NCBI RefSeq assembly: GCF_947241125.1
Contig: NZ_OX365700.1
Coordinates: 2,016,001-2,080,000 of the forward strand
Length of the DNA stretch: 64,000 bases
Reading direction: 5' to 3'
From: Nitrospira tepida
GTDB lineage: Bacteria; Nitrospirota; Nitrospiria; Nitrospirales; Nitrospiraceae
This document shows positions 1 through 64,000 of this stretch, piece by piece (position 1 is the stretch's first letter; the number at the start of each line of letters is the position of its first letter). Below the pieces are notes generated by a model. It ran no database searches. It saw nothing but the letters and a program-made list of their open reading frames with translations, and was not told the origin of the DNA. The translations under genes were made by a program, and so were the position numbers.

Positions 1-266
1 TCCACGGCATCTTTCACGTCCGCGTGGCCGGTCAGCACCATCACGTCGATGTCCGGTTGCCGTTCCTTGATCCATCGCAACACGGCCCGCCCGTCCATGC
101 CAGGCATGCGCAGATCGGTGATCACGCAATCGACGGAGGCGGTGGTGAGACAGTCGAGGCCGGCCTGCCCTCCCGCCGCCGTCAGGACATCACAGCCCTG
201 TTCCCGGAGCGTCTGCTCCAGGACGAGCCGCACATATTCTTCGTCATCAATGATCAAAATTCGCAT
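1..266 (-). CDS. response regulator receiver domain, partial (C-terminus outside window)
   Basis: The first 88 residues of a CheY-like receiver are visible. They start MRILIIDDEEYVRLVL, with the DDE acidic pocket near residues 7-9, the phospho-acceptor Asp in CVITDLRMPGMDG and the conserved Thr in VMVLTGHAD. The gene runs off the window, so any output domain cannot be seen. Its ATG overlaps the TGA of the upstream histidine kinase (TGATG), so the two are translationally coupled and most likely form a cognate two-component pair. The signal sensed is unknown. Confidence 0.9.
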   Translation of the reverse strand, partial: MRILIIDDEEYVRLVLEQTLREQGCDVLTAAGGQAGLDCLTTASVDCVITDLRMPGMDGRAVLRWIKERQPDIDVMVLTGHADVKDAV

Positions 267-1822
267 CAGGAGATGGCCTGTGGAAAGGCCAGGTAGAAGG
301 TTGCGCCCTGTCCCGGCATGGATTCCGCCCAGACGCGCCCGCCGTGCTTGTCCATGACCAGTTTGACGATGGCCAGACCGACGCCGGTGCCTTCAAAGGC
401 CTGCGCGCCGTGCAATCGTTCGAAGAGGCCGAAAATACGATCGGCATAGGCCTGGTCGAATCCGATGCCCCGGTCTCGGATGCAGAGGATCGTCTCAGTC
501 GCGGACAAGGTGCCGGTCACGACGATGTCGGCCGGCTCCCCAGGCCTGGCGAACTTCACGGCATTGTCGAGAAGGTTGGCGAGGGCTTGTCTGATGCTGA
601 CCGGTTCGCCATAGAGGTCGGCGAACGGGAGATCAATGGTGATCCTGGGCTTGGGACCTTGCGCGCCGGAGAGGCGCTCGGCCGCCAGCGTGCCGAGCAT
701 TTCGAGCAGGTTGAACCGCGACATCGGGAGCGAGGCCTGTTCCAACCGGGAGTATTTTAGGAGCGCGTCGATCATGTGCGTGAGGCGCAAGGCCGAGGTC
801 CGGATCACGTCGATGCGGTGCCGCAACTGCTCATCCTGAGTCTGGGCGAACTGTTTTTCCAGGAGGGAGGAGAACCCTTCGATCTCGCGCAGCGGGCCCT
901 TCAAGTCGTGCGCGACGGAGTAGGTGAAGGCCTCCAGCTCCTTGGTCTTGCGCTCCAGCGCCGAACTCCGTTCCCGAAGATTGGCCAGCATGGCCGCCAG
1001 GGCCTTCGATAGCCGGCCGACCTCGTCCTGACTGGACAGGGGTTGAAACCGCGCGGCCAGGTCGTGATGGGCCACGCGATCGGCGGTGGCGGCCAAACTC
1101 CGGAGCGGCTCGGCGATCTGGGAGTGCGCCACGGCGTAGGTGAGCAGAATCAGCCCCGCGAGGAGCAGGATGCCGGCGACCACGATCACGGTGCCCTGTT
1201 GAGACAACAGATCGCCCTCGGCTTTCATCTCCGCGGTCACGGCCGTCTGAAGGAGGACCAACCGGATCAGATGTTCAGACAGATCTTCGAGCGAGCGGGG
1301 GAGACCGTCGGAGGATGGTTCCGGCGAGGCACCGGCCCGCTCGGCCCATAAACTCTCCACATGGGAGAGCGTGGAGGCGATGGTCGAAACCAGGTGCGCT
1401 TCTTCTTCGACCAGGTCCAGCCGGCCGTGATCATCAAGCATGGTCAGGAGCCGCGGATGGTGGGGACGGATTAAGTGCGTGCCGCGATAAACCTCGAGTT
1501 GACGCCGCAACGTGTGCGAGATGGCTTCCCCCTGGCGGAACGATTCACGGGCCTCCTCGGCGGTCGCGGCATGCTCCCATCGGTGAAAGGTCAGGCGCAA
1601 TTCCCCGGCAAGCTGCTGCATCGCCGCCGTCGTCGCCAAGGCCGGCACCGTGATGCGGTGATGGCGGTCTACGTAACTGTTGATTTTGGAGAGGTAGAAC
1701 AGGATCGCCGCGAAGCTCAGGCCCAGCACGACCAGCAAGATGCCGAAGGAAGTCAGCAGCTTCTTTCCGATGGTCAACCGGCGGAACAATCGGAGCGGCG
1801 AGCGCAGGAGAGCGAACGACAT
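266..1822 (-). CDS. membrane-bound sensor histidine kinase with HAMP domain
   Basis: A 518-aa two-component sensor. A transmembrane segment near residues 20-45 (LLTSFGILLVVLGLSF) is followed by an extracytoplasmic helical region of about 150 residues, a second TM segment (GTVIVVAGILLLAGLILL), a HAMP linker, and a HisKA H-box (SVAHDLKGPLREIEGF). The ATPase domain has an N-box (ALANLLDNAVKFA), a G1 motif (DRGIGF) and a G2 motif (GTGVGLAIV). The C-terminal half resembles bacteriophytochrome-type HWE/HisKA kinases (FGLFERLHGAQ). The frame stays open far upstream, but that part overlaps the divergent regulator gene. I take the ATG at 1822, with 1837 as the alternative. It is coupled to the following response regulator. 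Confidence 0.88.
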   Translation of the reverse strand: MSFALLRSPLRLFRRLTIGKKLLTSFGILLVVLGLSFAAILFYLSKINSYVDRHHRITVPALATTAAMQQLAGELRLTFHRWEHAATAEEARESFRQGEAISHTLRRQLEVYRGTHLIRPHHPRLLTMLDDHGRLDLVEEEAHLVSTIASTLSHVESLWAERAGASPEPSSDGLPRSLEDLSEHLIRLVLLQTAVTAEMKAEGDLLSQQGTVIVVAGILLLAGLILLTYAVAHSQIAEPLRSLAATADRVAHHDLAARFQPLSSQDEVGRLSKALAAMLANLRERSSALERKTKELEAFTYSVAHDLKGPLREIEGFSSLLEKQFAQTQDEQLRHRIDVIRTSALRLTHMIDALLKYSRLEQASLPMSRFNLLEMLGTLAAERLSGAQGPKPRITIDLPFADLYGEPVSIRQALANLLDNAVKFARPGEPADIVVTGTLSATETILCIRDRGIGFDQAYADRIFGLFERLHGAQAFEGTGVGLAIVKLVMDKHGGRVWAESMPGQGATFYLAFPQAIS

Positions 1823-1895
1823 GGCGTAGCCTACCATAGGGGAGCCATGGAGGCCAGAGATCGGGGCGTCGGTGGTTGGCCGGCGCCCTTCAGGG

Positions 1896-1938
1896 ATACA
1901 GTATAGTTGACAGAATGTCCTGTATTGATTTATACAGG
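1896..1938. promoter_or_regulatory. operator: two palindromes around the promoter
   Basis: CCTGTAT (1919-1925) and ATACAGG (1932-1938) form a perfect 7-bp inverted repeat with a 6-bp spacer, lying over the -10 box. A second palindrome, ATACAGTAT, sits at 1896-1904 just upstream of the -35 box. The shared ATACAG/CTGTAT half-site suggests two operator sites for one dimeric regulator. The simplest reading is autoregulation by the HTH protein encoded at 1943. Confidence 0.6.
1907..1935 (+). promoter_or_regulatory. sigma-70 promoter of the molybdate-type regulator
   Basis: A perfect -35 box TTGACA (1907-1912) is followed after 17 bp by TTATAC (1930-1935). Transcription from here would begin at about 1942, next to the ATG at 1943, so the mRNA would be leaderless or nearly so. 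An upstream TTG start at 1907 is thereby ruled out, since it lies inside the -35 box. Confidence 0.7.
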
Positions 1939-1942
1939 CCGC

Positions 1943-3139
1943 ATGAGCGAGCAGCACCGCGCGGAGCCGGCCGAGAACATCGAGAATCGCCTGCGCCAGG
2001 TGCGGATGGCGCGCGGCCTGTCGCAAACGGAATTGGCGGCCCGGTCCGGCATCACCAGACAGGCGGTGTGCGCGATCGAAGCCAATCAATATTTGCCGAC
2101 GACCGCGGTGGCGCTGCGGCTCGCCGGCGTCCTGCACTGCCGGATCGAGGACCTCTTCAATCTCATTTCCAGCGGGGAAGAAATCGACGGCGAACTCATC
2201 GGAGTGGACCGGGCTTCTGCCGCCGGCCTGTTGCGGCAGCGGGTGAAAGTGGCGCAGGTCGGGGAACGGGTGATCGTGCGGCCGGTCACGCATCTCGGGG
2301 AAGTTTTGACCTATACGGTTCCCGCCGATGGGCTCGTGACGGGCATTCCGCCAGGAAAAGCAAAAACGTCGCCTCTCCGGGTCAAGGTACGGTTGTTGCG
2401 CGAGTGGGCCTCCATTCGCGAAGCGGTCGCCGTGGCCGGCTGCGACCCGGCCATTTTTCTGGCAGGCGATTATCTGCGACGCCGGCAGCACGGGGCCTCG
2501 GTGGTCGGTTGGACGGCGGGCAGCGCGGCGGCTGTCGAGGCGCTCAAGCGGGGGGAGGTCCATGTCGCCGGCGTGCATGTGGTGGATCGCAAGACCGGAG
2601 AATCGAATCTGCCCTATCTGCGGCGGCATCTTGATCCGAAACACTATGCCGTGGTGACCTTTGCGGCATGGGAGCAGGGGTGGATGGTCCGGCGGGGCAA
2701 TCCACGCGGGATCAGGGAAGCCGGCGACCTGGCGCGAAAGGACGTCACGTTGGTGAATCGGGAAGAGGGAGCCGGCGCCAGGCTACTGTTGGATCAGCGC
2801 TTGACTGACGCGGGGGTGAAGGGAGGGCAGGTGAGAGGCTACCGCCATGTGGTGCCGTCCCATTTCGCCGTGGCGCGTGCCGTGGCGGACGGGTTGGCGG
2901 ATGTCGGCGTAGGGGTCGGCGCGGCGGCGACGGCTTTCGGCCTGGACTTTCTTCCGCTGCAGACCGAGCGCTATGATCTCGTGGTCCCGGCCGGCCTCTT
3001 GAAATCTCACCCCGCGCTCCAGCAATTTTTGGACACCATCGTCAGCCGGGCCTTCAGGGCTGAAGTGGAAGCGCTGGGGGGGTACGACACGAGGGAAACC
3101 GGGATGGTGCGGGAGCTGTTCGACAAACGCTCCGCCTAA
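1943..3139 (+). CDS. Xre-family HTH regulator fused to periplasmic-binding-like (molybdate-type) sensor domain
   Basis: A 398-aa one-component regulator. The N-terminus carries an Xre HTH (RLRQVRMARGLSQTELAARS), followed by a linker and a PBP-like domain of about 200 residues related to molybdate/tungstate-binding proteins (COG1910/PF12727 type, e.g. WTAGSAAAVEALKRGEVHVAG, then NREEGAGARLLLD). Family members sense oxyanion or molybdopterin-related ligands with the binding-protein fold and control molybdenum genes. It lies at the head of a block of ModA-like genes, which supports that role. The ATG at 1943 is chosen because the only upstream in-frame start (TTG 1907) is inside the -35 box. Ligand specificity is inferred. 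Confidence 0.85.
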   Translation: MSEQHRAEPAENIENRLRQVRMARGLSQTELAARSGITRQAVCAIEANQYLPTTAVALRLAGVLHCRIEDLFNLISSGEEIDGELIGVDRASAAGLLRQRVKVAQVGERVIVRPVTHLGEVLTYTVPADGLVTGIPPGKAKTSPLRVKVRLLREWASIREAVAVAGCDPAIFLAGDYLRRRQHGASVVGWTAGSAAAVEALKRGEVHVAGVHVVDRKTGESNLPYLRRHLDPKHYAVVTFAAWEQGWMVRRGNPRGIREAGDLARKDVTLVNREEGAGARLLLDQRLTDAGVKGGQVRGYRHVVPSHFAVARAVADGLADVGVGVGAAATAFGLDFLPLQTERYDLVVPAGLLKSHPALQQFLDTIVSRAFRAEVEALGGYDTRETGMVRELFDKRSA

Positions 3140-3205
3140 TTCGGATGAACACCCTCTTGTCACAGATAGGAAGCCGACAGGATCGTCGCTGATCGAGGAG
3201 CAACT

Positions 3206-4048
3206 ATGATGAGGGTACGTCTGTGGCTGGTTGTCTATGCGCTGGCGGCCGTTGCGGCCGTAGCCGGGCCGTCCCAGGCCGGGCAGTCGCGAGAAACATT
3301 CGTCATTGCCGGCTCGCCAAGCCTGGCCGTTCCCTTGAAGGCTTTGGCAGAGGCCTATGAGGCCAAGCACCCGAACGTGAAAGTGCTGCTCTACTTCGAC
3401 AACGGGTTGGATCTCAGGCGCACCATCGCCGGCATGGAAAACAGCATGGTCGGCCAATATTTCATCGGGAAGGGGCCGATTCACTTGGTCGCTCCAGGCG
3501 GGGACGAATTGATCACCAGATTGGAGCAAAAATACTACGTGCTGCCTGGCACCAAGCGCGCCTACGCCCAGGAGCATCTGGTCTTGGTCGTGCCGGAATC
3601 ATTGGTCGAAGCGCCGGCGTCGTTTGAAGAGTTGGGGCAGAACGGGAAAACGAGGGTCGCGATCGCGGATGCACAACGGACAAAGTTGGGGTTACAGACA
3701 CAGGGCGTCCTGCAGGCGCTGGATCTTGCGGACAAGTTGAAAGGCCGGCTCGACGTGGCGAGCGACTCCCGTGGGGTCCTCGACCATGTCCTCAGCGGCG
3801 AGGCCGACATGGGCATTGTGTTCGAACATGAGGCGGTGAAAGAGCAGGAACGGGTGCGCATCGTGGCGAGGGCGGATCGCGGATATCAGCCGATTGTCCA
3901 TTCCATGGCGATGGAGCGGTACTGTCCCAATCGAACGTTGTGCGAGGATTTCCTGGCGTTCATTCAAACGGCCGAGGCGCAAGACGTGGTTCGGCTGGCC
4001 GGGTATGGAGTGCCGGGCGAACAGCGTGCCGGCGGCGTTCGGCATTAG
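3206..4048 (+). CDS. ModA-like extracytoplasmic substrate-binding protein
   Basis: 280 aa, with an N-terminal signal peptide (hydrophobic LWLVVYALAAVAAVAG, likely cleaved after SQA). The mature part begins FVIAGSPSLAVPLKALAEAYEAKHPNVKV, the pattern of type II periplasmic binding proteins of the molybdate/sulfate class. A good ribosome site (GAGGAG) precedes the ATG. It follows the HTH-PBP regulator by 66 bp in the same direction. It is divergent from the two other ModA-like proteins here, so its ligand could be molybdate, tungstate or another oxyanion. No permease is adjacent; the modBC genes 4 kb downstream are the nearest candidates. Confidence 0.75.
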   Translation: MMRVRLWLVVYALAAVAAVAGPSQAGQSRETFVIAGSPSLAVPLKALAEAYEAKHPNVKVLLYFDNGLDLRRTIAGMENSMVGQYFIGKGPIHLVAPGGDELITRLEQKYYVLPGTKRAYAQEHLVLVVPESLVEAPASFEELGQNGKTRVAIADAQRTKLGLQTQGVLQALDLADKLKGRLDVASDSRGVLDHVLSGEADMGIVFEHEAVKEQERVRIVARADRGYQPIVHSMAMERYCPNRTLCEDFLAFIQTAEAQDVVRLAGYGVPGEQRAGGVRH

Positions 4049-4075
4049 GCGAGCGGCGTTATTTTTATGTGCGCG

Positions 4076-4095
4076 TTGTCAATTATACATGACAA
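4076..4095. promoter_or_regulatory. inverted repeat upstream of the lipoprotein/porin genes
   Basis: TTGTCA (4076-4081) and TGACAA (4090-4095) are inverted around an 8-bp AT-rich spacer in the 91-bp gap before the gene at 4140. The whole gap is AT-rich in a GC-rich neighbourhood, so it is a likely promoter/operator region. I could not place a convincing -35/-10 pair. Confidence 0.35.
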
Positions 4096-4139
4096 TACAT
4101 CATTCATAATGTAATTGCTCGCGGCCTGGAGGAGGATCG

Positions 4140-4817
4140 ATGAAGGGGAGAGAACTGGCGCAAGGTGGGATGAATCGGAGGATGACATGTGCCGCGATCG
4201 GAGTGTTCGTGTTTGCGATGGCGGCAGTGGGCTGCGCGAGGCTGCCCTATACGACGCAGACCATCCACGAGGATCAACGGGTGGTCGTCACGTTGCAGCG
4301 GGAGATCGACGCCCCGGCCTATACCCATCCGGTTCAGATATCGGACCAGGACCTGTCCGCCATTCTCAGGGGGTTTTCGTTGCGGAAGCAGCAACGGTTG
4401 CCGCTTCGCTGGTTTGCGGAGGAGGTCCCGCCGACGCCGCTGTTCCGCGAAGACGAACTCGCCGTGTTGGCGGGGCCGTTGGCGAAAGGCCTTCGGAAAG
4501 CCGGGCCGAACGAGCGCGTTCATTTTGAGTTACGGGCGCCAGGCAACAACCCTCATGACGAGTGGGATACGACGGCCGGGTGGATAGCCGTCCGTGAGCC
4601 TTCCCTGCGACTCGAGGTGGACTACCATCACGTGCAAACGCCGAGACAGAAGTCTTCTCCCTACGATTACAACTATCCCACCCCGCCCCCGACCAAGAGC
4701 GAGTACCTCCTGTATTTCGAACCGGGCAGGTTCTGGGGAACGGCGCCCGGTTTCGAGAAGCCCGTGTTGCAGTACAGGGACTTTCTTAGGAGCGCGCCCA
4801 TCGTCCCGATGAAGTGA
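4140..4817 (+). CDS. hypothetical lipoprotein
   Basis: 225 aa. After a basic N-terminus there is a hydrophobic stretch (AAIGVFVFAMAAVGC) ending in a lipobox-like AVGC, so it is probably a lipoprotein anchored in the inner or outer membrane. I do not recognise the family. The mature part contains FSLRKQQRLPLRWF and a Pro/Tyr-rich segment (YDYNYPTPPPTKSEYLLYFEPG). The start is supported by a strong ribosome site (GGAGGAGGATCG) just before the ATG. It is followed after 64 bp by the porin gene, so both may be transcribed together and act in the envelope. Confidence 0.7.
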   Translation: MKGRELAQGGMNRRMTCAAIGVFVFAMAAVGCARLPYTTQTIHEDQRVVVTLQREIDAPAYTHPVQISDQDLSAILRGFSLRKQQRLPLRWFAEEVPPTPLFREDELAVLAGPLAKGLRKAGPNERVHFELRAPGNNPHDEWDTTAGWIAVREPSLRLEVDYHHVQTPRQKSSPYDYNYPTPPPTKSEYLLYFEPGRFWGTAPGFEKPVLQYRDFLRSAPIVPMK

Positions 4818-4881
4818 TTCTTGCGATTCATTCGATACCGGATTATCCGCGCGAACATTCATATCTCGTTCAGGAGGATTT

Positions 4882-6597
4882 ATGAGGAGCAGGTTCCGGT
4901 GCCTGACAGAGCCAGGTTTCTGGGTGACCGTGGCGTTCATCGTCACAGCCGTTGCGGGGGGGCTGAGCCTCCCTCCGGCCATTGCCGCGGAGTCCGGACG
5001 CCTGGTTGAGAAGGATGGAAAGCTTGTGTTTGTCGAAAGCACCGATCCGGCGATCAAGCTGTTGCTGGAGCGCGCGCTCAAGCAGGGCCTGATCACGAAG
5101 GAAGAATACGAAAAGGTCGAAAAAGAGTCCGAAGAGCGGGCCTATGCGCTCACGCCGACTTTCAAAGGCTGGTATGACCGCGGATTCAACCTCTCGATGA
5201 ACGACAATGCGTTCTACCTGAAAATCCGATTTCGCGCGCAATTGCGCTATACGCAGCGTTTTCGCAACGACGCCTGGCGAGATCCCGGAGACGCCAAGAA
5301 CTTTCCGGAACTGCTGGGCGTGTTCGGGGATTACCGGGCGAACCGGTCGGACGAGACCGGCTCCAGCTTCAATGTGCGTCGCGCCCGCTTGTATTTCATG
5401 GGGCACCTGTTCAATCCCGACTTCAAATATTACGTGCAGCTTGCGGGGGAGACGGCGGAGAACTCCCAATCGCCGGGCTCGGTCCGGGTCCTGGACCTGA
5501 ATTTTTCAAGCACGCACTTCCCGCTCTTTAATATCCAATTCGGTCAATACAAGGTCTATTTCAATCGCGCGCAGATCAATTCGACGGCCTCCATGCAGTT
5601 TGCCGAACGCGCGTTGGTGATGGACGCCTTCACGGCCAGCGGTCTCGATCGTCGGGACATCGGCATCACGATCATGAACGACGAGGAGATCTATCCGGTC
5701 AATTACTATGTCGGGATCTTCAACGGCGCCGGGCCGAGCTTCAATCGCATCGGCGGATTCTTCAGCGAGCAGCCCACGGAGAATTGCGGCGGAGGCACGA
5801 CCGGGCAGAATCCCTTTCCTTCTCCGGCTAGCTGTCCGGCGCCTCAACGGAATATCAATGCCAACCTCCGAAACGACATCAACCAGCTCATGTATGTGGC
5901 GCGCTTGAACTGGAACATCATGGGACGGCCTGGATATGGAGAAGGTGATCTGGCCTATTCGGAGACGCCTCAAATAGCTGTGGGGGGCGGGTTCTCCTAC
6001 AATCCGGCGGTCAATGCCAGCTCCAACAGTTCCTTCGTCGGTACGGATCTGGCCAACCTGAATTTCCGACGACAAATCGCGGCGTTTGGCAACGCCCGGC
6101 AGCTCGGCTGGGGAATCGTGGATTACGCCACCTGGGCGCTTGACGGCGTGTTCAAGTACCGCGGGTTCTCGCTTCAGGGAGAGTATTACTTCAAGAACGT
6201 GACCCGTCACGAGAAGGGCCTGCCCTGCATGAATACCACCTGCACCCAGACCGCGCCCGGGCTGCTCGGCAATGCGACCGGGTGGTATGTGCAGACCGGC
6301 TATTATGTGATCCCTCGCTATCTGGAGATCGCCGGCCGTTATGCCTATTGGGACCCCGACACCAATTCGGCCGACGACCTGATCAAGCAGGTGGACCTGT
6401 CGCTCAACTGGTTTTTGAACGGCACCTATGACCATCAGATCATGGTGACCTATAGCAACATCGCGATGGGCACCGGCGGCTACGCGATCGGCCGCAGCGC
6501 GCCCCTTCCCCCTCAGTCCGGGACCATTCCGCTTGACGCGAGCGGCGGGACACTGATCGAAAACATGATCCGCGTGCAGTACCAGATTTTCTTCTGA
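4882..6597 (+). CDS. phosphate-selective porin O/P-type outer-membrane channel
   Basis: 571 aa with a signal peptide (VTVAFIVTAVAGG, cleavage probably near AIAA). A short acidic coiled region (LLLERALKQGLITKEEYEKVEKE) is followed by a long beta-rich barrel (FYLKIRFRAQLRYTQRF, FNVRRARLYFMGHLFNPDFKYYVQLAGE, FNIQFGQYKVYFNRAQI) ending in a terminal aromatic motif (VQYQIFF). The RRARL...PDFKYY pattern is characteristic of the OprO/OprP family, known for phosphate or other anions. Its place between ModA-like genes suggests passage of molybdate or a similar oxyanion across the outer membrane; that substrate is inferred. A good ribosome site (CAGGAGGA) precedes the start. Confidence 0.82.
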   Translation: MRSRFRCLTEPGFWVTVAFIVTAVAGGLSLPPAIAAESGRLVEKDGKLVFVESTDPAIKLLLERALKQGLITKEEYEKVEKESEERAYALTPTFKGWYDRGFNLSMNDNAFYLKIRFRAQLRYTQRFRNDAWRDPGDAKNFPELLGVFGDYRANRSDETGSSFNVRRARLYFMGHLFNPDFKYYVQLAGETAENSQSPGSVRVLDLNFSSTHFPLFNIQFGQYKVYFNRAQINSTASMQFAERALVMDAFTASGLDRRDIGITIMNDEEIYPVNYYVGIFNGAGPSFNRIGGFFSEQPTENCGGGTTGQNPFPSPASCPAPQRNINANLRNDINQLMYVARLNWNIMGRPGYGEGDLAYSETPQIAVGGGFSYNPAVNASSNSSFVGTDLANLNFRRQIAAFGNARQLGWGIVDYATWALDGVFKYRGFSLQGEYYFKNVTRHEKGLPCMNTTCTQTAPGLLGNATGWYVQTGYYVIPRYLEIAGRYAYWDPDTNSADDLIKQVDLSLNWFLNGTYDHQIMVTYSNIAMGTGGYAIGRSAPLPPQSGTIPLDASGGTLIENMIRVQYQIFF

Positions 6598-6729
6598 TAG
6601 GAGATTCCGGTCGAACGAGCACCGTCGGCGAATCGTCATCATGGCCGTGGAAGCGGCAGGGCATGACGTTGAGCAGGACAAAACAAGAGTGTTAGGTTGG
6701 TCACATTGATCATTGATGCGGAGGAAGGC

Positions 6730-7533
6730 ATGAAGCTGGTCATGAGCCGACGATCGATATTGAACCTGAGCGGGCGATGGGCGATGGCGATGGTCCTGGT
6801 TGCGCTGTGGACTCCATGGACCGCCTGGGCCGGCGATCTCACCATTGCGGCTGCATCGGATCTCAATTTTGCCTTCAAGGAACTGGTCGGCGAATATGAG
6901 AAGAAAACCGGCGAACGAGTCAAATTGACGTTGGGCTCATCCGGAAATTTTTTCTCGCAGATCCAGAACGGCGCCCCGTTTGATCTGTACTTCTCGGCCG
7001 ACATCGCCTATCCCAAGAAACTGGAGGATACCGGCCTGACCGTGCCGGGGTCGCTCTACAAGTATGCCGTCGGCCGCATCGTCGTCTGGACTCTGTCCGG
7101 ATCGACTCTGCCCGTGGAGAACCGAGGGATCGAGGTCCTGCTCGATCCCTCGGTCAAGAAGATCGCGATCGCCAATCCCAAGCACGCGCCCTACGGCCGG
7201 GCCGCGGTCTCGGCGATGGATCACTTCAAGCTGCATGAGCGGGTCAAAGACAAGCTGGTGCTCGGGGAGAATATTTCACAGACGGCGCAGTTCATCGAAT
7301 CAGGAGCCTCGGACGTCGGAATCATCGCTCTATCCCTCGCCTTGGCGCCTGCGATGAAAGCCAACGGAAAATATTGGGAGATTCCTGCCGACGCCCATCC
7401 GCCGCTGGAACAGGGGGCTGTGATCCTCAAGAGTTCGTCGAATCAGGACCGCGCCAAATCCTTTCTGGAATTTCTCAAGGGGCCGGAAGGCAGGACGATC
7501 ATGACCCGTTATGGTTTTACACTGCCCTCGTAA
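6730..7533 (+). CDS. modA: molybdate ABC transporter substrate-binding protein
   Basis: 267 aa. The signal peptide (WAMAMVLVALWTPWTAWAG) is followed by the typical ModA start DLTIAAASDLNFAFKEL, then FSADIAYPKKLEDTG, IAIANPKHAPYGRAA and SDVGIIALSLALAP, all strong ModA signatures including the Ser residues that contact the oxyanion. The ATG at 6730 has a ribosome site (GGAGGAAGG) at the right distance; an earlier in-frame start at 6697 lacks one. It is the best ModA candidate to serve the downstream modB-modC pair, with two small genes lying between. Confidence 0.9.
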   Translation: MKLVMSRRSILNLSGRWAMAMVLVALWTPWTAWAGDLTIAAASDLNFAFKELVGEYEKKTGERVKLTLGSSGNFFSQIQNGAPFDLYFSADIAYPKKLEDTGLTVPGSLYKYAVGRIVVWTLSGSTLPVENRGIEVLLDPSVKKIAIANPKHAPYGRAAVSAMDHFKLHERVKDKLVLGENISQTAQFIESGASDVGIIALSLALAPAMKANGKYWEIPADAHPPLEQGAVILKSSSNQDRAKSFLEFLKGPEGRTIMTRYGFTLPS

Positions 7534-7537
7534 ACTG

Positions 7538-7927
7538 ATGGAACCAAACAGGCATGAAAGCCGAGCCTCGATTCGTTCACTGGCGTTGGCCCTCTGTTGG
7601 TCAATGGCGACAGCCGGCTGTTCGGATGCGGTCACGATGGTGCGGGAAACGCCGTCAGGAGGGGTGGTCTCCTATTCCTACAAAGCAGACCGGGGCGGCC
7701 ATCTGATGTCGCCGTATCGGCGGGAAGCCGACGCGCTCATGATGCGGAAGTGTCCAACCGGCTATCGCATCGTGCGGGAAGGGGAGGCGCGCGGCTATTC
7801 GAGCGTCTCCGGCATCAGGGAAGGCACCGAGGACGAAGGCATCGGACGGAAATGGGGCGTTCAGTTCGAATGCAAGGCATCGCAGGGTCAAGGAGGACAG
7901 TCCATTGACGGGCGTGGCGGGCGGTAG
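7538..7927 (+). CDS. small hypothetical lipoprotein
   Basis: 129 aa, starting 5 bp after modA. The N-terminus (SIRSLALALCWSMATAGC) ends in a lipobox (TAGC), indicating lipidation. The mature domain, with KADRGGHLMSPYRREADALMMRKCPTGYRIVREGEARGY split around a Cys, has the look of small envelope proteins of unknown function seen in Nitrospirae and Proteobacteria. The tight spacing to modA suggests co-transcription, but nothing in the sequence shows a direct role in molybdate uptake. Confidence 0.65.
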   Translation: MEPNRHESRASIRSLALALCWSMATAGCSDAVTMVRETPSGGVVSYSYKADRGGHLMSPYRREADALMMRKCPTGYRIVREGEARGYSSVSGIREGTEDEGIGRKWGVQFECKASQGQGGQSIDGRGGR

Positions 7928-7989
7928 CAGGGCCATCCCTTATGAATGTAAAGAGGTCGTTCGTCTGTTCTTAACCAAGGAGGACACTC

Positions 7990-8193
7990 ATGAAGCTGAG
8001 CGCGCGCAACCAATTTCAAGGCACGGTGACCAAGATCACGGAAGGCCAGGCGATGGCCGAGGTGGTGGTGAAGGTCGGCACGCTCGAGTTCATTGCCGCT
8101 ATTACGGAAGGGTCGGTCAAAAATATGGGGCTCAAGGTCAACGATCAAGTGACCGTCGCGATCAAGGCAACCGAGGTGATGATCGGCAAGTAG
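7990..8193 (+). CDS. molbindin (Mop, single TOBE domain)
   Basis: 67 aa consisting of one TOBE domain: MKLSARNQFQGTVTKI, then AMAEVVVKVG, ITEGSVKNMGL and VTVAIKATEVMIGK. This is the complete length of the molbindin family, cytoplasmic hexamers that bind and buffer molybdate or tungstate. A strong ribosome site (AAGGAGG) lies just upstream. Its place between modA and modB makes molybdate storage the obvious role. Confidence 0.92.
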   Translation: MKLSARNQFQGTVTKITEGQAMAEVVVKVGTLEFIAAITEGSVKNMGLKVNDQVTVAIKATEVMIGK

Positions 8194-8257
8194 GGCCTCC
8201 GTTGACATTTGCGGATTCGCCTTCCTACCATGGCCCGCCCGTGCCATCGGTCGGCCG

Positions 8258-8950
8258 ATGGAGGTTCCCACACTCGTGAATTGGACGGCCATTCGTCTCA
8301 CGCTGGAACTGGCGCTGTTGACCGCCGCGATCCTGTTGGTCGTCGGACTTCCGATCGCCTACTGGCTGACCTATTCGCGCCGGCGCTGGAAATTCCTGGT
8401 CGAGTCGGTCGTGGCGCTCCCGCTGGTGTTGCCGCCGACCGTCCTGGGATTCTACATCCTGGTCGCCATCGGTCCCCACAGCCCGCTGGGCCGCTGGTAC
8501 ACGGAACTGGTCGGACATCCCTTGCCGTTCACGTTTGAAGGACTCTTGTTCGCCTCGGTCCTGTACAGCCTACCCTTTGCCGTGCAGCCCTTTGCCTCGG
8601 GGTTTGAACAGGTGGATCGGCGCTTGATCGAGGCCTCCTGGACCTTGGGGCTGTCCAAACTGGCCACGCTTTTCAAGCTGATCATTCCGCTCTCGACTGC
8701 CGGACTCGTCACCGGGTTTGTCCTCAGCTTCGCCCATACGCTCGGCGAGTTCGGCGTGGTGCTGATGGTGGGCGGCAATATCGAGGGGATCACGCGTACG
8801 GTCTCCATCGAGATCTACGACGACGTGCAATCCTTGAACTACGCGGCGGCGGCGAAGACGGCGGCGCTGCTGCTGGGGATCTCGTATCTCGTCCTGCTCG
8901 GCGTGTACGGCCTCAATCGCAAAATGTGGGCGGCATGGCCGCAGAAATAA
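8258..8950 (+). CDS. modB: molybdate ABC transporter permease
   Basis: 230 aa with five to six hydrophobic segments. It has the ModB hallmarks LPLVLPPTVLGFYIL, a cytoplasmic EAA loop (EASWTLGLSKLATLFKLIIPLSTAGLVTG divided over the loop) and FAHTLGEFGVVLMVGGNI. It forms the membrane channel of the ModABC importer together with the ATPase that follows. Its last 16 bases overlap the start of modC, so the two are translationally coupled. Confidence 0.93.
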   Translation: MEVPTLVNWTAIRLTLELALLTAAILLVVGLPIAYWLTYSRRRWKFLVESVVALPLVLPPTVLGFYILVAIGPHSPLGRWYTELVGHPLPFTFEGLLFASVLYSLPFAVQPFASGFEQVDRRLIEASWTLGLSKLATLFKLIIPLSTAGLVTGFVLSFAHTLGEFGVVLMVGGNIEGITRTVSIEIYDDVQSLNYAAAAKTAALLLGISYLVLLGVYGLNRKMWAAWPQK

Positions 8951-10020
8951 GCCTCGATTTCCGCAAGATCTTTCCCAACAAACTGACGGTGGAGGCTCGG
9001 CTTCAGATTCCGTTGCACCCTCCCTCGGTCGTGATCCTGTTTGGTCCGTCCGGGTCGGGAAAGACCACATTGCTGAGATGTCTGGCCGGATTGGAACGGC
9101 CGGACGACGGGACGATTCAATTCGACGGCGAACGGTGGCTTGACCTCCGAGAGGGCATTGTCCGTTCGCCCCAGGCCCGCGCCCTCGGTTATATGTCGCA
9201 GGACTATGCCTTGTTTCCCCATTGCACGGTGGCCGGGAATCTGGCCTTCGGCCTCCGCGCGCTTTCGAGAGCCGAGCGACGGCAACGAATCGGGGAAACG
9301 CTCCGCTTGTTGCATATCGAGGATCTGGCCGATCGGCGTCCGGCCCAACTGTCCGGCGGGCAACAGCAGCGGGTCGCACTGGCCAGGGCCATCGTGCGGC
9401 GGCCACGGCTTCTCTTGCTGGATGAGCCGCTCTCGGCGCTGGATGCGCCGACGCGCGCCCGTTTGTGCGGCGAGCTGCGCGGGCTGCTCAAGCGATTGGC
9501 TATTCCGGCGGTGGTCGTGACCCATGATTGGGCCGAAGCGCTTTCCCTGGGGGATACGATGGTGGTGATGAACCACGGCCGTGTGGTGCAAAGCGGGACG
9601 CCGCAGGAGGTGTTCACCCGTCCATTGGATGCCGAGGTCGCGCGGGTGGTGGGGGTCGACACCGTGTTGCCGGGGCGGGTGGTCGAGGAGGCTGAGGGCC
9701 TCGTCACCGTGGAGGTGGATGGATTACGGCTGGCGGCGATCGGGTCGGAAGGTCTCGCGCAGGATGTATTCGTCTGCATCCGCGCGGAAGATGTAGTGTT
9801 GGAGCCGGCTCAGTCGGGCGTCACGAGCGCGCGCAACCACCTGCTCGGCCGCGTCACGGATATTCAATCGATCGGGGCCTTGGCCAAGGTGCGTATCGAT
9901 TGTGGGTTTCACCTTACAGCCTTAGTCACCCGCTCGGCGCTGCTGGATCTTGGGCTGCAGCCGGGGGTTTCCGTCAAGGCCGCCGTCAAGGCGGGCGCCG
10001 TCCATCTGATCTCCCGCTGA
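8935..10020 (+). CDS. modC: molybdate ABC transporter ATP-binding protein with TOBE domain
   Basis: 361 aa. Walker A (GPSGSGKTTL, near residue 38), Q-loop, ABC signature (LSGGQQQRVALARAI), Walker B (LLLLDEPLSALD) and H-loop (VVVTHDW) are all present. A C-terminal TOBE domain (SARNHLLGRVTDIQSIGALAKVRIDCG) binds molybdate and can regulate transport. I chose the ATG at 8935 (MAAEISLDF), which overlaps the end of modB; a GTG at 8926 is the alternative. It is the last gene of the mod block; a stem-loop lies about 330 bp downstream. Confidence 0.93.
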   Translation: MAAEISLDFRKIFPNKLTVEARLQIPLHPPSVVILFGPSGSGKTTLLRCLAGLERPDDGTIQFDGERWLDLREGIVRSPQARALGYMSQDYALFPHCTVAGNLAFGLRALSRAERRQRIGETLRLLHIEDLADRRPAQLSGGQQQRVALARAIVRRPRLLLLDEPLSALDAPTRARLCGELRGLLKRLAIPAVVVTHDWAEALSLGDTMVVMNHGRVVQSGTPQEVFTRPLDAEVARVVGVDTVLPGRVVEEAEGLVTVEVDGLRLAAIGSEGLAQDVFVCIRAEDVVLEPAQSGVTSARNHLLGRVTDIQSIGALAKVRIDCGFHLTALVTRSALLDLGLQPGVSVKAAVKAGAVHLISR

Positions 10021-10346
10021 TGGCTTCGCGGACCGGCTCCGTCGGAATCAAGGCGCATGCAACCCATCGCGACGATGATCGTGCGATCTTTTTCAGCGGC
10101 GCCTGCACGCTTGCTGATCATCTTCAGGACTGCCTCACGCACGACAACCAAGCTCCCGTTTGTTCCAGACTTCCTCTCTCGTTCCAGAGTCCAATTCCAT
10201 TTCCGGAACGTCATGTGATCCTTGGAGCGGCCTTTTGGGCCAGGAAGACTTGCGGCCGTTCACCCTGGGGGAGGCTCACTCGCATCTAAAGACCGGCTCT
10301 TCCGGAACTCGTGTGGGTAAAGTTGATGGCTCCGGCTGACGTTGGA

Positions 10347-10372
10347 CCCGTTGCATCCAGAAAGGCAACGGG
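10347..10372. terminator. 8-bp perfect stem-loop downstream of modC
   Basis: CCCGTTGC (10347-10354) pairs perfectly with GCAACGGG (10365-10372) around a 10-nt loop. There is no T-tract after it on either strand, so it may be an RNA-stabilising structure or part of a larger fold rather than a classic rho-independent terminator. Confidence 0.4.
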
Positions 10373-10423
10373 TTCCCCGACACTCCGGGTTGCGTCATGA
10401 TGCGTTGGCGTCAGGAGGCCGTT

Positions 10424-10494
10424 CCTGGTCGTCCTGTTGGCCACCGCGACTGTGAGGCGACGCCGGAGCGTCAAGCCGTCGCGGTGGCACCAGG
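10424..10494. ncRNA. candidate structured RNA element
   Basis: An 11-bp perfect inverted repeat, GCCACCGCGAC (10440-10450) with GTCGCGGTGGC (10478-10488), encloses a second perfect hairpin GACGC-cgga-GCGTC (10459-10472). The outer stem is extended by CCTGGT (10424-10429) pairing with ACCAGG (10489-10494) across a 10-nt one-sided bulge. The result is a 71-nt, three-helix structure in a gene-free region. It matches no riboswitch class I can recognise (cobalamin and Moco considered). The strand is undetermined. It could be a DNA palindrome rather than RNA. Confidence 0.35.
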
Positions 10495-10840
10495 ATCAGC
10501 CTGCATTCGCCCCGTTCCCGTCATGACGCGAACCCTCCGTGTCCGCCCTTCCAGCCGGGGCTGGCACGATGGCACCTCGTCCGATGGCCCGCACAATTTC
10601 CGGAAAAGCCCTTGGGCTGCTCTGCAGGCATTGGGGTGGCTTCAGGGTCGGCATGGGGGTGACGCTGCCTTCGCTGAAGAAGCGGGGCCCCACCGGGGGT
10701 TTGTCGAGCAGGAAAGCCGAAAGTGACCAAGGCACCACGGCCGCAGACCGTGGCCGTAGGAATTTCGGAAGGGTTTCCGCTCGGCAAGCCCCGGTAGGGT
10801 CGCTCTGAGAGGCGCGGCAGCACAAGCCCCATGCCGACAC

Positions 10841-11422
10841 TCAACTTGAGTCACCCACACAAAATCCTGAAGAGCCTAAAGACTTATCGTCTCGGTGCTT
10901 GGACCATATCTTAAACGCTTGAGTCAGTAATTCTTGGGCTTCCTCCTCTCGGTGCGCTTTTTTGAGGACAAAGGCCAAGGCTTCTAAGTTGGCGGCTACA
11001 TCCAAGTGTCCGGGGCCAAACACCTTTTCATTGATCTTCAGTGAAAGCCGGAGCTGGTGTTCTGCCTCGGCATAGCGGCGCTGCACGGCATAGAGGCCTC
11101 CTAGTTTGCTCAGAAGCACCGCGATGTGAGAATGGTCCCGGCCCAGGGCGTTCGATGTGATCTCTAGTGATGTCTTCAGCAGGCGTTCGGCTTCGGAATA
11201 GTTGCCACGTCTTGCGAAGGCTGATGCCCTCGCGGTGAGGGCCATTGCGGCCCTTGGAGGGTTCTCTTCGCGATCCGGTCCGCTGATCGTCAGGATGGGC
11301 TGCGAGCCCTCACTGGGTCCTTGTTGCCATCTGGTCTCCAAGCTCAGGGCGCAAACCGGCTCGGAGATCACGCTCAAGATCGCCGCAGACGTTCGAGCAA
11401 GAATACCCGGGCATGTGCTCAT
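10841..11422 (-). CDS. tetratricopeptide-repeat protein
   Basis: 193 aa. Residues 60-180 hold three TPR units of the TPR_10/12 type: FARRGNYSEAERLLKTSLEI, LYAVQRRYAEAEHQLRLSL and AFVLKKAHREEEAQELLTQA, with GRDHSHIA and GPGHLDVA linkers typical of kinesin-light-chain-like repeats. The N-terminus has a weak hydrophobic segment but no clear signal peptide. The ATG has a good ribosome site (GAGGAGGG). It probably serves in protein-protein interaction; no partner is shown by the context. Confidence 0.72.
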   Translation of the reverse strand: MSTCPGILARTSAAILSVISEPVCALSLETRWQQGPSEGSQPILTISGPDREENPPRAAMALTARASAFARRGNYSEAERLLKTSLEITSNALGRDHSHIAVLLSKLGGLYAVQRRYAEAEHQLRLSLKINEKVFGPGHLDVAANLEALAFVLKKAHREEEAQELLTQAFKIWSKHRDDKSLGSSGFCVGDSS

Positions 11423-11508
11423 ATGACGCCCTCCTCGGCTACTCTCAGGTACTATTCATCTAGCTCAACCCTCCCTTCTCACTCGCCGAGCAAGCTCTAT
11501 CCCTTGCT

Positions 11509-12300
11509 CTATGATCCATTCGATGACACAGGGTCAAAGCCATATTTGAGGAGGAGTTTTTGTATGCGGGGACTCGCCATGAAATCGGCAAACTCTTTTG
11601 CGGCGCCCAAGGATGCCGGCCGACAGGTCCATACCACCGCTTCTCCGAACCGGACCGTCGTATGATTTCCGGCCGGAGCCTCATCAATGATGCGCACCTG
11701 CCCGTTGTTGATCGCATCGACGCGGTAGACGATCCCCACGTCCGCCTTCCCCATATGGACCAGATTGACGAGATCCTCGTTCTGTCGCGCATAAAGAAGG
11801 GTGAAGCGGCTCTTATATGCAGGATCGAGCGTGGTCAGGGCTCGGGCTGTGACCGCTCCCAATGAGGAGGTCTGAGGATCACCGAGGGCGATCCGGGTCG
11901 CTCGATTCGGCAACGCATCGTGCAAGGAGACCGCAATGGCGCGGGAGGCCGCCGACATCACCAGAACGAGAGAGGTCTGCGCGTAGACGCGCGGCGCGCC
12001 GTTGAGCGTCAGCCCCTTTGCGTGCAACTTCTCGACTTCCTCCACCGCCGCAGGGAGAAACACATCGATGGGCGCTCCCTGTTCAATTTGCCGGCGCATC
12101 GCTTGGGATGGACCGTACAGGACATGCACCGTCGCTCCATATTCTTTCTCGAACATCGGCACGATTTCCTGAAACGCCGCCTTCAAACTGGGCGCGGCCC
12201 CCACCGTCAGGGTCTCGGCTCGAACAGGTTCCCCCGTCGCCACAATGCCTCCAAGCCCGCTGACCGCCATCGCCATGCAGAATGCCCGAATTCCCGTCAT
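11509..12300 (-). CDS. modA: molybdate-type substrate-binding protein (third ModA paralogue)
   Basis: 263 aa. A signal peptide (FCMAMAVSGLGGIVATGEPVRA) precedes the ModA opening ETLTVGAAPSLKAAFQEIVPMFEKEYG, then LYGPSQAMRRQIEQGAPIDVFLPA, IALGDPQTSSLGAVTARAL and KADVGIVYRVDA. The ATG at 12300 has a clear ribosome site (AAGGAGCACC); the frame is open further upstream but without a site. It is encoded on the opposite strand from the mod operon and has no permease next to it. It may feed the same ModBC or bind a different oxyanion. Confidence 0.85.
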   Translation of the reverse strand: MTGIRAFCMAMAVSGLGGIVATGEPVRAETLTVGAAPSLKAAFQEIVPMFEKEYGATVHVLYGPSQAMRRQIEQGAPIDVFLPAAVEEVEKLHAKGLTLNGAPRVYAQTSLVLVMSAASRAIAVSLHDALPNRATRIALGDPQTSSLGAVTARALTTLDPAYKSRFTLLYARQNEDLVNLVHMGKADVGIVYRVDAINNGQVRIIDEAPAGNHTTVRFGEAVVWTCRPASLGAAKEFADFMASPRIQKLLLKYGFDPVSSNGS

Positions 12301-12778
12301 GGTGCTCCTTTTCTTGACCCTGTTCACGAAGAGGTCCGATGAGGTGATGTCCATGTGCGCGGCTTGAACAGCAAAATCAATACCCACGATCGTCCTCATG
12401 GGATGAACCGGGGCAAACCGGTCCAACCATCGCATCTCCAACGGGTTCGCGACAGGCGATTGCACGACCGCCTCACCCGCGCGAGCCGCCGAATCGTGTG
12501 ATTCCGCACGACGCGCTCTGTGATCAAATGCACCATGCGGAGTTTGTGCCGTCCGGTCCGAACCGCGTCGGAGCCGCCGATGTCTTGTCCGAATAAGGAT
12601 GACGTACCTCCTGCCATTCCCAACCCATAGGTTGAGCGAATCAGACGATCAGGTATGGGCCTTGCTGTACGTACTGGCAATGGTCTCGGCTCGCGGCCAG
12701 GGCGGTCCTTCCTAAACCAGCGGGATCTGTGTGAGGGACCATCCGACCGCATGGGCAGACTTCGCGGATGAACCAGGC
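12301..12778. other. 478-bp intergenic region between divergent genes
   Basis: This region separates the leftward modA-like gene from the rightward RND efflux operon, so it must hold at least two promoters. I could not identify convincing -35/-10 pairs. The only palindrome I noticed is GTACGTAC at about 12667. No coding sequence is supported. Confidence 0.4.
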
Positions 12779-14278
12779 ATGAACGAGATCGTCCTCATTG
12801 CCCTGCGCAGGCCTTACACCTTCGTCGTCATGTCCATCCTGATCGTGTTGTTGGGGGGCCTGACGGTGCTCCACATGCCGACGGACGTCTTCCCAAACAT
12901 CACGATTCCCGTCACCTCGGTGGTCTGGATTTACTCAGGCCTGCTGCCGCAGCAGGTGGAAGGACGCATCACCTATCTGTTCGAACGGTTCCTGACCTCG
13001 ACGGTGGAAGGCATCAAATACATCCATAGCCACTCCTACTATGGCAGCAGCATCACCAATATTTTCCTCCAGGACGGAGTCGACGTGGGCCGGGCCGAAG
13101 CGGACATCGTGGGCATCGCGCAGAATGTCGTCAAGGCGCTGCCGCCCGATATTTCGCCGCCCATGGTCATGCGTCTCGCGCCATCCTCGATCCCGGTGGC
13201 CATGCTCGAAATCAGCTCCGACAACATGACGCCCGCGGAACTCTATAACCTCGCCTACATGCGCATCCGCCCCCTGCTCGTGACGGTGCCGGGGATCGTC
13301 CTGCCGCACCCCTACGGGGGGCAAGACATGCAGGTCATGGTCAATCTCGACCAGCAGAAAATGCTCGCCCGTCACCTGACGCCGTCGGACATTCACGATG
13401 TTCTCATGAAGCAGTACCTCGTGCTGCCGTCCGGCGACATCAAAATCAAGCAGACCGACTGGATCGTGCTGACGAACGCCTCGCCGTTGAAGATTGATGA
13501 TTTCGCCAATATCCCGATCAAGCGGGAAGGCAATGCGTTCGTCTATCTGCGCGACGTCGCCACCGTGCGCCTCATGGGCCGGGTGCAACAGAACGCGGTG
13601 CTGGTGAAGGGCAAGCAGACCGTCATCATCGTCGCGATGAAGAGCACGGAGGCCTCGACCCTCGACGTGGTCGATGGGATCAAGAAGATGATCCCGCGCG
13701 CCGAGCAAGTCTCTCCGGAGGGCGTGAAGATCAGGCTCCTCGACGACGCCTCGACCTTCGTGAAGGATTCGATCTCGGACGTCGTGCATGAAATGGCGAC
13801 CGCCGGCGCGCTGGTCGGCCTCATCGTGCTGTTGCTGCTCGGCTCCTGGCGAGCCACGGTCATCGTCTGGACCTCGATCCCGTTGTCCATTCTGACCGCC
13901 ATCATCGGCCTGCACTGGCTCGGAGAGACGATCAACGTCATGACCTTGGGCGGGTTGGCGCTGGCCGTCGGCATTCTGGTCGACGACGCGACCGTGATGA
14001 TCGAGAATATCGATCGCCACCTCGAGATGGGCAAGCCGCTCGAGCAAGCCATCATCGACGCCGCCAATCAAATCGTCGTCCCGACGCTCGTCGCCACCCT
14101 GTGCATCGCGATCGTCTGGCTTCCCCTCTTCCAGCTCGGCGGCGTCGCCGGTTACCTGTTCAAGCCCATGGCGGAGGCGGTCATCATCGCGATGCTCGCC
14201 TCCTTCATCCTGTCGCGCACGCTGGTGCCCACCATGGCGAAATATCTGATGAAGGGCCACCATGTCGCAGCCGCCTGA
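12779..14278 (+). CDS. RND efflux pump, N-terminal half (split gene)
   Basis: 499 aa, the first half of an AcrB/HAE-type RND transporter that is normally about 1040 aa. TM1 (YTFVVMSILIVLLGGLTVL) is followed by periplasmic loop 1 (FPNITIPVTSVVWIYSGLLPQQVE), then TM2-6 including VVLLLLGSWRATVIVW and the proton-relay motif GILVDDATVMIENIDRHLE, with the two adjacent Asp residues in TM4. The frame ends in TGA just after the sixth TM segment, where a single-chain pump continues into its second half. The second half is encoded next, overlapping by 17 nt in another frame. The ATG at 12779 is the best-fitting N-terminus (MNEIVLIALRRPY). Confidence 0.88.
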   Translation: MNEIVLIALRRPYTFVVMSILIVLLGGLTVLHMPTDVFPNITIPVTSVVWIYSGLLPQQVEGRITYLFERFLTSTVEGIKYIHSHSYYGSSITNIFLQDGVDVGRAEADIVGIAQNVVKALPPDISPPMVMRLAPSSIPVAMLEISSDNMTPAELYNLAYMRIRPLLVTVPGIVLPHPYGGQDMQVMVNLDQQKMLARHLTPSDIHDVLMKQYLVLPSGDIKIKQTDWIVLTNASPLKIDDFANIPIKREGNAFVYLRDVATVRLMGRVQQNAVLVKGKQTVIIVAMKSTEASTLDVVDGIKKMIPRAEQVSPEGVKIRLLDDASTFVKDSISDVVHEMATAGALVGLIVLLLLGSWRATVIVWTSIPLSILTAIIGLHWLGETINVMTLGGLALAVGILVDDATVMIENIDRHLEMGKPLEQAIIDAANQIVVPTLVATLCIAIVWLPLFQLGGVAGYLFKPMAEAVIIAMLASFILSRTLVPTMAKYLMKGHHVAAA

Positions 14279-15959
14279 ACAGCACGGGCGATCGGATGTC
14301 GAACCGTCGCGCAACCTCTTCGTCCGTTTTCAGAAGGCGTTCGAGCGCCGCTTCGATCGGTTCCGCGAGCGCTACGGCGCGTTGCTCGAACAGGTGATCG
14401 CCCATCGCCGCGCCTTCGTCACGATCGCGCTGGCTATCGCGGCCGGCTCCCTGTCCCTCTTCTTCTTCCTCGGGCGCGATTACTTCCCCGAGATCCGGTC
14501 GGGGGTGATTCAGATGCATATGCGGGCGCCGCTCGGGACGCGCATCGAGGTGTCGGGACGCATCGCCACGCTCGTCTCCAACAGCATCGAGGAGTTGCTG
14601 CCGGGCCGGGTCGAAAACATCGTCAGTAATTGCGGCCTGCCGGTCGGACCGCACAACCTGGCCTTCATTCCGACGCCGACGATCGGCTCTCAGGACTGTG
14701 ATCTGACGATCCTGTTGAAAGATGAAAAAGCGCCGGTGTGGGACTACCGCCGCATCCTCCGCAAGGGCTTGAAGGAGCGCTATCCGGGCACCGAGTTCAC
14801 GTTCCAGCCGTCGGATCTGACCGCAAAAATTCTCAACTTCGGCGCGCCGGCGCCGATTGACGTGCAGGTCAACGGCCCGGACATGTACTCCAACTATGAG
14901 TTCGCCAGAAAATTGGCGGGCAAGTTTCGCGAGATCCCCGGCGCCGCGGACGTGGTGATTCAGCAGACGATGCGCACGCCGACCCTCATGGTCGAAGGCG
15001 ACCGCACGTTCGGGCTCGGGGTCAACAGGACCCTGAAGAACATGGCCGACAATCTGCTCATGACGACCGCCGGGAGTCAGCAGGTCGACCAGATTTACTG
15101 GCTCGATCCGAGCACCGGCATGTCGTATCTGATCAATGTCTATACGCCGCAGCCGCAGATCAACAGCGTCAACAGCATCAAGACCGTCCCGGTCGATGCC
15201 TCGGGGAATGCTTCGAACGATCATGATGTGCAACTGCTCGGCAATTTAGCCGACCTGTCGGCGGAGGGCACGCCGGGCGTGATCACGCACGGGAACATCA
15301 TGCCCCTGTTCGACATCTACGTCTCCGCCGAAGGGCGTGATCTCGGCGGCGTGCTGGCAGATGTCGAGAGGATTGCCCACAGCATGGAGCACGAGAAGCC
15401 CCTCAGCGCCGAGGTCGAAATCCATGGCCAGGCCGCGCTGATGTACGAGGCCTATGCCGAGCTGATCTTCGGGCTGCTCGCCGCGATCGTGCTGGTCTAT
15501 CTGCTGATCGTCGTCAACTTCCAATCCTGGCTTGACCCCTTCATCATCATTACGGCGTTGCCCGGTGCCTTGGCGGGCATCGCGTGGGCGTTGTTTCTGA
15601 CCCATACGCGGCTGTCGGAGCCCGCGCTGACGGGGGCGATCATGACCATGGGCACGGGGACCGCCAATTCGATCCTCGTCGTGTCCTATGCGCGCGAGCG
15701 GCTCCAGGAGCACGGCGACGCGCTCTTGGCCGCGATCGAAGCCGGGAAGACCCGCTTTCGTCCGGTGCTCATGACGGCCTCGGCCATGATCATCGGGATG
15801 GTCCCCATGGCGACGGGCTATTCCCAGAATGCGCCGCTGGGCCGCGCCGTCATCGGCGGCTTGCTCGTGGCCACGGTCTTCACCCTGTTTTTCGTGCCCT
15901 GCGTGTACGCGATGGTCTACAGCCGGCGAATGGCTCGGCAAAAGGGACAGGCTTCATGA
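14262..15959 (+). CDS. RND efflux pump, C-terminal half (split gene)
   Basis: 565 aa, the second half of the RND pump: TM7 (FVTIALAIAAGSLSLFFFLGRDYFPEI), periplasmic loop 2 (HMRAPLGTRIEVSG onwards), and TM8-12 (LIFGLLAAIVLVYLLIVVNFQSWLDP, MTMGTGTANSILVVSYAR). The ATG at 14262 has a ribosome site (AAGGG, 5-nt spacing) inside the end of the first half, so it can be translated as a separate chain. In related pumps the segment SRNLFVRFQKAFERRFDRFR is continuous with the first half. The break lies at the internal repeat boundary of the RND fold. It ends in ATGA overlap with the adaptor gene. Confidence 0.88.
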   Translation: MSQPPEQHGRSDVEPSRNLFVRFQKAFERRFDRFRERYGALLEQVIAHRRAFVTIALAIAAGSLSLFFFLGRDYFPEIRSGVIQMHMRAPLGTRIEVSGRIATLVSNSIEELLPGRVENIVSNCGLPVGPHNLAFIPTPTIGSQDCDLTILLKDEKAPVWDYRRILRKGLKERYPGTEFTFQPSDLTAKILNFGAPAPIDVQVNGPDMYSNYEFARKLAGKFREIPGAADVVIQQTMRTPTLMVEGDRTFGLGVNRTLKNMADNLLMTTAGSQQVDQIYWLDPSTGMSYLINVYTPQPQINSVNSIKTVPVDASGNASNDHDVQLLGNLADLSAEGTPGVITHGNIMPLFDIYVSAEGRDLGGVLADVERIAHSMEHEKPLSAEVEIHGQAALMYEAYAELIFGLLAAIVLVYLLIVVNFQSWLDPFIIITALPGALAGIAWALFLTHTRLSEPALTGAIMTMGTGTANSILVVSYARERLQEHGDALLAAIEAGKTRFRPVLMTASAMIIGMVPMATGYSQNAPLGRAVIGGLLVATVFTLFFVPCVYAMVYSRRMARQKGQAS

Positions 15960-17212
15960 TGAAGACATTCGGTGGAAGAAGCGTGGCGCTTTTCGCGGTC
16001 CTCCTGTTTGCGCTCTATGTCGGCTACCGGATTCATGAGAGCAGGAGCGATGCCGCGCTGCTGCGCGAGAAGACGCTCGAAGAGGCCGTCCCCACCGTGG
16101 CCGTCGTCTTTCCAAAGCCGGTGCCGGCGACCGAGACCATTACGCTTCCCGGCAATATCGTGGGCTGGTACGAGGCGCCGATGTACGCGCGAGTCACGGG
16201 CTATGTGAAGATGTGGTACAAGGACTACGGAGACCAGGTCAAGACAGGCGACATCCTCGCCGAAATCAACGCGCCGGATCTCGACGCCGAATATGCGCAG
16301 GCCAAGGCGGATCTGGAGACGGAACGGGCCAGGTATAAGCTTGCCGAGGTGACCGCGAAGCGCTGGGCCGCGCTCCGCCCGAATCATGCCGTCTCCGAAC
16401 AGTCGATCACGGTGAAGGAACAGGAGTTGAAAGCCGAAGCGGCAAAGGTCAAGGCCGCGGAACAAAAGGTCAGGAACATCGAAGCGTTCATCAGGTTCAA
16501 AACGATCGTCGCGCCCTTTGACGGCGTGGTGACCCAACGCAACATCAACGTCGGCGACTTGGTCAGCAAGGAGGGCAATCTCAGCACCCCCAATGCGAAA
16601 AGCAACCTCTTTACCGTGGCCGACGTCCATATCTTGCGTCTCTTCGTCAACGTGCCGGAATCGTTCGGGCCCTTCCTCCAGCCGGGCCTGACGGCCGACG
16701 TGACCGTGCCGCAACTGCCCAATCGTCATTTCACCGCGAAATTCCTGACGGTTTCGAAGGGATTCGATGTGAGCACGCGCACCGCGGTGACGGTCTTTAC
16801 GATCGACAACGAGGACCGGGCGCTCTGGCCGGGCTCCTACGCCGAGGTCCATCTCACGGCTCCGGTCAATCGAGAAGCCTTCACGATGCCCTCCACCGCG
16901 TTGGTGTTCCAAGAACACGGCACGCAAGCGGCCGTCGTGACGGAGGACGACCGAGTCCACTTGAAACCCATCACGGTGAGCAAACTCATGGATCAAGTTG
17001 TCGAAGTGGCGGAGGGACTTTCCGAAAGCGACCGCATCATCAACAATCCCAGCGCCGCATTGCTCGAGGGCGACCAGGTGCGCGTCGTGACTCCGGCGCC
17101 GGGGTATGATCTGGTCAATACCGAGTCCTCGGCGTCAAAAGACAACTCAAACCCACATGAGCAATCCCGGACAAAGGCACCATCGGCACCACCATCGCCA
17201 GTTTCGCCATGA
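15956..17212 (+). CDS. RND efflux periplasmic adaptor (membrane fusion protein)
   Basis: 418 aa. An N-terminal membrane anchor (SVALFAVLLFALYVGYRI) is followed by a beta-barrel/lipoyl half (TITLPGNIVGWYEAPMYARVTGYVKMWYKDYGDQVKTGDILAEI split over the domain), a helical hairpin (residues about 120-180) and the returning lipoyl half (IRFKTIVAPFDGVVTQRNINVGDLV). This is the HlyD/AcrA family order. It links the inner-membrane pump to the outer-membrane channel. Its ATG overlaps the stop of the pump half (ATGA), and its end overlaps the channel gene in the same way, so the four genes form one tight operon. Confidence 0.92.
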   Translation: MMKTFGGRSVALFAVLLFALYVGYRIHESRSDAALLREKTLEEAVPTVAVVFPKPVPATETITLPGNIVGWYEAPMYARVTGYVKMWYKDYGDQVKTGDILAEINAPDLDAEYAQAKADLETERARYKLAEVTAKRWAALRPNHAVSEQSITVKEQELKAEAAKVKAAEQKVRNIEAFIRFKTIVAPFDGVVTQRNINVGDLVSKEGNLSTPNAKSNLFTVADVHILRLFVNVPESFGPFLQPGLTADVTVPQLPNRHFTAKFLTVSKGFDVSTRTAVTVFTIDNEDRALWPGSYAEVHLTAPVNREAFTMPSTALVFQEHGTQAAVVTEDDRVHLKPITVSKLMDQVVEVAEGLSESDRIINNPSAALLEGDQVRVVTPAPGYDLVNTESSASKDNSNPHEQSRTKAPSAPPSPVSP

Positions 17213-18834
17213 TCATCGGCTTGCGTAGGCGCGTGAAATCAGACGTGTCATCCATGGTTCGCGCCACTCGGCGATGCAGCGGCTTGGTCCTGTTGGTGCT
17301 CAATCTATCCGCTTGCCAAAGCGACTGGCTGCCGCACGCCGATCTGGCGCCCGATTATCAGCCGCCCCAATACGTCGTGCCCGCCTCATGGCACGGCGCC
17401 AGTCCCTTCGTCGAAGCGAAGCCGTCGGACGGCGAATTGCGTCCGGATTGGTGGGAGCTGTATGACGATCCGGTCCTGAACAGGCTCGAGGAACAGGCCA
17501 TGGCGGCCAATCCGGATCTGCAGGCCGCCGCCGAGCGGTTCGTCCAGGCCCGGGATGTGATGATGAAGGTCCGCTCGCAGCGGATCCCGCAAATCGGCAT
17601 TGGATTTGACGCCTCGGACAATCGGATATCTGACAATCGTCTGTTTCGAGCCCCCGACATTTCACTTGAGCAATCGAGCGTTGTGGCGGGGGGGCTCGCG
17701 TCCTGGGAGCCGGATTTCTGGTCGGCGATTCGCAATGCGACGCGCGTGGAAACCTACCGCGCCGAAGAACGCGCCGCCGAGTGGGGCCTCGCTCGACTCA
17801 GTCTCCAGGCGGAAATCGGGGCGAACTATTTCACCCTGCGCGGCTACGACGCGCAAATTGCCATCTATTCCCAATCGATCGCGCTCTATAAGCAGTCGCT
17901 CGAACTCGTCAGGGCGCAGTTCGCCGGCGCGATCGCGTCGGCCCTGGACGTCGCCCGGGTCGAATCGCTGTTGTTCAGCACGGAGACGCAATTGGCGCGG
18001 GTTCAAGGACAGCGCCAGGTGACGGAACAGGCGATCGCCGTCCTGGTCAATATGGCGCCGGCCAGTTTCACGATCAAGCCGGTCGATGACCTTCGCGTCG
18101 CGAATTTCACGATTCCCCAAACGATCCCATCCACCTTGTTGGAGCGTCGGCCCGACGTGGCGGGGATGGAGCGCCGGATGGCGCAGGCAAACCGCGCCAT
18201 CGGCATCGCCCGCGCCGCTTTTTTCCCCGATGTAAGGTTCCGTGTCGGCGGCGGATTTGAAGATGCCGGCATCAATTTGATCTCGCTGGCGAATAGTTTT
18301 TGGTCCTATGGCGCCACCGTTGCGCTGCCGGTCTTCCAGGGTGGGTATCGCCGCGCCCAATTGCAGCAGGCCTGGTCGGCCTATCGCGAGACGGAAGACC
18401 GATACCGTTCGACGGTGCTCAATGCGTTCCGCGAGGTCGAGAACAATTTGAGCCTGACCAACCGGCTGACCGTCGCCGCCAATCGACAAGACGCCGCTGT
18501 CGGCGCCACGCTGAAGACGCAAAATCTCACCACGGAGCTCTATCAGGGCGGGCTGGCTTCCAGCCTGGAGCTTATTTACGCGCAGGTCGCCACCCTCACG
18601 GCGCGCATCGACGCCGTGCAGATCAAGGCCGAGTTGCTGAGGGCCTCGGTGGCGCTGATCCGCGCGCTCGGCGGAGGCTGGAACCGAGAGCAATTGCCGA
18701 CCGATGAGCAGATTCAGCCCTTCGGGACGTTCCAGTATGTCGATCTCGACAAACCGCCGCCTGCCGGTGGCATCGATGTCAACGCGGCCAATAATTGGGC
18801 GAACAATGATCTGACCAAACCTGCCGTTCCTTGA
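17209..18834 (+). CDS. RND efflux outer-membrane channel, NodT/OprM family lipoprotein
   Basis: 541 aa. A signal peptide ending in a lipobox (VLNLSAC) is followed by the TolC-family pattern: WWELYDDPVLNRLEEQAMAANPDL, YFTLRGYDAQIAIYSQSIALYKQSLEL, RRPDVAGMERRMAQANRAIGIARAAFFPD and LYQGGLASSLELIYAQ. The two duplicated outer-membrane-factor repeats are complete. It overlaps the adaptor gene by 4 nt and completes a tripartite export system. The exported substrate cannot be read from sequence. Confidence 0.92.
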   Translation: MIIGLRRRVKSDVSSMVRATRRCSGLVLLVLNLSACQSDWLPHADLAPDYQPPQYVVPASWHGASPFVEAKPSDGELRPDWWELYDDPVLNRLEEQAMAANPDLQAAAERFVQARDVMMKVRSQRIPQIGIGFDASDNRISDNRLFRAPDISLEQSSVVAGGLASWEPDFWSAIRNATRVETYRAEERAAEWGLARLSLQAEIGANYFTLRGYDAQIAIYSQSIALYKQSLELVRAQFAGAIASALDVARVESLLFSTETQLARVQGQRQVTEQAIAVLVNMAPASFTIKPVDDLRVANFTIPQTIPSTLLERRPDVAGMERRMAQANRAIGIARAAFFPDVRFRVGGGFEDAGINLISLANSFWSYGATVALPVFQGGYRRAQLQQAWSAYRETEDRYRSTVLNAFREVENNLSLTNRLTVAANRQDAAVGATLKTQNLTTELYQGGLASSLELIYAQVATLTARIDAVQIKAELLRASVALIRALGGGWNREQLPTDEQIQPFGTFQYVDLDKPPPAGGIDVNAANNWANNDLTKPAVP

Positions 18835-18879
18835 GCGTCCCGGCAGATCCCTGCGGGCGCCGGCATCCGAGGATGTCGG

Positions 18880-19905
18880 TCATCGCATCACCACCTTGCC
18901 GCTCTTGTTCCAGTACCATTGAATGGAAAAATTGGGATAGATCGCGTCCAGCGTATTCTGTCCGGCCGCCGTAAAGAGGACGCCGACGGCTCCCACCCAG
19001 GCGTCGGAGAAGCGCCATTGAATGGCCGGTTCGACTCCGATCACGGTTGATCCGTTCTGTGGGCCCCGATTGATCGATTGTCCGTCCAGCCGCCAGGTCA
19101 ACGTGTGGAAGGTGACGAATTCGAGGTTGTAGGCCAGGCCCCGCTTGTCGTCCAGGAAATGCTCGAACACCAGCCTGGTATTGACGATATCGCCGGTATA
19201 GGTGGTCTGGCCTCCGTCGCTGCCGGGCGCGGCATAGGTATAGAACACCCCGCCGCTGATTCGGAACGGCCGGAGGTTCTTTCTGAACGTGAGGCCTTCC
19301 GTGACCCCGTACTCTCCGAATCTGGTGGCCGGCAGACGGCCCAGCGGCGGAAAGCCTCCAGGCGGCCGCTCGGTGCCCGCCCACCGGCTGGTCGGGAGCA
19401 CGACCTGCGTGTACAGCGTCATGGACGGCCTGGCGCTGTCGGGATCCTGGACCAGTGGTCGATATTTGAGGATCAAGGAAAGGTCTCCCATCCCGGTATC
19501 GGTCGTCCAATCGCCGGCCGAGTCCTTGGCCCAAAAACTGATGAGGGAGGTGGCGACGCCAAGCTCAAGGTGGTTCGTCAAACCGTAGGTGACGGTGACG
19601 AGCGGGGAGACCGAATAGAGGCTGACGGGGCTGTCGCGACGATCGGCGGCGAAGGAAAGCTGGTTTCCATAACTATGCTCGCTGATCTGCGAGAACACGA
19701 ATGGCCGGACCGAAAGCTGACCTTGGGGGTGGATGTCGACGGATTGCATAAGAAGCGGACCTTCGGAAAAAGGATTCCAGCTCTTCCGGTATGCCTGAAT
19801 TTCGGCATCGGTCGGGACCCATTGCCAGGCCAGAAGGGGCTCTGTCGGGAGCAGGCCTGTGGTCAGGAAGAGAAGGAAGCAGGCAAGGAAACGGTTTGAT
19901 GACAT
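18880..19905 (-). CDS. outer-membrane beta-barrel protein, MetA-pathway-like family
   Basis: 341 aa with a signal peptide (FLACFLLFLTTGLLPTEPLLA). The mature protein is rich in alternating beta strands (SVSPLVTVTYGLTNHLELGVATSLISFW, GDLSLILKYRPL, MTLYTQVVLPTS, AIQWRFSDAWVGAVGVLFTA) and resembles the putative outer-membrane proteins of PF13557 (SphA/MetA-pathway type). The true start is uncertain: ATGs at 19905 and 19935 are both downstream of the promoter; 19905 gives the more normal signal peptide. The function is unknown; a role in transport of hydrophobic compounds is only a family suggestion. Confidence 0.72.
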   Translation of the reverse strand: MSSNRFLACFLLFLTTGLLPTEPLLAWQWVPTDAEIQAYRKSWNPFSEGPLLMQSVDIHPQGQLSVRPFVFSQISEHSYGNQLSFAADRRDSPVSLYSVSPLVTVTYGLTNHLELGVATSLISFWAKDSAGDWTTDTGMGDLSLILKYRPLVQDPDSARPSMTLYTQVVLPTSRWAGTERPPGGFPPLGRLPATRFGEYGVTEGLTFRKNLRPFRISGGVFYTYAAPGSDGGQTTYTGDIVNTRLVFEHFLDDKRGLAYNLEFVTFHTLTWRLDGQSINRGPQNGSTVIGVEPAIQWRFSDAWVGAVGVLFTAAGQNTLDAIYPNFSIQWYWNKSGKVVMR

Positions 19906-19953
19906 AGGTAGTCGTGATCGGTGGAGAGTGGACATGGCTTGTTGAGAGGGGCG

Positions 19954-19983
19954 ACTATATTTAAAGTTGAGTTTATTTGTCAA
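19954..19983 (-). promoter_or_regulatory. sigma-70 promoter of the outer-membrane protein gene
   Basis: On the minus strand TTGACA (19978-19983) is followed after 18 bp by TATAGT (19954-19959). The surrounding sequence is strongly AT-rich. Transcription would start near 19947, upstream of both candidate start codons. Confidence 0.65.
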
Positions 19984-20125
19984 GAACAATTACAAGGATG
20001 GTTTACGATGAACTTTTCTCCTGGCATGGTGGCGATGTCGATCAGCAGGAAGGCTGAAAAACCGGCGATGGCCGATCCGAATCCGGGGGAACCGTCATGG
20101 GGAGGAAGGAGAAGGGATCGGGAAG

Positions 20126-20392
20126 TCAGCGGCGGAAGCCTTTGGCCCAGTCATAACCGTGGACGATAACCCAAACCAGGACGCAGGGAACCAGAAAGGC
20201 GAACAAGCCGCCGACCAAGAGGAGAAGGTCCTGCAACCAGGTCCTGGGGACCTGTGCGTGCCAGAGCGACAGAGCGATGAGGAACCAGACGGTCGCGGAG
20301 GTGGTTCCCAGGGCCGCGGCAAAAATGCGTCTTCCCGCATGGGATGGTCTGGCGAGGCTGACTTCTGACATGGCTGGGAGGCGGGTCATCAT
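20126..20392 (-). CDS. small membrane protein, unknown function
   Basis: 88 aa with two hydrophobic segments (IFAAALGTTSATVWFLIALSLW and DLLLLVGGLFAFLVPCVLVWVIV), a basic N-terminus and a basic end (YDWAKGFRR). Composition and helix spacing are those of a real two-pass membrane protein rather than a shadow frame. I do not recognise the family. It lies alone between an outer-membrane protein gene and the LexA-like regulator; the start codon (ATG ATG) has no strong ribosome site. Confidence 0.5.
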   Translation of the reverse strand: MMTRLPAMSEVSLARPSHAGRRIFAAALGTTSATVWFLIALSLWHAQVPRTWLQDLLLLVGGLFAFLVPCVLVWVIVHGYDWAKGFRR

Positions 20393-20527
20393 GGTGCCGA
20401 TCTCTTATCGGTTGCCGTCCGGTCTTCTGAATAGGGCGGCCGGCATGGCGGCATAGCCTGATGGGTGCCGTCTTAGGATCGGTCGCCGAAGGGTTTTGGA
20501 AAGTGTAGCACTTGAGAGGAAACGGGC

Positions 20528-20564
20528 TTGACAGCGGCTGCCAAGAGATGTAACCATTGGATAC
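20528..20564 (+). promoter_or_regulatory. promoter and palindromic operator of the LexA-like gene
   Basis: TTGACA (20528-20533) is followed after 17 bp by TAACCA, a weak -10. Covering that -10 is the 15-bp near-palindrome GTAACCATTGGATAC (20550-20564, one mismatched pair), ending two bases before the ATG at 20567. The position is ideal for autorepression. A start near 20563 would again make the message almost leaderless. Confidence 0.5.
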
Positions 20565-20566
20565 AC

Positions 20567-21109
20567 ATGAAGCCGGATGAACTTAAACGTCGCCGCCTGG
20601 CTCTCGGGCTGACACAAGAGGAGTTGGCCAGGGAGTTACGGACAACCAGGATGACCGTGACCCGTTATGAAGGAGGAACGCGGCGCATTCCCGGTGTCGT
20701 GGATGTGCTGCTGAAAAAACTGGCTGAGAAGCGTGTGCTGCCGATGGCGGGAGTCGTGGCGGCGGGGCATCCGATCGAACCAATTGCCCAATCGGACTTC
20801 GTGGAGGTTCCTCAGTCGATGGTGGAGGCAGGCGGCACGATGGTCCTGAGGATTAAGGGGGAATCGATGCGCGAGGAGGGCATCCTGCCCGGAGATTACG
20901 TGGTGGTCAGGAAACAACACACGGCCCGGAACGGGCAGACCGTGATCGCGCTGCTCAATCGGGAGGCCACGATCAAAACGTTCGTTCGAAAGGGGGAGCA
21001 TATCGAACTCCATCCTGCCAACTCTGCTATGCGACCAATTCCCGTTCATCTAACCGACGAATTTCAGATCGAAGGAGTAGTTGTCGGCGTCATTCGTCAT
21101 TGTGAATAG
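20567..21109 (+). CDS. LexA-like S24 repressor with Xre-type HTH
   Basis: 180 aa. The N-terminal HTH is of the Xre/Cro type (RRLALGLTQEELARELRTTRMTVTRYE spread over residues 8-35), not the winged helix of classical LexA. The C-terminal S24 peptidase domain has the Ala-Gly self-cleavage site (PMAGVVAAGHP), the catalytic Ser in GESMREEGILPGDYVVV and the Lys in NREATIKTFVRKG. Such proteins are RecA-activated self-cleaving repressors of DNA-damage or phage-type genes. It is not next to other SOS genes; the operator at its own promoter suggests autoregulation. Confidence 0.85.
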   Translation: MKPDELKRRRLALGLTQEELARELRTTRMTVTRYEGGTRRIPGVVDVLLKKLAEKRVLPMAGVVAAGHPIEPIAQSDFVEVPQSMVEAGGTMVLRIKGESMREEGILPGDYVVVRKQHTARNGQTVIALLNREATIKTFVRKGEHIELHPANSAMRPIPVHLTDEFQIEGVVVGVIRHCE

Positions 21110-21141
21110 TCTCGCGCGATTGCACGGCAAAGGAGGATGTG

Positions 21142-21378
21142 ATGATGGCGAATCAAGGTTTCAATCAGCAGGTGATGAACCTGCAACGATCCATCCGGTC
21201 GCTTGAGGCCCATCTCCGGTTTTTAGAGCGGCAGGTACAGGTTAAACAAAAGATTGAAAAGCGAGCCGATTCCTGGTGGCGGGGGTTTTGGCAAAATGGG
21301 GGTGCAACAAGTGGCACGATGTCTCCCAAGAGTCCCATTCGCCCGAACCGCAGAAAAGATGCGGCATTGGTGTCATAG
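21142..21378 (+). CDS. small coiled-coil protein, unknown
   Basis: 78 aa. A strong ribosome site (AAAGGAGG) just upstream supports translation. Residues 10-42 (VMNLQRSIRSLEAHLRFLERQ) have a heptad pattern of a short coiled coil, followed by a Trp-rich stretch (SWWRGFWQNGG) and a basic tail. No family is recognised. It is 32 bp downstream of the LexA-like gene and could be co-transcribed and damage-inducible. Confidence 0.45.
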   Translation: MMANQGFNQQVMNLQRSIRSLEAHLRFLERQVQVKQKIEKRADSWWRGFWQNGGATSGTMSPKSPIRPNRRKDAALVS

Positions 21379-21661
21379 ACAATCGAGGATGACTCGCTCA
21401 ACAGAAGGGCAGTATGGCCGGGGGTTCAAGCGAGTAAGCGAAAGAACGGATCCCTGAAGGTGTTTCTCCGTGACGATATGACCCAAAAGAGCCACGGGTT
21501 CAAGTAGCTTGGTAGAGAGGGGTTCTGCCCGACGAGCCGCCGGTTCACACAAAGGAATTGAAGCAATAGCCCGGAGAATAAAATCCTGGAGGTGCTTCTC
21601 CAGCCGCGTCAACTACGATAGAGCGATGAAGAGCGGCTGGCTCAACCGAAGGTTGGTATGG

Positions 21662-21734
21662 TGGCGGTGACCCGGATCGAACGGGTGACCCGCGGCTTAT
21701 GAGTCCGCTGCTCTGCCAACTGAGCTACACCGCC
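21662..21734 (-). tRNA. tRNA-Met (CAT anticodon), integration site
   Basis: A 73-nt cloverleaf: acceptor stem GGCGGTG/CACCGCC with discriminator A, D-arm with AGCTCAGTTGGCAGAGC, anticodon loop CTCATAA (CAT), and T-arm ACCCG-TTCGATC-CGGGT. The anticodon stem has four good pairs and an A31-G39 mismatch next to the loop. CAT may mean elongator Met or, after lysidine modification, Ile. The half from the anticodon loop to the 5' end (21696-21734) is duplicated at 42214-42252, so this gene is the attachment site of the mobile elements that follow. The 280 bp between the preceding gene and this tRNA hold nothing I can support. Confidence 0.9.
21696..21734. repeat. left attachment repeat (attL-like), in tRNA-Met
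   Basis: Identical to 42214-42252 except for one base (CTCTGCC here, CTCTACC there). The identity begins exactly at CTTATGAG, the anticodon-loop region, and then extends into the integrase 3' region. The base before the repeat differs (g versus t), placing the crossover in the anticodon loop. Confidence 0.85.
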
Positions 21735-21747
21735 ACGTCATTGATTT

Positions 21748-22078
21748 CTAAGGGGCTTTGGTCTTATCAGCCGAGTGCTCCGACCCCAAACTGTTCACCA
21801 AGTGTTCACCGCGACCATGCTCTCGCTCGTGGTGTTCCAAGTGCCTGGCCCGGCTTCCTTCCTTTGAGGTGATAGACCCAGCAACAATCCGGATGGAACT
21901 TCAGCGTGTGCTTATACCATGCAGCGAGGACGTCGTAAAGGTCCCCACCCATCACGGCCACCCGCTCCTCTTCCGTTTTCGTATGCTCTCACGCGATCCG
22001 GATCTCAACAGTGCGGCTCTGGTCTTTGGGCAACCGGAGGCCACGTTGCTCCATGATCGTCTCTCGCATTTCTCGTAG
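21748..22078 (-). pseudogene. tyrosine integrase remnant, catalytic part deleted
   Basis: The sequence parallels the 3' part of the intact integrase at 42266: the stop codon region and the last 110 bp align directly, then about 255 bp are missing, and homology resumes at AGGTGAYAGACCC and continues to about 22078. The missing part corresponds to integrase residues about 271-356, which include the HxxR motif, the second His and the Tyr nucleophile. It therefore cannot encode an active recombinase. It marks the left end of the hydrogenase island. Confidence 0.75.
21792..21810. repeat. paired integrase arm-type motif (left end)
   Basis: TGTTCACC occurs at 21792-21799 and 21803-21810, an 11-bp period that puts both on the same face of the helix. 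The same pair with the same period is found at 42310-42328 in the intact integrase gene and at 42065-42083 near the island's right end. The arrangement is that expected for integrase arm-binding sites. Confidence 0.5.
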
Positions 22079-22153
22079 CGCTTTCAGACTGACCCACTAT
22101 CCAGCACCTGGTCCTAGATAGTCTTCTAACGACTGGATGAGCTCCAGACAAAA

Positions 22154-22176
22154 TCTCTGACCGTTAAGTTCAGAGA
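22154..22176. other. 7-bp inverted repeat upstream of hupR
   Basis: TCTCTGA (22154-22160) and TCAGAGA (22170-22176) form a perfect stem with a 9-nt loop. Read on the minus strand it is followed by TTTTG, like a weak terminator. It lies 70 bp upstream of the regulator gene and could instead be an operator. Confidence 0.3.
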
Positions 22177-22248
22177 AAATGGTCTTGATCCACTCGAACC
22201 AAAACTGATACCTTGTAAACGTGATTATCAGAGTGTAAGGTCAGTTGC

Positions 22249-23736
22249 ATGTCTACTCGCGACGAAGAAACCCTTCTGATCGTCGAGGCCGATCCCACCA
22301 TTCGCAGAAGCCTCGCGAACTATCTCAAGACCGACTATCGTGTCCTTGGTGCCAAAACGGGAGCCGAGGCGTGGGCAACGTTGGCTAAAGAAAAGGTCGA
22401 TCTTATTCTCTTTGACGATGGCGTCGCTGACGTGAAGGGCGTAGAGTTTTTTCGCGAGGCCCGCGTGCGTTATCCCGATGTCGTCCGAATTCTCCTGACG
22501 GAGTCGCGCGAGTATTCGGCGGTCATGAACATCATCAAAGAGGCGGCGGTGTATCAGGTGATTCCCACGCCCTGTCCTCCGTGGCATCTCCGTCTTCTGA
22601 TCGATCGTGCGCTTGAAAGTCGAGAGCTCTCGCGACGCCATCGAATGTTGAGCCGTGATTTGAAGCTGTCCGATGGCGCCTTTCACAATCACAAAGCCCA
22701 TCTCACGAAGCTGATACGGGAAAGCTATGAATTCGATAAGCTCGTGTTTGCGAGCGACGCGATGCTGGAAGTCTGCAATCTGGCGAGGAAAGCGGCTACC
22801 ACCGATTTGCCGGTGTTGATAGAAGGCGAAACCGGTACGGGGAAGGAGCTCTTAGCCCGGGCGGTTCATGGGTTTAGCGAGCGGAAGGCGTTCCCATTTC
22901 TCGCTCAGAATTGCGGGGCCTTGCCCGATGAGTTGCTCCAGTCGGAATTGTTCGGACACAAACGCGGGGCCTTTACGGGCGCCGTCAGTGATCGGCTGGG
23001 ATTGTTTGTAGCCGCCGACGGAGGAACTGTCTTCTTGGATGAGGTGTCTGAAGTCTCCCCTTCCTTTCAAGTGAGTCTCTTGCGGTTTCTGCAGGAAGGC
23101 GAAGTGAAGCCTCTGGGTTCTGAAAAAACCCGCCATACAAGCGTCAGGATTATTGCCGCGTCGAATCGGCCGATCAAAGAACTCGTGGCGGCCGGTGCGT
23201 TTCGGAAAGACCTCTATTACCGTCTCCGCGGATTCGAACTCACGATTCCTCCTTTGCGAAACCGTGTTGAAGATATTGCAGTGCTTGCCGAGCATTTCAC
23301 GAGGAAGTACGCTGAGTTCTCGAATCGTCGTATCGCAGGGATCACGGTGCAGATGATGCGCCAGCTTCAGGCCTACCCATTTCCTGGCAATGTGCGTGAG
23401 CTGGAAACTGAGATCCGACGCATGGTGTCTCTTGCCAGTCAGGGCGAATTTTTGTCCACGGAGCATTTGTCCGACGATTTGGCCAAGGTGGTGCCGCAGG
23501 ATCTGCGGCAGAAAGAGATGAACTTGATCCACTCCAGCGGGACGCTCAAACAAAAAGTCGAGCGGTTGGAGGCCCAGGTTGTGACACAAACGCTGCTTCG
23601 ATTCCGTTGGAATCAAAGTAAGGTGGCCAAGGAGTTAGGATTGTCCCGTGTCGGCTTGGCGAACAAGATTCGACGATACAAACTGGCGACCACCTCCGCT
23701 GGAGACCCGCCCCATGCCCAACCCGGACGATCCTAA
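22249..23736 (+). CDS. hupR: HupR/HoxA-type sigma-54-dependent response regulator
   Basis: 495 aa in NtrC order. The receiver (residues 1-125) has the acidic pair in LLIVEADP and phospho-acceptor Asp56 in DLILFDDG. The AAA+ domain (about 160-395) has Walker A (GETGTGKELLARAVHG), GAFTGA (HKRGAFTGAVSD, the sigma-54 contact loop) and Walker B (GTVFLDEVSEV). A Fis-type HTH (NQSKVAKELGLSRVGLANKIRRY) closes it. The receiver lacks the usual conserved Lys after strand 5 (it reads VYQVIPTPCPPW). HupR of Rhodobacter, in the same family, activates hydrogenase genes when unphosphorylated. No partner kinase is in the island. It most likely drives the sigma-54 promoter upstream of hupS. Confidence 0.9.
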   Translation: MSTRDEETLLIVEADPTIRRSLANYLKTDYRVLGAKTGAEAWATLAKEKVDLILFDDGVADVKGVEFFREARVRYPDVVRILLTESREYSAVMNIIKEAAVYQVIPTPCPPWHLRLLIDRALESRELSRRHRMLSRDLKLSDGAFHNHKAHLTKLIRESYEFDKLVFASDAMLEVCNLARKAATTDLPVLIEGETGTGKELLARAVHGFSERKAFPFLAQNCGALPDELLQSELFGHKRGAFTGAVSDRLGLFVAADGGTVFLDEVSEVSPSFQVSLLRFLQEGEVKPLGSEKTRHTSVRIIAASNRPIKELVAAGAFRKDLYYRLRGFELTIPPLRNRVEDIAVLAEHFTRKYAEFSNRRIAGITVQMMRQLQAYPFPGNVRELETEIRRMVSLASQGEFLSTEHLSDDLAKVVPQDLRQKEMNLIHSSGTLKQKVERLEAQVVTQTLLRFRWNQSKVAKELGLSRVGLANKIRRYKLATTSAGDPPHAQPGRS

Positions 23737-23986
23737 ACGGGCAGAACATAAGGATGGGGATGAAATAGACCGATTCTTGTTCTCTCTGCTGGCCACCCCC
23801 TCTCAGGTTCCTGATTCATCCTTTCTACCGCCTCCCCTGCGAGAGTTGGGCACGACACCCCTCGCTCGTCAACTTGGCTTAGCTGACGAGCAGACGAATG
23901 GACATTGGTGTAGCCGCTGTCAAGGAATTTGGTATGGCTACACGCTTGAGGTCGAATGTCCAGTCTGTGGCAATCGCAAGGGGTAG
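23714..23986 (+). CDS. small zinc-ribbon protein, hydrogenase-linked
   Basis: 90 aa. The C-terminus has two CxxC knuckles (HWCSRCQGIW and VECPVCGNRKG), a zinc ribbon of the rubredoxin-like type, which might also hold iron. The N-terminal half is acidic and Pro-rich without a recognisable domain. It overlaps the end of hupR by 23 nt, so the two are co-translated. Function unknown; location suggests a role in regulation or maturation of the hydrogenase. Confidence 0.65.
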   Translation: MPNPDDPKRAEHKDGDEIDRFLFSLLATPSQVPDSSFLPPPLRELGTTPLARQLGLADEQTNGHWCSRCQGIWYGYTLEVECPVCGNRKG

Positions 23987-24025
23987 GCGCAGAGAAAACT
24001 GCACACTGTCTTTACAGCTAGCAGT

Positions 24026-24050
24026 GCCTTGTAAAGTTACTTTGCAAGGC
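24026..24050. promoter_or_regulatory. inverted repeat, candidate upstream activator site for HupR
   Basis: GCCTTGTAAAG (24026-24036) and CTTTGCAAGGC (24040-24050) form an 11-bp inverted repeat with one mismatch and a 3-bp centre. It lies about 145 bp upstream of the transcription start predicted from the sigma-54 promoter, the usual distance for NtrC-family enhancer sites. Confidence 0.55.
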
Positions 24051-24139
24051 ATCCCGGTGAATGATCTCGTCCTGTCCGAACGAAGTCCTCACATAACCCT
24101 CGGTGTTTTCAGCTAAAGAGAGAGGACATAGATCCTGTC

Positions 24140-24155
24140 GCCCTAAAATTAGGGC
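24140..24155. promoter_or_regulatory. 16-bp palindrome directly upstream of the sigma-54 promoter
   Basis: GCCCTAAAATTAGGGC has perfect 7-bp arms around AA. It ends two bases before the -24 element, so a protein bound here could help or block sigma-54 polymerase. The 2-nt centre makes a hairpin terminator unlikely. Confidence 0.5.
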
Positions 24156-24157
24156 GC

Positions 24158-24173
24158 TGGTTCAATTGTTGCT
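24158..24173 (+). promoter_or_regulatory. sigma-54 (-24/-12) promoter of hupSL
   Basis: TGGTTC-AATTG-TTGCT matches the TGGCAC-N5-TTGCW consensus at the invariant GG and GC, which are exactly 10 bp apart, and at all of TTGCT. Transcription would start near 24184, 47 nt before the hupS ATG. Together with the sigma-54 activator encoded just upstream this is a coherent regulatory unit. Confidence 0.65.
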
Positions 24174-24230
24174 CTAGGAGGTGGTGCGCATTCACGCTTC
24201 GATTCAAAAGGCATAACGGAGGACTACATC

Positions 24231-25193
24231 ATGGCGAATCTACTCTGGCTTCAGGGCGGTGCTTGTTCCGGCAACACCATGTCATTCCTCAACGCAGAAG
24301 AGCCGAGCGCCTGTGATCTCGTTACTGATTTCGGGATCAATGTGCTCTGGCACCCCTCGTTGGGTGTCGAACTTGGCGATGGTCTGCAGCGAATTCTCAA
24401 AGATTGTGTCTCGGGGGAAATTCCCCTCGACATCTTCGTCTTCGAAGGAACGGTGGTCAATGCGCCGAACGGTACTGGCGAATGGAATCGATTCGCTGGC
24501 CGGCCGATGAAACTGTGGGTCAAAGATCTTTGCGGCATCGCTAAGTTTGTCGTCGCGATCGGCGACTGTGCCACGTGGGGCGGTATCCCAGCCACAGCGC
24601 CGAATCCGAGCGAGTCTCAAGGCCTGCAGTTCCTCAAGCGGAACCATGGTGGCTTCCTAGGCAAGGACTTCCGCTCAAAGGCCGGTCTTCCCGTAATAAA
24701 TATTCCTGGCTGCCCCGCACACCCGGATTGGATCACACAGATTGTGGTAGCCGTCGCAGCCGGCCGAGGAGGCGACATCACCCTCGATGAGCTCCAACGG
24801 CCCAAAACCTTCTTCCAGAGTTTTACCCAGACAGGGTGCACCCGCAACATGCATTTTGCCTACAAAGTCTCGGCCACGGAATTCGGCCAGCGCAAAGGCT
24901 GCCTGTACTATGATCTCGGATGTCGTGGACCAATGACCCATTCGCCCTGCAATCGCATTCTGTGGAATCGACAGTCCTCGAAAACCCGCGCGGGCATGCC
25001 CTGTCTGGGCTGCACGGAGCCTGAATTCCCCTTCTTCGACCTTGCCCCTGGCACGGTGTTCAAGACACAAACTGTTATGGGCGTCCCGAAGGACCTGCCG
25101 CAGGGAGTCGACAAGAAAGGGTACATCGCGCTCACGAGCGCGGCGAAGAATGCGGCGCCAGCGTGGGCCGAGCAGGACATGTTTGTCGTCTAA
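24231..25193 (+). CDS. hupS: group 2a [NiFe]-hydrogenase small subunit
   Basis: 320 aa, the iron-sulfur subunit that passes electrons from the active site. There is no Tat signal peptide: it begins directly MANLLWLQGGACSGNTMSFL, so the enzyme is cytoplasmic, as in group 2 uptake hydrogenases. Other cluster-ligand regions are IGDCATWGG, NIPGCPAHPDW, GCTRNMHF, RKGCLYYDLGCRGP and AGMPCLGCTEPEFPFFD. In the first motif the second proximal-cluster Cys of standard enzymes (CTGC) is Asn15 here (C12-S-G-N15). A ribosome site (GGAGG) precedes the ATG. It is the first gene after the sigma-54 promoter. Confidence 0.95.
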   Translation: MANLLWLQGGACSGNTMSFLNAEEPSACDLVTDFGINVLWHPSLGVELGDGLQRILKDCVSGEIPLDIFVFEGTVVNAPNGTGEWNRFAGRPMKLWVKDLCGIAKFVVAIGDCATWGGIPATAPNPSESQGLQFLKRNHGGFLGKDFRSKAGLPVINIPGCPAHPDWITQIVVAVAAGRGGDITLDELQRPKTFFQSFTQTGCTRNMHFAYKVSATEFGQRKGCLYYDLGCRGPMTHSPCNRILWNRQSSKTRAGMPCLGCTEPEFPFFDLAPGTVFKTQTVMGVPKDLPQGVDKKGYIALTSAAKNAAPAWAEQDMFVV

Positions 25194-25236
25194 ACACAAT
25201 GATCGGCAATCGCATCTGTTCATAAAGGAGATGGCC

Positions 25237-26832
25237 ATGGCTGTTCAAACATTAGACATTTCTCCCGTCGGCCGAGTGGAAGGCGACCTCGACGTGCGCG
25301 TTGAGGTCGACAACGGTGTTGTCACCAACGCCTGGACACAGGCAGAGCTGTTCCGTGGATTCGAGATCATTCTGAGAGACAAAGATCCGCAAGCCGGGCT
25401 GGTTGTGACCCCACGCGCCTGCGGCATCTGCGGAGCCTCCCACTTAACCTGCGCTGCGTGGGCCTTGGATACGGCGTGGCAAACCACCGTCCCGAGGAAC
25501 GCGATTCTTGCGAGAAATCTCGGTCAGATCGTTGAAAGCTTGCAAAGCCAGCCGCGCTACTTCTATGGGCTCTATGCGATCGACCTAACCAACAAGAAGT
25601 ATCGTGGTAGCCGATACTACGAGGAGGCCTGCAAGCGCTTTGCTCCCTTCACCGGGAAATCCTATGAAATTGGCGTCACCATTTCCGGGAAGCCTGTGGA
25701 GATCTATGCGCTTCTGGGTGGCCAGTGGCCTCACTCTAGTTATATGGTCCCCGGCGGGGTCATGTGTGCGCCGACCCTGGCAGACATTACGAGATCCGTC
25801 TCGTTACTGGAGTACTACAAGAACAATTGGCTCGAACCGGTCTGGCTTGGCTGCTCATTGGAGCGGTACGAGCAAATCAAAACCTACGAAGACTTCAATG
25901 CGTGGTTGGACGAGAATCCAGCCCATGCCAATTCGGATCTGGGATTCTATTGGCGCATGGGCCTAGATACTGGACTCCACAAATACGGAGCTGGGCTTGG
26001 GAAATATGTCAGCTGGGGATATTTGCCCCACGAAGATAAATACCAGAAGCCTACCATCGAAGGACGCAATGGCGCCGTGATCATGAAGGGCGGAGTCTAT
26101 GATGGGGCCACAAACACGCACAAGCTCATGAGCCAGGACTTCGCGCGAGAGAATACGTCTCATTCCTGGTATGACGAGGGATCGGCGGATACGCATCCCT
26201 ATGATCGCACGACCAAGGCGAAGTCGAATAACAAGACCGATTTCAACGGGACCTACTCCTGGGCGACCGCGGTCAGCCATGCGGATTTCGGCCGGCTGGA
26301 AGCGGGACCCTTTGCCCGCCAGATGGTCGCAGGAGGAAAACACGGGGAATCCTGGCAGCACTACGATGGCTTCATCCTGGATGTGTACAAAAAGATGGGT
26401 GGCGCGAGTCTCCACCTGCGTCAACTCGCCAGGATGCATGAGACTATCAAGTTATATCGCCAAGCGGAGCGATGCCTGAAGGAGTTCCGGCTCAACGAGC
26501 CTTGGTACATCAAGCCCCAGGAGAAGGATGGCCGGGGTTGGGGGGCGACCGAAGCGATTCGTGGAGCGCTCTGTCACTGGATTGAAGTCAAGGGCGGGAA
26601 GATCAAGAACTATCAGATTATTGCTCCGACCACGTGGAATGTGGGGCCTCGCGATGGTATGGGTCGTCGTGGTCCGATCGAGGAGGCGTTACTCGGCGCG
26701 CCTATTGCCGATCCAACCGATCCCGTCGAAGTCGGTCACGTCGCCCGATCATTCGACTCATGTTTGGTGTGTACCGTTCACGCGCACGATGCCAAGACAG
26801 GGAAAGAATTAGCCCGCTTCAAAATCGGGTAG
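25237..26832 (+). CDS. hupL: group 2a [NiFe]-hydrogenase large subunit
   Basis: 531 aa carrying the NiFe active site. The N-terminal ligand motif is RACGICGASH (near residue 60), the C-terminal one is DSCLVCTVH, with a 16-residue extension (AHDAKTGKELARFKIG) that the maturation protease would remove after His. The opening DISPVGRVEGDLDVRVEV is typical of the family. Of two ATGs I chose 25237, six bases after AAAGGAG; 25231 lies directly against that site. It oxidises H2 with HupS; the group 2a enzymes known from actinobacteria have high affinity for H2 and tolerate O2. Confidence 0.95.
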   Translation: MAVQTLDISPVGRVEGDLDVRVEVDNGVVTNAWTQAELFRGFEIILRDKDPQAGLVVTPRACGICGASHLTCAAWALDTAWQTTVPRNAILARNLGQIVESLQSQPRYFYGLYAIDLTNKKYRGSRYYEEACKRFAPFTGKSYEIGVTISGKPVEIYALLGGQWPHSSYMVPGGVMCAPTLADITRSVSLLEYYKNNWLEPVWLGCSLERYEQIKTYEDFNAWLDENPAHANSDLGFYWRMGLDTGLHKYGAGLGKYVSWGYLPHEDKYQKPTIEGRNGAVIMKGGVYDGATNTHKLMSQDFARENTSHSWYDEGSADTHPYDRTTKAKSNNKTDFNGTYSWATAVSHADFGRLEAGPFARQMVAGGKHGESWQHYDGFILDVYKKMGGASLHLRQLARMHETIKLYRQAERCLKEFRLNEPWYIKPQEKDGRGWGATEAIRGALCHWIEVKGGKIKNYQIIAPTTWNVGPRDGMGRRGPIEEALLGAPIADPTDPVEVGHVARSFDSCLVCTVHAHDAKTGKELARFKIG

Positions 26833-26842
26833 CGCTCCAGAG

Positions 26843-26869
26843 GGATTGCGATCCTATGGGTCGCAATCC
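26843..26869 (+). terminator. stem-loop after hupL (partial terminator or processing site)
   Basis: GGATTGCGA (26843-26851) and TCGCAATCC (26861-26869) form a perfect 9-bp stem with a 9-nt loop, 11 bp after the hupL stop codon. There is no long T run. It probably stabilises the hupSL message or lowers expression of the genes behind it. Confidence 0.5.
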
Positions 26870-26942
26870 TCTTGGCCTGGGTCCCATCGAACAACGGAAC
26901 TAATGGGCTAAAGTAGCCCTCGAGCGAAGAGGGGATCGTTGA

Positions 26943-27257
26943 ATGCGCCCCGAGGAAGAAGAAAAACTGCGGGAGAAAATCGCCCAGCTCCTAGCCAGTG
27001 GGCTCAAAACTCAAACGGAGCCGTTTCCCGAAACGCACGTTGAGTTTGCCAAGATCCTGGATGAACTTCGGTCGCTTCCCCCCGATGACTTGAAAGGCAA
27101 GCTGGTCATCGGAGGCTTTACCGACAAACCCTACGGGCCGGATCAGATGCGGTGTCTGGAGTGCATGTACTACCTCGTTCACCGGAAATGGTGTGATCTG
27201 CCTGAACTCGCTGTGCCGGTGGAACCCGATTGGTGGTGCCGCCTCTGGCGAATCTGA
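26943..27257 (+). CDS. HiPIP-like small iron-sulfur protein (copy 1)
   Basis: 104 aa. The last third holds four Cys with the spacing C-x2-C-x9-C-x14-C, in CLECMYYL...KWCDLPEL...PDWWCRLWRI. The final aromatic-CRLW motif resembles the GWCxxW end of high-potential iron-sulfur proteins, though the middle spacing is shorter than usual. The N-terminal half is a charged helical region (EEEEKLREKIAQLL). It lies directly after hupL and is a paralogue of the next gene; an electron-carrier or cluster role for the hydrogenase is inferred. A ribosome site (GAGGGG) is present. Confidence 0.6.
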   Translation: MRPEEEEKLREKIAQLLASGLKTQTEPFPETHVEFAKILDELRSLPPDDLKGKLVIGGFTDKPYGPDQMRCLECMYYLVHRKWCDLPELAVPVEPDWWCRLWRI

Positions 27258-27284
27258 TGTCTCCGTCTATGCTTGGTGATTTGC

Positions 27285-27614
27285 ATGAAGGATGCGGACG
27301 ACATCCTCCGAAGCAAGCTTCAGCAACTATTGAAAGACGGGCTGAAAACCGAGGTAGAGCCAAGAGCCTATACGAGTGAGATGGTCACTCAGCTCGTCAG
27401 TCGACTCCAGGCCATCCCTCCGGATCACTATGCTGACAAGCTGACTGCGGCCGGGGTTACACTCACCCCATACGCTCCTCCCGAGGATGACGATGACCTG
27501 AAACAATCCTGCGAAACGTGTATGTACTTCGTGATCCACCGGCAGTTCTGCGACTTGCCAGAACTACACCTGCCTGTCGAGAAAGACTGGTCATGCCGTC
27601 TGTGGAGAATTTAA
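27285..27614 (+). CDS. HiPIP-like small iron-sulfur protein (copy 2)
   Basis: 109 aa, paralogous to the gene just upstream: both have the LKTxxEP opening, the xPPDxxxxKL segment and the same Cys pattern C-x2-C-x9-C-x14-C (SCETCMYFVIHRQFCDLPEL, DWSCRLWRI). The sequence has an extra acidic patch (PPEDDDDLK). The identical spacing in two diverged copies argues that the four Cys bind one cluster. The ATG at 27285 is taken as the start; the ribosome site is weak, consistent with coupling to the preceding gene 27 bp away. Confidence 0.6.
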   Translation: MKDADDILRSKLQQLLKDGLKTEVEPRAYTSEMVTQLVSRLQAIPPDHYADKLTAAGVTLTPYAPPEDDDDLKQSCETCMYFVIHRQFCDLPELHLPVEKDWSCRLWRI

Positions 27615-27616
27615 GC

Positions 27617-28459
27617 ATGGCAACCGAGGCGCTGGCCGTGATCGGGTGCGGCAATCTCAATCGCCGCGATGATGGGCTCGGCGTGATCGTCGCCCAGCGG
27701 CTGATGCAGTGGTTAAACGCCGAACCGCAGGAGAACATCCAGGTCTATGATGCAGGGACCGGAGGAATGGACGTCATGTTCCAAGCCCGTGGGACCTCCT
27801 CCTTGATTCTCGTCGATGCCAGCCTCAGCGGCTCGACACCCGGCTCCATTTTCAAGCTTCCCGGAAAGGAAGTGGCCAGCAGGCCCGAACCTGGTTATAG
27901 CCTGCATGATTTTCGATGGGATCACGCGCTCTATGCGGGACGAAAAATCTTTGGTGACACGTTTCCTCACGATGTCACGGTCTATCTCGTCGAAGCGGCA
28001 GATGTCTCCTTGGGACTAGAACTCAGTCCTGCGGTCGCTCAAGCTCTGGAGCGAGTCATTGACCAGATCAAGGAAGACATCCGTGAGCGATCGACACGGT
28101 TAAGGAGCGGGCAGCGTGCTCCTTGCAGCGATGAACCAGTCACGGAGCGTTCAGAAGATCATCCTCAGGTGACGATCAGGCAGGGGAGCATCTACATCGA
28201 CGCGAAGGTATATGCCAAATATCTGGGTGGTTTGGAGAGCATCGTGCTCCTTCGACAGGACCAGAAGCTGCTCTTGTTACCGGTCCGCCATGCCGCGGCT
28301 GGGGGCCTGTTGCTGAAAGTCCGAAATCCTCAAGGCGATCGTGTCGTGCATGCCCAAGAGTTTCTCCGGGGCCACGGAATTGAGGACCAGCAGGAAAAGG
28401 TTGTCCCCGTGCAGTGGGATAGCCGAATGGCCGCGCTCGTAACCGATTGGCCCTCATAA
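27617..28459 (+). CDS. hydrogenase maturation endopeptidase with extra C-terminal domain
   Basis: 280 aa. Residues 1-155 form a HupD/HycI-type protease: GCGNLNRRDDGLG (with the nickel-ligand Glu position occupied by Asn-Arg-Arg-Asp), YDAGTGGMDVM and the ILVDASLSG strand, with the His ligand region VYLVEAADV. It removes the C-terminal tail of HupL. Residues about 185-280 are an added domain not found in ordinary proteases (QGSIYIDAKVYAKYLGG, LLLKVRNPQGDRVVHAQEFL). It begins 2 bp after the second HiPIP-like gene and is followed by a stem-loop, so it ends the first transcription unit. Confidence 0.82.
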   Translation: MATEALAVIGCGNLNRRDDGLGVIVAQRLMQWLNAEPQENIQVYDAGTGGMDVMFQARGTSSLILVDASLSGSTPGSIFKLPGKEVASRPEPGYSLHDFRWDHALYAGRKIFGDTFPHDVTVYLVEAADVSLGLELSPAVAQALERVIDQIKEDIRERSTRLRSGQRAPCSDEPVTERSEDHPQVTIRQGSIYIDAKVYAKYLGGLESIVLLRQDQKLLLLPVRHAAAGGLLLKVRNPQGDRVVHAQEFLRGHGIEDQQEKVVPVQWDSRMAALVTDWPS

Positions 28460-28484
28460 GGGTCGGATCAGGGTTCCACCACCG

Positions 28485-28507
28485 GTCGGACTGGTCCTTC
28501 GTCCGAC
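28485..28507 (+). terminator. stem-loop after the maturation protease gene
   Basis: GTCGGAC (28485-28491) pairs with GTCCGAC (28501-28507) around a 9-nt loop, 26 bp after the stop codon. The T tract after it is weak (ACTCCCTTCT). It separates the hupSL unit from the promoter at 28631. Confidence 0.45.
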
Positions 28508-28630
28508 ACTCCCTTCTATCGGATCGCCACCAGACACCCCCAGCTCGGATATCCACAGACCGCTGCCTCAACGCAGTCCATCGGCATGAAACTTGATTGT
28601 GAAAACAAAGTTTGCACATAGAAAATCGAG

Positions 28631-28659
28631 TTGACATCTCTTGGTGTCCCTCGTAGAGT
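28631..28659 (+). promoter_or_regulatory. sigma-70 promoter of the second hydrogenase operon
   Basis: A perfect TTGACA (28631-28636) and TAGAGT (28654-28659) are 17 bp apart. Transcription would start near 28666, 43 nt before the ATG at 28709. This implies that the accessory and hyp genes can be expressed independently of the sigma-54 control of hupSL. Confidence 0.65.
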
Positions 28660-28708
28660 GCGCTCGTTCGATCGTGCAGTGAATTTCCCCTCCTGTGGAG
28701 TCGAGATC

Positions 28709-29719
28709 ATGAGTTCTCTCTCGGATGAACATGTGAAAGCCGCGCTCGCGGCCGTCGAATCTCCTGAGATTGCTAATCGGGACAAGATTGATCTGTTGAT
28801 CGAGGTCGCGATGGGACTCCAGCGGAAGCCCCGTTCCGTTCACGACCTCCATCACGCAGTCTCGCTGTATGATCGCGCGTTGACCCTCTCCGCGGAAGAA
28901 GAAGCCCTTCTCACGGCGCGGATTCAGGCGCGCAAGGGTACGGCGTTGAACGCGATCCCCTACGAGGGCGCAGAATTCGTCGAACAAGCGCGACAACTCT
29001 TTGAGTCGGCCTTAGCAGGATTTCAGCATGGCGGCTTGCTGGAAGAAATTGCCGAAGCTGAGATGAACCTGGGTCTGGCGTTGCACACACTTGCCTCGGC
29101 CGGGCGTGCCAGGATTGCCGATGCGATCGGAGCCTATTTGCGCGCGCTGCGGACCTTTACCCGTGAGGCTCATCCGACCGAGTATGCCATTCTGCACAAC
29201 AACCTCGCCACCGCCTACCTGTCTCTCCCCATGACCGAACCGAGCGGGAAGATGCGTGAGGCGCTTGCGGTGCAATCCTTCGAAGAAGCCCTCACGGTCG
29301 TCACGCTCGTTGATCAGCCCGTCGAATACGCCATGCTGCAGAACAACCTTGGGAATGCGTTGCAGTATGCGTCAAGCAGCCACAGCGTGGAGAATAATCT
29401 GCGCGCCATTGTCGCCTATGATGAGGCGCTGAAGGTTCGAACCCCAGCGGATACGCCGATCGAATACGCGAACACCATCTCCAATAAGGCGAATGCCCTG
29501 CGCAACTTGCCCGATGAGCCGTCCCGGCCGGAGCAGGGGAATCGGCGAAATCTGGAGCAGGCCATTCGGTATCTCGAAGAAGCAAAGGAGTTGTTCGAGC
29601 GTTTCGGAGATACGAGCAAGGTGCGAGTGACCGGGGAGGTCCTCAACGAACTCAGGCAGGAGTTGGAAGCTCTCGTTGAGGCTGACATGCTGGCTTCTAC
29701 GAATGACGGAGCCGCATGA
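28709..29719 (+). CDS. tetratricopeptide-like helical-repeat protein, hydrogenase-linked
   Basis: 336 aa built of TPR-like helical pairs, recognisable in EYAILHNNLATAYLSLP, EYAMLQNNLGNALQYA and EYANTISNKANALRNLP, three evenly spaced repeats about 60 residues apart. The Asn-rich NNLGNAL core is typical of TPR proteins of group 2a hydrogenase loci. There is no signal peptide. A start at 28631 would fall in the promoter, so the ATG at 28709 with GGAG upstream is chosen. A scaffold or assembly role is likely but not shown. Confidence 0.75.
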   Translation: MSSLSDEHVKAALAAVESPEIANRDKIDLLIEVAMGLQRKPRSVHDLHHAVSLYDRALTLSAEEEALLTARIQARKGTALNAIPYEGAEFVEQARQLFESALAGFQHGGLLEEIAEAEMNLGLALHTLASAGRARIADAIGAYLRALRTFTREAHPTEYAILHNNLATAYLSLPMTEPSGKMREALAVQSFEEALTVVTLVDQPVEYAMLQNNLGNALQYASSSHSVENNLRAIVAYDEALKVRTPADTPIEYANTISNKANALRNLPDEPSRPEQGNRRNLEQAIRYLEEAKELFERFGDTSKVRVTGEVLNELRQELEALVEADMLASTNDGAA

Positions 29720-29765
29720 ATAGTCCGTGCCGTTCTATCCGCAGCGAGGAAGGAGAGGGACGGAA

Positions 29766-29987
29766 ATGACAGGTTTGGCTCAAGGTGACTTAACGCTCCT
29801 CAGTGGAGCCATTCTGATGGGCTTGGCGCTGCTGTCAGGAGCGCTCGGTGGCGCCGTAGGCGGGATTCTTGTCGGGGGGAAAGTGTTGGGAAACGAGCTG
29901 GCTGCGATGATGGGGGCATTCTTCGGGCCCGTGGCATCGATACCCGGTGTGTTCGTGGGGCTGCTCATCCTGGCGTTGCTCATGTAG
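29766..29987 (+). CDS. small Gly-rich two-helix membrane protein
   Basis: 73 aa, almost entirely hydrophobic: LLSGAILMGLALLSGALGGAVGGILVGG split between a first helix and a Gly-zipper, and a second helix (SIPGVFVGLLILALLM). A good ribosome site (AGGAAGGAGAGGGACGG region) is upstream. No family is recognised. With the next gene it is the only membrane protein in the structural part of the hydrogenase locus, so it is a candidate anchor or quinone-access partner for the otherwise soluble HupSL. Confidence 0.6.
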   Translation: MTGLAQGDLTLLSGAILMGLALLSGALGGAVGGILVGGKVLGNELAAMMGAFFGPVASIPGVFVGLLILALLM

Positions 29988-30000
29988 AGGAATGAAACCA

Positions 30001-30224
30001 TGTTTGACATGTTCTGGAATTCCGTTCTGTTGTTCTTCAAGGGCAAATTGTTCCACGACCTTCCTAAAGTGATGATGTTGGCTGGAGTCGGCATGACGGT
30101 GGCCGCCGTGATCCTGATCGTGTTAGCCAAGTTGGGCGTGGCGTTATGGATAGCCGTCCTCGTCGCTGGTCTCTCTGCAGGGGCGCTCCAGCCGAGGCTC
30201 TTTCGTGACCTGAAGTATCGGTGA
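30001..30224 (+). CDS. small two-helix membrane protein
   Basis: 74 aa. An amphipathic start (MFDMFWNSVLLFFKGKLFHDL) leads into two hydrophobic segments (VMMLAGVGMTVAAVILIVLA and VALWIAVLVAGLSAGAL) and a basic tail (RLFRDLKYR), giving an N-in/C-in hairpin. It starts 13 bp after the other small membrane protein. Unknown family; the pair may form a membrane docking unit for the hydrogenase, by analogy with the separate anchoring subunit of mycobacterial Huc. That analogy is inference. Confidence 0.6.
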
Positions 30225-30229
30225 GTCCG

Positions 30230-31114
30230 ATGGCGGAGTCGAACGCGATTCTCTCGACAGAACAGCCGACGCTGGCCTCTTTGCTGAAGAGCATCGAGAG
30301 TCTTGAGGCTATCGTGCAAGGATGGGATGAGTCACACCGGCTGACCGTTGAGGCCCTGCGGCAGGCTGTCGACGATCTGCACAAGGAAGCCTTTGCGCGG
30401 GTGATTCGCGGGATCAAGGCTGAGCCAGCTGCTCTGGAGGCGTTGAAACAGGTCGCCAGCGATGAAGTGGTCTATGCCGTCCTCCGCTATCTGGAACTGG
30501 TGAAACCGTCGCTCCATGAGCGAATTGAGCAAGCCCTGGGCTCTGTTCGTCCGCTGCTTCAAGGACACGGCGGAAACGTCGAGCTGGTTTCGGTAGCCCC
30601 CCCCGATACCGTCGAGATTCAACTGGTTGGCGCGTGCGACGGATGTCCTTCCTCAGGGCTCACGCTGACGGAGGGAATTGAGAAAGCCATCCGTGAGCAT
30701 TGCCCGGAAATCCTCACAATCAAGAAGGTCAAAGGCAGCCTCCCCGCCTCCAATGGCCATGGAGCCGCGGTGTCGTTCATCAGCCCGTTTGCGTTGAGAA
30801 GCGACACGGGCTGGCACGCGGCCGTAACGCTGGAAGAGATTCCTGACGCCGGCATCAAGGTGCTGGAACTGAATGGGCAATCACTGCTGTTCAGTCGACA
30901 GGATCATCGCGTGACTTGCTTTGAGAACGCCTGTGCGCACATGGGAATGCCGCTCGACATGGGTGAAGTTGAACAAGGCGTGATTACCTGCCCCTACCAC
31001 GGATTTCGCTATGACTTGTCCTCAGGAGAATGCCTGACGGCTCCTGAAGTGCAGCTGGTTCCCCGAGCGGTACGTGTCGTGGGATCGACCGTGGAAGTGA
31101 AACTGAAAGGCTAG
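30230..31114 (+). CDS. NifU-like/Rieske iron-sulfur fusion protein
   Basis: 294 aa. The N-terminal 85 residues are helical. Residues about 95-160 are a NifU C-terminal domain (GHGGNVELVSV, CDGCPSSGLTLTEGIEKAI) with the CxxC that binds an Fe-S cluster. Residues about 190-290 are a Rieske [2Fe-2S] domain with the ligand pairs CAHMGMPL and CPYHGFRYDL. The same fusion accompanies group 2a hydrogenases of mycobacteria (HucE), where it is thought to carry electrons from the enzyme. The ATG at 30230 overlaps nothing; a GTG at 30221 is less likely. Confidence 0.85.
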   Translation: MAESNAILSTEQPTLASLLKSIESLEAIVQGWDESHRLTVEALRQAVDDLHKEAFARVIRGIKAEPAALEALKQVASDEVVYAVLRYLELVKPSLHERIEQALGSVRPLLQGHGGNVELVSVAPPDTVEIQLVGACDGCPSSGLTLTEGIEKAIREHCPEILTIKKVKGSLPASNGHGAAVSFISPFALRSDTGWHAAVTLEEIPDAGIKVLELNGQSLLFSRQDHRVTCFENACAHMGMPLDMGEVEQGVITCPYHGFRYDLSSGECLTAPEVQLVPRAVRVVGSTVEVKLKG

Positions 31115-31119
31115 AGGCG

Positions 31120-32334
31120 ATGGCGCTCTCAGTCCATCTCGCACAGTCCGGGCAGCGCCCTGTTGCTGCCGGAGAACCGATCATTCCTCCGCCCTTGTGG
31201 GCACCGGTTGGCCCGATCATTGTGTTAGGGGAGAGTCGAGATGACCAAGGTTTTCCTCTTCCGGTCGTCCCATCGCCAAAAACCCTGTTCGGTCCACGAG
31301 GGTGCTGTCTTGTATCGAAGGATGGTCCGCTGTGGGTGGCTGACACCGGTCATCACCGTTTGCTGGGATGGCGGACCTGTCCAACCGCGAACGACGCGGA
31401 AGCCGACTGGGTCATCGGTCAACCCGATTTCCTTTCAGAGGGTCGCAACGCAAAACGTCTCCCTGGCCCCACAACCTTGAATGTGCCGACCGGGATTGTC
31501 GCCTACGGAACCGGATTAGCGGTGGCGGATGCGTGGAATCACCGGGTGCTGATCTGGCGACAACTTCCAACAACGAGTCATTGTCCTCCTGACCTTGTGC
31601 TGGGCCAGAAAAATTTCGAGGATGTAGAGATCAATCGTGGCTGTGCCGCTCCATCGGCAGAGACGCTCTATTGGCCTTACGGCGTGTGTTGTTGGGGAGA
31701 CAGTTTGATTGTGGCGGATACCGGGAACCGCCGCGTGTTGATCTGGTTCACTCCACCGACCCAGAACGGTCAGGCTGCTGATCTCGTGCTGGGTCAAACA
31801 GACTTTGCCGGAAAAGATGAAAACGCCGGTGGTGCGCCGTCAGCAAGGAGCATGCGGTGGCCGCATGGCATCGCTCGCTGGGGCAACAAACTGTGCGTGG
31901 CTGACGCCGGCAATAATCGCGTCATGATCTGGAACACGTTGCCCTCAACCTGCGGCGCTGAAAGCGACTGGATTTTAGGACAGACCGATGTCGCGCAGGT
32001 CGATCACAACGGTGGACAGTACTGGCCGCATGCTGGTTCCCTGAACATGCCCTATGGTATCGCCTCGGCAGGGGATTGGCTCGTCGTGAGCGACACCGCC
32101 AACTCTCGGCTCCTCGGCTGGCATGTCCGTGATCTGGGAACCGGTGCGCGGGCGCGGGCTTTGGCAGGCCAGCGCTCGTTCGAGATGAAAGGTGACAATC
32201 AGTGGGGGTTTCCTACACCCGATACGATCTGTTGGCCCTACGGCGTGTCTGTTTGCGAAGGGATGTTGGCGATCGCTGACAGTGGCAACAATCGAGTGGT
32301 GATCCGGCCGATGTGCGTTGAGGAGTTGGAATGA
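31120..32334 (+). CDS. NHL-repeat beta-propeller protein
   Basis: 404 aa with about five NHL repeats, each containing a motif of the form LxVADxxNHRVLIW: WVADTGHHRLLGW, LAVADAWNHRVLIW, LIVADTGNRRVLIW, LCVADAGNNRVMIW, LVVSDTANSRLLGW and LAIADSGNNRVVI. Between repeats is LGQxxF. There is no signal peptide, so it acts in the cytoplasm. NHL proteins of this type are found beside group 2a hydrogenase genes; the role is unknown, presumably a binding platform. It overlaps hypF by 4 nt (ATGA). Confidence 0.8.
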   Translation: MALSVHLAQSGQRPVAAGEPIIPPPLWAPVGPIIVLGESRDDQGFPLPVVPSPKTLFGPRGCCLVSKDGPLWVADTGHHRLLGWRTCPTANDAEADWVIGQPDFLSEGRNAKRLPGPTTLNVPTGIVAYGTGLAVADAWNHRVLIWRQLPTTSHCPPDLVLGQKNFEDVEINRGCAAPSAETLYWPYGVCCWGDSLIVADTGNRRVLIWFTPPTQNGQAADLVLGQTDFAGKDENAGGAPSARSMRWPHGIARWGNKLCVADAGNNRVMIWNTLPSTCGAESDWILGQTDVAQVDHNGGQYWPHAGSLNMPYGIASAGDWLVVSDTANSRLLGWHVRDLGTGARARALAGQRSFEMKGDNQWGFPTPDTICWPYGVSVCEGMLAIADSGNNRVVIRPMCVEELE

Positions 32335-34733
32335 GTCCGGTCGTGTCCTCCCATACGTCGGACCACGTGGCATTCTCGATTCGTGTGCACGGCCTTGTTC
32401 AAGGGGTCGGGTTCCGTCCGATGGTCTGGCGACTGGCACGACAGCATCAGATCCGAGGCTATGTCCTGAACGATGGAGAAGGCGTCAGGATTGTGGCGAT
32501 TGGCCCACCGGACCGCATCCTGCACTTCATGACGACGCTGAAGGAGCAGCCGCCAATCCTCGCCCGGATCGATGAGATCATCTCTGAACCGGCTGCCATT
32601 GAGCACATTCCCCCGGATTTCACGATCCGGGAAAGCGGATCAGGAGACGTGTCAACCGGAGTCGTGCCGGACGCCGCGACCTGCCCTGACTGCGCACAGG
32701 AAATCCTCGACCCCTTCGCCCGGCGCTATCGGTATTCCTTTACCAACTGCACGCAGTGCGGGCCGCGACTGACGATTCAAGAACAGATTCCCTACGATCG
32801 CTCGGGCACGACCATGAATCGGTTTCGGATGTGCCCTGCCTGTGCGGCGGAATACGAGGATCCCGCCGACCGCCGGTTTCACGCGCAGCCGATTGCCTGC
32901 CACACATGCGGGCCGAGGGCCTGGTTGGAACGGGCCGATGGGAAGCCCATCGCGGTCGACGCGTTGTCGATGATGGATGCGGTTGACGCGGCCTGTACGC
33001 TTCTTCAGCGGGGGCACCTTGTGGCGATCAAGGGACTGGGCGGCATCCAGCTCGCCTGCGACGCCACCCAGGAAGACAGCGTGTCTCGACTTCGTCGATT
33101 GAAAGGTCGAGAAGGCAAACCCTTTGCGCTGATGGCCCGCGATCTTCAGGTTATCGCGCGATATGCGGGCATTGATGAACAGGAGCGCGCGCTGCTCGAG
33201 AGCCCGGCGGCGCCGATCGTGATCCTGAAATGTCGGCCCGATGCCGAGGTGGCGGCGAGCGTGGCACCGGGCGTGCGTACGTTGGGGTTCATGTTGCCCA
33301 ATACTCCATTGCATCACCTTCTGCTGAGAAGAATGAATCGCCCGATCGTCCTGACGAGCGGGAATCGGGCCGATGAGCCTCAATGGATCGACAATGATTT
33401 AGCCAAGGCACAATTGGGCGCCATCGCGGAGTATTTTCTCCTCCATGATCGTCCCATCGCGCAACGGGTCGATGACTCTGTCACCAAAGTCATCGCGGGG
33501 GTTCCCCGTGTCCTCCGTCGTAGCCGCGGCTATGCCCCGGCGCCGATTCTGTTCCCAAAAGGATTTGATCAGGCCCCGCGCATCCTCGCGATGGGGGGCG
33601 AATTGAAGAACACCTTCTGTCTCTTCAGTGACAATCGTGCCATCCTCTCCCACCACATCGGAGACCTCGAGGATGCTTTGACGCTCGCCGATTATCGGAG
33701 AGCACTGCGGCAGTATGGAGACTTGTTCGCGCACACTCCGGATCTGATCGGAGTCGATTGCCATCCTGAGTACCTCTCAAGCAAAGTCGGGAAAGCCCTG
33801 GCTGCCGATCGATCGTTGCCGGTCTGCGAAGTCCAACATCATCATGCGCATGTCGCTGCCTGTATGGTCGAGAACGGAATTCCGATCGATCATCCAGCTG
33901 TATTAGGAATTGCGCTGGATGGCTTGGGATATGGGGATGAGGGACAGCTCTGGGGCGGCGAGTTCATGCTGGCTGACTATAGAACGGCCGTCCGGGTTGG
34001 AACCTTCAAGCCCGTGCGAATGCTCGGTGGAGAGCAAGCGGTCAAGGAGCCCTGGCGAAACACCTATGCGCATCTCATGGCGGAACTCGGGTGGGTTCGA
34101 TTCGCCATGAACTATGCCGAACTAGACCTCTACCACTTTTTGGCCAAGAAACCGCGTGGCGTTCTGGACTCCATGCTGGCTCGCGGAATCAACAGCCCTG
34201 CGGCCAGTTCCTGTGGCCGTCTCTTCGATGCGGTGGCGGCGGCCATGGGATTGTGCCGCGACCACGCGAGTTACGAAGGGCAGGCAGCCATTGAATTGGA
34301 ACAGGTGGTTAATCAGGCGACTTTGGAAGAGGAAGACGACGCCCTGGCCTATCCGTTCACGATCCCCTACCTCGACGAGGCGAAGCTGCCCTACATCGAA
34401 CCGCTGGCCATGTGGCAAGCCCTGCTCGGCGACTTGATCCTGCACACGCCGCGTTCAGTCATGGCTGCCCGGTTTCATAAGGGACTGGCGTTGGCGATCT
34501 GCGCCGTGGTGGGCAAGGTCACCAGAGTCGACGAAGGGGAGCGGACGATTCGCCACGTCGTGTTATCCGGCGGAGTATTTCAGAACCAGGCGCTGTGTGA
34601 ACTCGTGACAGCCAAATTGCAAGGGATGGGATTCGCGGTGCTCGCACATCGGCACGTTCCGTCAAACGACGGAGGGCTGTCGCTGGGCCAAGCTGCCATC
34701 GCCGCCGCGAGAGCGTTATCACACAATCGGTGA
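32331..34733 (+). CDS. hypF: carbamoyltransferase HypF, hydrogenase maturation
   Basis: 800 aa, full length. Domain order: acylphosphatase (VHGLVQGVGFRPMVWRLA, residues 18-100), two zinc fingers (CPDCAQEI, CTQCGPR, CPACAAEY, CHTCGPR; about 110-190), YrdC-like domain (KGLGGIQLACDATQ, about 205-385) and the Kae1-like carbamoyltransferase (VQHHHAHVAACMVENG, VVLSGGVFQNQAL). It uses carbamoyl phosphate and ATP to make the thiocarbamate on HypE that becomes the cyanide ligands of the NiFe centre. Confidence 0.97.
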   Translation: MSPVVSSHTSDHVAFSIRVHGLVQGVGFRPMVWRLARQHQIRGYVLNDGEGVRIVAIGPPDRILHFMTTLKEQPPILARIDEIISEPAAIEHIPPDFTIRESGSGDVSTGVVPDAATCPDCAQEILDPFARRYRYSFTNCTQCGPRLTIQEQIPYDRSGTTMNRFRMCPACAAEYEDPADRRFHAQPIACHTCGPRAWLERADGKPIAVDALSMMDAVDAACTLLQRGHLVAIKGLGGIQLACDATQEDSVSRLRRLKGREGKPFALMARDLQVIARYAGIDEQERALLESPAAPIVILKCRPDAEVAASVAPGVRTLGFMLPNTPLHHLLLRRMNRPIVLTSGNRADEPQWIDNDLAKAQLGAIAEYFLLHDRPIAQRVDDSVTKVIAGVPRVLRRSRGYAPAPILFPKGFDQAPRILAMGGELKNTFCLFSDNRAILSHHIGDLEDALTLADYRRALRQYGDLFAHTPDLIGVDCHPEYLSSKVGKALAADRSLPVCEVQHHHAHVAACMVENGIPIDHPAVLGIALDGLGYGDEGQLWGGEFMLADYRTAVRVGTFKPVRMLGGEQAVKEPWRNTYAHLMAELGWVRFAMNYAELDLYHFLAKKPRGVLDSMLARGINSPAASSCGRLFDAVAAAMGLCRDHASYEGQAAIELEQVVNQATLEEEDDALAYPFTIPYLDEAKLPYIEPLAMWQALLGDLILHTPRSVMAARFHKGLALAICAVVGKVTRVDEGERTIRHVVLSGGVFQNQALCELVTAKLQGMGFAVLAHRHVPSNDGGLSLGQAAIAAARALSHNR

Positions 34734-34740
34734 GGTTGCC

Positions 34741-35022
34741 ATGTGTCTCGGAATTCCCGGGCAGATTGTTGAAATCAATAACGAGCAGCAAAAACTCGCA
34801 GTGGTCGATGTCGGAGGCGTCAGACGAACGGTGAATATCGCCTGTATCGTGGACGATCAACATCCGCCAGAGTCCTGCATCGGAGATTGGGTCCTGGTCC
34901 ATGTGGGCTTTGCGATGAGCCGGGTTGATCCGGAGGAGGCTCAGCGGACCATCGAACTCTTGAGCCAGCTGGGAGAAGTGCAGGCCGAGGTTCAAGCCAT
35001 GCGCGCCTCCGGACAGTCTTGA
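34741..35022 (+). CDS. hypC: hydrogenase assembly chaperone HypC
   Basis: 93 aa, starting MCLGIPGQIVEI with the essential N-terminal Cys2 of the family; the rest (VDVGGVRRTVNIACI, CIGDWVLVHVGFAMSRVDPEEAQRTIELL split over the beta-barrel and the terminal helix) is typical. HypC carries the iron ligand precursor between HypD and the large subunit. It lies 7 bp after hypF with a GAGG ribosome site. Confidence 0.96.
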   Translation: MCLGIPGQIVEINNEQQKLAVVDVGGVRRTVNIACIVDDQHPPESCIGDWVLVHVGFAMSRVDPEEAQRTIELLSQLGEVQAEVQAMRASGQS

Positions 35023-35029
35023 GGGAACC

Positions 35030-35719
35030 ATGTCGTCAAAACGAGTTCTGGACAACCTTTATCCATTCTTACAAGAGCAAACGCCGTCGTCCGCCCGCCT
35101 CGACACGGAATTGCTGGAGTCAGTCCGGCTGAAGGCCGAAGACAGTCTTGCGGTGAAGCGGGCATTCTTCACGGCACACGGAGTCCAAGTGATCGAGGCG
35201 GCCCATGCGATTGCGAACGTCTATCGCCGGAATGGGCGGTTGTTGACGATGGGCAACGGTGGATCGAGCTGCGATGCCTGCCACATTGCCGTCGAGTTCC
35301 AGCATCCCATCACAGCCGGGCGGCCCGCTCTTCCAGCGATCAGTCTAGATGCCGATGTTGCCATGTTGACCGCTGTTGGCAACGACGTCGGGTTCGAACA
35401 TGTCTTTGTCCGGCAAGTAATCGCCCAGGCGCGGGCTGGCGATGGATTGATCGGGGTCAGCACCAGCGGCAACTCGTCGAATCTCCTGCGAGCGTTTGAA
35501 AAGGCCAAAGATTTGGGACTCACGACCATCGGGTTAGCGGGAGGCAATGGAGGCCTCATGGCGCAGTCAGCGGCCATCAACCACTGTTTAGTTGTCGAAA
35601 CCGACAGCATCCACCGCGTGCAGGAGTGTCATGTCGCCATCTATCATATCCTGTGGGATCTGGTGCACACCCTTCTGGCTGACGACCGGGGTATGGGGCA
35701 ACCGCGGAGTGGATCATGA
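35030..35719 (+). CDS. SIS-domain (GmhA-like) protein within the hyp operon
   Basis: 229 aa of the phosphoheptose isomerase type: LLTMGNGGSSCDACHIAVEF, a Ser-rich phosphosugar loop (VSTSGNSSNLLRAFEKAK) and IGLAGGNGGLM are present. In GmhA these residues bind sedoheptulose 7-phosphate. Here it sits between hypC and hypD, overlapping hypD by 4 nt, so it is co-translated with maturation genes. Similar SIS genes occur in other bacterial hyp operons; their role in maturation is unknown. An LPS role cannot be excluded but no heptose genes are near. Confidence 0.8.
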   Translation: MSSKRVLDNLYPFLQEQTPSSARLDTELLESVRLKAEDSLAVKRAFFTAHGVQVIEAAHAIANVYRRNGRLLTMGNGGSSCDACHIAVEFQHPITAGRPALPAISLDADVAMLTAVGNDVGFEHVFVRQVIAQARAGDGLIGVSTSGNSSNLLRAFEKAKDLGLTTIGLAGGNGGLMAQSAAINHCLVVETDSIHRVQECHVAIYHILWDLVHTLLADDRGMGQPRSGS

Positions 35720-36861
35720 AATTTATTGATGAGTTTCGCGACCCCCTCAAGGCCCAATCGTTGATTCGGGAAATTCGCGACCTGGTCGGACAGATCGAAC
35801 TCTGCAAGAGACGGCCCATAGGAATTATGGAAGTGTGCGGAGGGCATACCCACACGATTTTCCGCTACGGCGTCAACAAGATGCTGCCGGACGAAGTGGA
35901 ATTCATTCACGGGCCGGGCTGTCCTGTGTGCGTCCTGCCTCGGGGACGTGTCGATGACTGTGTGGCGCTGGCACAACGCCCAGACGTCATCATGACCACC
36001 TTTGGGGACGCGATGCGGGTGACCGGATCGAAAAAGAGTTTGCTGCAAGCCAAGGCAGAGGGCGCGGATGTTCGGATGGTGTATTCGCCGTTGGATGCGC
36101 TGAAGCTGGCCAAGGCCCATCCCGATCGCGAGGTGGTATTCCTGGCCCTGGGATTCGAGACCACGATGCCGAGCACCGCGTTTACAGTGCTGCAAGCACA
36201 ACGGGAAGGCATCTCCAATTTCTCCCTGTTCTGTAACCACATTACGATCATTCCCACCATCAAAGCCGTGCTCGATTCGCCCGATCTTCAAGTCGATGCG
36301 TTCCTGGGACCCGGCCATGTCAGCATGGTCATTGGCACGGAACCATACCGCTTCATTGCCGAGCGGTATCGGAAACCGATTGTCATCGCCGGCTTTGAGC
36401 CGTTGGACATTCTCCAGTCGGTGTGGATGGTGCTCAAGCAGATGGCCGACGGCCGGTGCGAGGTCGAAAACCAATATCGCCGCGTGGTTCCCGATGTGGG
36501 GAACGCGCAGGCGCTTGAGGCGATTCAAACCGTGTTCGAATTGCGGGAGTTTTTTGAGTGGCGCGGCTTGGGCTCGATCGACTATTCCGGCGTGCGAATG
36601 AAGGCGCCGTTTGCCGGATACGATGCGGAACGTAAGTTCGAGATGCCGAATATCAAAATCGCCGATCCGACCTCGTGCCAATGCGGCGAAGTATTAAAGG
36701 GAGTCATCAAGCCGCCGCAATGCAAAGTCTTCGGGACGTCCTGTACGCCGGAGAATCCGCTCGGCGCCTTGATGGTCTCAACCGAAGGAGCCTGTGCCGC
36801 CTATTACAACTATGGGTGGATTGATCGAGAGAGTATCAAGCCAGCCAAGGTCTCCGCATGA
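35716..36861 (+). CDS. hypD: hydrogenase maturation protein HypD
   Basis: 381 aa. The family motifs are all present: MEVCGGHTHTIFRYGV (Cys and His for iron), HGPGCPVCVLPRG, GFETTMPSTA, and the C-terminal [4Fe-4S] cysteines in DPTSCQCGEVLKG, KPPQCKVFGTSCTPENPLGACMV-like (here GALMV) and EGACAAYYNY. HypD is the scaffold on which the Fe(CN)2CO unit is built with HypC and HypE. It overlaps the SIS gene by 4 nt. Confidence 0.96.
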   Translation: MKFIDEFRDPLKAQSLIREIRDLVGQIELCKRRPIGIMEVCGGHTHTIFRYGVNKMLPDEVEFIHGPGCPVCVLPRGRVDDCVALAQRPDVIMTTFGDAMRVTGSKKSLLQAKAEGADVRMVYSPLDALKLAKAHPDREVVFLALGFETTMPSTAFTVLQAQREGISNFSLFCNHITIIPTIKAVLDSPDLQVDAFLGPGHVSMVIGTEPYRFIAERYRKPIVIAGFEPLDILQSVWMVLKQMADGRCEVENQYRRVVPDVGNAQALEAIQTVFELREFFEWRGLGSIDYSGVRMKAPFAGYDAERKFEMPNIKIADPTSCQCGEVLKGVIKPPQCKVFGTSCTPENPLGALMVSTEGACAAYYNYGWIDRESIKPAKVSA

Positions 36862-36886
36862 GGCTCACAAGGAGGAGCCAGCGGCC

Positions 36887-37987
36887 ATGACGCCTCCGAT
36901 GTTGGATCGCCAATCCGCGGACATTTCGACCGCGCAAACCGCGAACGGTTGGCTGGCTCGAATGCGCGAGAAGCGGATTACCCTCGCCCATGGGAGCGGG
37001 GGCAAGGCCATGCGAGAACTTGTCGAGCAGCTGTTTGTGACGGAGTTCAACAATCCGTTGTTGGCCGCGCTGGAAGATCAGGCGGTCGTCCCATTGGATG
37101 AATTGCAGCAGCAGGGAACAAGGCTGGCGTTCACCACGGACAGTTATGTCGTGAATCCCTTGTTCTTCCCAGGTGGCAGCATCGGTGAACTCGCCGTGCA
37201 CGGCACTATCAACGATTTGGCGATGAGCGGGGCACGCCCCTTGTTTCTCTCCTGCGGGATGATTCTCGAAGAAGGGCTTTCGATCGACACGCTCGGTGAA
37301 GTGGTGAGCCGAATGAAGCACGCTGCGCGTGAAGCCGGGGTGGTCATTGTGACGGGCGATACGAAAGTGGTTGAACGGGGAGCCGCCGATAAGCTCTTCG
37401 TGAACACGGCCGGCATTGGTGTAATCAGACACGATGTCGCCATCTCCGCAACCCGCGCGCGTCCAGGGGACGTGGTAATTACGAACGGATACATTGGCGA
37501 TCATGGAATCGCCATTCTCTTGGCTCGGAACGAGCTTGCCCTGGAGTCATCGGTGGAGAGCGACACGCAGCCCCTCCACGAACTGGTGCAAGAGATGGTG
37601 AGAGTCTGCCCGGATATCCATTGTCTGAGGGACGCCACGCGGGGCGGCATTGCAACCGTCCTGAACGAATTCGCTGCGTCGTCTAACGTCGGCATTCATC
37701 TGTCGGAGGCGGCGATCCCCGTCCACGAAACGGTGCGAGGCGCCTGCGAAATCCTTGGGTTGGATCCTCTGTATCTGGCCAACGAGGGAAAGTTGGTCGC
37801 GATCGTCCCGCGGGAACAGGCCGATCCCATCGTGGAAGCGATGCGCACTCATCCGGCTGGTCGGGACAGCGCGATTATCGGAGAAGTGAAAGAAACCCCG
37901 AATGGCGCGGTCGTCATGGCGACGGCCTTTGGCGGGACGCGCGTGGTGGATACGCTCATTGGCGATCAGTTGCCGCGGATTTGCTAA
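36887..37987 (+). CDS. hypE: hydrogenase maturation protein HypE
   Basis: 366 aa. An N-terminal tail of about 30 residues precedes the PurM-like fold: ITLAHGSGGKAMRELVEQLF, LAFTTDSYVVNPLFFPGG, GTINDLAMSGARPLFLSCG and VVTGDTKVVERG. The protein ends in PRIC, the C-terminal Cys that is carbamoylated by HypF and dehydrated to thiocyanate. The ATG at 36887 follows a good ribosome site (GGAGGAG). Confidence 0.96.
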   Translation: MTPPMLDRQSADISTAQTANGWLARMREKRITLAHGSGGKAMRELVEQLFVTEFNNPLLAALEDQAVVPLDELQQQGTRLAFTTDSYVVNPLFFPGGSIGELAVHGTINDLAMSGARPLFLSCGMILEEGLSIDTLGEVVSRMKHAAREAGVVIVTGDTKVVERGAADKLFVNTAGIGVIRHDVAISATRARPGDVVITNGYIGDHGIAILLARNELALESSVESDTQPLHELVQEMVRVCPDIHCLRDATRGGIATVLNEFAASSNVGIHLSEAAIPVHETVRGACEILGLDPLYLANEGKLVAIVPREQADPIVEAMRTHPAGRDSAIIGEVKETPNGAVVMATAFGGTRVVDTLIGDQLPRIC

Positions 37988-38002
37988 CTAAGGAAACCGC
38001 CC

Positions 38003-38569
38003 ATGCTCACTGGTGAGGTCCGATCGCTCGACATCCTTGATGACGGGCAACTCCAACGGCTGGACTACGACGGCTTGCTTCGGTTTCATCGAGGGGATGC
38101 GACATGGGGTGCCGCGGTCGCGTTTCGCGCCTTACAACGGGCTGGACGACACTTTTCGCACCCCACACTGTGGGAGCGCCGAGAGCTGACGGTGACCAGT
38201 GCCCACCCTGGCCCGGGCGTGAGGGACGCAGTGGAGTATGTCACCGGATGTGTCAGTCGTGGTCGATACTATCTGACTCAACCAGAACAAGCTGGACAAT
38301 GCCACAACGGGATGCAGTTCGCTTGGTGGATCTCCAAAAGGTTGAAAACGGTGTCTGTCCAGCTGCGTGAAGGGTTTGTGCCGGAGGACTTCTTTATCCT
38401 CGTTGATCGGATCGATACCTCAATGGAACGCGCGAGCGATCGAGGCCAGTTTGAGCACATGAAAGCGCAGCTGACGGATCAGGTATGGCGGGAACCACTC
38501 GATACGCTCTTCCGCGTCACTGACACGATGCAGCCGACAGGAGCCACCGTTCTCGCATGCACGAATTGA
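38003..38569 (+). CDS. FmdE-like protein in hyp operon
   Basis: 188 aa. The central part (TSAHPGPGVRDAVEYVTGC, followed by SRGRYYLTQ) resembles the GxxCPG...YVTGCTxGxGN core of the FmdE family, named from the formylmethanofuran dehydrogenase operon. The first conserved Cys/His is partly changed (HPGPG). An upstream helix (WGAAVAFRALQRAG) also fits. No zinc ribbon follows. It overlaps hypA by 13 nt, so it is translated with the maturation genes. Its function here is unknown; metal or cofactor handling is a guess from the family. Confidence 0.6.
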   Translation: MLTGEVRSLDILDDGQLQRLDYDGLLRFHRGDATWGAAVAFRALQRAGRHFSHPTLWERRELTVTSAHPGPGVRDAVEYVTGCVSRGRYYLTQPEQAGQCHNGMQFAWWISKRLKTVSVQLREGFVPEDFFILVDRIDTSMERASDRGQFEHMKAQLTDQVWREPLDTLFRVTDTMQPTGATVLACTN

Positions 38570-38886
38570 GCATTACCCGGAACATCGTCGCGATCGTCAA
38601 TGAGCGGGCGCGTGGGGCGAAAGTCACGCAAGTCACGCTGGAGATTGGACAATTGAGCCCCGTGATACCCGATGCCATCCGATTTTGTTTCGATGTGGTC
38701 GCCAAAGGAACACTCTTGGAAGGGGCGCAACTCGAAGTCATCGAGGTGCCGGGGCACGGTCAATGTCGCGATTGCGGACGCGACGTGGAACTGCGCCATC
38801 TGGTAGCCCGTTGCTCCTGCGGTTCCTCAAATCTGGTACGACTGTCCGGTGAAGAACTAAACATCAAACAAATGGTGACAGCCTAA
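38557..38886 (+). CDS. hypA: nickel-insertion protein HypA
   Basis: 109 aa. MHELSITRNIVAIV has His2, the nickel ligand; the zinc site is formed by CRDCGRD and CSCGSSN. HypA with HypB delivers nickel to the large subunit after the iron centre is in place. The stop codon overlaps the ATG of hypB by one base (TAATG). Confidence 0.95.
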   Translation: MHELSITRNIVAIVNERARGAKVTQVTLEIGQLSPVIPDAIRFCFDVVAKGTLLEGAQLEVIEVPGHGQCRDCGRDVELRHLVARCSCGSSNLVRLSGEELNIKQMVTA

Positions 38887-39716
38887 TGTGTACCACATGC
38901 GGGTGTTCGGATGATGCCGCGCCGCGGCTGACCGATGTAATGACGGGGCAGACAATCAAGCTTCGATCTGACGCAGGGAGTCATGGACACGACCACGATC
39001 ATGACCATCATCACGATCGTCATGGAGACCATGTGCACGTGGACGGACAAACCATCGTGCTCCAGGAAGCGGTGCTCGCGAAGAACGATCGCCTGGCTGA
39101 ACGCAACCGCGGCTGGTTGCAGGGACGGCACGTCGTGGCACTGAATCTGGTCAGTTCGCCCGGTTCCGGGAAAACGACGTTATTGGAGCAGACGATCCGC
39201 GCGTTGAGACACGAACTGCCTATCCAGGTCATCGAAGGCGATCAGGCGACCGTGAACGATGCAGAACGAATCCGGAGCACCGGCTGTCGAGTCGTGCAAA
39301 TCAACACCGGGGCCGGTTGTCATCTCGAAGCGGACATGGTGGCCCGGGGATTAGAGCAGTTGGCTCCGGCGCCGTATTCCATCGTGATGATCGAGAACGT
39401 CGGAAACCTGGTGTGTCCTGCACTCTTCGATCTGGGGGAGCAGGCAAAGGTGGTCGTGCTCTCTGTGACAGAAGGGGAGGACAAGCCGCTGAAGTATCCC
39501 CATATGTTCCGGGCTGCAGACGTGATGCTGTTGAACAAGATCGATCTTCTGCCGCATCTCTCATTTGATATCACGCGCTGCGTCGAGTACGCGAAGTCGG
39601 TCAATCCCCATCTGGAAGTCTTTCTGGTATCCGCGATCTCAGGAGAGGGCATGCAGAGCTGGTATGACTGGCTTCGCGCGCAAGTACAAGCGCTGGAAGG
39701 GGCACCTGCATGCTGA
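38886..39716 (+). CDS. hypB: nickel-binding GTPase HypB
   Basis: 276 aa. It begins MCTTCGC (N-terminal high-affinity nickel motif), followed by a histidine-rich stretch (GHDHDHDHHHDRHGDHVHV) able to store nickel, then the GTPase: P-loop (SSPGSGKTTLLE), VIEGDQATVNDAERI, NVGNLVCPA and NKIDLLPH. It hydrolyses GTP during nickel insertion. It is coupled to hypA and overlaps the transporter gene by 7 nt. Confidence 0.96.
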   Translation: MCTTCGCSDDAAPRLTDVMTGQTIKLRSDAGSHGHDHDHDHHHDRHGDHVHVDGQTIVLQEAVLAKNDRLAERNRGWLQGRHVVALNLVSSPGSGKTTLLEQTIRALRHELPIQVIEGDQATVNDAERIRSTGCRVVQINTGAGCHLEADMVARGLEQLAPAPYSIVMIENVGNLVCPALFDLGEQAKVVVLSVTEGEDKPLKYPHMFRAADVMLLNKIDLLPHLSFDITRCVEYAKSVNPHLEVFLVSAISGEGMQSWYDWLRAQVQALEGAPAC

Positions 39717-40405
39717 CGCTCTTGGGCCTCGGCTTTCTGTTAGGGTTGCGCCATGCGTTCGAAGCGGATCATGCGGCGGCAGTCGCAGCCTTGGCGAGTC
39801 GCAGTCATTCGGTCGGTGAAACGGTCAGACAGGGGATCGCCTGGGGCATTGGGCATGCCCTGACGCTCTTTCTCTTCTGTTCAGTCGTGCTGTCCCTGAA
39901 CAGCATGGTTCCCGAGCGCGTGGCCTTGGCATTGGAGATGGCCGTCGGTGTGATGCTGATTGGATTGGGTCTTGATGTGTGGCGGAGGATCAGGCGGGAT
40001 CGGATCCACATTCATATCCATGAACATGAAGCAGGGAAGTCCCATATACACATCCACGCGCATCGGAACGAATCGGATCGTGTCCAACATCAGCGCGCGC
40101 ATCACATTCCGTACCGTGCATTACTCGTCGGCGTGACGCACGGGATGGCAGGCTCAGCGGCTCTTATTCTCCTCACGCTCCATGCCGCCACATCCATTGC
40201 GCTCGCCTGGACCTACATCATTCTTTTTGGTCTCGGCTCGATTCTTGGCATGGCCACGCTGTCTCTGGCTATTGCGATTCCACTCCGTCGATCAGCGCAA
40301 TCCTTCGCATGGGCGTATGACGGAATTCAGATTGCCATCGGAGGCATCAGCGTATTTCTCGGAGCCAGCATGCTGTACACCCAGGGGTCGGAATTCCTAG
40401 GCTGA
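39710..40405 (+). CDS. nickel transporter of the NicO/HupE-UreH group
   Basis: 231 aa, six hydrophobic segments. The first carries GLRHAFEADHAAAV, the HxxxxDH metal signature of nickel/cobalt permeases. A cytoplasmic loop is histidine-rich (HIHIHEHEAGKSHIHIHAH), fit for nickel. Later segments include GVTHGMAGSAALILL. It imports nickel for the hydrogenase across the inner membrane; its coupling to hypB supports nickel rather than cobalt. Confidence 0.85.
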   Translation: MLTLLGLGFLLGLRHAFEADHAAAVAALASRSHSVGETVRQGIAWGIGHALTLFLFCSVVLSLNSMVPERVALALEMAVGVMLIGLGLDVWRRIRRDRIHIHIHEHEAGKSHIHIHAHRNESDRVQHQRAHHIPYRALLVGVTHGMAGSAALILLTLHAATSIALAWTYIILFGLGSILGMATLSLAIAIPLRRSAQSFAWAYDGIQIAIGGISVFLGASMLYTQGSEFLG

Positions 40406-40427
40406 TGGAGACGAAGGATTCCATCTC

Positions 40428-41544
40428 ATGGATAGCTTCCTGCCTGACCATGTTCACCTGAGGATTCACGCCTACGCCTGGCTTTGCTCATTGTTGTTCC
40501 ATCTCGCTGTCCTCAGTGCTTCTGCCGAGTTCATCAGGCGCATCACGCTCATTCCTGTAGCCGACCCGTTTCACTGGGAGGTGGCGCTCGTCAGCCTTTC
40601 TGCCAGAGCGACCGACAGTATTCCGGTGGATAGTCCGAGTGCAGCCGAAAGCCAGCCGGATCTCCTCTCTGCTTCGAATTCATTGTCCCATACTCCAACG
40701 GACCAAGGCATGCCGGACGTAACAGTTTCAGAGGTGACTAAGTCAGCACAATCACAGCTGACGGCAACATCGGAAAGAATTCAACCGATTCTCGTACAGG
40801 AGCAACTCGCGGGCCCCAGTCCGTCCATAACACAAGAAAGCAAACCTATCCCAGTAACGGCCGAAAAGGCTCTCCCGCTACAGAGGAGGGAGCAGTTGAT
40901 GGAGTGGGAGGAAAACGCATATTCTCTTCCTGAGCAGCCTGCTCTGCCGGCAAGCCAGGCTAATGAGGAACGTCCTAAGGCCGTCGAGCAGGCGACGCTT
41001 GTGAGTGCATCGTCATCACCTCCGATCGTTTCTGCTACTCCCTCCCCGGTCAGAGAGGAAATGACGGAGCAAGCACCTCGGGAATCCTCGACAAGTGCGG
41101 AACCAATCCAACATTATGGTCATCAGCCGCAAGAGCCGGCTGGAGCTGAAATAGCTTCCGGACGAGCCATAACCAACCAACCAACTGGCCTCTTTGCCTG
41201 CTCAGGTCCAGGATCTATCTTCGGGAACGCCCACCGCTCGACCGGTCGCACGCGACTATGGGTGGTTGCAGAGCACTCTGTTCAAGAGACTTGAACAGCT
41301 TAAGCGTCAGTCGCGCCCCCTTCTGGATGTTTCGGGAGGAAAGAAAGTATTGCTGCGAGTGGTCATTCTTGAAGGCGGTGATCTTGGTGAGCTGAAAATA
41401 GAACGAAGTTCCGGAGAGGATCGTCTCGATCAGGAGGCTCTGCGCCTGGTGCAGCTGGCCTTTCCCATTCCGTTAGACTACGCCTTGAGTCGACCCCAAG
41501 TGGTTGTCCGTATCCCTATCAGCTATAGCCTCTCGTCGGACTGA
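40428..41544 (+). pseudogene. TonB-family energy transducer, frameshifted at an AACC repeat
   Basis: The first frame (40428-41294) has a TonB-type N-terminus: one TM segment (YAWLCSLLFHLAVLSASAEF), the FHWEVALVSL motif, then a long Pro/Ser/Glu-rich linker. The C-terminal domain (TLFKRLEQLKRQSRP, KKVLLRVVILEGGDLGELKIERSSG, DQEALRLVQLAFPIPL) is in another frame ending at 41544. The frames change at a short AACC repeat (41171-41182). Removing one 4-bp unit would join them into a 370-aa protein. It may supply energy to an outer-membrane nickel-chelate receptor. It may be a pseudogene, phase-variable, or carry a sequencing error. Confidence 0.7.
41171..41182. repeat. three AACC units in the tonB-like gene
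   Basis: AACC is repeated three times, followed by AACT, exactly where the reading frame of the TonB-like gene breaks. Loss of one unit (4 bp) restores a continuous frame reading ITNQLASLPAQVQ. Tetranucleotide tracts are classic sites of slipped-strand mispairing, though three units is short. Confidence 0.55.
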
Positions 41545-41614
41545 GATGAGCGATTGGCGCCTGGTGGATGCGAGACTACAGATAAAGATGCGAGAGGTTG
41601 CGCGAGTTGTAATG

Positions 41615-41623
41615 TGCTATAGT
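41615..41623 (+). promoter_or_regulatory. extended -10 promoter of the His-rich peptide gene
   Basis: TGC-TATAGT (TGn extended -10; TATAGT at 41618-41623) lies about 85 bp before the ATG at 41709. No good -35 is seen, which an extended -10 can do without. Confidence 0.4.
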
Positions 41624-41708
41624 GAGCCAGAGAGTAGTTGGTCACTCCCAGATTTTGGTAACCGTTGTGGGCGTATCGTTTCGGTCCTGACAAGAAAGGG
41701 GAAATACC

Positions 41709-41888
41709 ATGAAGGGTTCGCATCAACATAAGCATGAGCACAGTCACTCTCATACCCACGGGTCATCACTCAGTCACTCCCACAAGCATGTTCATCTGCA
41801 TGCCCATGACCATTCCCATGGAAAAGCGGAAGATCATGACCATGACCATCATGGTGACCATGGCGCCCACGATCACCATCATTCATGA
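41709..41888 (+). CDS. 59-aa histidine-rich, Hpn-like metal-binding peptide
   Basis: Reading from the ATG at 41709 gives 59 residues, about 40 percent of them His, in runs such as HQHKHEHSHSHTH, HSHKHVHLHAHDHSH and DHDHDHHGDHGAHDHHH. There is no Cys and no signal peptide. A good ribosome site (AAAGGGGAA) stands six bases before the start. The composition matches nickel-storage peptides such as Hpn of Helicobacter. It closes a series of nickel genes (hypA, hypB, transporter), so nickel storage or buffering for hydrogenase assembly is likely, though zinc binding is possible. It is too short for many gene finders. Confidence 0.75.
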   Translation: MKGSHQHKHEHSHSHTHGSSLSHSHKHVHLHAHDHSHGKAEDHDHDHHGDHGAHDHHHS

Positions 41889-42213
41889 TCTAACGTAGGA
41901 TCCTGGTTCCAGTTGCTTGCCTATCAGTCATCCATTGTTCGTATAGCCAGCTGATTGAGCGTTAGAGCCCTCTGCCTGACTTCCGATTGAAAGTGGTGGC
42001 AAATCTCCAAGACTGGTCTGGTCACATACCAAATCCCATGCGAAGTTCCCGAGCCATTGCGAAGTGTTCACCAGATGTTCACCAGGAGGCCGGAACTGGT
42101 CGGTTTGGACGGGACAAGGTCTGATGTTGCTAGACGGGGAAGCGTACTGGGCGCCGCGAGATACTATTGAGGAACGTGGCATTTTGCACGTGAAGGGGAG
42201 AAGCGAGAGGCCT
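41889..42213. other. non-coding right end of the hydrogenase island
   Basis: 325 bp without a supportable gene. The only clear structure is the TGTTCACC pair at 42065-42083. It ends at the repeat of the tRNA half. Confidence 0.5.
42065..42083. repeat. paired integrase arm-type motif (right end of island)
   Basis: TGTTCACC at 42065-42072 and 42076-42083, 11 bp apart, repeats the pairs at 21792 and 42310. Unlike the other two, this pair is not inside an integrase gene. In the circular form of the island it would lie about 140 bp on one side of the crossover core and the 21792 pair about 100 bp on the other, the layout of a lambda-like attP. Confidence 0.5.
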
Positions 42214-42252
42214 CTTATGAGTCCGCTGCTCTACCAACTGAGCTACACCGCC
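42214..42252. repeat. second copy of the tRNA-Met 5' half (attachment repeat)
   Basis: Matches 21696-21734 with one difference. It covers the anticodon loop to the 5' end of the tRNA but lacks the 3' half, so it is not a functional tRNA. It is the junction between the hydrogenase island and the next integrated element. Confidence 0.85.
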
Positions 42253-42265
42253 ACGTCATTGATTT

Positions 42266-43444
42266 CTAAGGGGCTTTGGTCTTGTCAGCCGAGCGCTCCG
42301 ACCCAGAACTGTTCACCAACTGTTCACCGTGACCGTGCTTCCGGTCGTGGTGTTCCTGGAGCCTGCGCCCGGCTTCAATGAGGTCAGATCTCTTCACGAT
42401 GTGGTACCGACGGTAGACGGAATCGGTCTTGTGACCACTGATTGCCATCGCGACCTTTCTTGGCACCCCGGCATCCTCCATGTTACTGACTGCTGTTCGA
42501 CGGAAGTCGTGGATTAACGCCCCACGATAGCGCCGGTTTCCAACAAAACGCCCCTTAGGATTTTCAAATCGCCCGAGTCCAGCTTTGACGCAGGCGGTTC
42601 GCCATGAACTCTTGATGGAAGCCAGTTTTTTCCCGCTAAGGTGACAGACCCACCGGCAATCCGGATACAGGTCCGAAGTGTGCTTATACCATGCGGCGAG
42701 GACATCGTAAAGGTCCCCGCCCATCACAGCGACTCGTTCTTCTTCCGTCTTCGTAGTCTCTGACGCAAGCCGGATCTCGACGTTCCGCTTCTGATGATCG
42801 AAGTATACCTGAGGCCATTCGAGATTCATGGTCTCACCTTCGCGCGTCCCCAGCCAATACTCAATCGTGACCGGGATGCGAGCGTGCGGCGGCAGCAAGG
42901 CTCTAACCTTCACAAATTCCTGCCACGAGCGGTAACCAGAGCGCGGGGGTGACTCTTTCAATTTGGTCCACTGTGGGACCGAGGTCACGAGCGGCGGCTT
43001 CCCCGCAAGCCCCAAGCGGTACGCGCGAAGCAAGAAGGACATCCGTCTATTGACACGCGCCGGACTCAATCCGTTCTCGCGCCACTCGGTTGCCCAATTG
43101 CGAAGGTCCGTTGCGCTCACTGTCTCGGCGAGCATATTCCCCGCGAAAGCGCTCCAGAAGGCATGAAGCTGTTCTGCATTCTTGAGGGACTTGTAGCTAT
43201 TTGCCTTGTAATCAGAAACGACGAGCTGGGTCAGCTCTCTGACCTTGGTCTCCATTTGCTGCGGCCAGCCAAAGAGGCCCCCATAGTAGCGTTCGTGCAA
43301 TGTCTGGAGCACACGGCCTGCTGTCTCCCGCGTGCCATGAATGACCTTGCGGATATTGGGCCGGCCACGGCCCTGGTGCCACTTAATAAGATACCGCTTC
43401 TCCCCGATGCGTGTGACCGTGCCGCCTCCCGATCTTTTCCCCAT
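42266..43444 (-). CDS. tyrosine recombinase/integrase
   Basis: 392 aa. An N-terminal SAM-like core-binding region (residues 70-170) leads to the catalytic domain with Arg in YWLGTREGETMNLEW, HxxR in LIHDFRRTAVSN, the second His in ISGHKT and the Tyr nucleophile in SVYRRYHIV. All catalytic residues are present. Its gene points at the tRNA-Met repeat 14 bp beyond its stop, as usual for tRNA-targeting integrases. Its C-terminal codons contain the TGTTCACC arm-like pair. A ribosome site is weak. Confidence 0.93.
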   Translation of the reverse strand: MGKRSGGGTVTRIGEKRYLIKWHQGRGRPNIRKVIHGTRETAGRVLQTLHERYYGGLFGWPQQMETKVRELTQLVVSDYKANSYKSLKNAEQLHAFWSAFAGNMLAETVSATDLRNWATEWRENGLSPARVNRRMSFLLRAYRLGLAGKPPLVTSVPQWTKLKESPPRSGYRSWQEFVKVRALLPPHARIPVTIEYWLGTREGETMNLEWPQVYFDHQKRNVEIRLASETTKTEEERVAVMGGDLYDVLAAWYKHTSDLYPDCRWVCHLSGKKLASIKSSWRTACVKAGLGRFENPKGRFVGNRRYRGALIHDFRRTAVSNMEDAGVPRKVAMAISGHKTDSVYRRYHIVKRSDLIEAGRRLQEHHDRKHGHGEQLVNSSGSERSADKTKAP

Positions 43445-43471
43445 GGATCCCCTTCAACTGATTTAGCTCGA

Positions 43472-43801
43472 TCAGCTAGCCTTGGAATCAACTTGTCTTG
43501 GAACAGAACGTACTTTCTTGGCGCTGGCCGTTAACGGCGGCGGTGAATCATAGGTCCTTCGCTGGCGCTCTTCCCACTGCGCGACATCGCTCGGATGGAT
43601 GCGCCACCGAGGACGGCGCCCTTTCCCTAGTCTGATTCCAGGTATCCCGTCGGGTTGACCGAGCACGTCGCTGTACAGGTAGTCCGGAGTGACCCGCAGG
43701 CGTTGCGCCAGTTGCTGTACGGTCATGTACTGGTCTGCGGCCTGCTGGGCATTCGCACTGGTCGTGGTGAGTGCTTCCCCTCGAAGTGATCGCATTTTCA
43801 T
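43472..43801 (-). CDS. excisionase-like helix-turn-helix protein
   Basis: 109 aa. Residues 26-80 form a MerR/excisionase-type winged HTH (YMTVQQLAQRLRVTPDYLYSDVLG, IRLGKGRRPRWRIHPSDVAQWEERQ split over recognition helix and wing). It is encoded immediately upstream of the integrase, in the same direction, as Xis genes often are. It may be a directionality factor or repressor of the integrase. The start has an AGAGGT ribosome site. Confidence 0.8.
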   Translation of the reverse strand: MKMRSLRGEALTTTSANAQQAADQYMTVQQLAQRLRVTPDYLYSDVLGQPDGIPGIRLGKGRRPRWRIHPSDVAQWEERQRRTYDSPPPLTASAKKVRSVPRQVDSKAS

Positions 43802-44176
43802 ATGACCTCTAACCTTTAGAGAGCCTGGAACGGAGTGTGTCAGTAGCTCCCCGGTAGTCGTTATGCCCGTAACAGTAGACCTCTAGAGAGCCCACGCAGG
43901 AGCTGGTGCCCTTGTCCCGGACCATCGAGCAAGCGTGGGGCCCCATGCAAGTTTTACTGGTAGAGAATGGTCCTTTTCAGATGTATCGCAGGCAGCGAAG
44001 GGGGTAGCCCCCGCCTATCGATGTGACAGGACCTTTCTTTGAGTATTACTGGATGGGCAGAATGGGGTGGGGCCAGTGTTGGAGAGGAGTGGTGTTGCCT
44101 TCACTGATACCGATCGCCACTTAAGACAGACACGACGACGATCAGAGGAGGCCTGGGGCGACATGCTGCGGGAGGA
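43802..44176. promoter_or_regulatory. 375-bp intergenic region with repeated CTCTA-AGAG motifs
   Basis: GACCTCTA...AGAGAGCC occurs at 43804-43825 (6-bp centre) and again as GACCTCTAGAGAGCC at 43878-43892 (no centre), 74 bp apart, directly upstream of the excisionase-like gene. They look like operator or Xis-binding sites. The rest of the stretch holds a GGGGG-tag-CCCCC hairpin near 44006 and no gene I can support. Confidence 0.4.
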
Positions 44177-44440
44177 CTAATCGATGGCGGCCCAGTCGTA
44201 CCGAAGAAGTTCTTCCTCGCTTTTCTTCTCCTTGCACAGAGCCCGGAGGGCCAACACCGGCCGGCGAGCCCAGACGTGAAGCGTCATCCTGGTGTAGCCG
44301 TTTTGACCCTTGATGCTTTGAAAGTGAACGACATACAGCCGCTGGCCTTGCTGATTGAGCCAGCCGGCCCGCCGGTATGAAGTCCACCCCCATGAGACTG
44401 TGTTTGGTGACGGAGCCAGACCGCGCATCATCGCCTCCAT
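44177..44440 (-). CDS. small hypothetical protein downstream of the sliding clamp
   Basis: 87 aa; basic, no recognised family. Internal sequence RLYVVHFQSIKGQNGYTRMTLHVWARRP suggests a small beta-rich fold, and the C-terminus is charged (KEKKSEEELLRYDW). It starts 5 bp after the clamp gene. Three ATGs are possible (44440, 44431, 44428); the last has the best spacing from GGAGG. Confidence 0.5.
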   Translation of the reverse strand: MEAMMRGLAPSPNTVSWGWTSYRRAGWLNQQGQRLYVVHFQSIKGQNGYTRMTLHVWARRPVLALRALCKEKKSEEELLRYDWAAID

Positions 44441-44445
44441 AGTTA

Positions 44446-45579
44446 TTAGCGGACTGGCATGATCACGTGCTTCCAGCGATTATGGCTGTCAGGGCTCACG
44501 ATGAGGCAGGGACTGACCGGTTCCTTCATATGCAGTTGAAGGCGCTTGCCTGGGCATGTCCGGAGCGCATCCAGCAGGTAGCGGGCGTTGAAGCCGGTTT
44601 TGAATTCCTTGCCGGCGACGACCGCCGGGATACTTTCCGTTCCTTCCCCCACGTCTGCACTCTGGGCGTGGATGGTGAGCGTGTCAGGTGTCAGAGCCAG
44701 ACGCACGGCTTGAGTTTGGTCGCGAGAAATCACGGCCACACGATGGAGCGCCTCTTCGAAGATCTCACGGTCGATCTCCATACGCGCGCCGTTCAGGACG
44801 GGGATGACCTGCTGGTAATTGGGATAAGTCCCTTCGATGAGCCGGCTCGTCAGGATGACGTTCTTGACGGTCACGCAAAAGAGCTCCTTGGAAATAGCGA
44901 TGGGAACATCCAACGTATCTTCCTGAGCGAGCAATGCGGCCAGCAACTGAGCAGCTTTCTTGGGAATAAGGGCGATGAGCGGCTGGGGTGCCGAGGTGGT
45001 CCAGGTGCCGGCATCTGATTCAGCGATGACCAAGCGGTGCCCGTCCGTTCCGACGAGTTCGATCGCGGGTGATTCCTGCGTAGGCTGTGTACTGATGGTG
45101 ATGAGCACGGACTGCAGGACGAACCGCTGGTCCTGATCGGGAACAGCCGGGAGAACTTGTTGCAGACAGGTGAGGAGAGCGGTGCTGGGGATGCTGAACT
45201 GAGCAGGCTCGTCAAAGGCAGGGAGCTGTGGATAGTCGTCTGCGGACATGCCATGGAGCGTGAAGCGGCTGTTTCCCGACACGAGCTTGATCACGTGTTT
45301 CTCATCAGCCTGCCAGGTGATGGGATGCTCGGGACCGAGTTCCTTGATCACATCGCAGAGGGCACGGGCGTTGACGGTGACGCGCCCGGGTTTCTGCACG
45401 GTGACGTCATAGGAGCCTTGGAACCCGGTTTCGATGTCAGTGCCCAGGACCGTGAGGCCCGTGGGCGTGGCCTCCAGGAGGGCATTGGCGAGGATCGGGA
45501 GGGTGGATCTGTTCGAGGTGAGGCTCAGCAGATTCCGGATGGCGCTCAGCAGGATGCTGCGGGTGCACGTGAATTTCAT
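44446..45579 (-). CDS. dnaN: DNA polymerase III beta sliding clamp, element-borne
   Basis: 377 aa with the three-fold clamp domain structure: MKFTCTRSILLSAIRNLLSLT, LPILANALLEAT, LHGMSADDYPQLP, LVGTDGHRLVIAESDA and FNARYLLDALRTC, ending CLIVSPDSHNRWKHVIMPVR (domain III terminus, usually MPMR/MPVR). Full length. It is very likely a second clamp besides the chromosomal one, giving the element its own processivity factor. The ATG at 45579 follows GGAGG; a GTG 12 bases earlier is less likely. Confidence 0.92.
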   Translation of the reverse strand: MKFTCTRSILLSAIRNLLSLTSNRSTLPILANALLEATPTGLTVLGTDIETGFQGSYDVTVQKPGRVTVNARALCDVIKELGPEHPITWQADEKHVIKLVSGNSRFTLHGMSADDYPQLPAFDEPAQFSIPSTALLTCLQQVLPAVPDQDQRFVLQSVLITISTQPTQESPAIELVGTDGHRLVIAESDAGTWTTSAPQPLIALIPKKAAQLLAALLAQEDTLDVPIAISKELFCVTVKNVILTSRLIEGTYPNYQQVIPVLNGARMEIDREIFEEALHRVAVISRDQTQAVRLALTPDTLTIHAQSADVGEGTESIPAVVAGKEFKTGFNARYLLDALRTCPGKRLQLHMKEPVSPCLIVSPDSHNRWKHVIMPVR

Positions 45580-45648
45580 AACAACCTCCACAGAGTCTGA
45601 GAAGACGTGAGTGATGTCCTGGAATGACCAGCCAAAGAACTCGAGAGG

Positions 45649-46431
45649 TCAGGCGGCAGGTTGATCAGCATCATCCTGTGAGGCAGCCTGCAGGGCCTTT
45701 CGGACAAGCCCGCCACTGGTCACGAGATCCATGAACCAGAACTGGTCCACCTTGCGGAGTGGGAAGGCGAGGGGATGTTCGGTGATGAACCGGAGCAGAT
45801 CCGAATCGGTCACGTACCAGGCGTCGTGGGCGCGCTCGGTTCCCCGTCGTCGGATGTGAAGCTTCTCCTCGCGCACCCATCCTTCGATCACTCGGTGATC
45901 GCAGCCGAAACACAGCTCCAACTCGCGCAGCGTATAGCCTTCTCGGTACCGCAGGCTCAGCTGCATGTGGCGGCATTTCATTTTCACGGATGTGACGGAT
46001 CGTTGCAGTTTCCTGGCAAGCCAGGGGAGGAGGCGGCTGCCCACGTGCTCGAGGAGAAATGCTTCCTCTTCCTTGGTCCAAGTCTTCGGATCCCTGTGAT
46101 AGGTGAGTCCGAGCTCGGCGGCGCGGCGCTTGATCACCCATGTGGGCCATCCAAGCATAGCGGCGATGTCAGCCGCGCGTCCTTTCCTGGTGCCATCGTA
46201 CCGAGTACGGAGCAGCTGATCTCGGTCTGCTGTCCACTCGTATTTCTTTCTGATCTGCCCTCGCTGTTTCCAGCGACAGCACGGACCGTACTGGGCCGCC
46301 GCCGTGCCCAGGAACGGTTTGCGGCAGTCCTTGCAGGATCGCTCTGATTTCTCGGCTCGCTTGGCCCTGCGGCGAGCCGGCGTGTGCGGCTGGAGATCTT
46401 GGCTGGTGGATGGCTCGTGACTGGATGTCAT
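45649..46431 (-). CDS. zinc-knuckle/SANT-like DNA-binding protein
   Basis: 260 aa. Near residue 33 a small Cys cluster (CKDCRKPFL, then GPCC) may bind zinc. Two helical Myb/SANT-like repeats follow (KYEWTADRDQLLRTRYDG, WTKEEEAFLLEHVG), each with the aromatic-rich start of such domains, then an HTH-like segment (YTLRELELCFGCDHRVIEGWVREEKL). It probably binds DNA and may regulate or package the element. Its ATG overlaps the stop of the methyltransferase gene (ATGA). Confidence 0.6.
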   Translation of the reverse strand: MTSSHEPSTSQDLQPHTPARRRAKRAEKSERSCKDCRKPFLGTAAAQYGPCCRWKQRGQIRKKYEWTADRDQLLRTRYDGTRKGRAADIAAMLGWPTWVIKRRAAELGLTYHRDPKTWTKEEEAFLLEHVGSRLLPWLARKLQRSVTSVKMKCRHMQLSLRYREGYTLRELELCFGCDHRVIEGWVREEKLHIRRRGTERAHDAWYVTDSDLLRFITEHPLAFPLRKVDQFWFMDLVTSGGLVRKALQAASQDDADQPAA

Positions 46432-47516
46432 GGTGTCTCGGGTGCGACCTCTCCGTGATGATCGACGCAATTGACGATGACGTGCTGGCCGTAGGTGGGG
46501 CCTTCCGTGATGTCCCAGGCCTGGATCTGGGGGACGAACATCTCGATGACCCGTGTCACCGTCCGAGTCTCGTGTCTCTTTGGCGTGTCGAAGTATTCCT
46601 CCTCGGGCGGCAGTTGTTTCGTGGTCTTGTCGGTGAAGCCTTTAATGATCCAGCGAGTGGACCCGGTCGCGATCGTCTGGTTGTTCAACATGCCTGCCGC
46701 GATCATTCTCGCGAGATGCCCTTTCCTGAGCGGCATGAGGGGAGTACAGGGCCCTGTGACGGGCAAGTCGAGCGCATCGTGGATGCGAGGATCTCGCCAG
46801 ATTCCATGTGCGGCGGCCTCGGCGAGCTGGTCTTCGGGCGAGACCCAGTGGCTGCGAAACTCGATCGATTCTGGAATCAGTTGGGGTGCGATGGCATAGA
46901 CCGGGGTAAGGCGGCCCTCGAAGGATTGGTAGTCAATCTCCTCCTGCGCGAGAGCATCGATGCGTCTGCGATCGCGCAAGGGCGAGGTGCTTTTCACCCC
47001 GAGGATGACGACCTGGCGGAAGGCGAGGTACTCCGGATGAGGGAACCTGAAGAACGCAACCTGTCGATAGTGGGTGGCGAGATAGCGGCGCAGTTCCTTC
47101 GTCAACCGCGGCTCGGGGATGATGAACACGAGAATGCCTCCCGGTTGCAAGGCGGGGGTGAGCAGGCGGAGCCACGCGGGTTCGCTGCGCTGGCGTTTTC
47201 CCAAATCATCATACGGAGGATTGAGGAACACGAGGGACATGCTCTGCTTCTGGATGGTGGTGGCGAAGGCGTCGGAGCGGAGCGTCTCGTTGAGGATGGT
47301 CTTCGACTCCCGGAATCGGTCTCTGTCGAGCTCGATCCCGAAACTGACCAGTCTCAGCGATTGGGCCAAGGCGCGTGCTGGTTCTCCGAGCCCGCAACAT
47401 GGATCACAGAGCCGGCCGGAATGGCCGGAGGGGTTCTGAATTAGCTCGGCGATGGCGCGGGTGACCGGTTCCGGCGTCGGATAGAATCCCGCTTTTGCTC
47501 TGGCGATCGTTCTCAT
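46428..47516 (-). CDS. N6-adenine-type DNA methyltransferase (DUF6094-like)
   Basis: 362 aa. The SAM-binding motif is LCDPCCGLGEPARALA and the catalytic motif is LVFLNPPYDD, the NPPY of N6-adenine methyltransferases. The opening AKAGFYPTPEPVTRAI is typical of orphan methyltransferases on mobile elements. No restriction gene is adjacent, so protection from host restriction or regulation is more likely than a restriction-modification pair. The ATG at 47516 begins the conserved part; the 46 residues upstream lack similarity and a start signal. Confidence 0.85.
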   Translation of the reverse strand: MRTIARAKAGFYPTPEPVTRAIAELIQNPSGHSGRLCDPCCGLGEPARALAQSLRLVSFGIELDRDRFRESKTILNETLRSDAFATTIQKQSMSLVFLNPPYDDLGKRQRSEPAWLRLLTPALQPGGILVFIIPEPRLTKELRRYLATHYRQVAFFRFPHPEYLAFRQVVILGVKSTSPLRDRRRIDALAQEEIDYQSFEGRLTPVYAIAPQLIPESIEFRSHWVSPEDQLAEAAAHGIWRDPRIHDALDLPVTGPCTPLMPLRKGHLARMIAAGMLNNQTIATGSTRWIIKGFTDKTTKQLPPEEEYFDTPKRHETRTVTRVIEMFVPQIQAWDITEGPTYGQHVIVNCVDHHGEVAPETP

Positions 47517-47565
47517 GGTCCGTGGCTCTCGTGTGAATGGTGGAAGATGGCTCCCCCGGCTCGGC

Positions 47566-48159
47566 TCAGGCTGGAACTGGTAACGCGCGGGCTTGCAGCT
47601 GGGTCGTGATGAAGTCCTGCACGACGCGACGCGGAGGATGGACCTCCCAGACATGCAGCCTGTGCCCGATCAGGGGGATGATCCATTCGGCCTCCAGCCC
47701 GAATTCCCAGAGGGCCTCCGCCCAGGCAGCGAGAACCGGGAATGGCAGCAGCCGGTCGAGCAGCGGGATGAAGCCGGACGGAGTCGTGGGGGCGGTGCCG
47801 TGAGGGCTGATCAGATACGCGGGCTGGTTGGGCTCGATCCCATAGGCCGTGGCGGTCTTGGGGATCCAGAGGGAGGAGATGAGTCCTGAGGGGAGCCGCC
47901 GGTGATAGGACTGGATCTCCAGGTCGGAGGGCGTCGGCCAGGAGAGGAGTCCGACACCCTCGATGTTGACCTGATGGCCGAGGCTCATGTTGGCACGGAT
48001 CGTTCGCATGCTCGACTCTCGCGCGATGAGCGAGAGCACTCGCAGGGAGAGGGCGGGCTGCTGGTCCTCGTAGGCATAGGATTCGATCAGGGCGTCGAAG
48101 CCATTGACGCGGAGCATCTTCGGGTCATCATCCATCGGGTGTGACCGGTCGTGTGTCAT
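47566..48159 (-). CDS. hypothetical protein of the element's replication block
   Basis: 197 aa, no family recognised. Mixed composition with a Pro-rich middle (LISPHGTAPTTPSGFIPLLDRLLPFPVLAAW) and a Trp/His-containing end (LIGHRLHVWEVHPPRRVVQDF). No TM segment or signal. GGAGG stands seven bases before the ATG, which decides the start. It lies between the methyltransferase and helicase genes in the same direction. Confidence 0.55.
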   Translation of the reverse strand: MTHDRSHPMDDDPKMLRVNGFDALIESYAYEDQQPALSLRVLSLIARESSMRTIRANMSLGHQVNIEGVGLLSWPTPSDLEIQSYHRRLPSGLISSLWIPKTATAYGIEPNQPAYLISPHGTAPTTPSGFIPLLDRLLPFPVLAAWAEALWEFGLEAEWIIPLIGHRLHVWEVHPPRRVVQDFITTQLQARALPVPA

Positions 48160-48193
48160 GCGGGCCTCCGGATGCATGGCAAGGTAGGATGGG

Positions 48194-50314
48194 TCAGACG
48201 GCGAAGAGACCGAGTTGCTGCGAGAGCTCTGGGAGCACCACGGGAGCCGGCTCGGCTGTCGGAATCGTGAAAGCTTGGTCTCCTGCCGCGGAGGCGGCCA
48301 GGAGATGTACTGGGGGCTGAGGTGACGACTCGCCAATGACTTCCCGCTGGTCCTTGTAGGCGCGCGCGAGGTCGCGGAAGGCTTGTTCCGCGCTCAGGAG
48401 CTGAGGATTCTGGTCGAGAATGAATCTGATCAGGCCAATGGTGATGTCGTCCTCTTGATTGAAGGCCGCCATCGCGTGACTGGTAATGTCTCCCTCGGTG
48501 TAGAGGCTGGCCTTGATCCCGCTGGCGATGAGGGACCAGGCCTGTTCCTGGGCCGTGCCGGCATAGATGAGCGGTCGCACGTCGACCGGGTGCTGTTGTC
48601 CCGGCCGCCAGGAACGGCGCGCGGCTTGCCGGACGGTCAGGATGTTGTAGTCTGACTCGAAGAATCGCAGGCTGGGAAAATCCAGGAGATCGAGGCCGGT
48701 CTGCACCAGCCGAGGATTGCAGATCAGCACATCAAGGCCGGCCTTCACCCGGTCCTCAATCCATTCCTCACGGCGTTCGGCTTGGACCGAAGCCGTGAGC
48801 ACGGCCGTGCGAAACCCTGCTTGCTTCAGAATCTGATGCAGGCGGAGCGTGATGTCGCGGGTCCCCGTATGGGTGCAGTACACGAGGACCCGGCGATGCC
48901 GGTTCACGTTGTCTTCGATGTGTTGCAGGAGCAGGCGTTCTTTCGGATATCGGATCGGCTCAGGTAACGGCGGAAGGGTGAACTTGACCTCTCCAAACTT
49001 GTTGGTGATTCGTTCCTCCGTTGTACAACGGTCCGGGTAGGCCACCAGTGCCTGAACGACCGTTGACAGCAGGTGCCCGTCGCGGGATTTCCTGGCCTCC
49101 CGGATCAGCGGTTTGGCCGCTTTGAAGAGTTGCTCGTACTGGGCCTTGAGTGGGCCTTCGAGTTCGCACGTGTCGACACGTTCCTCATAGGGAGGGAGCG
49201 CGAGATCCAGGTCTTCCATCCGGAGGAAGCAGGCCTTGTCGACCAGGTGCGGGATCAGCCGGGGCGAGATCCCCGGCCGTTCCACGACGGTCACGTAGAC
49301 TTTCCGTTTCGACTGGGTTCCGTGCTCGACCACCTGGTCGGCATCGATGCACGTGGTGCGGGTCTCGCGGATGCCGTAGACATCGACCCAACGGGATTCA
49401 TCATGGAAACTGTACGACGACTTGAGGCCGGGAATGAGGCGCCAGAGGAGGTAGAAGACCGACGTGCTGCGTCCGTTCGAAAGCGTACCCGTCAATCCAA
49501 TGACCCGGTCCGTGACGTTCATGAGATTCGCAAAGGCGATACCTTGCGCCGTGGCCTTGCCCTTCAGCTCGTGGATCTCATCAACCACGAACGTATCGAA
49601 CAAGGTCGGGTGCTGCTTGCAGATGTAATCGGCCAAGGCGTACCGGCGTGGCCCGTTCGGATCAAAGTCGTACAGGGGAGAGCCACAGGCGCGGCATTTC
49701 GATTTCGCCGGCAAGGTCTCCGGGGTGAGGGGTGTCTCGTCAGCGTCCCGAACCTGGTCCCCACAGTGGGGACAGCAAAAGAGGTCAACCGATCCGTGCT
49801 CACCCTTCCAGCGTCGGTGGACCAGGGCTGGTTTCGTGGCGTACGACAGCTTGGCCTTTTCACGGGAGATGATCGCAAAGAGGGGGAGATGATTGGGCAG
49901 CGGGGTCCGAGCGATGCGATCGATGCTGCTGAGCGACTTCAGCTGGTGGACCGGGGCGTCCGGCAGAATGCGTGTGATTTCTCTCTCCCACTTGCGGAGA
50001 AGATGGGGCGGCGCCATCACCAGCACGCGTCGGGAGCCGTGGATGAGACAGGCGCCAACCGCAGTGCGGGTCTTGCCGGTCGCCATCTCTCCGACGATCA
50101 ACGCGCCGCGATGCTGTTGCAGCACCAGGGCCGCGGCCGCGGCGACATCCGCTTGCGGAGGCCAGAGCGGTTCCTTGAGTTGATTCAGGATGGGCTGCGC
50201 CGTGATCCGGTGCTCGGGTCTGAAGATGGGCCTGAGCTGTGAGGCGGCCGATTCACACAGGCTGGCGCTGAAGGTCTCGATAAACGTCGTGATCGGAACC
50301 TGGCGCGTGTCCAT
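48194..50314 (-). CDS. SNF2/superfamily 2 helicase with internal zinc ribbon
   Basis: 706 aa. Motif I is GEMATGKTRTAVG, motif Ia VLVMAPPHLLRKWEREI, motif II VVDEIHELKG (DEIH), motif III GLTGTLSNG, and the C-terminal half has VLVYCTHTG and an arginine-finger motif (AARRSWRPGQQHPVDV). A zinc ribbon is inserted between motifs Ia and II (CPHCGDQ ... CRACGSP). The layout is that of element- and phage-borne SNF2-like helicases that remodel DNA-protein complexes during replication or repair. An AAGGAG site precedes the ATG at 50314. Confidence 0.88.
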   Translation of the reverse strand: MDTRQVPITTFIETFSASLCESAASQLRPIFRPEHRITAQPILNQLKEPLWPPQADVAAAAALVLQQHRGALIVGEMATGKTRTAVGACLIHGSRRVLVMAPPHLLRKWEREITRILPDAPVHQLKSLSSIDRIARTPLPNHLPLFAIISREKAKLSYATKPALVHRRWKGEHGSVDLFCCPHCGDQVRDADETPLTPETLPAKSKCRACGSPLYDFDPNGPRRYALADYICKQHPTLFDTFVVDEIHELKGKATAQGIAFANLMNVTDRVIGLTGTLSNGRSTSVFYLLWRLIPGLKSSYSFHDESRWVDVYGIRETRTTCIDADQVVEHGTQSKRKVYVTVVERPGISPRLIPHLVDKACFLRMEDLDLALPPYEERVDTCELEGPLKAQYEQLFKAAKPLIREARKSRDGHLLSTVVQALVAYPDRCTTEERITNKFGEVKFTLPPLPEPIRYPKERLLLQHIEDNVNRHRRVLVYCTHTGTRDITLRLHQILKQAGFRTAVLTASVQAERREEWIEDRVKAGLDVLICNPRLVQTGLDLLDFPSLRFFESDYNILTVRQAARRSWRPGQQHPVDVRPLIYAGTAQEQAWSLIASGIKASLYTEGDITSHAMAAFNQEDDITIGLIRFILDQNPQLLSAEQAFRDLARAYKDQREVIGESSPQPPVHLLAASAAGDQAFTIPTAEPAPVVLPELSQQLGLFAV

Positions 50315-50356
50315 GGCGTCTCCTTGCGAGATCAAGATTGAGCGATGCCTGTGCTG

Positions 50357-51379
50357 TTACGAACAGAGGGATGGAGCGCTTGACGTGGGCTGGTGGTGAA
50401 TGCCGCTCTCGGTGAGGCGGAACAGCGAGATGCGGGTCGGGGCGTGAAGCAGGAGCTTGTGGAGGTCCTTGACGCCTGCCTGATGGTGGACTCGGACTTC
50501 CACCACATGCATTCCCAGTCTCGTGAGTAACACGATCGCCTCTTGCTGGGCTTTCGGACCCTTGTCGGGCTCGGGGTCATTGTCCAGCGCGAGATAGACG
50601 ATCTTGGCCTTGAGGCGAGTCAGGTACTCCGGAAGTTTGCCGACGTTGGCGATCCCGTTCAGGGCACAGAGCGTGAATGTGGGGCCGAACAGCGCATCAC
50701 CGGCCAAGCAGTCGAGGATACTTTCGGTGACGAGGACTGCGGCGTCCCCGCGCTTCATGATCCAGGGAGACTTGATGCCGATCGTGGCGCGCAGGAGTTC
50801 GTTCGGCACGTCATGGAGCGCCCGGCATTCCACTCCATGCATGAAGTGGACATTGGGGCCGGGAAGCGGGATGCCGATGTATGGGGTCTTGGCCTCGCCG
50901 CGGGCCATCCAGACCGCTCCGACGTGGGGATAGTACGGGACCTGCCGAGAGAGAAAATACTGCCGGAGCTCTGCTTCCTTCTCAGGTGTCATGCTGGCCT
51001 TGGCGCTGTGGTAGGCCTGCCGCGCCAGCTCGATCCGCTGCCGCTGATCTTGGTTCGAATCCTTCCGGGTTCGCCTGGGAGTAGGGCCGAAGGAGATGGG
51101 ATAACCGAGCAGCTTGCACACCGCTTCGGGGAACGTGAGCTGGAATGTCTGTTGGATGAACTCGATGCCATCGCCGTGCGTGCCCGGGCCAAAGTCATAC
51201 CAGACCCAGGCGCCGTTGACACGGGAGACGGAAAACGACGGGTGGCGGTCGTCGCGCAAGGGAGAGTGGAAGAGCGCATGATCCGGGCGGCGGGACACGG
51301 GCTTGTGGCCCAGTTCGATGAGGATCTCGATGAGATTGACGGAACGGGCCCGCCGGATATCGTCAGGCGAGAGCTTCAT
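50357..51379 (-). CDS. Toprim-domain (DnaG-type) primase-like protein
   Basis: 340 aa. The N-terminus aligns with the zinc-binding domain of DnaG primases (LIEILIELGHKPVSRRPDHALFHSPLRDDRHPSFSV, split into its parts), but the CHC2 cysteines are absent: where primases read CPFH it reads ALFHS. A Toprim domain follows (AVLVTESILDCLAG, with the Glu; LALDNDPEPDKG, with the DxD). It is adjacent to the helicase, with which it may prime element replication. The lack of zinc ligands raises doubt about primer synthesis. Confidence 0.78.
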   Translation of the reverse strand: MKLSPDDIRRARSVNLIEILIELGHKPVSRRPDHALFHSPLRDDRHPSFSVSRVNGAWVWYDFGPGTHGDGIEFIQQTFQLTFPEAVCKLLGYPISFGPTPRRTRKDSNQDQRQRIELARQAYHSAKASMTPEKEAELRQYFLSRQVPYYPHVGAVWMARGEAKTPYIGIPLPGPNVHFMHGVECRALHDVPNELLRATIGIKSPWIMKRGDAAVLVTESILDCLAGDALFGPTFTLCALNGIANVGKLPEYLTRLKAKIVYLALDNDPEPDKGPKAQQEAIVLLTRLGMHVVEVRVHHQAGVKDLHKLLLHAPTRISLFRLTESGIHHQPTSSAPSLCS

Positions 51380-51479
51380 GATGGGTCGTGATCCTTTGCG
51401 TAATCCTGTGATGGAGGTGCCGGCAGGGAGGGTATTACTGCGAAGACGCCGTCGGATTGTGTGATTCGGCACCTTTCTC

Positions 51480-52385
51480 CTATTCATCCTCCAGCGCGTA
51501 GACACGCGACGGCTTTTCGACCATCAGCGCATCCAGCTGGGACTTGATCGCTCGCATCCCTTCGCGAACGACCGTGGCGACGGATTCGTCCGTGCGGATG
51601 CGCGCCGGCTCCATCCCCGAGAGGAGGCCCTTGGCCTGATCGACGAGCTTCTGCAGGTCCAGATCCTGGCTGAGATTGCGCGCATCGAACCGGTTCAGGA
51701 AGTCCATCAGGTTGGTCACCGTGCTGGCCTTGAAGGTTTTGGTCTTGCCGTTGGCACTGGGCGTGAGTCGCTCCATCAGGTGATCGACCAACTCGGCCAT
51801 CGCCTCGCGCAAGGTGGTCTTGGCTTCCTCAAGCATCTGCCTGACTTTTTGCGAGACGTTGTCGGTCTCACGCGTCAGCAGCCGCTCGCTGAGAGCACTC
51901 AGGGTTCCGGGAAGGTCGAACGTCAGGTATTGGCATTCGAAGAGAAAGCCGGCCTTGACCGTATCGACGTCCGGGTAATCGGCAGGATTGTAGAGGTCGG
52001 CCAACTTGAGTTGGGCTTCTTCTCTGCGCTGGGGGTAGACTTGGACAAAATAGTCGATTAGGCTCTCTCGTTTCTCTTTGAAGTTCGTGATCAGCTCGTC
52101 GACTTCTTCGAGGAGCGCATTGGGGACGAGGTAGATGCCCGGCCGCAGGGAGGAGGGCAGCGTATAGCTGGAGAGTCGCTTGCGGATCTGCGCGTCCAGT
52201 TTCGTAATTTCCTTGAATTCAGGACAGGCCAGAATCGCCTTGGTCACCTTGACCAGGGCGCGGTCGGTCTCGACCGCGAGCACATCCTGGCGGACGGTCC
52301 GCTTGATGCCGAGCTTCCGCAAGGTGAGGACGAGGCAGACCGCGTTCTTCCAGAGTGCGGAGAGAGTGGCTTGTGGAGTGTCCAT
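51480..52385 (-). CDS. DUF3150-like helical protein next to AAA ATPase
   Basis: 301 aa, mostly helical and highly charged (LIDYFVQVYPQRREEAQLKLADL, KVRQMLEEAKTTLREAMAELVDHLMERL divided over two helices). The segment FKEITKLDAQIRKRLSSYTLPS followed by GIYLVPNALLEEVD resembles DUF3150 proteins, which accompany AAA ATPases on mobile elements. No catalytic motif is visible. ATGs at 52385 and 52397 are both possible. Confidence 0.55.
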   Translation of the reverse strand: MDTPQATLSALWKNAVCLVLTLRKLGIKRTVRQDVLAVETDRALVKVTKAILACPEFKEITKLDAQIRKRLSSYTLPSSLRPGIYLVPNALLEEVDELITNFKEKRESLIDYFVQVYPQRREEAQLKLADLYNPADYPDVDTVKAGFLFECQYLTFDLPGTLSALSERLLTRETDNVSQKVRQMLEEAKTTLREAMAELVDHLMERLTPSANGKTKTFKASTVTNLMDFLNRFDARNLSQDLDLQKLVDQAKGLLSGMEPARIRTDESVATVVREGMRAIKSQLDALMVEKPSRVYALEDE

Positions 52386-52393
52386 GGAGAACC

Positions 52394-52615
52394 TCATGCG
52401 TGATGTGAACGGTGGACATGCGAGTGGTCCTGGTGCTCGCCGTGGAGGAGCCGTTCGGGCCGCTCGATGACTTCGGTCTGGCCGCCCGCGAGCTGGTTCA
52501 ATAAGTTGAGTAAATCGTCTGCCTCTCGGTGATTGGGCATGCTGATGTCGTCCGTCGTAACTGTCAGGGTGCCGTCCGGCGCGATGTGCACGCGAATGGC
52601 GTCGGGCCTGTGCAT
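52394..52615 (-). CDS. small acidic/His-ended protein
   Basis: 73 aa. Residues 1-45 (AIRVHIAPDGTLTVTTDD, EADDLLNLLNQLAGG) suggest a beta hairpin and a helix; the C-terminus is His-rich (HGEHQDHSHVHRSHH). Unknown family. It lies in the same leftward series, overlapping the preceding gene's alternative start. Confidence 0.5.
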   Translation of the reverse strand: MHRPDAIRVHIAPDGTLTVTTDDISMPNHREADDLLNLLNQLAGGQTEVIERPERLLHGEHQDHSHVHRSHHA

Positions 52616-52639
52616 GACCGGCTCCTTTCCATCGAGCGA

Positions 52640-52954
52640 TTAAAACTTGCTGAGGACGAAGGTGGATTCCGACGTGTCCGTGGACTCGACGGTCCAGCCG
52701 AATTGGGATGCCACCGCGTCAAGAATCTGGTGGGCGTAGGCTCGTTGCAGCGTCTCGACGAGTTCTTCTTGGCCGCGTGGAATCACAACCGACCCGGGGG
52801 ATACGAAGAGCGTGATCCCGTCGGGTGTCCGGATGCGAAGGGATGCTCCCTCAAGGAACACCGTCCAGCCGAGTCGTTCAGCGGCTTGCTTGAGGAGCCT
52901 CTGATCGGCAGCCTTGAGTTCGACCGTGGTGGTGGCGGTCATCCAGCAGGGCAT
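52640..52954 (-). CDS. DUF1257/ycf35-like small protein
   Basis: 104 aa. The pattern TTVELKAADQRLLKQAAERLGW, then ILDAVASQFGWTV and a C-terminal STFVLSKF, resembles the DUF1257 (ycf35) family, small proteins often found beside Ycf46-like AAA ATPases. GAGG precedes the ATG at 52954 at a good distance, so the upstream start is preferred to 52942. The next gene upstream is exactly such an ATPase. Confidence 0.55.
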   Translation of the reverse strand: MPCWMTATTTVELKAADQRLLKQAAERLGWTVFLEGASLRIRTPDGITLFVSPGSVVIPRGQEELVETLQRAYAHQILDAVASQFGWTVESTDTSESTFVLSKF

Positions 52955-52989
52955 GTGGACCTCGTTAAGAAAAATAGAAAGAGAGTCAC

Positions 52990-54516
52990 CTAGGCCGCGT
53001 ACATGCGGGGGCTCGGTCCCTGCGCGGCCTCAGCCTTGTCCATTAGATAGGGGCCGGGGTAGCTGGCGGAGAGGTACCGGTAATTGGCTTGCGAGCGCAG
53101 CTCTTTGAGCTGGTCCGCGGCGCGGATGGAGACCGGGATGATGTAGGCGCTCGCTTCTTCCAGGGAGCAACCGAGTTGCCAGCTCAGCTCGCAACAGGTC
53201 CGGATCTCGTCGCCGGTCCAGCCTTGGTCTGGTGGCTGAGCCATCTCGGCTGGGATCCGGAAATGTTTGCGATAGATGGCCCAGATGGTTTCCCGCTCGG
53301 CTGCCGAAGGCAGATCGAAGAACACGACGCCGTACTTGAAGCGGCGGAGCAGCTCCGGCGGGAGCGCGCTCACGTTGTTGCTGGTGGCGATGAAGAGGAC
53401 ATTGTCATCGGCCACGGCGCTGACGACGCCGAGCGCCTGGCGCAGCTGGCCTTCCGATTGACCGACGAGCGACGCCTTCATCGCGCCGAGGTCGAAGCAA
53501 ATCGCGGGCACGCCGGCTTCCGTGCCGCTGGCTTTGGCGACCATGGATTTGCACGTCCCCGGCGGGCCGACGAAGATGATGCCTCTCGCCTTGTGATCCT
53601 GCATATAGGTGAGCAAGGTCCCCAGCATGGAGACGGTGACGCCCGACGAGTCCTGATTGGAGGAGAGGGAGCCGCTGAACATTTTCTCGATTTCATCAAG
53701 GAAGACGACGGCCTTCGGCGGATCGTTGCCTTTGAAGAGTTTCGCGAGGAAGTCTTTGGCGGCTTGCACGCCGCCAATGTCGTGGAACCGTTCGTTCCCG
53801 CCCCACACGGAGAGCCCGGGTGTGGCGTTGATCATCTGCCGTTTCCGTTCCCAGAGCCGCGCCAGGTTGATGCCGTTCCGTTTGCTCAGCGACAGGGCCA
53901 CGACCTGTTCGGCCGGAAAAGCCGCGAGCCCCTGGAGGGCGGAGACGGCCTGCGCCATCGCCTCGTCTGGAGGAGTTTCGATCTGGGCCTGCACGCATTG
54001 GTCCTTGATGATCGCGGCCAGTTGCTCCCGCCCCGGCAGGGTTTCTTCCAGGACCAGGAGATCATGGAAGAGTTCCGCGGGTACGTCGATCGCCGGAGCC
54101 AGCAAGACGAGGGTCGCCGGTTTGCCCTTGAAGAGGTCGCGCAAATTCCAGATGCCTTGGGAGACGAACTCGTTGCGGATGAAGCGGTGGGCGTTGTGAA
54201 AGAAAACGACGCTCTTCGGAGGCACATTTGCAAGGAGCTTGAGGGTTTCCGAGGGATTCATCGTGACGTTGGACTTGGTACTGCCGAGCAGCGTCGCCAG
54301 GGCTTTCTCGGCTCCGCTGTTGACGGGCATGAGCCCGCGGCTGACGTCCCAGGAGAAGACGGGGTCTTCCTGATCGGATCCAGGACTTCGCAACCCGTAG
54401 GTCCGGACCAGGCCGATCGTCGCGGCGGGATCGGGTGTGGTGATGGCGAGGAGCGGAACCGAAACCCTGCGGGCGCGGACGAACTGCGCCACGAGATCAG
54501 GCATGGAAGTCTGCAT
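52990..54516 (-). CDS. Ycf46-like AAA ATPase with permuted Walker motifs
   Basis: 508 aa. The N-terminal half (residues 1-240) resembles the non-catalytic N-domain of Ycf46 proteins (KSVVFFHNAHRFI, LLVLEETLPGREQL). The AAA core is in an unusual order: IGGVQAAKDFLAKLF, then a Walker B strand (AVVFLDEIEKMFSGS, about 268-282), then Walker A (IIFVGPPGTCKSM, about 313-325), the pore-loop region (LVGQSEGQLRQAL) and sensor 1/arginine region (VLFIATSNNVSALPPELLRRF). Normally Walker A comes first. Walker A also has Cys for Gly (GTCKS). It is probably an active but permuted ATPase of the element's DNA metabolism. Confidence 0.82.
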   Translation of the reverse strand: MQTSMPDLVAQFVRARRVSVPLLAITTPDPAATIGLVRTYGLRSPGSDQEDPVFSWDVSRGLMPVNSGAEKALATLLGSTKSNVTMNPSETLKLLANVPPKSVVFFHNAHRFIRNEFVSQGIWNLRDLFKGKPATLVLLAPAIDVPAELFHDLLVLEETLPGREQLAAIIKDQCVQAQIETPPDEAMAQAVSALQGLAAFPAEQVVALSLSKRNGINLARLWERKRQMINATPGLSVWGGNERFHDIGGVQAAKDFLAKLFKGNDPPKAVVFLDEIEKMFSGSLSSNQDSSGVTVSMLGTLLTYMQDHKARGIIFVGPPGTCKSMVAKASGTEAGVPAICFDLGAMKASLVGQSEGQLRQALGVVSAVADDNVLFIATSNNVSALPPELLRRFKYGVVFFDLPSAAERETIWAIYRKHFRIPAEMAQPPDQGWTGDEIRTCCELSWQLGCSLEEASAYIIPVSIRAADQLKELRSQANYRYLSASYPGPYLMDKAEAAQGPSPRMYAA

Positions 54517-54564
54517 CGCACTCTCCTTCGTGATGGCTCGTTGCGAGGATGAAAGAGGAGATGG

Positions 54565-55167
54565 TTACGTAGGTGAATGATCGGATGACTGTGACGGTCG
54601 CTGCGCGGCTCGTTGAGATGGAGCACGCTCGCCCGATTCGGTGGAAGCGGTTTGTCTGGAGACGGGAGCGTTGACGAGTGCGGTGACCTGGCGCGCACAC
54701 TGAATGAACGCGTCGTCATGTCCCTGCACGTATGCCTCTTCGCATTGGTCGAGCAGGCGCATGGAGGAAGGGAAGCGCGGATCGTTGCTGGTGATCCCGG
54801 CGGTGAGTTCGGCCAGGCGGCGGAACCGTTTGAGCCAGCGGTCCGGGCCGGTGAGTACCGGGAGAGTGGCGGACCTGGTGCCGTCGTAGCCGTGGGGGTT
54901 GACGGTCCAGGCGCCGAGGCAACGGCCGGCTTGATCGACGGCTTTGACAGCGGTGATCTTGGCGATGGGGATTGTGACTCCGGAATCGAGATTGACGCTG
55001 CCCTTTGCGCTCGGGTCGAGGATCTCGAGGATTCTGCCGTCCTGCAGTCGGTCGTTGGCATCGCGGTAGACCACGGTCCATCCGACCTGAAGCCCGACGT
55101 TCTGATCCGTCGGCGACACGGTCGCCCTGTTGAGCGGGATGGATGGTGGAAGCGACTGGGGAGGCAT
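54565..55167 (-). CDS. hypothetical protein between AAA ATPase and ribonucleotide reductase genes
   Basis: 200 aa, no family recognised. Residues 25-75 look like a small beta barrel (VGWTVVYRDANDRLQDGRILEIL, VTIPIAKITAVKAV); the middle is helical (RWLKRFRRLAELTAGI); the C-terminus is a Ser/Gln-rich tail. A good ribosome site (GAGAGG) precedes the ATG. A nucleic-acid or protein-binding role is possible. Confidence 0.5.
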   Translation of the reverse strand: MPPQSLPPSIPLNRATVSPTDQNVGLQVGWTVVYRDANDRLQDGRILEILDPSAKGSVNLDSGVTIPIAKITAVKAVDQAGRCLGAWTVNPHGYDGTRSATLPVLTGPDRWLKRFRRLAELTAGITSNDPRFPSSMRLLDQCEEAYVQGHDDAFIQCARQVTALVNAPVSRQTASTESGERAPSQRAAQRPSQSSDHSPT

Positions 55168-55197
55168 GGCCGACCTCTCTATATAATGGGTAAACGG

Positions 55198-57453
55198 TCA
55201 ACTGCACTTCGTCCAGCTGCAGTGTGGGCAGACCAGACAATTCTCCTGCCGAATGGTGCCCTGGTTGCATTGCGGGCAGGGAGGGAGTCCCTCGCCGTTC
55301 TCTTTGATCAGCTGGCTCATGCGGAGTGCTCGGATGATGGCGGCCGGGATACTGGCAACCGAGCCGTACCGCTGGTTGGCCTTTTCCAGTTGTTCGAGCA
55401 AGGCCTCCACAGGCACACCCGATCGCAAGGAGATGGAGAGGACCCGGGCAAAGGATTCGTAGATTTCCGCGTTGCTGGCCTCGACGGGCGTGTGGATGAA
55501 GACTTCGAGCGGTCTGGTCTTGAGAGTTGAGATCGTGACGTACACATGCCCGTCCGTCGTCTTCACATGCACCCGCTTCGCGTCCAGGACATCCGGCAGC
55601 TCGAAGGGGTGGGCAACAGGGAGGTCCGCGTCTGGCACCTGGCTTGTTCCGTTCGTGGACAGGCTCCCATTGCGGTCCGCCTTGCCCAGATTGAGCACTT
55701 GGCTGGCACGACTCCCATCGCGGTAGACGGTGATCCCGCTGCAATCGAGTTCCCATGCGAGCACATAAGCGTGGCGGACGTCTTCAACGGTTGCCATGGA
55801 GGGCAGGTTGATCGTCTTGCTGACCGCCGTGTCGCTGAACTGCTGCCAGGCAGCCTGGACCTGGACATGCTGCTCGGAGGTGAGATCGTGGGCCACTGTA
55901 AAGACCTGTTGCCAGTGGGCGGGAACGTCCTTGAGCCCGCGGCACGACCCGTGATTGGCCGCGATCTTGTCGATGAGAACGTCGTGCCACCAGCCTTCGC
56001 GCCTGGCCGTCGCTTCGAAGAGGTCGCACAGGTAGGGAAGCTTCCTGCCTTCGAGGACGTGCTTGAACCAGACCAGCGCGAACTCGGGCTCACAGCCGGC
56101 ACTGGTGTCGGCGATCATGCTGATCGACCCAGTCGGGGCCACGGTGGTCACGTAGCTGTGCCGCACCTTTCTCCCTTCCTGTTCATGCTTGCTTCCCTTC
56201 CACGCCGGATACACGCCTCGTGTGTGGGCCAGTTGCTCCGACGCGCGCCACGCCATGGCCTTCATCTGGTGTGCGAGCCGCTCGGTCAAGCGTATGGCTT
56301 CTTCGCTGCCGTAGGGAAGGCCCAACATCATCAACAGCCGTGCATATCCCATGATCCCGAGGCCGATGCGGCGGGTCTGCCGCGTCATGGCGTTGATCTG
56401 GGGGAGCGGATGGTCGTTGGCATCGATGATGTTGTCCAGGAATCGAACCGCGAGCCGGATGGTCTGGTCGAGACGCTCCCAGTCGAGCTCGTACTGATCA
56501 TGGCCGGGCAGGATCCGAAGATGCTTGGCTAAGTCGATGGAGCCAAGCGTGCAGGCATCGAAGCCATGCAGAGGGATCTCACCGCAGGGATTGGTCGAGA
56601 CGATTTCGCCCATGTTTGGAATCGGACAGGCCCGGTTCGCGCGGTCGATGAAGAAGAGCCCGGGATCGCCGGTCTTCCAGGCTTCCTCGACGATGCGATC
56701 GAAGACCAGCCGTGCGGAGATGTGTTTGATGGGCTGCATCGTGCGGGGGTTGATCAGGGCGTAGAGCCTGTCCTCCTTGACCGCGGTCATGAACTCGTCG
56801 GTAGCGGCCACGCTGATGTTGAAGTTCCGGATCTGGCCGTCGTGCGTCTTGCACCTCACGAAGTCCAGGATATCGGGGTGCTGGACATGGAGAATCCCCA
56901 TGTTCGCGCCCCTGCGGGTTCCGCCCTGGCGTACCTGTTCGGTGGCGCCGTCAATGATCTTCATGAAGGAGACCGGGCCGGATGCCACGCCGCCTGAGCT
57001 CCTCACACGATCGCCCTTCGGACGCAAATTGGAGAACGAAAACCCGGTGCCTCCGCCACTTTTGTGGATCAACAAGGCCGCAGTCACGGCATCCCCGATC
57101 GACTGCATGTCATCCTCGATGGGGATCACGAAACAGGCGGAGTACTGCTTGTGCGCGCCCGGCCGGCCGGCGTTCATCAAGGTGGGGGAATTGGGCAGGA
57201 AGGTTCGAGAGGCGAGCATCCGGCGGAACTGCTCCTCGATGGATGCCACTTCTTCATGTGTCGCCTCGTACAGGGTCTCGACCACGGCGATTTCACGGGC
57301 GACCCGTGCCCAGAGTTGGTCCACGGTTTCGACGATGTTTCCCTGGTCATCCTTGGCCAGGTACCGTTCTCGGAGGACGGTGAGAGCGTTGTCCGATAGC
57401 GGAATGTACTCCATGGTGGAGGGTGGGATCGGATCGGTCAGGTTGTTCGTCAT
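55198..57453 (-). CDS. nrdJ: class II (B12-dependent) ribonucleoside-diphosphate reductase
   Basis: 751 aa. It contains FLPNSPTLMNAGR, YSACFVIPIEDDM (first active-site Cys), KSGGGTGFSFSNLRP, the STNPCGEIPL motif with the radical Cys and Glu, and APTGSISMIADTSAG. The C-terminus ends in CPQCNQGTIRQENCLVCPHCSW, the Cys-rich tail of NrdJ. It reduces ribonucleotides with adenosylcobalamin, without oxygen dependence. On a mobile element it would raise the dNTP pool for replication. No cobalamin riboswitch is seen upstream. Confidence 0.94.
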   Translation of the reverse strand: MTNNLTDPIPPSTMEYIPLSDNALTVLRERYLAKDDQGNIVETVDQLWARVAREIAVVETLYEATHEEVASIEEQFRRMLASRTFLPNSPTLMNAGRPGAHKQYSACFVIPIEDDMQSIGDAVTAALLIHKSGGGTGFSFSNLRPKGDRVRSSGGVASGPVSFMKIIDGATEQVRQGGTRRGANMGILHVQHPDILDFVRCKTHDGQIRNFNISVAATDEFMTAVKEDRLYALINPRTMQPIKHISARLVFDRIVEEAWKTGDPGLFFIDRANRACPIPNMGEIVSTNPCGEIPLHGFDACTLGSIDLAKHLRILPGHDQYELDWERLDQTIRLAVRFLDNIIDANDHPLPQINAMTRQTRRIGLGIMGYARLLMMLGLPYGSEEAIRLTERLAHQMKAMAWRASEQLAHTRGVYPAWKGSKHEQEGRKVRHSYVTTVAPTGSISMIADTSAGCEPEFALVWFKHVLEGRKLPYLCDLFEATARREGWWHDVLIDKIAANHGSCRGLKDVPAHWQQVFTVAHDLTSEQHVQVQAAWQQFSDTAVSKTINLPSMATVEDVRHAYVLAWELDCSGITVYRDGSRASQVLNLGKADRNGSLSTNGTSQVPDADLPVAHPFELPDVLDAKRVHVKTTDGHVYVTISTLKTRPLEVFIHTPVEASNAEIYESFARVLSISLRSGVPVEALLEQLEKANQRYGSVASIPAAIIRALRMSQLIKENGEGLPPCPQCNQGTIRQENCLVCPHCSWTKCS

Positions 57454-57690
57454 CAGTCAACCTTCAATGAGTCGGAGGTTGTCGCACCTTTAAACGTGCA
57501 ACGCCTCAATTGAGAATTACTTCCCGGGTTTGGGAGCCTGCGAATGTTGCAAAAAACCATGAGTCAGGACGGGTGCCAGAGCCGCCTTCTGGGTCAAACA
57601 AAACAATTGGGGAGCGGCTTGCCCGAACGGAGGAGGTGTCGCGCCTCTTGCCATTCGGGTTGGAAAATCCGATCGCAAAGGGTAGGATGA

Positions 57691-57719
57691 TTGACAATTG
57701 GACCTCAGTTGTGTACCAT
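57691..57719 (+). promoter_or_regulatory. sigma-70 promoter of the toxin-antitoxin operon
   Basis: TTGACA (57691-57696) and TACCAT (57714-57719) are 17 bp apart, 28 bp before the antitoxin ATG, which has a GGAGG site. This position is normal for autoregulated toxin-antitoxin operons. Confidence 0.6.
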
Positions 57720-57746
57720 TTTGTCACTCACATTGGAGGTTAGGCC

Positions 57747-58034
57747 ATGAAGTTCATTACCGTGCGAGAACTGCGAGGGCGGCCGAGCGAGGTGTGGTCG
57801 AAACTCTCACGTGACAAGGATCTGGTTCTCACGTCGAACGGGAAACCGATTGCGATCCTTTCAGCCGTGTCCGAGGAAACACTAGAAAGCTCGCTGGTCG
57901 CGCTCCGGCGGGCCCGCGCCGTCGCCGCGGTTGAAGTGATGCAGTCTCAATCTATTGCCGCCGGAACCGACAAGCTGTCTCTGGAAGAGATTAATGCTGA
58001 GATCGCGTCGACTCGGAAGACCCGGCGGCGGTGA
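57747..58034 (+). CDS. Phd/YefM-family antitoxin
   Basis: 95 aa. The N-terminus is the Phd/YefM DNA-binding fold: MKFITVRELRGRPSEVWSKL, then LVLTSNGKPIAILSAV. The C-terminal half, which binds the toxin, is helical and charged (LSLEEINAEIASTRKTRRR). Its stop overlaps the GTG of the PIN toxin by 4 nt, a typical antitoxin-toxin arrangement. It probably represses its own promoter. Confidence 0.88.
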   Translation: MKFITVRELRGRPSEVWSKLSRDKDLVLTSNGKPIAILSAVSEETLESSLVALRRARAVAAVEVMQSQSIAAGTDKLSLEEINAEIASTRKTRRR

Positions 58035-58462
58035 TCGTCGTCGTCGACACGAATGTGCTCGTGGCCGGCCTCTTGTCCCCCTTTGGCCCACCTGGTGAAA
58101 TCGTCCGCATGATTGCCTCTGGGACCCTGACCGTAGCCTATGACGCCCGAATCATGGCAGAGTACGTGGAGGTTCTCCGGCGCCCGAAGTTTTCATTCGG
58201 CAGGGAGCATGTCGACGCGTTCCTGGATCAATTGAAAGCGACGGGAACCGTTGCGGCGGGTGATCCACTCCCGGCTCGCTTGCCGGACCCGAATGACGAA
58301 CCCTTCCTGGAAGTCGCCCTGGCCGGCCGTGTCCGGTGCCTGATTACTGGAAACGTGAAGCACTTCCCCCCTGGGGCCCGACAAGGCTCTCAGATATTGA
58401 CTCCCCGTGAGTTTCTCGACTTCTACCGGAAGAGCCTTCGGGGGAAGCCTCGCCCAGGTTGA
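58031..58462 (+). CDS. PIN-domain toxin (VapC-like, COG1569)
   Basis: 143 aa. The acidic metal-binding residues of the PIN nuclease are present: IVVVDTNVLVAGLL (first Asp), AEYVEVLRRPKF (Glu), LPDPNDEPFLEVAL (two Asp) and LITGNVKHF. This subgroup of PIN toxins cleaves RNA and is neutralised by the co-encoded antitoxin. The start is GTG at 58031, coupled to the antitoxin stop. It may stabilise the element. Confidence 0.88.
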   Translation: MIVVVDTNVLVAGLLSPFGPPGEIVRMIASGTLTVAYDARIMAEYVEVLRRPKFSFGREHVDAFLDQLKATGTVAAGDPLPARLPDPNDEPFLEVALAGRVRCLITGNVKHFPPGARQGSQILTPREFLDFYRKSLRGKPRPG

Positions 58463-58498
58463 GAGGCTCATAGTCGTCTCGGCCGCCTACTGACTCCC

Positions 58499-59368
58499 AT
58501 GAATCACATCGATCCGCAAATCGAAAAACATAAGTTCGTATTTTCCGCTTTCCGCGAAGCGCATTTTTCGCTGTCGCTACAAATGAAAGACGAGGAGTAT
58601 CCTAAGGATGGCTTCGCGGACGTTAAGACAATAATGCGTGATGACAGCGTTGTCGAATGGCAACTGGGTGGATGGCTTGATGAAGACCAGATGCGAGTGG
58701 CGCGGAAGAAAGAACGCCTTGAAACAGAACTCAGGAGGGTCATCTCAAGAATTCCGAATACAACAGTGAACTTTAGACTATGCCTGATCTTGCCAAGGGA
58801 TGACGCCGAGCGATTCCAAAAGTCTGAGGCAGACGCGCTTAAATCTGAACTCCAGCACCTCATTCAGAAAACGGATTCGGACTGGACGGCACAGCCCCTA
58901 CTGCAATCGCCTCAAGGGCAACTCTGCAGAGACTTTACAAAGTATCCGAGACTGGAGAGATACTTGCACAGTTTTCTGCTTATGCCCAGAGGGGCGCAAG
59001 ATAGGCCTCACCAACGATGGATTGAAATGGAAGGATGGGGAGGTGCGTATAACCCCCTCACAGCGGTTGAGGCTCTTCGCAAGATTGTTGCGAAAAAGGC
59101 AGGTCGCTACGGTGGATTACAAGGCGTCGATGCTCGGCTTCTGCTTCATTACGACGAAGCGATCCTCTATAACTCTCCTTATCAGGATAGTGATACAACA
59201 CTAGAAGACATGGCTCAACTTGCCGGACATTGGCTGAGCCTAGATTTTCCAAACCTGTCTGCCACCTTTCGGGAGGTTTACCTCCTGCACACGCCCGAGC
59301 GCTGTGCGTACCAAGTTTTTCCTGCCATCTTTAAGTGTATGGGGAACAATGCTTCACCATACGAGTGA
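58499..59368 (+). CDS. hypothetical protein, element cargo
   Basis: 289 aa of unknown function, less GC-rich than its surroundings. It is charged and mostly helical at the N-terminus (EKHKFVFSAFREAHFSLSLQM, EERLETELRRVISRIPN-like helices), with an aromatic core (WIEMEGWGGAYNPL, GHWLSLDFPNLSATFREVYLL). No catalytic motif is recognised. It begins 36 bp after the toxin gene and ends 50 bp before the IS5 copy. Its base composition suggests recent arrival. Confidence 0.6.
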   Translation: MNHIDPQIEKHKFVFSAFREAHFSLSLQMKDEEYPKDGFADVKTIMRDDSVVEWQLGGWLDEDQMRVARKKERLETELRRVISRIPNTTVNFRLCLILPRDDAERFQKSEADALKSELQHLIQKTDSDWTAQPLLQSPQGQLCRDFTKYPRLERYLHSFLLMPRGAQDRPHQRWIEMEGWGGAYNPLTAVEALRKIVAKKAGRYGGLQGVDARLLLHYDEAILYNSPYQDSDTTLEDMAQLAGHWLSLDFPNLSATFREVYLLHTPERCAYQVFPAIFKCMGNNASPYE

Positions 59369-59417
59369 AGGAAAACATGGCGGTCTCATCGCCGCTGATC
59401 TTCTGCACCCTGTCTAG

Positions 59418-60594
59418 GGAAGGTCTGATTTATTCCTCGCGCGTGATGTGCTACGGGTAGCGCAGCACCGGTCAGGAGGCGCCCCCATGTCGCAACAGAC
59501 CTTTGCAGAAGCGAGCTTTGAACAGTATCGGAAACCGACCCGCCGCGAGCGGTTTCTGGCGGAGATGGAGCAGGTGATTCCGTGGAGCGAGCTGGCAGCG
59601 GTTATCGAGCCGTACTATCCCAAGGCGGAGGGGGCCGGGCGTCCGCCGGTCGGAGTCGAGCGAATGCTCCGTATCCATTTCCTGCAACATTGGTTCAATC
59701 TGTCTGACCCGGCGGTGGAGGAGGCCCTGTATGACTCCCGCGCCATGCGGCAGTTCGTTGGCATTGATCTGGGGCGCGAGCCTGTACCGGATGAGACGAC
59801 CATCTGCAAATTTCGGCATCTCCTGGAAGCCCATCGGTTGGGCGAGCAACTCTTTGCCTTGATCCGGACGTATCTGGCCGAGCAGGGGCTGCAGATCAGC
59901 CGGGGGACCATCGTGGATGCCACGATCATCAGCGCCCCCAGTTCCACGAAGAATCGCACGAAGGAGCGGGATCCGGAGATGCATCAGACGAAGAAGGGCA
60001 ACCAGTGGTATTTCGGGATGAAGGCCCATATTGGAGTAGACAGCCGGACGAAGCTGATTCATTCAGTGGCAGCCACCGCCGCCAATGTGCATGACAGTCA
60101 GGTGTTGCCGGAGCTGCTGCATGGACAGGAGACGCGGGTGTGGGGCGATGCCGCCTATAGTGGCCAACGCGACGTGATTCAGCAACATGTGCCTGGGGCC
60201 AAGAGCTTCGTGCAGACGAAAGCACATCGCCATCGGCCGCTGAGTGAAACCGAGCGCGCCCGGAACCGGACCAAGTCGAAGGTGCGGGCCAAAGTCGAAC
60301 ACGTGTTCTTGGTGATGAAACAGATCTTTGGATGGGCCAAAGTCCGCTACCGGGGGCTGGCGAAGAATACGAATTGGCTCTTTGTCACGTGCGGCTTAAC
60401 GAATCTGTATCTGGCGCGACGACGCCTCTTGGCGGGAACGTAGGAGACGTGTGTCCGCAGGGAGGCAGTGGGCCATTGGACGGTGGGTGAGCTCACAAAA
60501 AGGCTCACGGACCAGCAGATTCTCACCGGATAGCCCAGAGTGATCACCCCAGGAACTGGTTTCTCAGTGGAAACGTGAATTAATCAGACCTTCC
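59418..60594. mobile_element. IS5-family insertion sequence, complete
   Basis: Terminal inverted repeats match in 17 of 18 positions: GGAAGGTCTGATTTATTC at 59418 and, inverted, GGAAGGTCTGATTAATTC ending at 60594. The flanks are the 4-bp direct repeat CTAG (59414-59417 and 60595-60598), the target duplication of IS5 elements (CTAR). The element is 1177 bp with one intact transposase gene. Confidence 0.93.
59487..60443 (+). CDS. IS5-family transposase
   Basis: 318 aa. The DUF772 N-terminus (ERMLRIHFLQHWFNLSDPAVEEALYDS split over the domain) is followed by the DDE domain: IVDATIISAPSSTKN (first Asp), VWGDAAYSG (second Asp) and KSKVRAKVEHVFLVMKQIFG (Glu, with the Y-(2)-R-(3)-E context). The frame is intact. 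AGGAGG lies before the ATG at 59487. Confidence 0.95.
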   Translation: MSQQTFAEASFEQYRKPTRRERFLAEMEQVIPWSELAAVIEPYYPKAEGAGRPPVGVERMLRIHFLQHWFNLSDPAVEEALYDSRAMRQFVGIDLGREPVPDETTICKFRHLLEAHRLGEQLFALIRTYLAEQGLQISRGTIVDATIISAPSSTKNRTKERDPEMHQTKKGNQWYFGMKAHIGVDSRTKLIHSVAATAANVHDSQVLPELLHGQETRVWGDAAYSGQRDVIQQHVPGAKSFVQTKAHRHRPLSETERARNRTKSKVRAKVEHVFLVMKQIFGWAKVRYRGLAKNTNWLFVTCGLTNLYLARRRLLAGT

Positions 60595-60807
60595 CTAGTT
60601 AATTCAGTACCAACACAGTTAAAACGCCGAGTCGCTGCAGAGATCACTTTCGTCTATTGGTATTCACAACGTCGGCAGTTCGACCCCATTCGCCGGCTCT
60701 CCTTTGTTGGCTATCCCCTTCCTCGATCGTATTCGCATTCTCCTAACCGGTATTACTCGCATGAGGTTGATCACTCAATGACACCTTCGGGCAAGGAGGT
60801 TGGGACG
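60595..60807. other. non-coding region between IS5 and the TraG-like gene
   Basis: About 210 bp without a supportable gene. It presumably contains the promoter of the downstream ATPase gene; no convincing pair of boxes was found. Confidence 0.4.
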
Positions 60808-62256
60808 ATGGCTTCTCCGCTGGAACGGCTCCGTGCGCTCAACCGGGAGGGTAAACCGCGACCGGTTCATCCGGAGCTGACGTTGTTGGGATTCGGCGCG
60901 AATCTCGACGACAACCAACGGGAAGGGGTCCTTGTGATGCGGGATGCCGATCGAAGTGGTCATTTCGGCTGCCTGGGAACGACGCGGGTGGGCAAGACCC
61001 GCCTGATGGAGAATATCGTCGAGCAGGACATCAGGAAAGGTTACTCGGTGGTCGTGGTCGATCCGAAGGGAGACATCGAGTTGTTTTCAAAGGTGGTGCA
61101 AACAGCGGCCGAGTGTGGGCGGCTCAAGGAGCTGATGCTGCTCACGCCGATCTTTCCCGATGAGTCGGTCTACCTCGACCCGTTATCGAGCTACTACATG
61201 GAAGATGAACTCGTGAATCACATCGTCTCAGGGATCAAGGCGCGCGAGGATTTCTATATTGCGATTGCGACCCAGGTGGCTCAAGTCATCGTGGCAGGCT
61301 TGATCATACTCGCCAAGGCGAAGGGAATCCCTCCTCAGATCTCGTTCTACGATGTGAAGCTGCGAGCCGGTCATAAGGACCTGATGCAGTTCCGAGATAC
61401 GCTTCAGGCGTTGCCGGGGACGGAGGAACTGTGCATGGCGATCGATCAGATCACGCATGGTCCGAATATGGCGGACTTCTACGCCAAGGTCTCGACATCG
61501 CTCCAGACGATGTTGTCGGCACTGACTTTCGGCACGACGGGACGGATCATCGGAAAGGCAAAGACGAATGAATTCATTCGGCGCCTCGAATCCGGGAAAC
61601 GCGTGATCATGGTCTGCAATACCGGTAGTCTACTGACGCGCCGGACGGCTCATATTATCGCGAAGGTGTTCATCTCCATGATTCAGAGCCTGGTGGGACG
61701 CCTGTTTGCCTCCGGGCGTGCGCTTACTCCGCCCTTGTGTCTGCACATCGACGAGGGCCATAACGTGCTCTACCCCGACATCAAGGAGTTGTTCAATAAG
61801 GGCGGTGGGGCCAATATCTGGATCCATCTGTATACGCAGTCGCTCGCGCAGATCCAGGAGGAGGTCGGTCCGTACGCGGCACAGAGCATCATGGACAACA
61901 TCAGTTCCTGGGCCTACTTCCTGCTGAACCATCCGGAGACCGCGCAATACGTGGAGGATTCGACGCCGCTGGTCACTCGAGATGAGCCGATGATTGAGGT
62001 CGGTGGCCGGGTGATGATGAAGTTGACGGCGCGGCGCCAGGTCCTCCGCGATCGCGTGATGTCTCTCCCGAAACGATGGTTCTATTTCCGCACGTACGGG
62101 CAGACGTACAAGGGCCAGACCTTGGATACGACGCCGCTCTACGTAAATGTGAAGTTCCCCGTCGTCAGTCCCCTAAGGTCAGTCGAGTCCCCGGCGCCTG
62201 CCCCAGATGCCACCAAGGACGGTCCGGCTCAGGCACCGCCGCTCTCATCCGCGTGA
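60808..62256 (+). CDS. TraG/TraD-like (coupling protein-type) ATPase
   Basis: 482 aa of the TraD/TraM-like RecA-type fold. Walker A is LGTTRVGKTRLMENIV, with SVVVVDPKGDIELF following; Walker B is LCLHIDEGHNVLYPDIKELF; a QxxQ-like motif (YTQSLAQIQEEVG) and a terminal RTYGQTY region complete it. Such proteins deliver DNA to a type IV secretion channel. No N-terminal TM helices are present, so it is a soluble version. A GGAGG site supports the ATG at 60808 over 60778. It is the only transfer-type gene in the window. Confidence 0.8.
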   Translation: MASPLERLRALNREGKPRPVHPELTLLGFGANLDDNQREGVLVMRDADRSGHFGCLGTTRVGKTRLMENIVEQDIRKGYSVVVVDPKGDIELFSKVVQTAAECGRLKELMLLTPIFPDESVYLDPLSSYYMEDELVNHIVSGIKAREDFYIAIATQVAQVIVAGLIILAKAKGIPPQISFYDVKLRAGHKDLMQFRDTLQALPGTEELCMAIDQITHGPNMADFYAKVSTSLQTMLSALTFGTTGRIIGKAKTNEFIRRLESGKRVIMVCNTGSLLTRRTAHIIAKVFISMIQSLVGRLFASGRALTPPLCLHIDEGHNVLYPDIKELFNKGGGANIWIHLYTQSLAQIQEEVGPYAAQSIMDNISSWAYFLLNHPETAQYVEDSTPLVTRDEPMIEVGGRVMMKLTARRQVLRDRVMSLPKRWFYFRTYGQTYKGQTLDTTPLYVNVKFPVVSPLRSVESPAPAPDATKDGPAQAPPLSSA

Positions 62257-62354
62257 TGGCGGACCGGTGGACTCGCTGTATTCCTACTGTCCCGTGCTGC
62301 TGTTCTCCTGATCCCTTGGGGGACTGCCACAGGCTGTGAATTTAGGGTTTCTGC

Positions 62355-62939
62355 TCAGCCAGGATGGCGAATCCGTCGGTGTCTGCCCTTCGCCTCAGGA
62401 ATCGTGTCCGGCCGTGAGAGTTCGTGAAGGAGATCAGGTTTGTGGTGATCCATGTTGTCTCTCGACAGGGATGAACTGGGTGATGGCGTCCTCTGACGTT
62501 GCTGCGGCTCCCCACTGACCGGCTCGCCGTTCCAATCGCTCCGTACTTTATCGAAGACCCAACCTCCCTTCCCAAGGTCCTCGACCGCGAGCCGGCCGGC
62601 GAGATAGTTTCCGACTCGAATCACGTCATCCAATTCGTCCGCGAACGCGACCAGGATCAGGGTCCCGGAGGGGGCGACGAGGAAGAACGCGCGGCTGTCG
62701 CGCTCTTTCGTCCGTCCGCGGTGTGCCTCGATGATGTCCCCGACCGACGCGGTGAACGTTCCGCTGACCTCCGCATGAAACCGGCCTTTTGGCTTCCGTT
62801 CGAGCGGCGCGTGTTCTCGATGGATCTTCTGTTGGGTGAAGTCCCAGGTGACACGAGCGACAAACGCGGGATCCTTCCTGAAGACGGTCGCGTGGAAGGT
62901 GAACGCGAATCGCGTCGGGCTCTTGCCTGGGGCGGTCAT
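62355..62939 (-). CDS. hypothetical protein
   Basis: 194 aa, no recognised family. Residues 1-110 are beta-rich (FAFTFHATVFRKDPAFVARVTWDF, GRFHAEVSGTFTASVGDIIEAH, RAFFLVAPSGTLILVAFA spread over the domain), followed by a charged, Pro/Ser-rich tail that is probably disordered. A GGAG site precedes the ATG at 62939. It points against the TraG-like gene. Confidence 0.5.
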   Translation of the reverse strand: MTAPGKSPTRFAFTFHATVFRKDPAFVARVTWDFTQQKIHREHAPLERKPKGRFHAEVSGTFTASVGDIIEAHRGRTKERDSRAFFLVAPSGTLILVAFADELDDVIRVGNYLAGRLAVEDLGKGGWVFDKVRSDWNGEPVSGEPQQRQRTPSPSSSLSRDNMDHHKPDLLHELSRPDTIPEAKGRHRRIRHPG

Positions 62940-63108
62940 CGGTCCTGCTCCGAGGAGCAGGCGAGTCGTGTCCCCGAGCAGAGTAGGCGGGCGATCATGG
63001 CAATCTGCGTCCAATCTACCCATGTATTACAGCCCGACGGCAGTTGGAGCGGCACTCAACGAACGCGCTGCACGAGAGGATGGCGCCGGGCTCCGACAGA
63101 ACGAGTGG

Positions 63109-63780
63109 TTAGATGATGGGACCGCGCGGCAAAGGGTCGGAGTCGGAATGTTCAGGGCAGTCGATCTGCAGGTCCCGGTCACCGAATGGGGCATCGACGA
63201 AGGCGCAATGGTGCGGCTTCTCCGGATTCTCCGGATATTGCCTGGGCCGGAAGTGCCGGCAGGTGATGCACATCTGGCTGGTGGGGATCTGCTTGGCCTC
63301 CTGAAGCTGCAGGAGGGTATGGAGCAGGTGGGCGTACAATTCCTCCTGGGTGGCAGGACTGAGTGATTCAAGGACGGAGTTGAGCACATGGGGCCATTGG
63401 AGGAGGCGATGGGCGGCGAGCGCTCCGGCTGGTTCAAGCGTCAGCAGCACGTCTTTTGAGGGAAGATCGGTGGTCTGCACGTGAATGAGATCCTTGGTGA
63501 CGAGCTGGTGAATGGCTTCGTCGAGGCTCGGGCAGCACACATCGAGCGCGCGCACGAGGCTGCTCCGGAACATGCTGTGGAGCTGCGAGGCGAGCAGCAA
63601 CGTGAGGATGTGTTGTTCAATCAGCGAAGAGGGGCAGGATGCGGGTTCTTTGGCGACCTGGTTATAGAAGCTGATCTTGGTGAGGGCCACACGGATGCGC
63701 TGCAGGAGCGTGGCCTTCGCCAGCGTGGCATTGCCGACACCGTGGCAGGGAGAGAGCGTTGATGTGTCAAGACAGTCCAT
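63109..63780 (-). CDS. MarR-like winged-helix regulator with C-terminal Cys cluster
   Basis: 223 aa from the ATG at 63780 (MDCLDTSTLSPCHGVG); an ATG at 63828 is possible. The central part fits a winged helix (LIEQHILTLLLASQLHSMF, SLDEAIHQLVTKDLIHVQ). The C-terminus has CITCRHFRPRQYP, then PHHCAFVDAPFGDRDLQIDCPEH, a Cys/His pattern of a MarR subgroup that probably binds a metal or Fe-S cluster. The palindrome upstream (63884-63901) is the likely operator, so autoregulation in response to metal, redox or an organic ligand is plausible. Confidence 0.72.
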   Translation of the reverse strand: MDCLDTSTLSPCHGVGNATLAKATLLQRIRVALTKISFYNQVAKEPASCPSSLIEQHILTLLLASQLHSMFRSSLVRALDVCCPSLDEAIHQLVTKDLIHVQTTDLPSKDVLLTLEPAGALAAHRLLQWPHVLNSVLESLSPATQEELYAHLLHTLLQLQEAKQIPTSQMCITCRHFRPRQYPENPEKPHHCAFVDAPFGDRDLQIDCPEHSDSDPLPRGPII

Positions 63781-63828
63781 CGAGCAACGTGGCTCTGGGT
63801 CAGGGTTTACACAGTTGTGATGGTGCAT

Positions 63829-64000
63829 GGCTTTTATACCAGCAAGACGACCCTTCGCACACCTAGCCATTCGTAGGGGGCAGCCTAGCCACTTGGCTAG
63901 GTCCGGAAGCCCTCTGTCAGCAATGGCTTCAACGGTTGCTCACCCCTCCAGTGATTTGCCTCTCTCCCTTGGCCGCCCGGTGTTCAGTTTGGAGGCACCG
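63829..64000. other. window end, regulatory region
   Basis: Apart from the operator I see no gene in the last 170 bp. Anything to its right is outside the window. Confidence 0.4.
63862..63901. promoter_or_regulatory. operator upstream of the MarR-like gene: palindrome plus extra half-site
   Basis: CCTAGCC (63884-63890) and GGCTAGG (63895-63901) form a perfect 7-bp inverted repeat with a 4-bp centre. A further CCTAGCC half-site lies at 63862-63868, exactly 22 bp (two helical turns) away. The site is 60-120 bp upstream of the possible starts of the divergent MarR-like gene. Confidence 0.6.

Follow-up and report, generated by a model that had tools for sequence, protein, structure and literature searches.

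Walker B before Walker A: a block-permuted AAA+ ATPase family of phages and mobile elements

Introduction

Can an AAA+ ATPase carry its Walker B motif ahead of its Walker A motif and still build an ordinary active site? The question is raised by a gene of Nitrospira tepida, located in the 64,000-nucleotide stretch of DNA analyzed here (hereafter the window), for which an initial annotation had reported this very arrangement. Few molecular machines have been studied as closely as AAA+ proteins, whose motifs are regarded as following a fixed order of Walker A, Walker B and sensor 1; this order is presumed in annotation and motif searches as well as in models of how force is transmitted. A swapped core that retains all its catalytic residues would demonstrate that the fold can accommodate altered connectivity, and the permuted family would then serve as a natural experiment, revealing which links in the chain are needed to couple ATP hydrolysis to movement of the pore loop. 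The best explanation, which we consider very probable, is that the gene encodes a Ycf46-type tandem AAA+ ATPase, with a degenerate first domain (D1) and a catalytic second domain (D2), in which blocks B and C of D2 have been exchanged to give the order A-C-B-D with normal active-site geometry.

Architecture of the ATPase

The ORF is intact and has a good ribosome-binding site (AAGGAG). Its D1 is in canonical order, lacks a P-loop and contains a degenerate Walker B-like strand (VVFFHNAHRF). Behind this D1-like domain, the motif series runs through the linker DIGGVQAAKDF, AVVFLDEIEK, LGTLLTYMQDHKA, RGIIFVGPPGTCKS and the pore loop SLVGQSE (containing LVGQSE), followed by sensor 1 LFIATSN (containing IATSN), LLRRF and the lid motif WTGDEI (Table 1). 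AVVFLDEIEK (269-278) stands ahead of IIFVGPPGTCKS (313-324), and no second Walker B or DE box occurs after Walker A in the 508-aa protein. The initial annotation, which had placed DEIEK (~274) before GPPGTCKS (~317), with pore loop and sensor 1 but no further Walker B behind, is thus upheld by the sequence and by the canonical profile described below. The motifs of the AAA+ superfamily (Walker A, the DE Walker B, sensor 1 and the Arg finger) are all present, and the protein departs from the superfamily in their sequence order, which is Walker B, Walker A, sensor 1. Pfam AAA matches it with 62.3 bits (cut-off 21.2), spread over several pieces.

Table 1. Features of the permuted ATPase gene, its cassette and the surrounding element, in window coordinates
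Feature	Position	Strand	Basis
Block-permuted AAA+ ATPase, Ycf46-derived, tandem AAA architecture, 508 aa	52990..54516	-	Profile, p97 alignment, block survey
N-terminal AAA-like domain (D1), residues 1-237	53806..54516	-	Profile 7-247 collinear; model aligns with p97 D1+D2
Block C, residues 266-310: Walker B strand beta3 and alpha3, relocated ahead of Walker A	53587..53721	-	Profile piece 2
Walker B DEIEK, residues 274-278	53683..53697	-	D 94/95, E 95/95, K 95/95
Block B, residues 311-370: beta1, Walker A, alpha1, beta2, pore loop, alpha2	53407..53586	-	Profile piece 3
Walker A GPPGTCKS, residues 317-324	53545..53568	-	Sequence, 95-sequence alignment
Pore loop LVG, residues 350-352	53461..53469	-	G 95/95
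Block D, residues 371-485: sensor-1 strand, Arg finger, lid with WTGxEI	53062..53406	-	Profile piece 4
Sensor 1 Asn380	53377..53379	-	95/95
Arg392, predicted Arg finger	53341..53343	-	95/95
DUF1257-like partner, 104 aa	52640..52954	-	Profile-profile link to canonical-module family, itself Pfam DUF1257
DUF2997-like partner, 73 aa, His-rich tail	52394..52615	-	Profiles
DUF3150-like partner, 305 aa	51480..52397	-	121/133 permuted loci; member L135 above Pfam DUF3150 cut-off
Phage-type integrase	42266-43444		
Conjugative coupling protein	60778-62256		

Block order and its distribution

A canonical profile, built from eleven canonical Ycf46-like relatives from annotated plasmids and phages, matches the ATPase in four pieces whose order, obtained without regular expressions, is A-C-B-D and not A-B-C-D. 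Query residues 11-259 correspond to profile positions 7-247 (A), 269-310 to 325-366 (C), 309-369 to 263-323 (B) and 371-485 to 366-496 (D), so that the canonical profile is covered with hardly any gap or overlap. The protein shares with Ycf46-like proteins a degenerate N-terminal domain and a C-terminal AAA domain, the four blocks totaling 249 bits against this profile, and departs from them in that its AAA domain is not collinear with the canonical one.

Profile searches over viral contigs and genomes returned several hundred loci, many of them repeated contigs. A strict Walker A regular expression overlooked some loci, and block-order counts therefore use profile matches. An automatic block caller assigned A-C-B-D to 148 of 162 unique homologous ORFs and A-B-C-D to none; among the others, block C was below threshold in seven, despite room for it, and seven were fragments. 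The same caller found A-B-C-D in all 71 canonical control proteins, in keeping with the earlier claim of an order permuted relative to Ycf46-like AAA proteins, and the profile search proposed with that claim is answered by the same counts. Because 148 of the 162 unique homologues share the swapped order, its origin by chance is ruled out. No intermediate with two Walker B motifs (A-B-C-B-C-D or A-C-B-C-D) was found among the 162 permuted and 71 canonical ORFs.

Permuted homologues occur in phages and in bacterial genomes or prophages. The family covers well above a hundred phage and mobile-element contigs, members other than the Nitrospira ones being mostly in phages, and the hosts or bins of its loci include Nitrospira, Acidobacteria, Armatimonadota, Deltaproteobacteria, Planctomycetes and Bacteroidetes. 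The protein of a cultured Tunturiibacter phage (L001), 37.6% identical, is likewise A-C-B-D by the canonical profile. The most divergent permuted member, from a Bacteroidetes MAG (L151:2860-4446), has the Walker B VDEGEK and the P-loop GVPGSSKS; in a phage contig (L025:1026-2555) the permuted gene is disrupted by a frameshift.

PHROGs, Pfam and NCBIfam gave fragmentary matches only to the permuted ATPase. The best PHROGs family matches it in separate stretches, hence no PHROG with the permuted order was found. This suggests that collinear profile searches under-call block-permuted AAA proteins.

When a tree was computed from columns matched block by block, the permuted proteins grouped together as a single clade (FastTree 0.90; UFBoot 100, branch 0.82); its sister among the canonical proteins is the L002/L304/L320 group, a weak placement (66). 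The swapped order is an evolved, conserved state of single origin.

Conserved residues and the P-loop

Across 95 diverse aligned permuted sequences, E275, K278, G317, G320, K323, G352, N380 and R392 never vary, position 324 is Ser or Thr in all, and D274 is replaced just once, by Glu, the other 94 sequences having Asp. The replacement of the P-loop Gly by Cys, to which the initial annotation had drawn attention, is real at position 322 of this protein and is common to its nearest relatives (Nitrospira, L015), but it was rejected as a family trait: the same position is Ala in 45 sequences, Gly in 36, Ser in 11 and Cys in 3, and Cys is therefore a minor local variant.

The residue at position 322, Cys here and often Ala or Ser in the family, could together with the rewired core be taken to mean that the permuted domain binds ATP yet serves as a regulatory pseudo-ATPase. 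We judge this unlikely, given that the Walker B Glu, the P-loop Lys, the following Ser/Thr, sensor 1 and the Arg finger are invariant or nearly so, and that GxxxxAK is a known Walker A variant of MoxR AAA+ proteins (PMC5039278).

Structure model and covariation

The AF2 model of the ATPase, based on 95 sequences, has a pLDDT of 93.5 and a pTM of 0.86, and block C forms in it a strand (269-273) and two helices (276-284 and 293-307). Foldseek TM-scores of the model to p97 are low, because this aligner works sequentially and tilting of the domains is possible, and structural similarity was therefore taken from VIA-align, in which the whole model aligns with p97 D1+D2 over 405 residues (Z 19.0, rmsd 6.5). 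Compared with p97 D2 alone, the rmsd is 2.5 over 204 residues.

Covariation was computed from 150 sequences (Neff 108) by mean-field DCA. When strand 269-276 was scored in 180 parallel registers, ranks one to three went to the sensor-1 strand (371-380) and rank four to beta2 (337-344), a pairing derived from a modest number of sequences and with a z of 2.9 in the register test. The ranking fits the expected AAA+ sheet, in which the strands are ordered beta5-beta1-beta4-beta3-beta2 (PMC5039278) and beta3 lies between beta4 and beta2. Couplings across the old alpha2/beta3 covalent junction, the two sides of which are now ~100 residues apart, rank 5, 10 and 26 of 26,565, the first two being K268-D370 and A269-A369, and are matched by just 0.07% of random boxes. 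Further couplings connect Walker B with Walker A (E277-S324), alpha3 with the pore-loop region (T294-K347 and L301-S349) and beta1 with beta5 (V316-F399). Covariation thus places the upstream DEIEK strand beside the sensor-1 strand and beta2, and couples it to the Walker A Ser; the refuting outcome named with the initial annotation, a DEIEK strand outside the active site, was not found. As for the suspected rewiring of strand order, the sheet order appears to be kept and the connections alone appear to be rewired.

Since covariation is blind to chain identity, it does not discriminate a cis-folded strand from one exchanged between subunits. The Walker B strand-helix unit, which directly follows the D1-D2 linker and might reach a neighbor, could insert into the sheet of the adjacent subunit and make the ring domain-swapped. 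Tight junctions, with block C running straight into beta1, and the confident single-chain AF2 model nevertheless favor cis folding, and strand exchange in trans seems to us quite improbable.

Tandem AAA proteins being common and the N-terminal half being AAA-like, one might also read the DEIEK segment as what is left of a degenerate AAA module distinct from the P-loop module, the latter having lost its own Walker B. This is very improbable: a collinear beta3-like strand (103-106) is already present within D1, the whole of which is matched by the profile (7-247) ahead of block C, block C supplies exactly the profile columns absent from the P-loop module, E275 and K278 are invariant, and couplings tie block C to beta4, beta2, the pore loop and Walker A. 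An assembly or annotation artefact, for which no supporting point was found, has a negligible probability and is refuted by the presence of the permuted gene in the complete Nitrospira moscoviensis chromosome (two copies), in the complete genome of a cultured phage and on >100 independent contigs.

A rewired core with a probably normal active site

Under the exchange of blocks B and C within D2, the evidence indicates that the swapped core still builds a normal AAA+ active site, as far as sequence conservation and covariation can tell. The strands of the parallel AAA+ sheet all begin at one edge, and beta-alpha units are therefore exchangeable without changing the sheet. In such an exchange, beta3 would remain between beta4 and beta2, with Walker B still opposite Walker A. 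The D1-D2 linker now enters the Walker B strand rather than the Walker A strand, alpha3 connects to beta1, which carries Walker A, and alpha2, which follows the pore loop, connects directly to the sensor-1 strand. The likely genetic route would be a tandem duplication of B-C, after which the first B and the last C would have been lost.

The protein is predicted to hydrolyze ATP in an oligomeric ring, with the Arg finger acting in trans, and may use its pore loop to remodel a protein substrate. We infer that it is most likely a ring-forming protein remodeler acting with its cassette partners. More speculatively, the block swap might be functional rather than neutral, the state of D1 or of a partner passing directly to the catalytic Glu in an allosteric mode unavailable to normal AAA+ rings, because the linker joins the Walker B strand and alpha3 joins the Walker A strand; we hold this to be a tentative idea, with the odds rather against it.

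The gene cassette

In the window, the genes are transcribed in the order AAA, DUF1257-like, DUF2997-like, DUF3150-like. The initial annotation had suggested a conserved module from the linkage to DUF3150-like and DUF1257-like genes; this linkage is borne out, but the fourth gene, the DUF2997-like one, had been overlooked. Among 133 permuted loci, a DUF3150-like gene is found in 121, nearly always downstream and on the same strand, and a DUF1257-like gene in 105, a count that grew from 40 over a three-round profile search and may be loose; DUF2997-type genes are found in 80 and 38 loci with two profiles. Applied to the surroundings of canonical AAA genes, the profiles from the permuted loci detected DUF1257 in 28, DUF2997 in 31 and DUF3150 in 17 of 37 loci. 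Pfam cut-offs were passed for DUF3150 by L135 (permuted, 38.0 bits) and L320 (canonical, 86.7 bits), for DUF2997 by L091 (permuted, 48.4 bits) and L305 (canonical, 53.3 bits), and for DUF1257 by L305 (27.3 bits). The three partner families co-occur with the permuted ATPase as they do with the canonical one in the example L002. As the partner families are shared by both kinds of loci, the permuted AAA protein occupies the place of the canonical one in the cassette.

The partners could be adaptors, targets or regulators of the ATPase. The DUF3150-like partner is modeled with a pLDDT of 92.6; a PDB fold search with this model gave nothing better than E 0.44, and structure therefore offers no functional hint. 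A search of the open-access literature found no paper mentioning DUF3150. The DUF2997-like protein ends in a His-rich tail, HGEHQDHSHVHRSHHA, similar to that of L087 (HEHHTHTHTHA), and metal binding by this tail is possible.

Relation to known systems

The canonical Ycf46-like AAA+ proteins (Candidatus Manganitrophus plasmid L002; phages and plasmids L304-L330) have the same N-terminal degenerate domain, blocks and partner genes as the permuted ATPase, to which they are at most ~35% identical with blocks matched; they differ by their A-B-C-D order, in which the D1-D2 linker enters beta1. p97/Cdc48, a tandem D1-D2 protein of the classical AAA clade, is alike in its pore loop, its Arg finger and its alignment over D1+D2, whereas its D2 topology is canonical, its D1 is catalytic and its N-domain has no counterpart here. 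MoxR proteins likewise have a small non-Gly residue before the Walker A Lys, but they are of canonical order and belong to a different clade.

No earlier description of a permuted AAA+ domain was found in the open-access literature. The closest parallels come from circularly permuted GTPases, which are likewise P-loop NTPases whose motifs have been rearranged: YRG/YlqF (G4-G5-G1-G2-G3) and cpRAS (G3-G4-G5-G1-G2), the latter having its Walker B equivalent (G3) ahead of Walker A (G1), as in the permuted ATPase (PMC2430557). Whereas these are circular permutations, the ATPase has undergone an internal swap of two blocks: blocks A and D keep their places, rather than the old termini being joined and new ones opened inside the domain.

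The host element

The window is part of a Nitrospira chromosome, and N. moscoviensis carries two copies at 95-96% identity. The integrase and coupling protein (Table 1), with the F-type transfer genes TrbC, TraU and TraG beyond the window, indicate that this copy of the ATPase gene sits in an integrative conjugative element. One end of the element is marked by this integrase together with a small, excisionase-like HTH ORF (42266-43801) and adjoins apparent hydrogenase accessory genes (~27.5-41.3 kb); no tRNA was found at this junction. A ribonucleotide reductase with a TSCPD domain (55198-57453) lies on the element directly upstream of the cassette, a Phd/YefM-PIN toxin-antitoxin pair (57747-58462) adjoins the module, and a DDE transposase of an IS (59448-60443) lies between the module region and the conjugation genes. 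Beyond the window (88432-100013 in window numbering; G000:C1, L301), the element contains a 4470-bp unit in exact tandem repetition (2.6 copies), with ORFs that include a probable transposase and a Crp-like regulator; the repetition represents either a recent amplification or an assembly effect.
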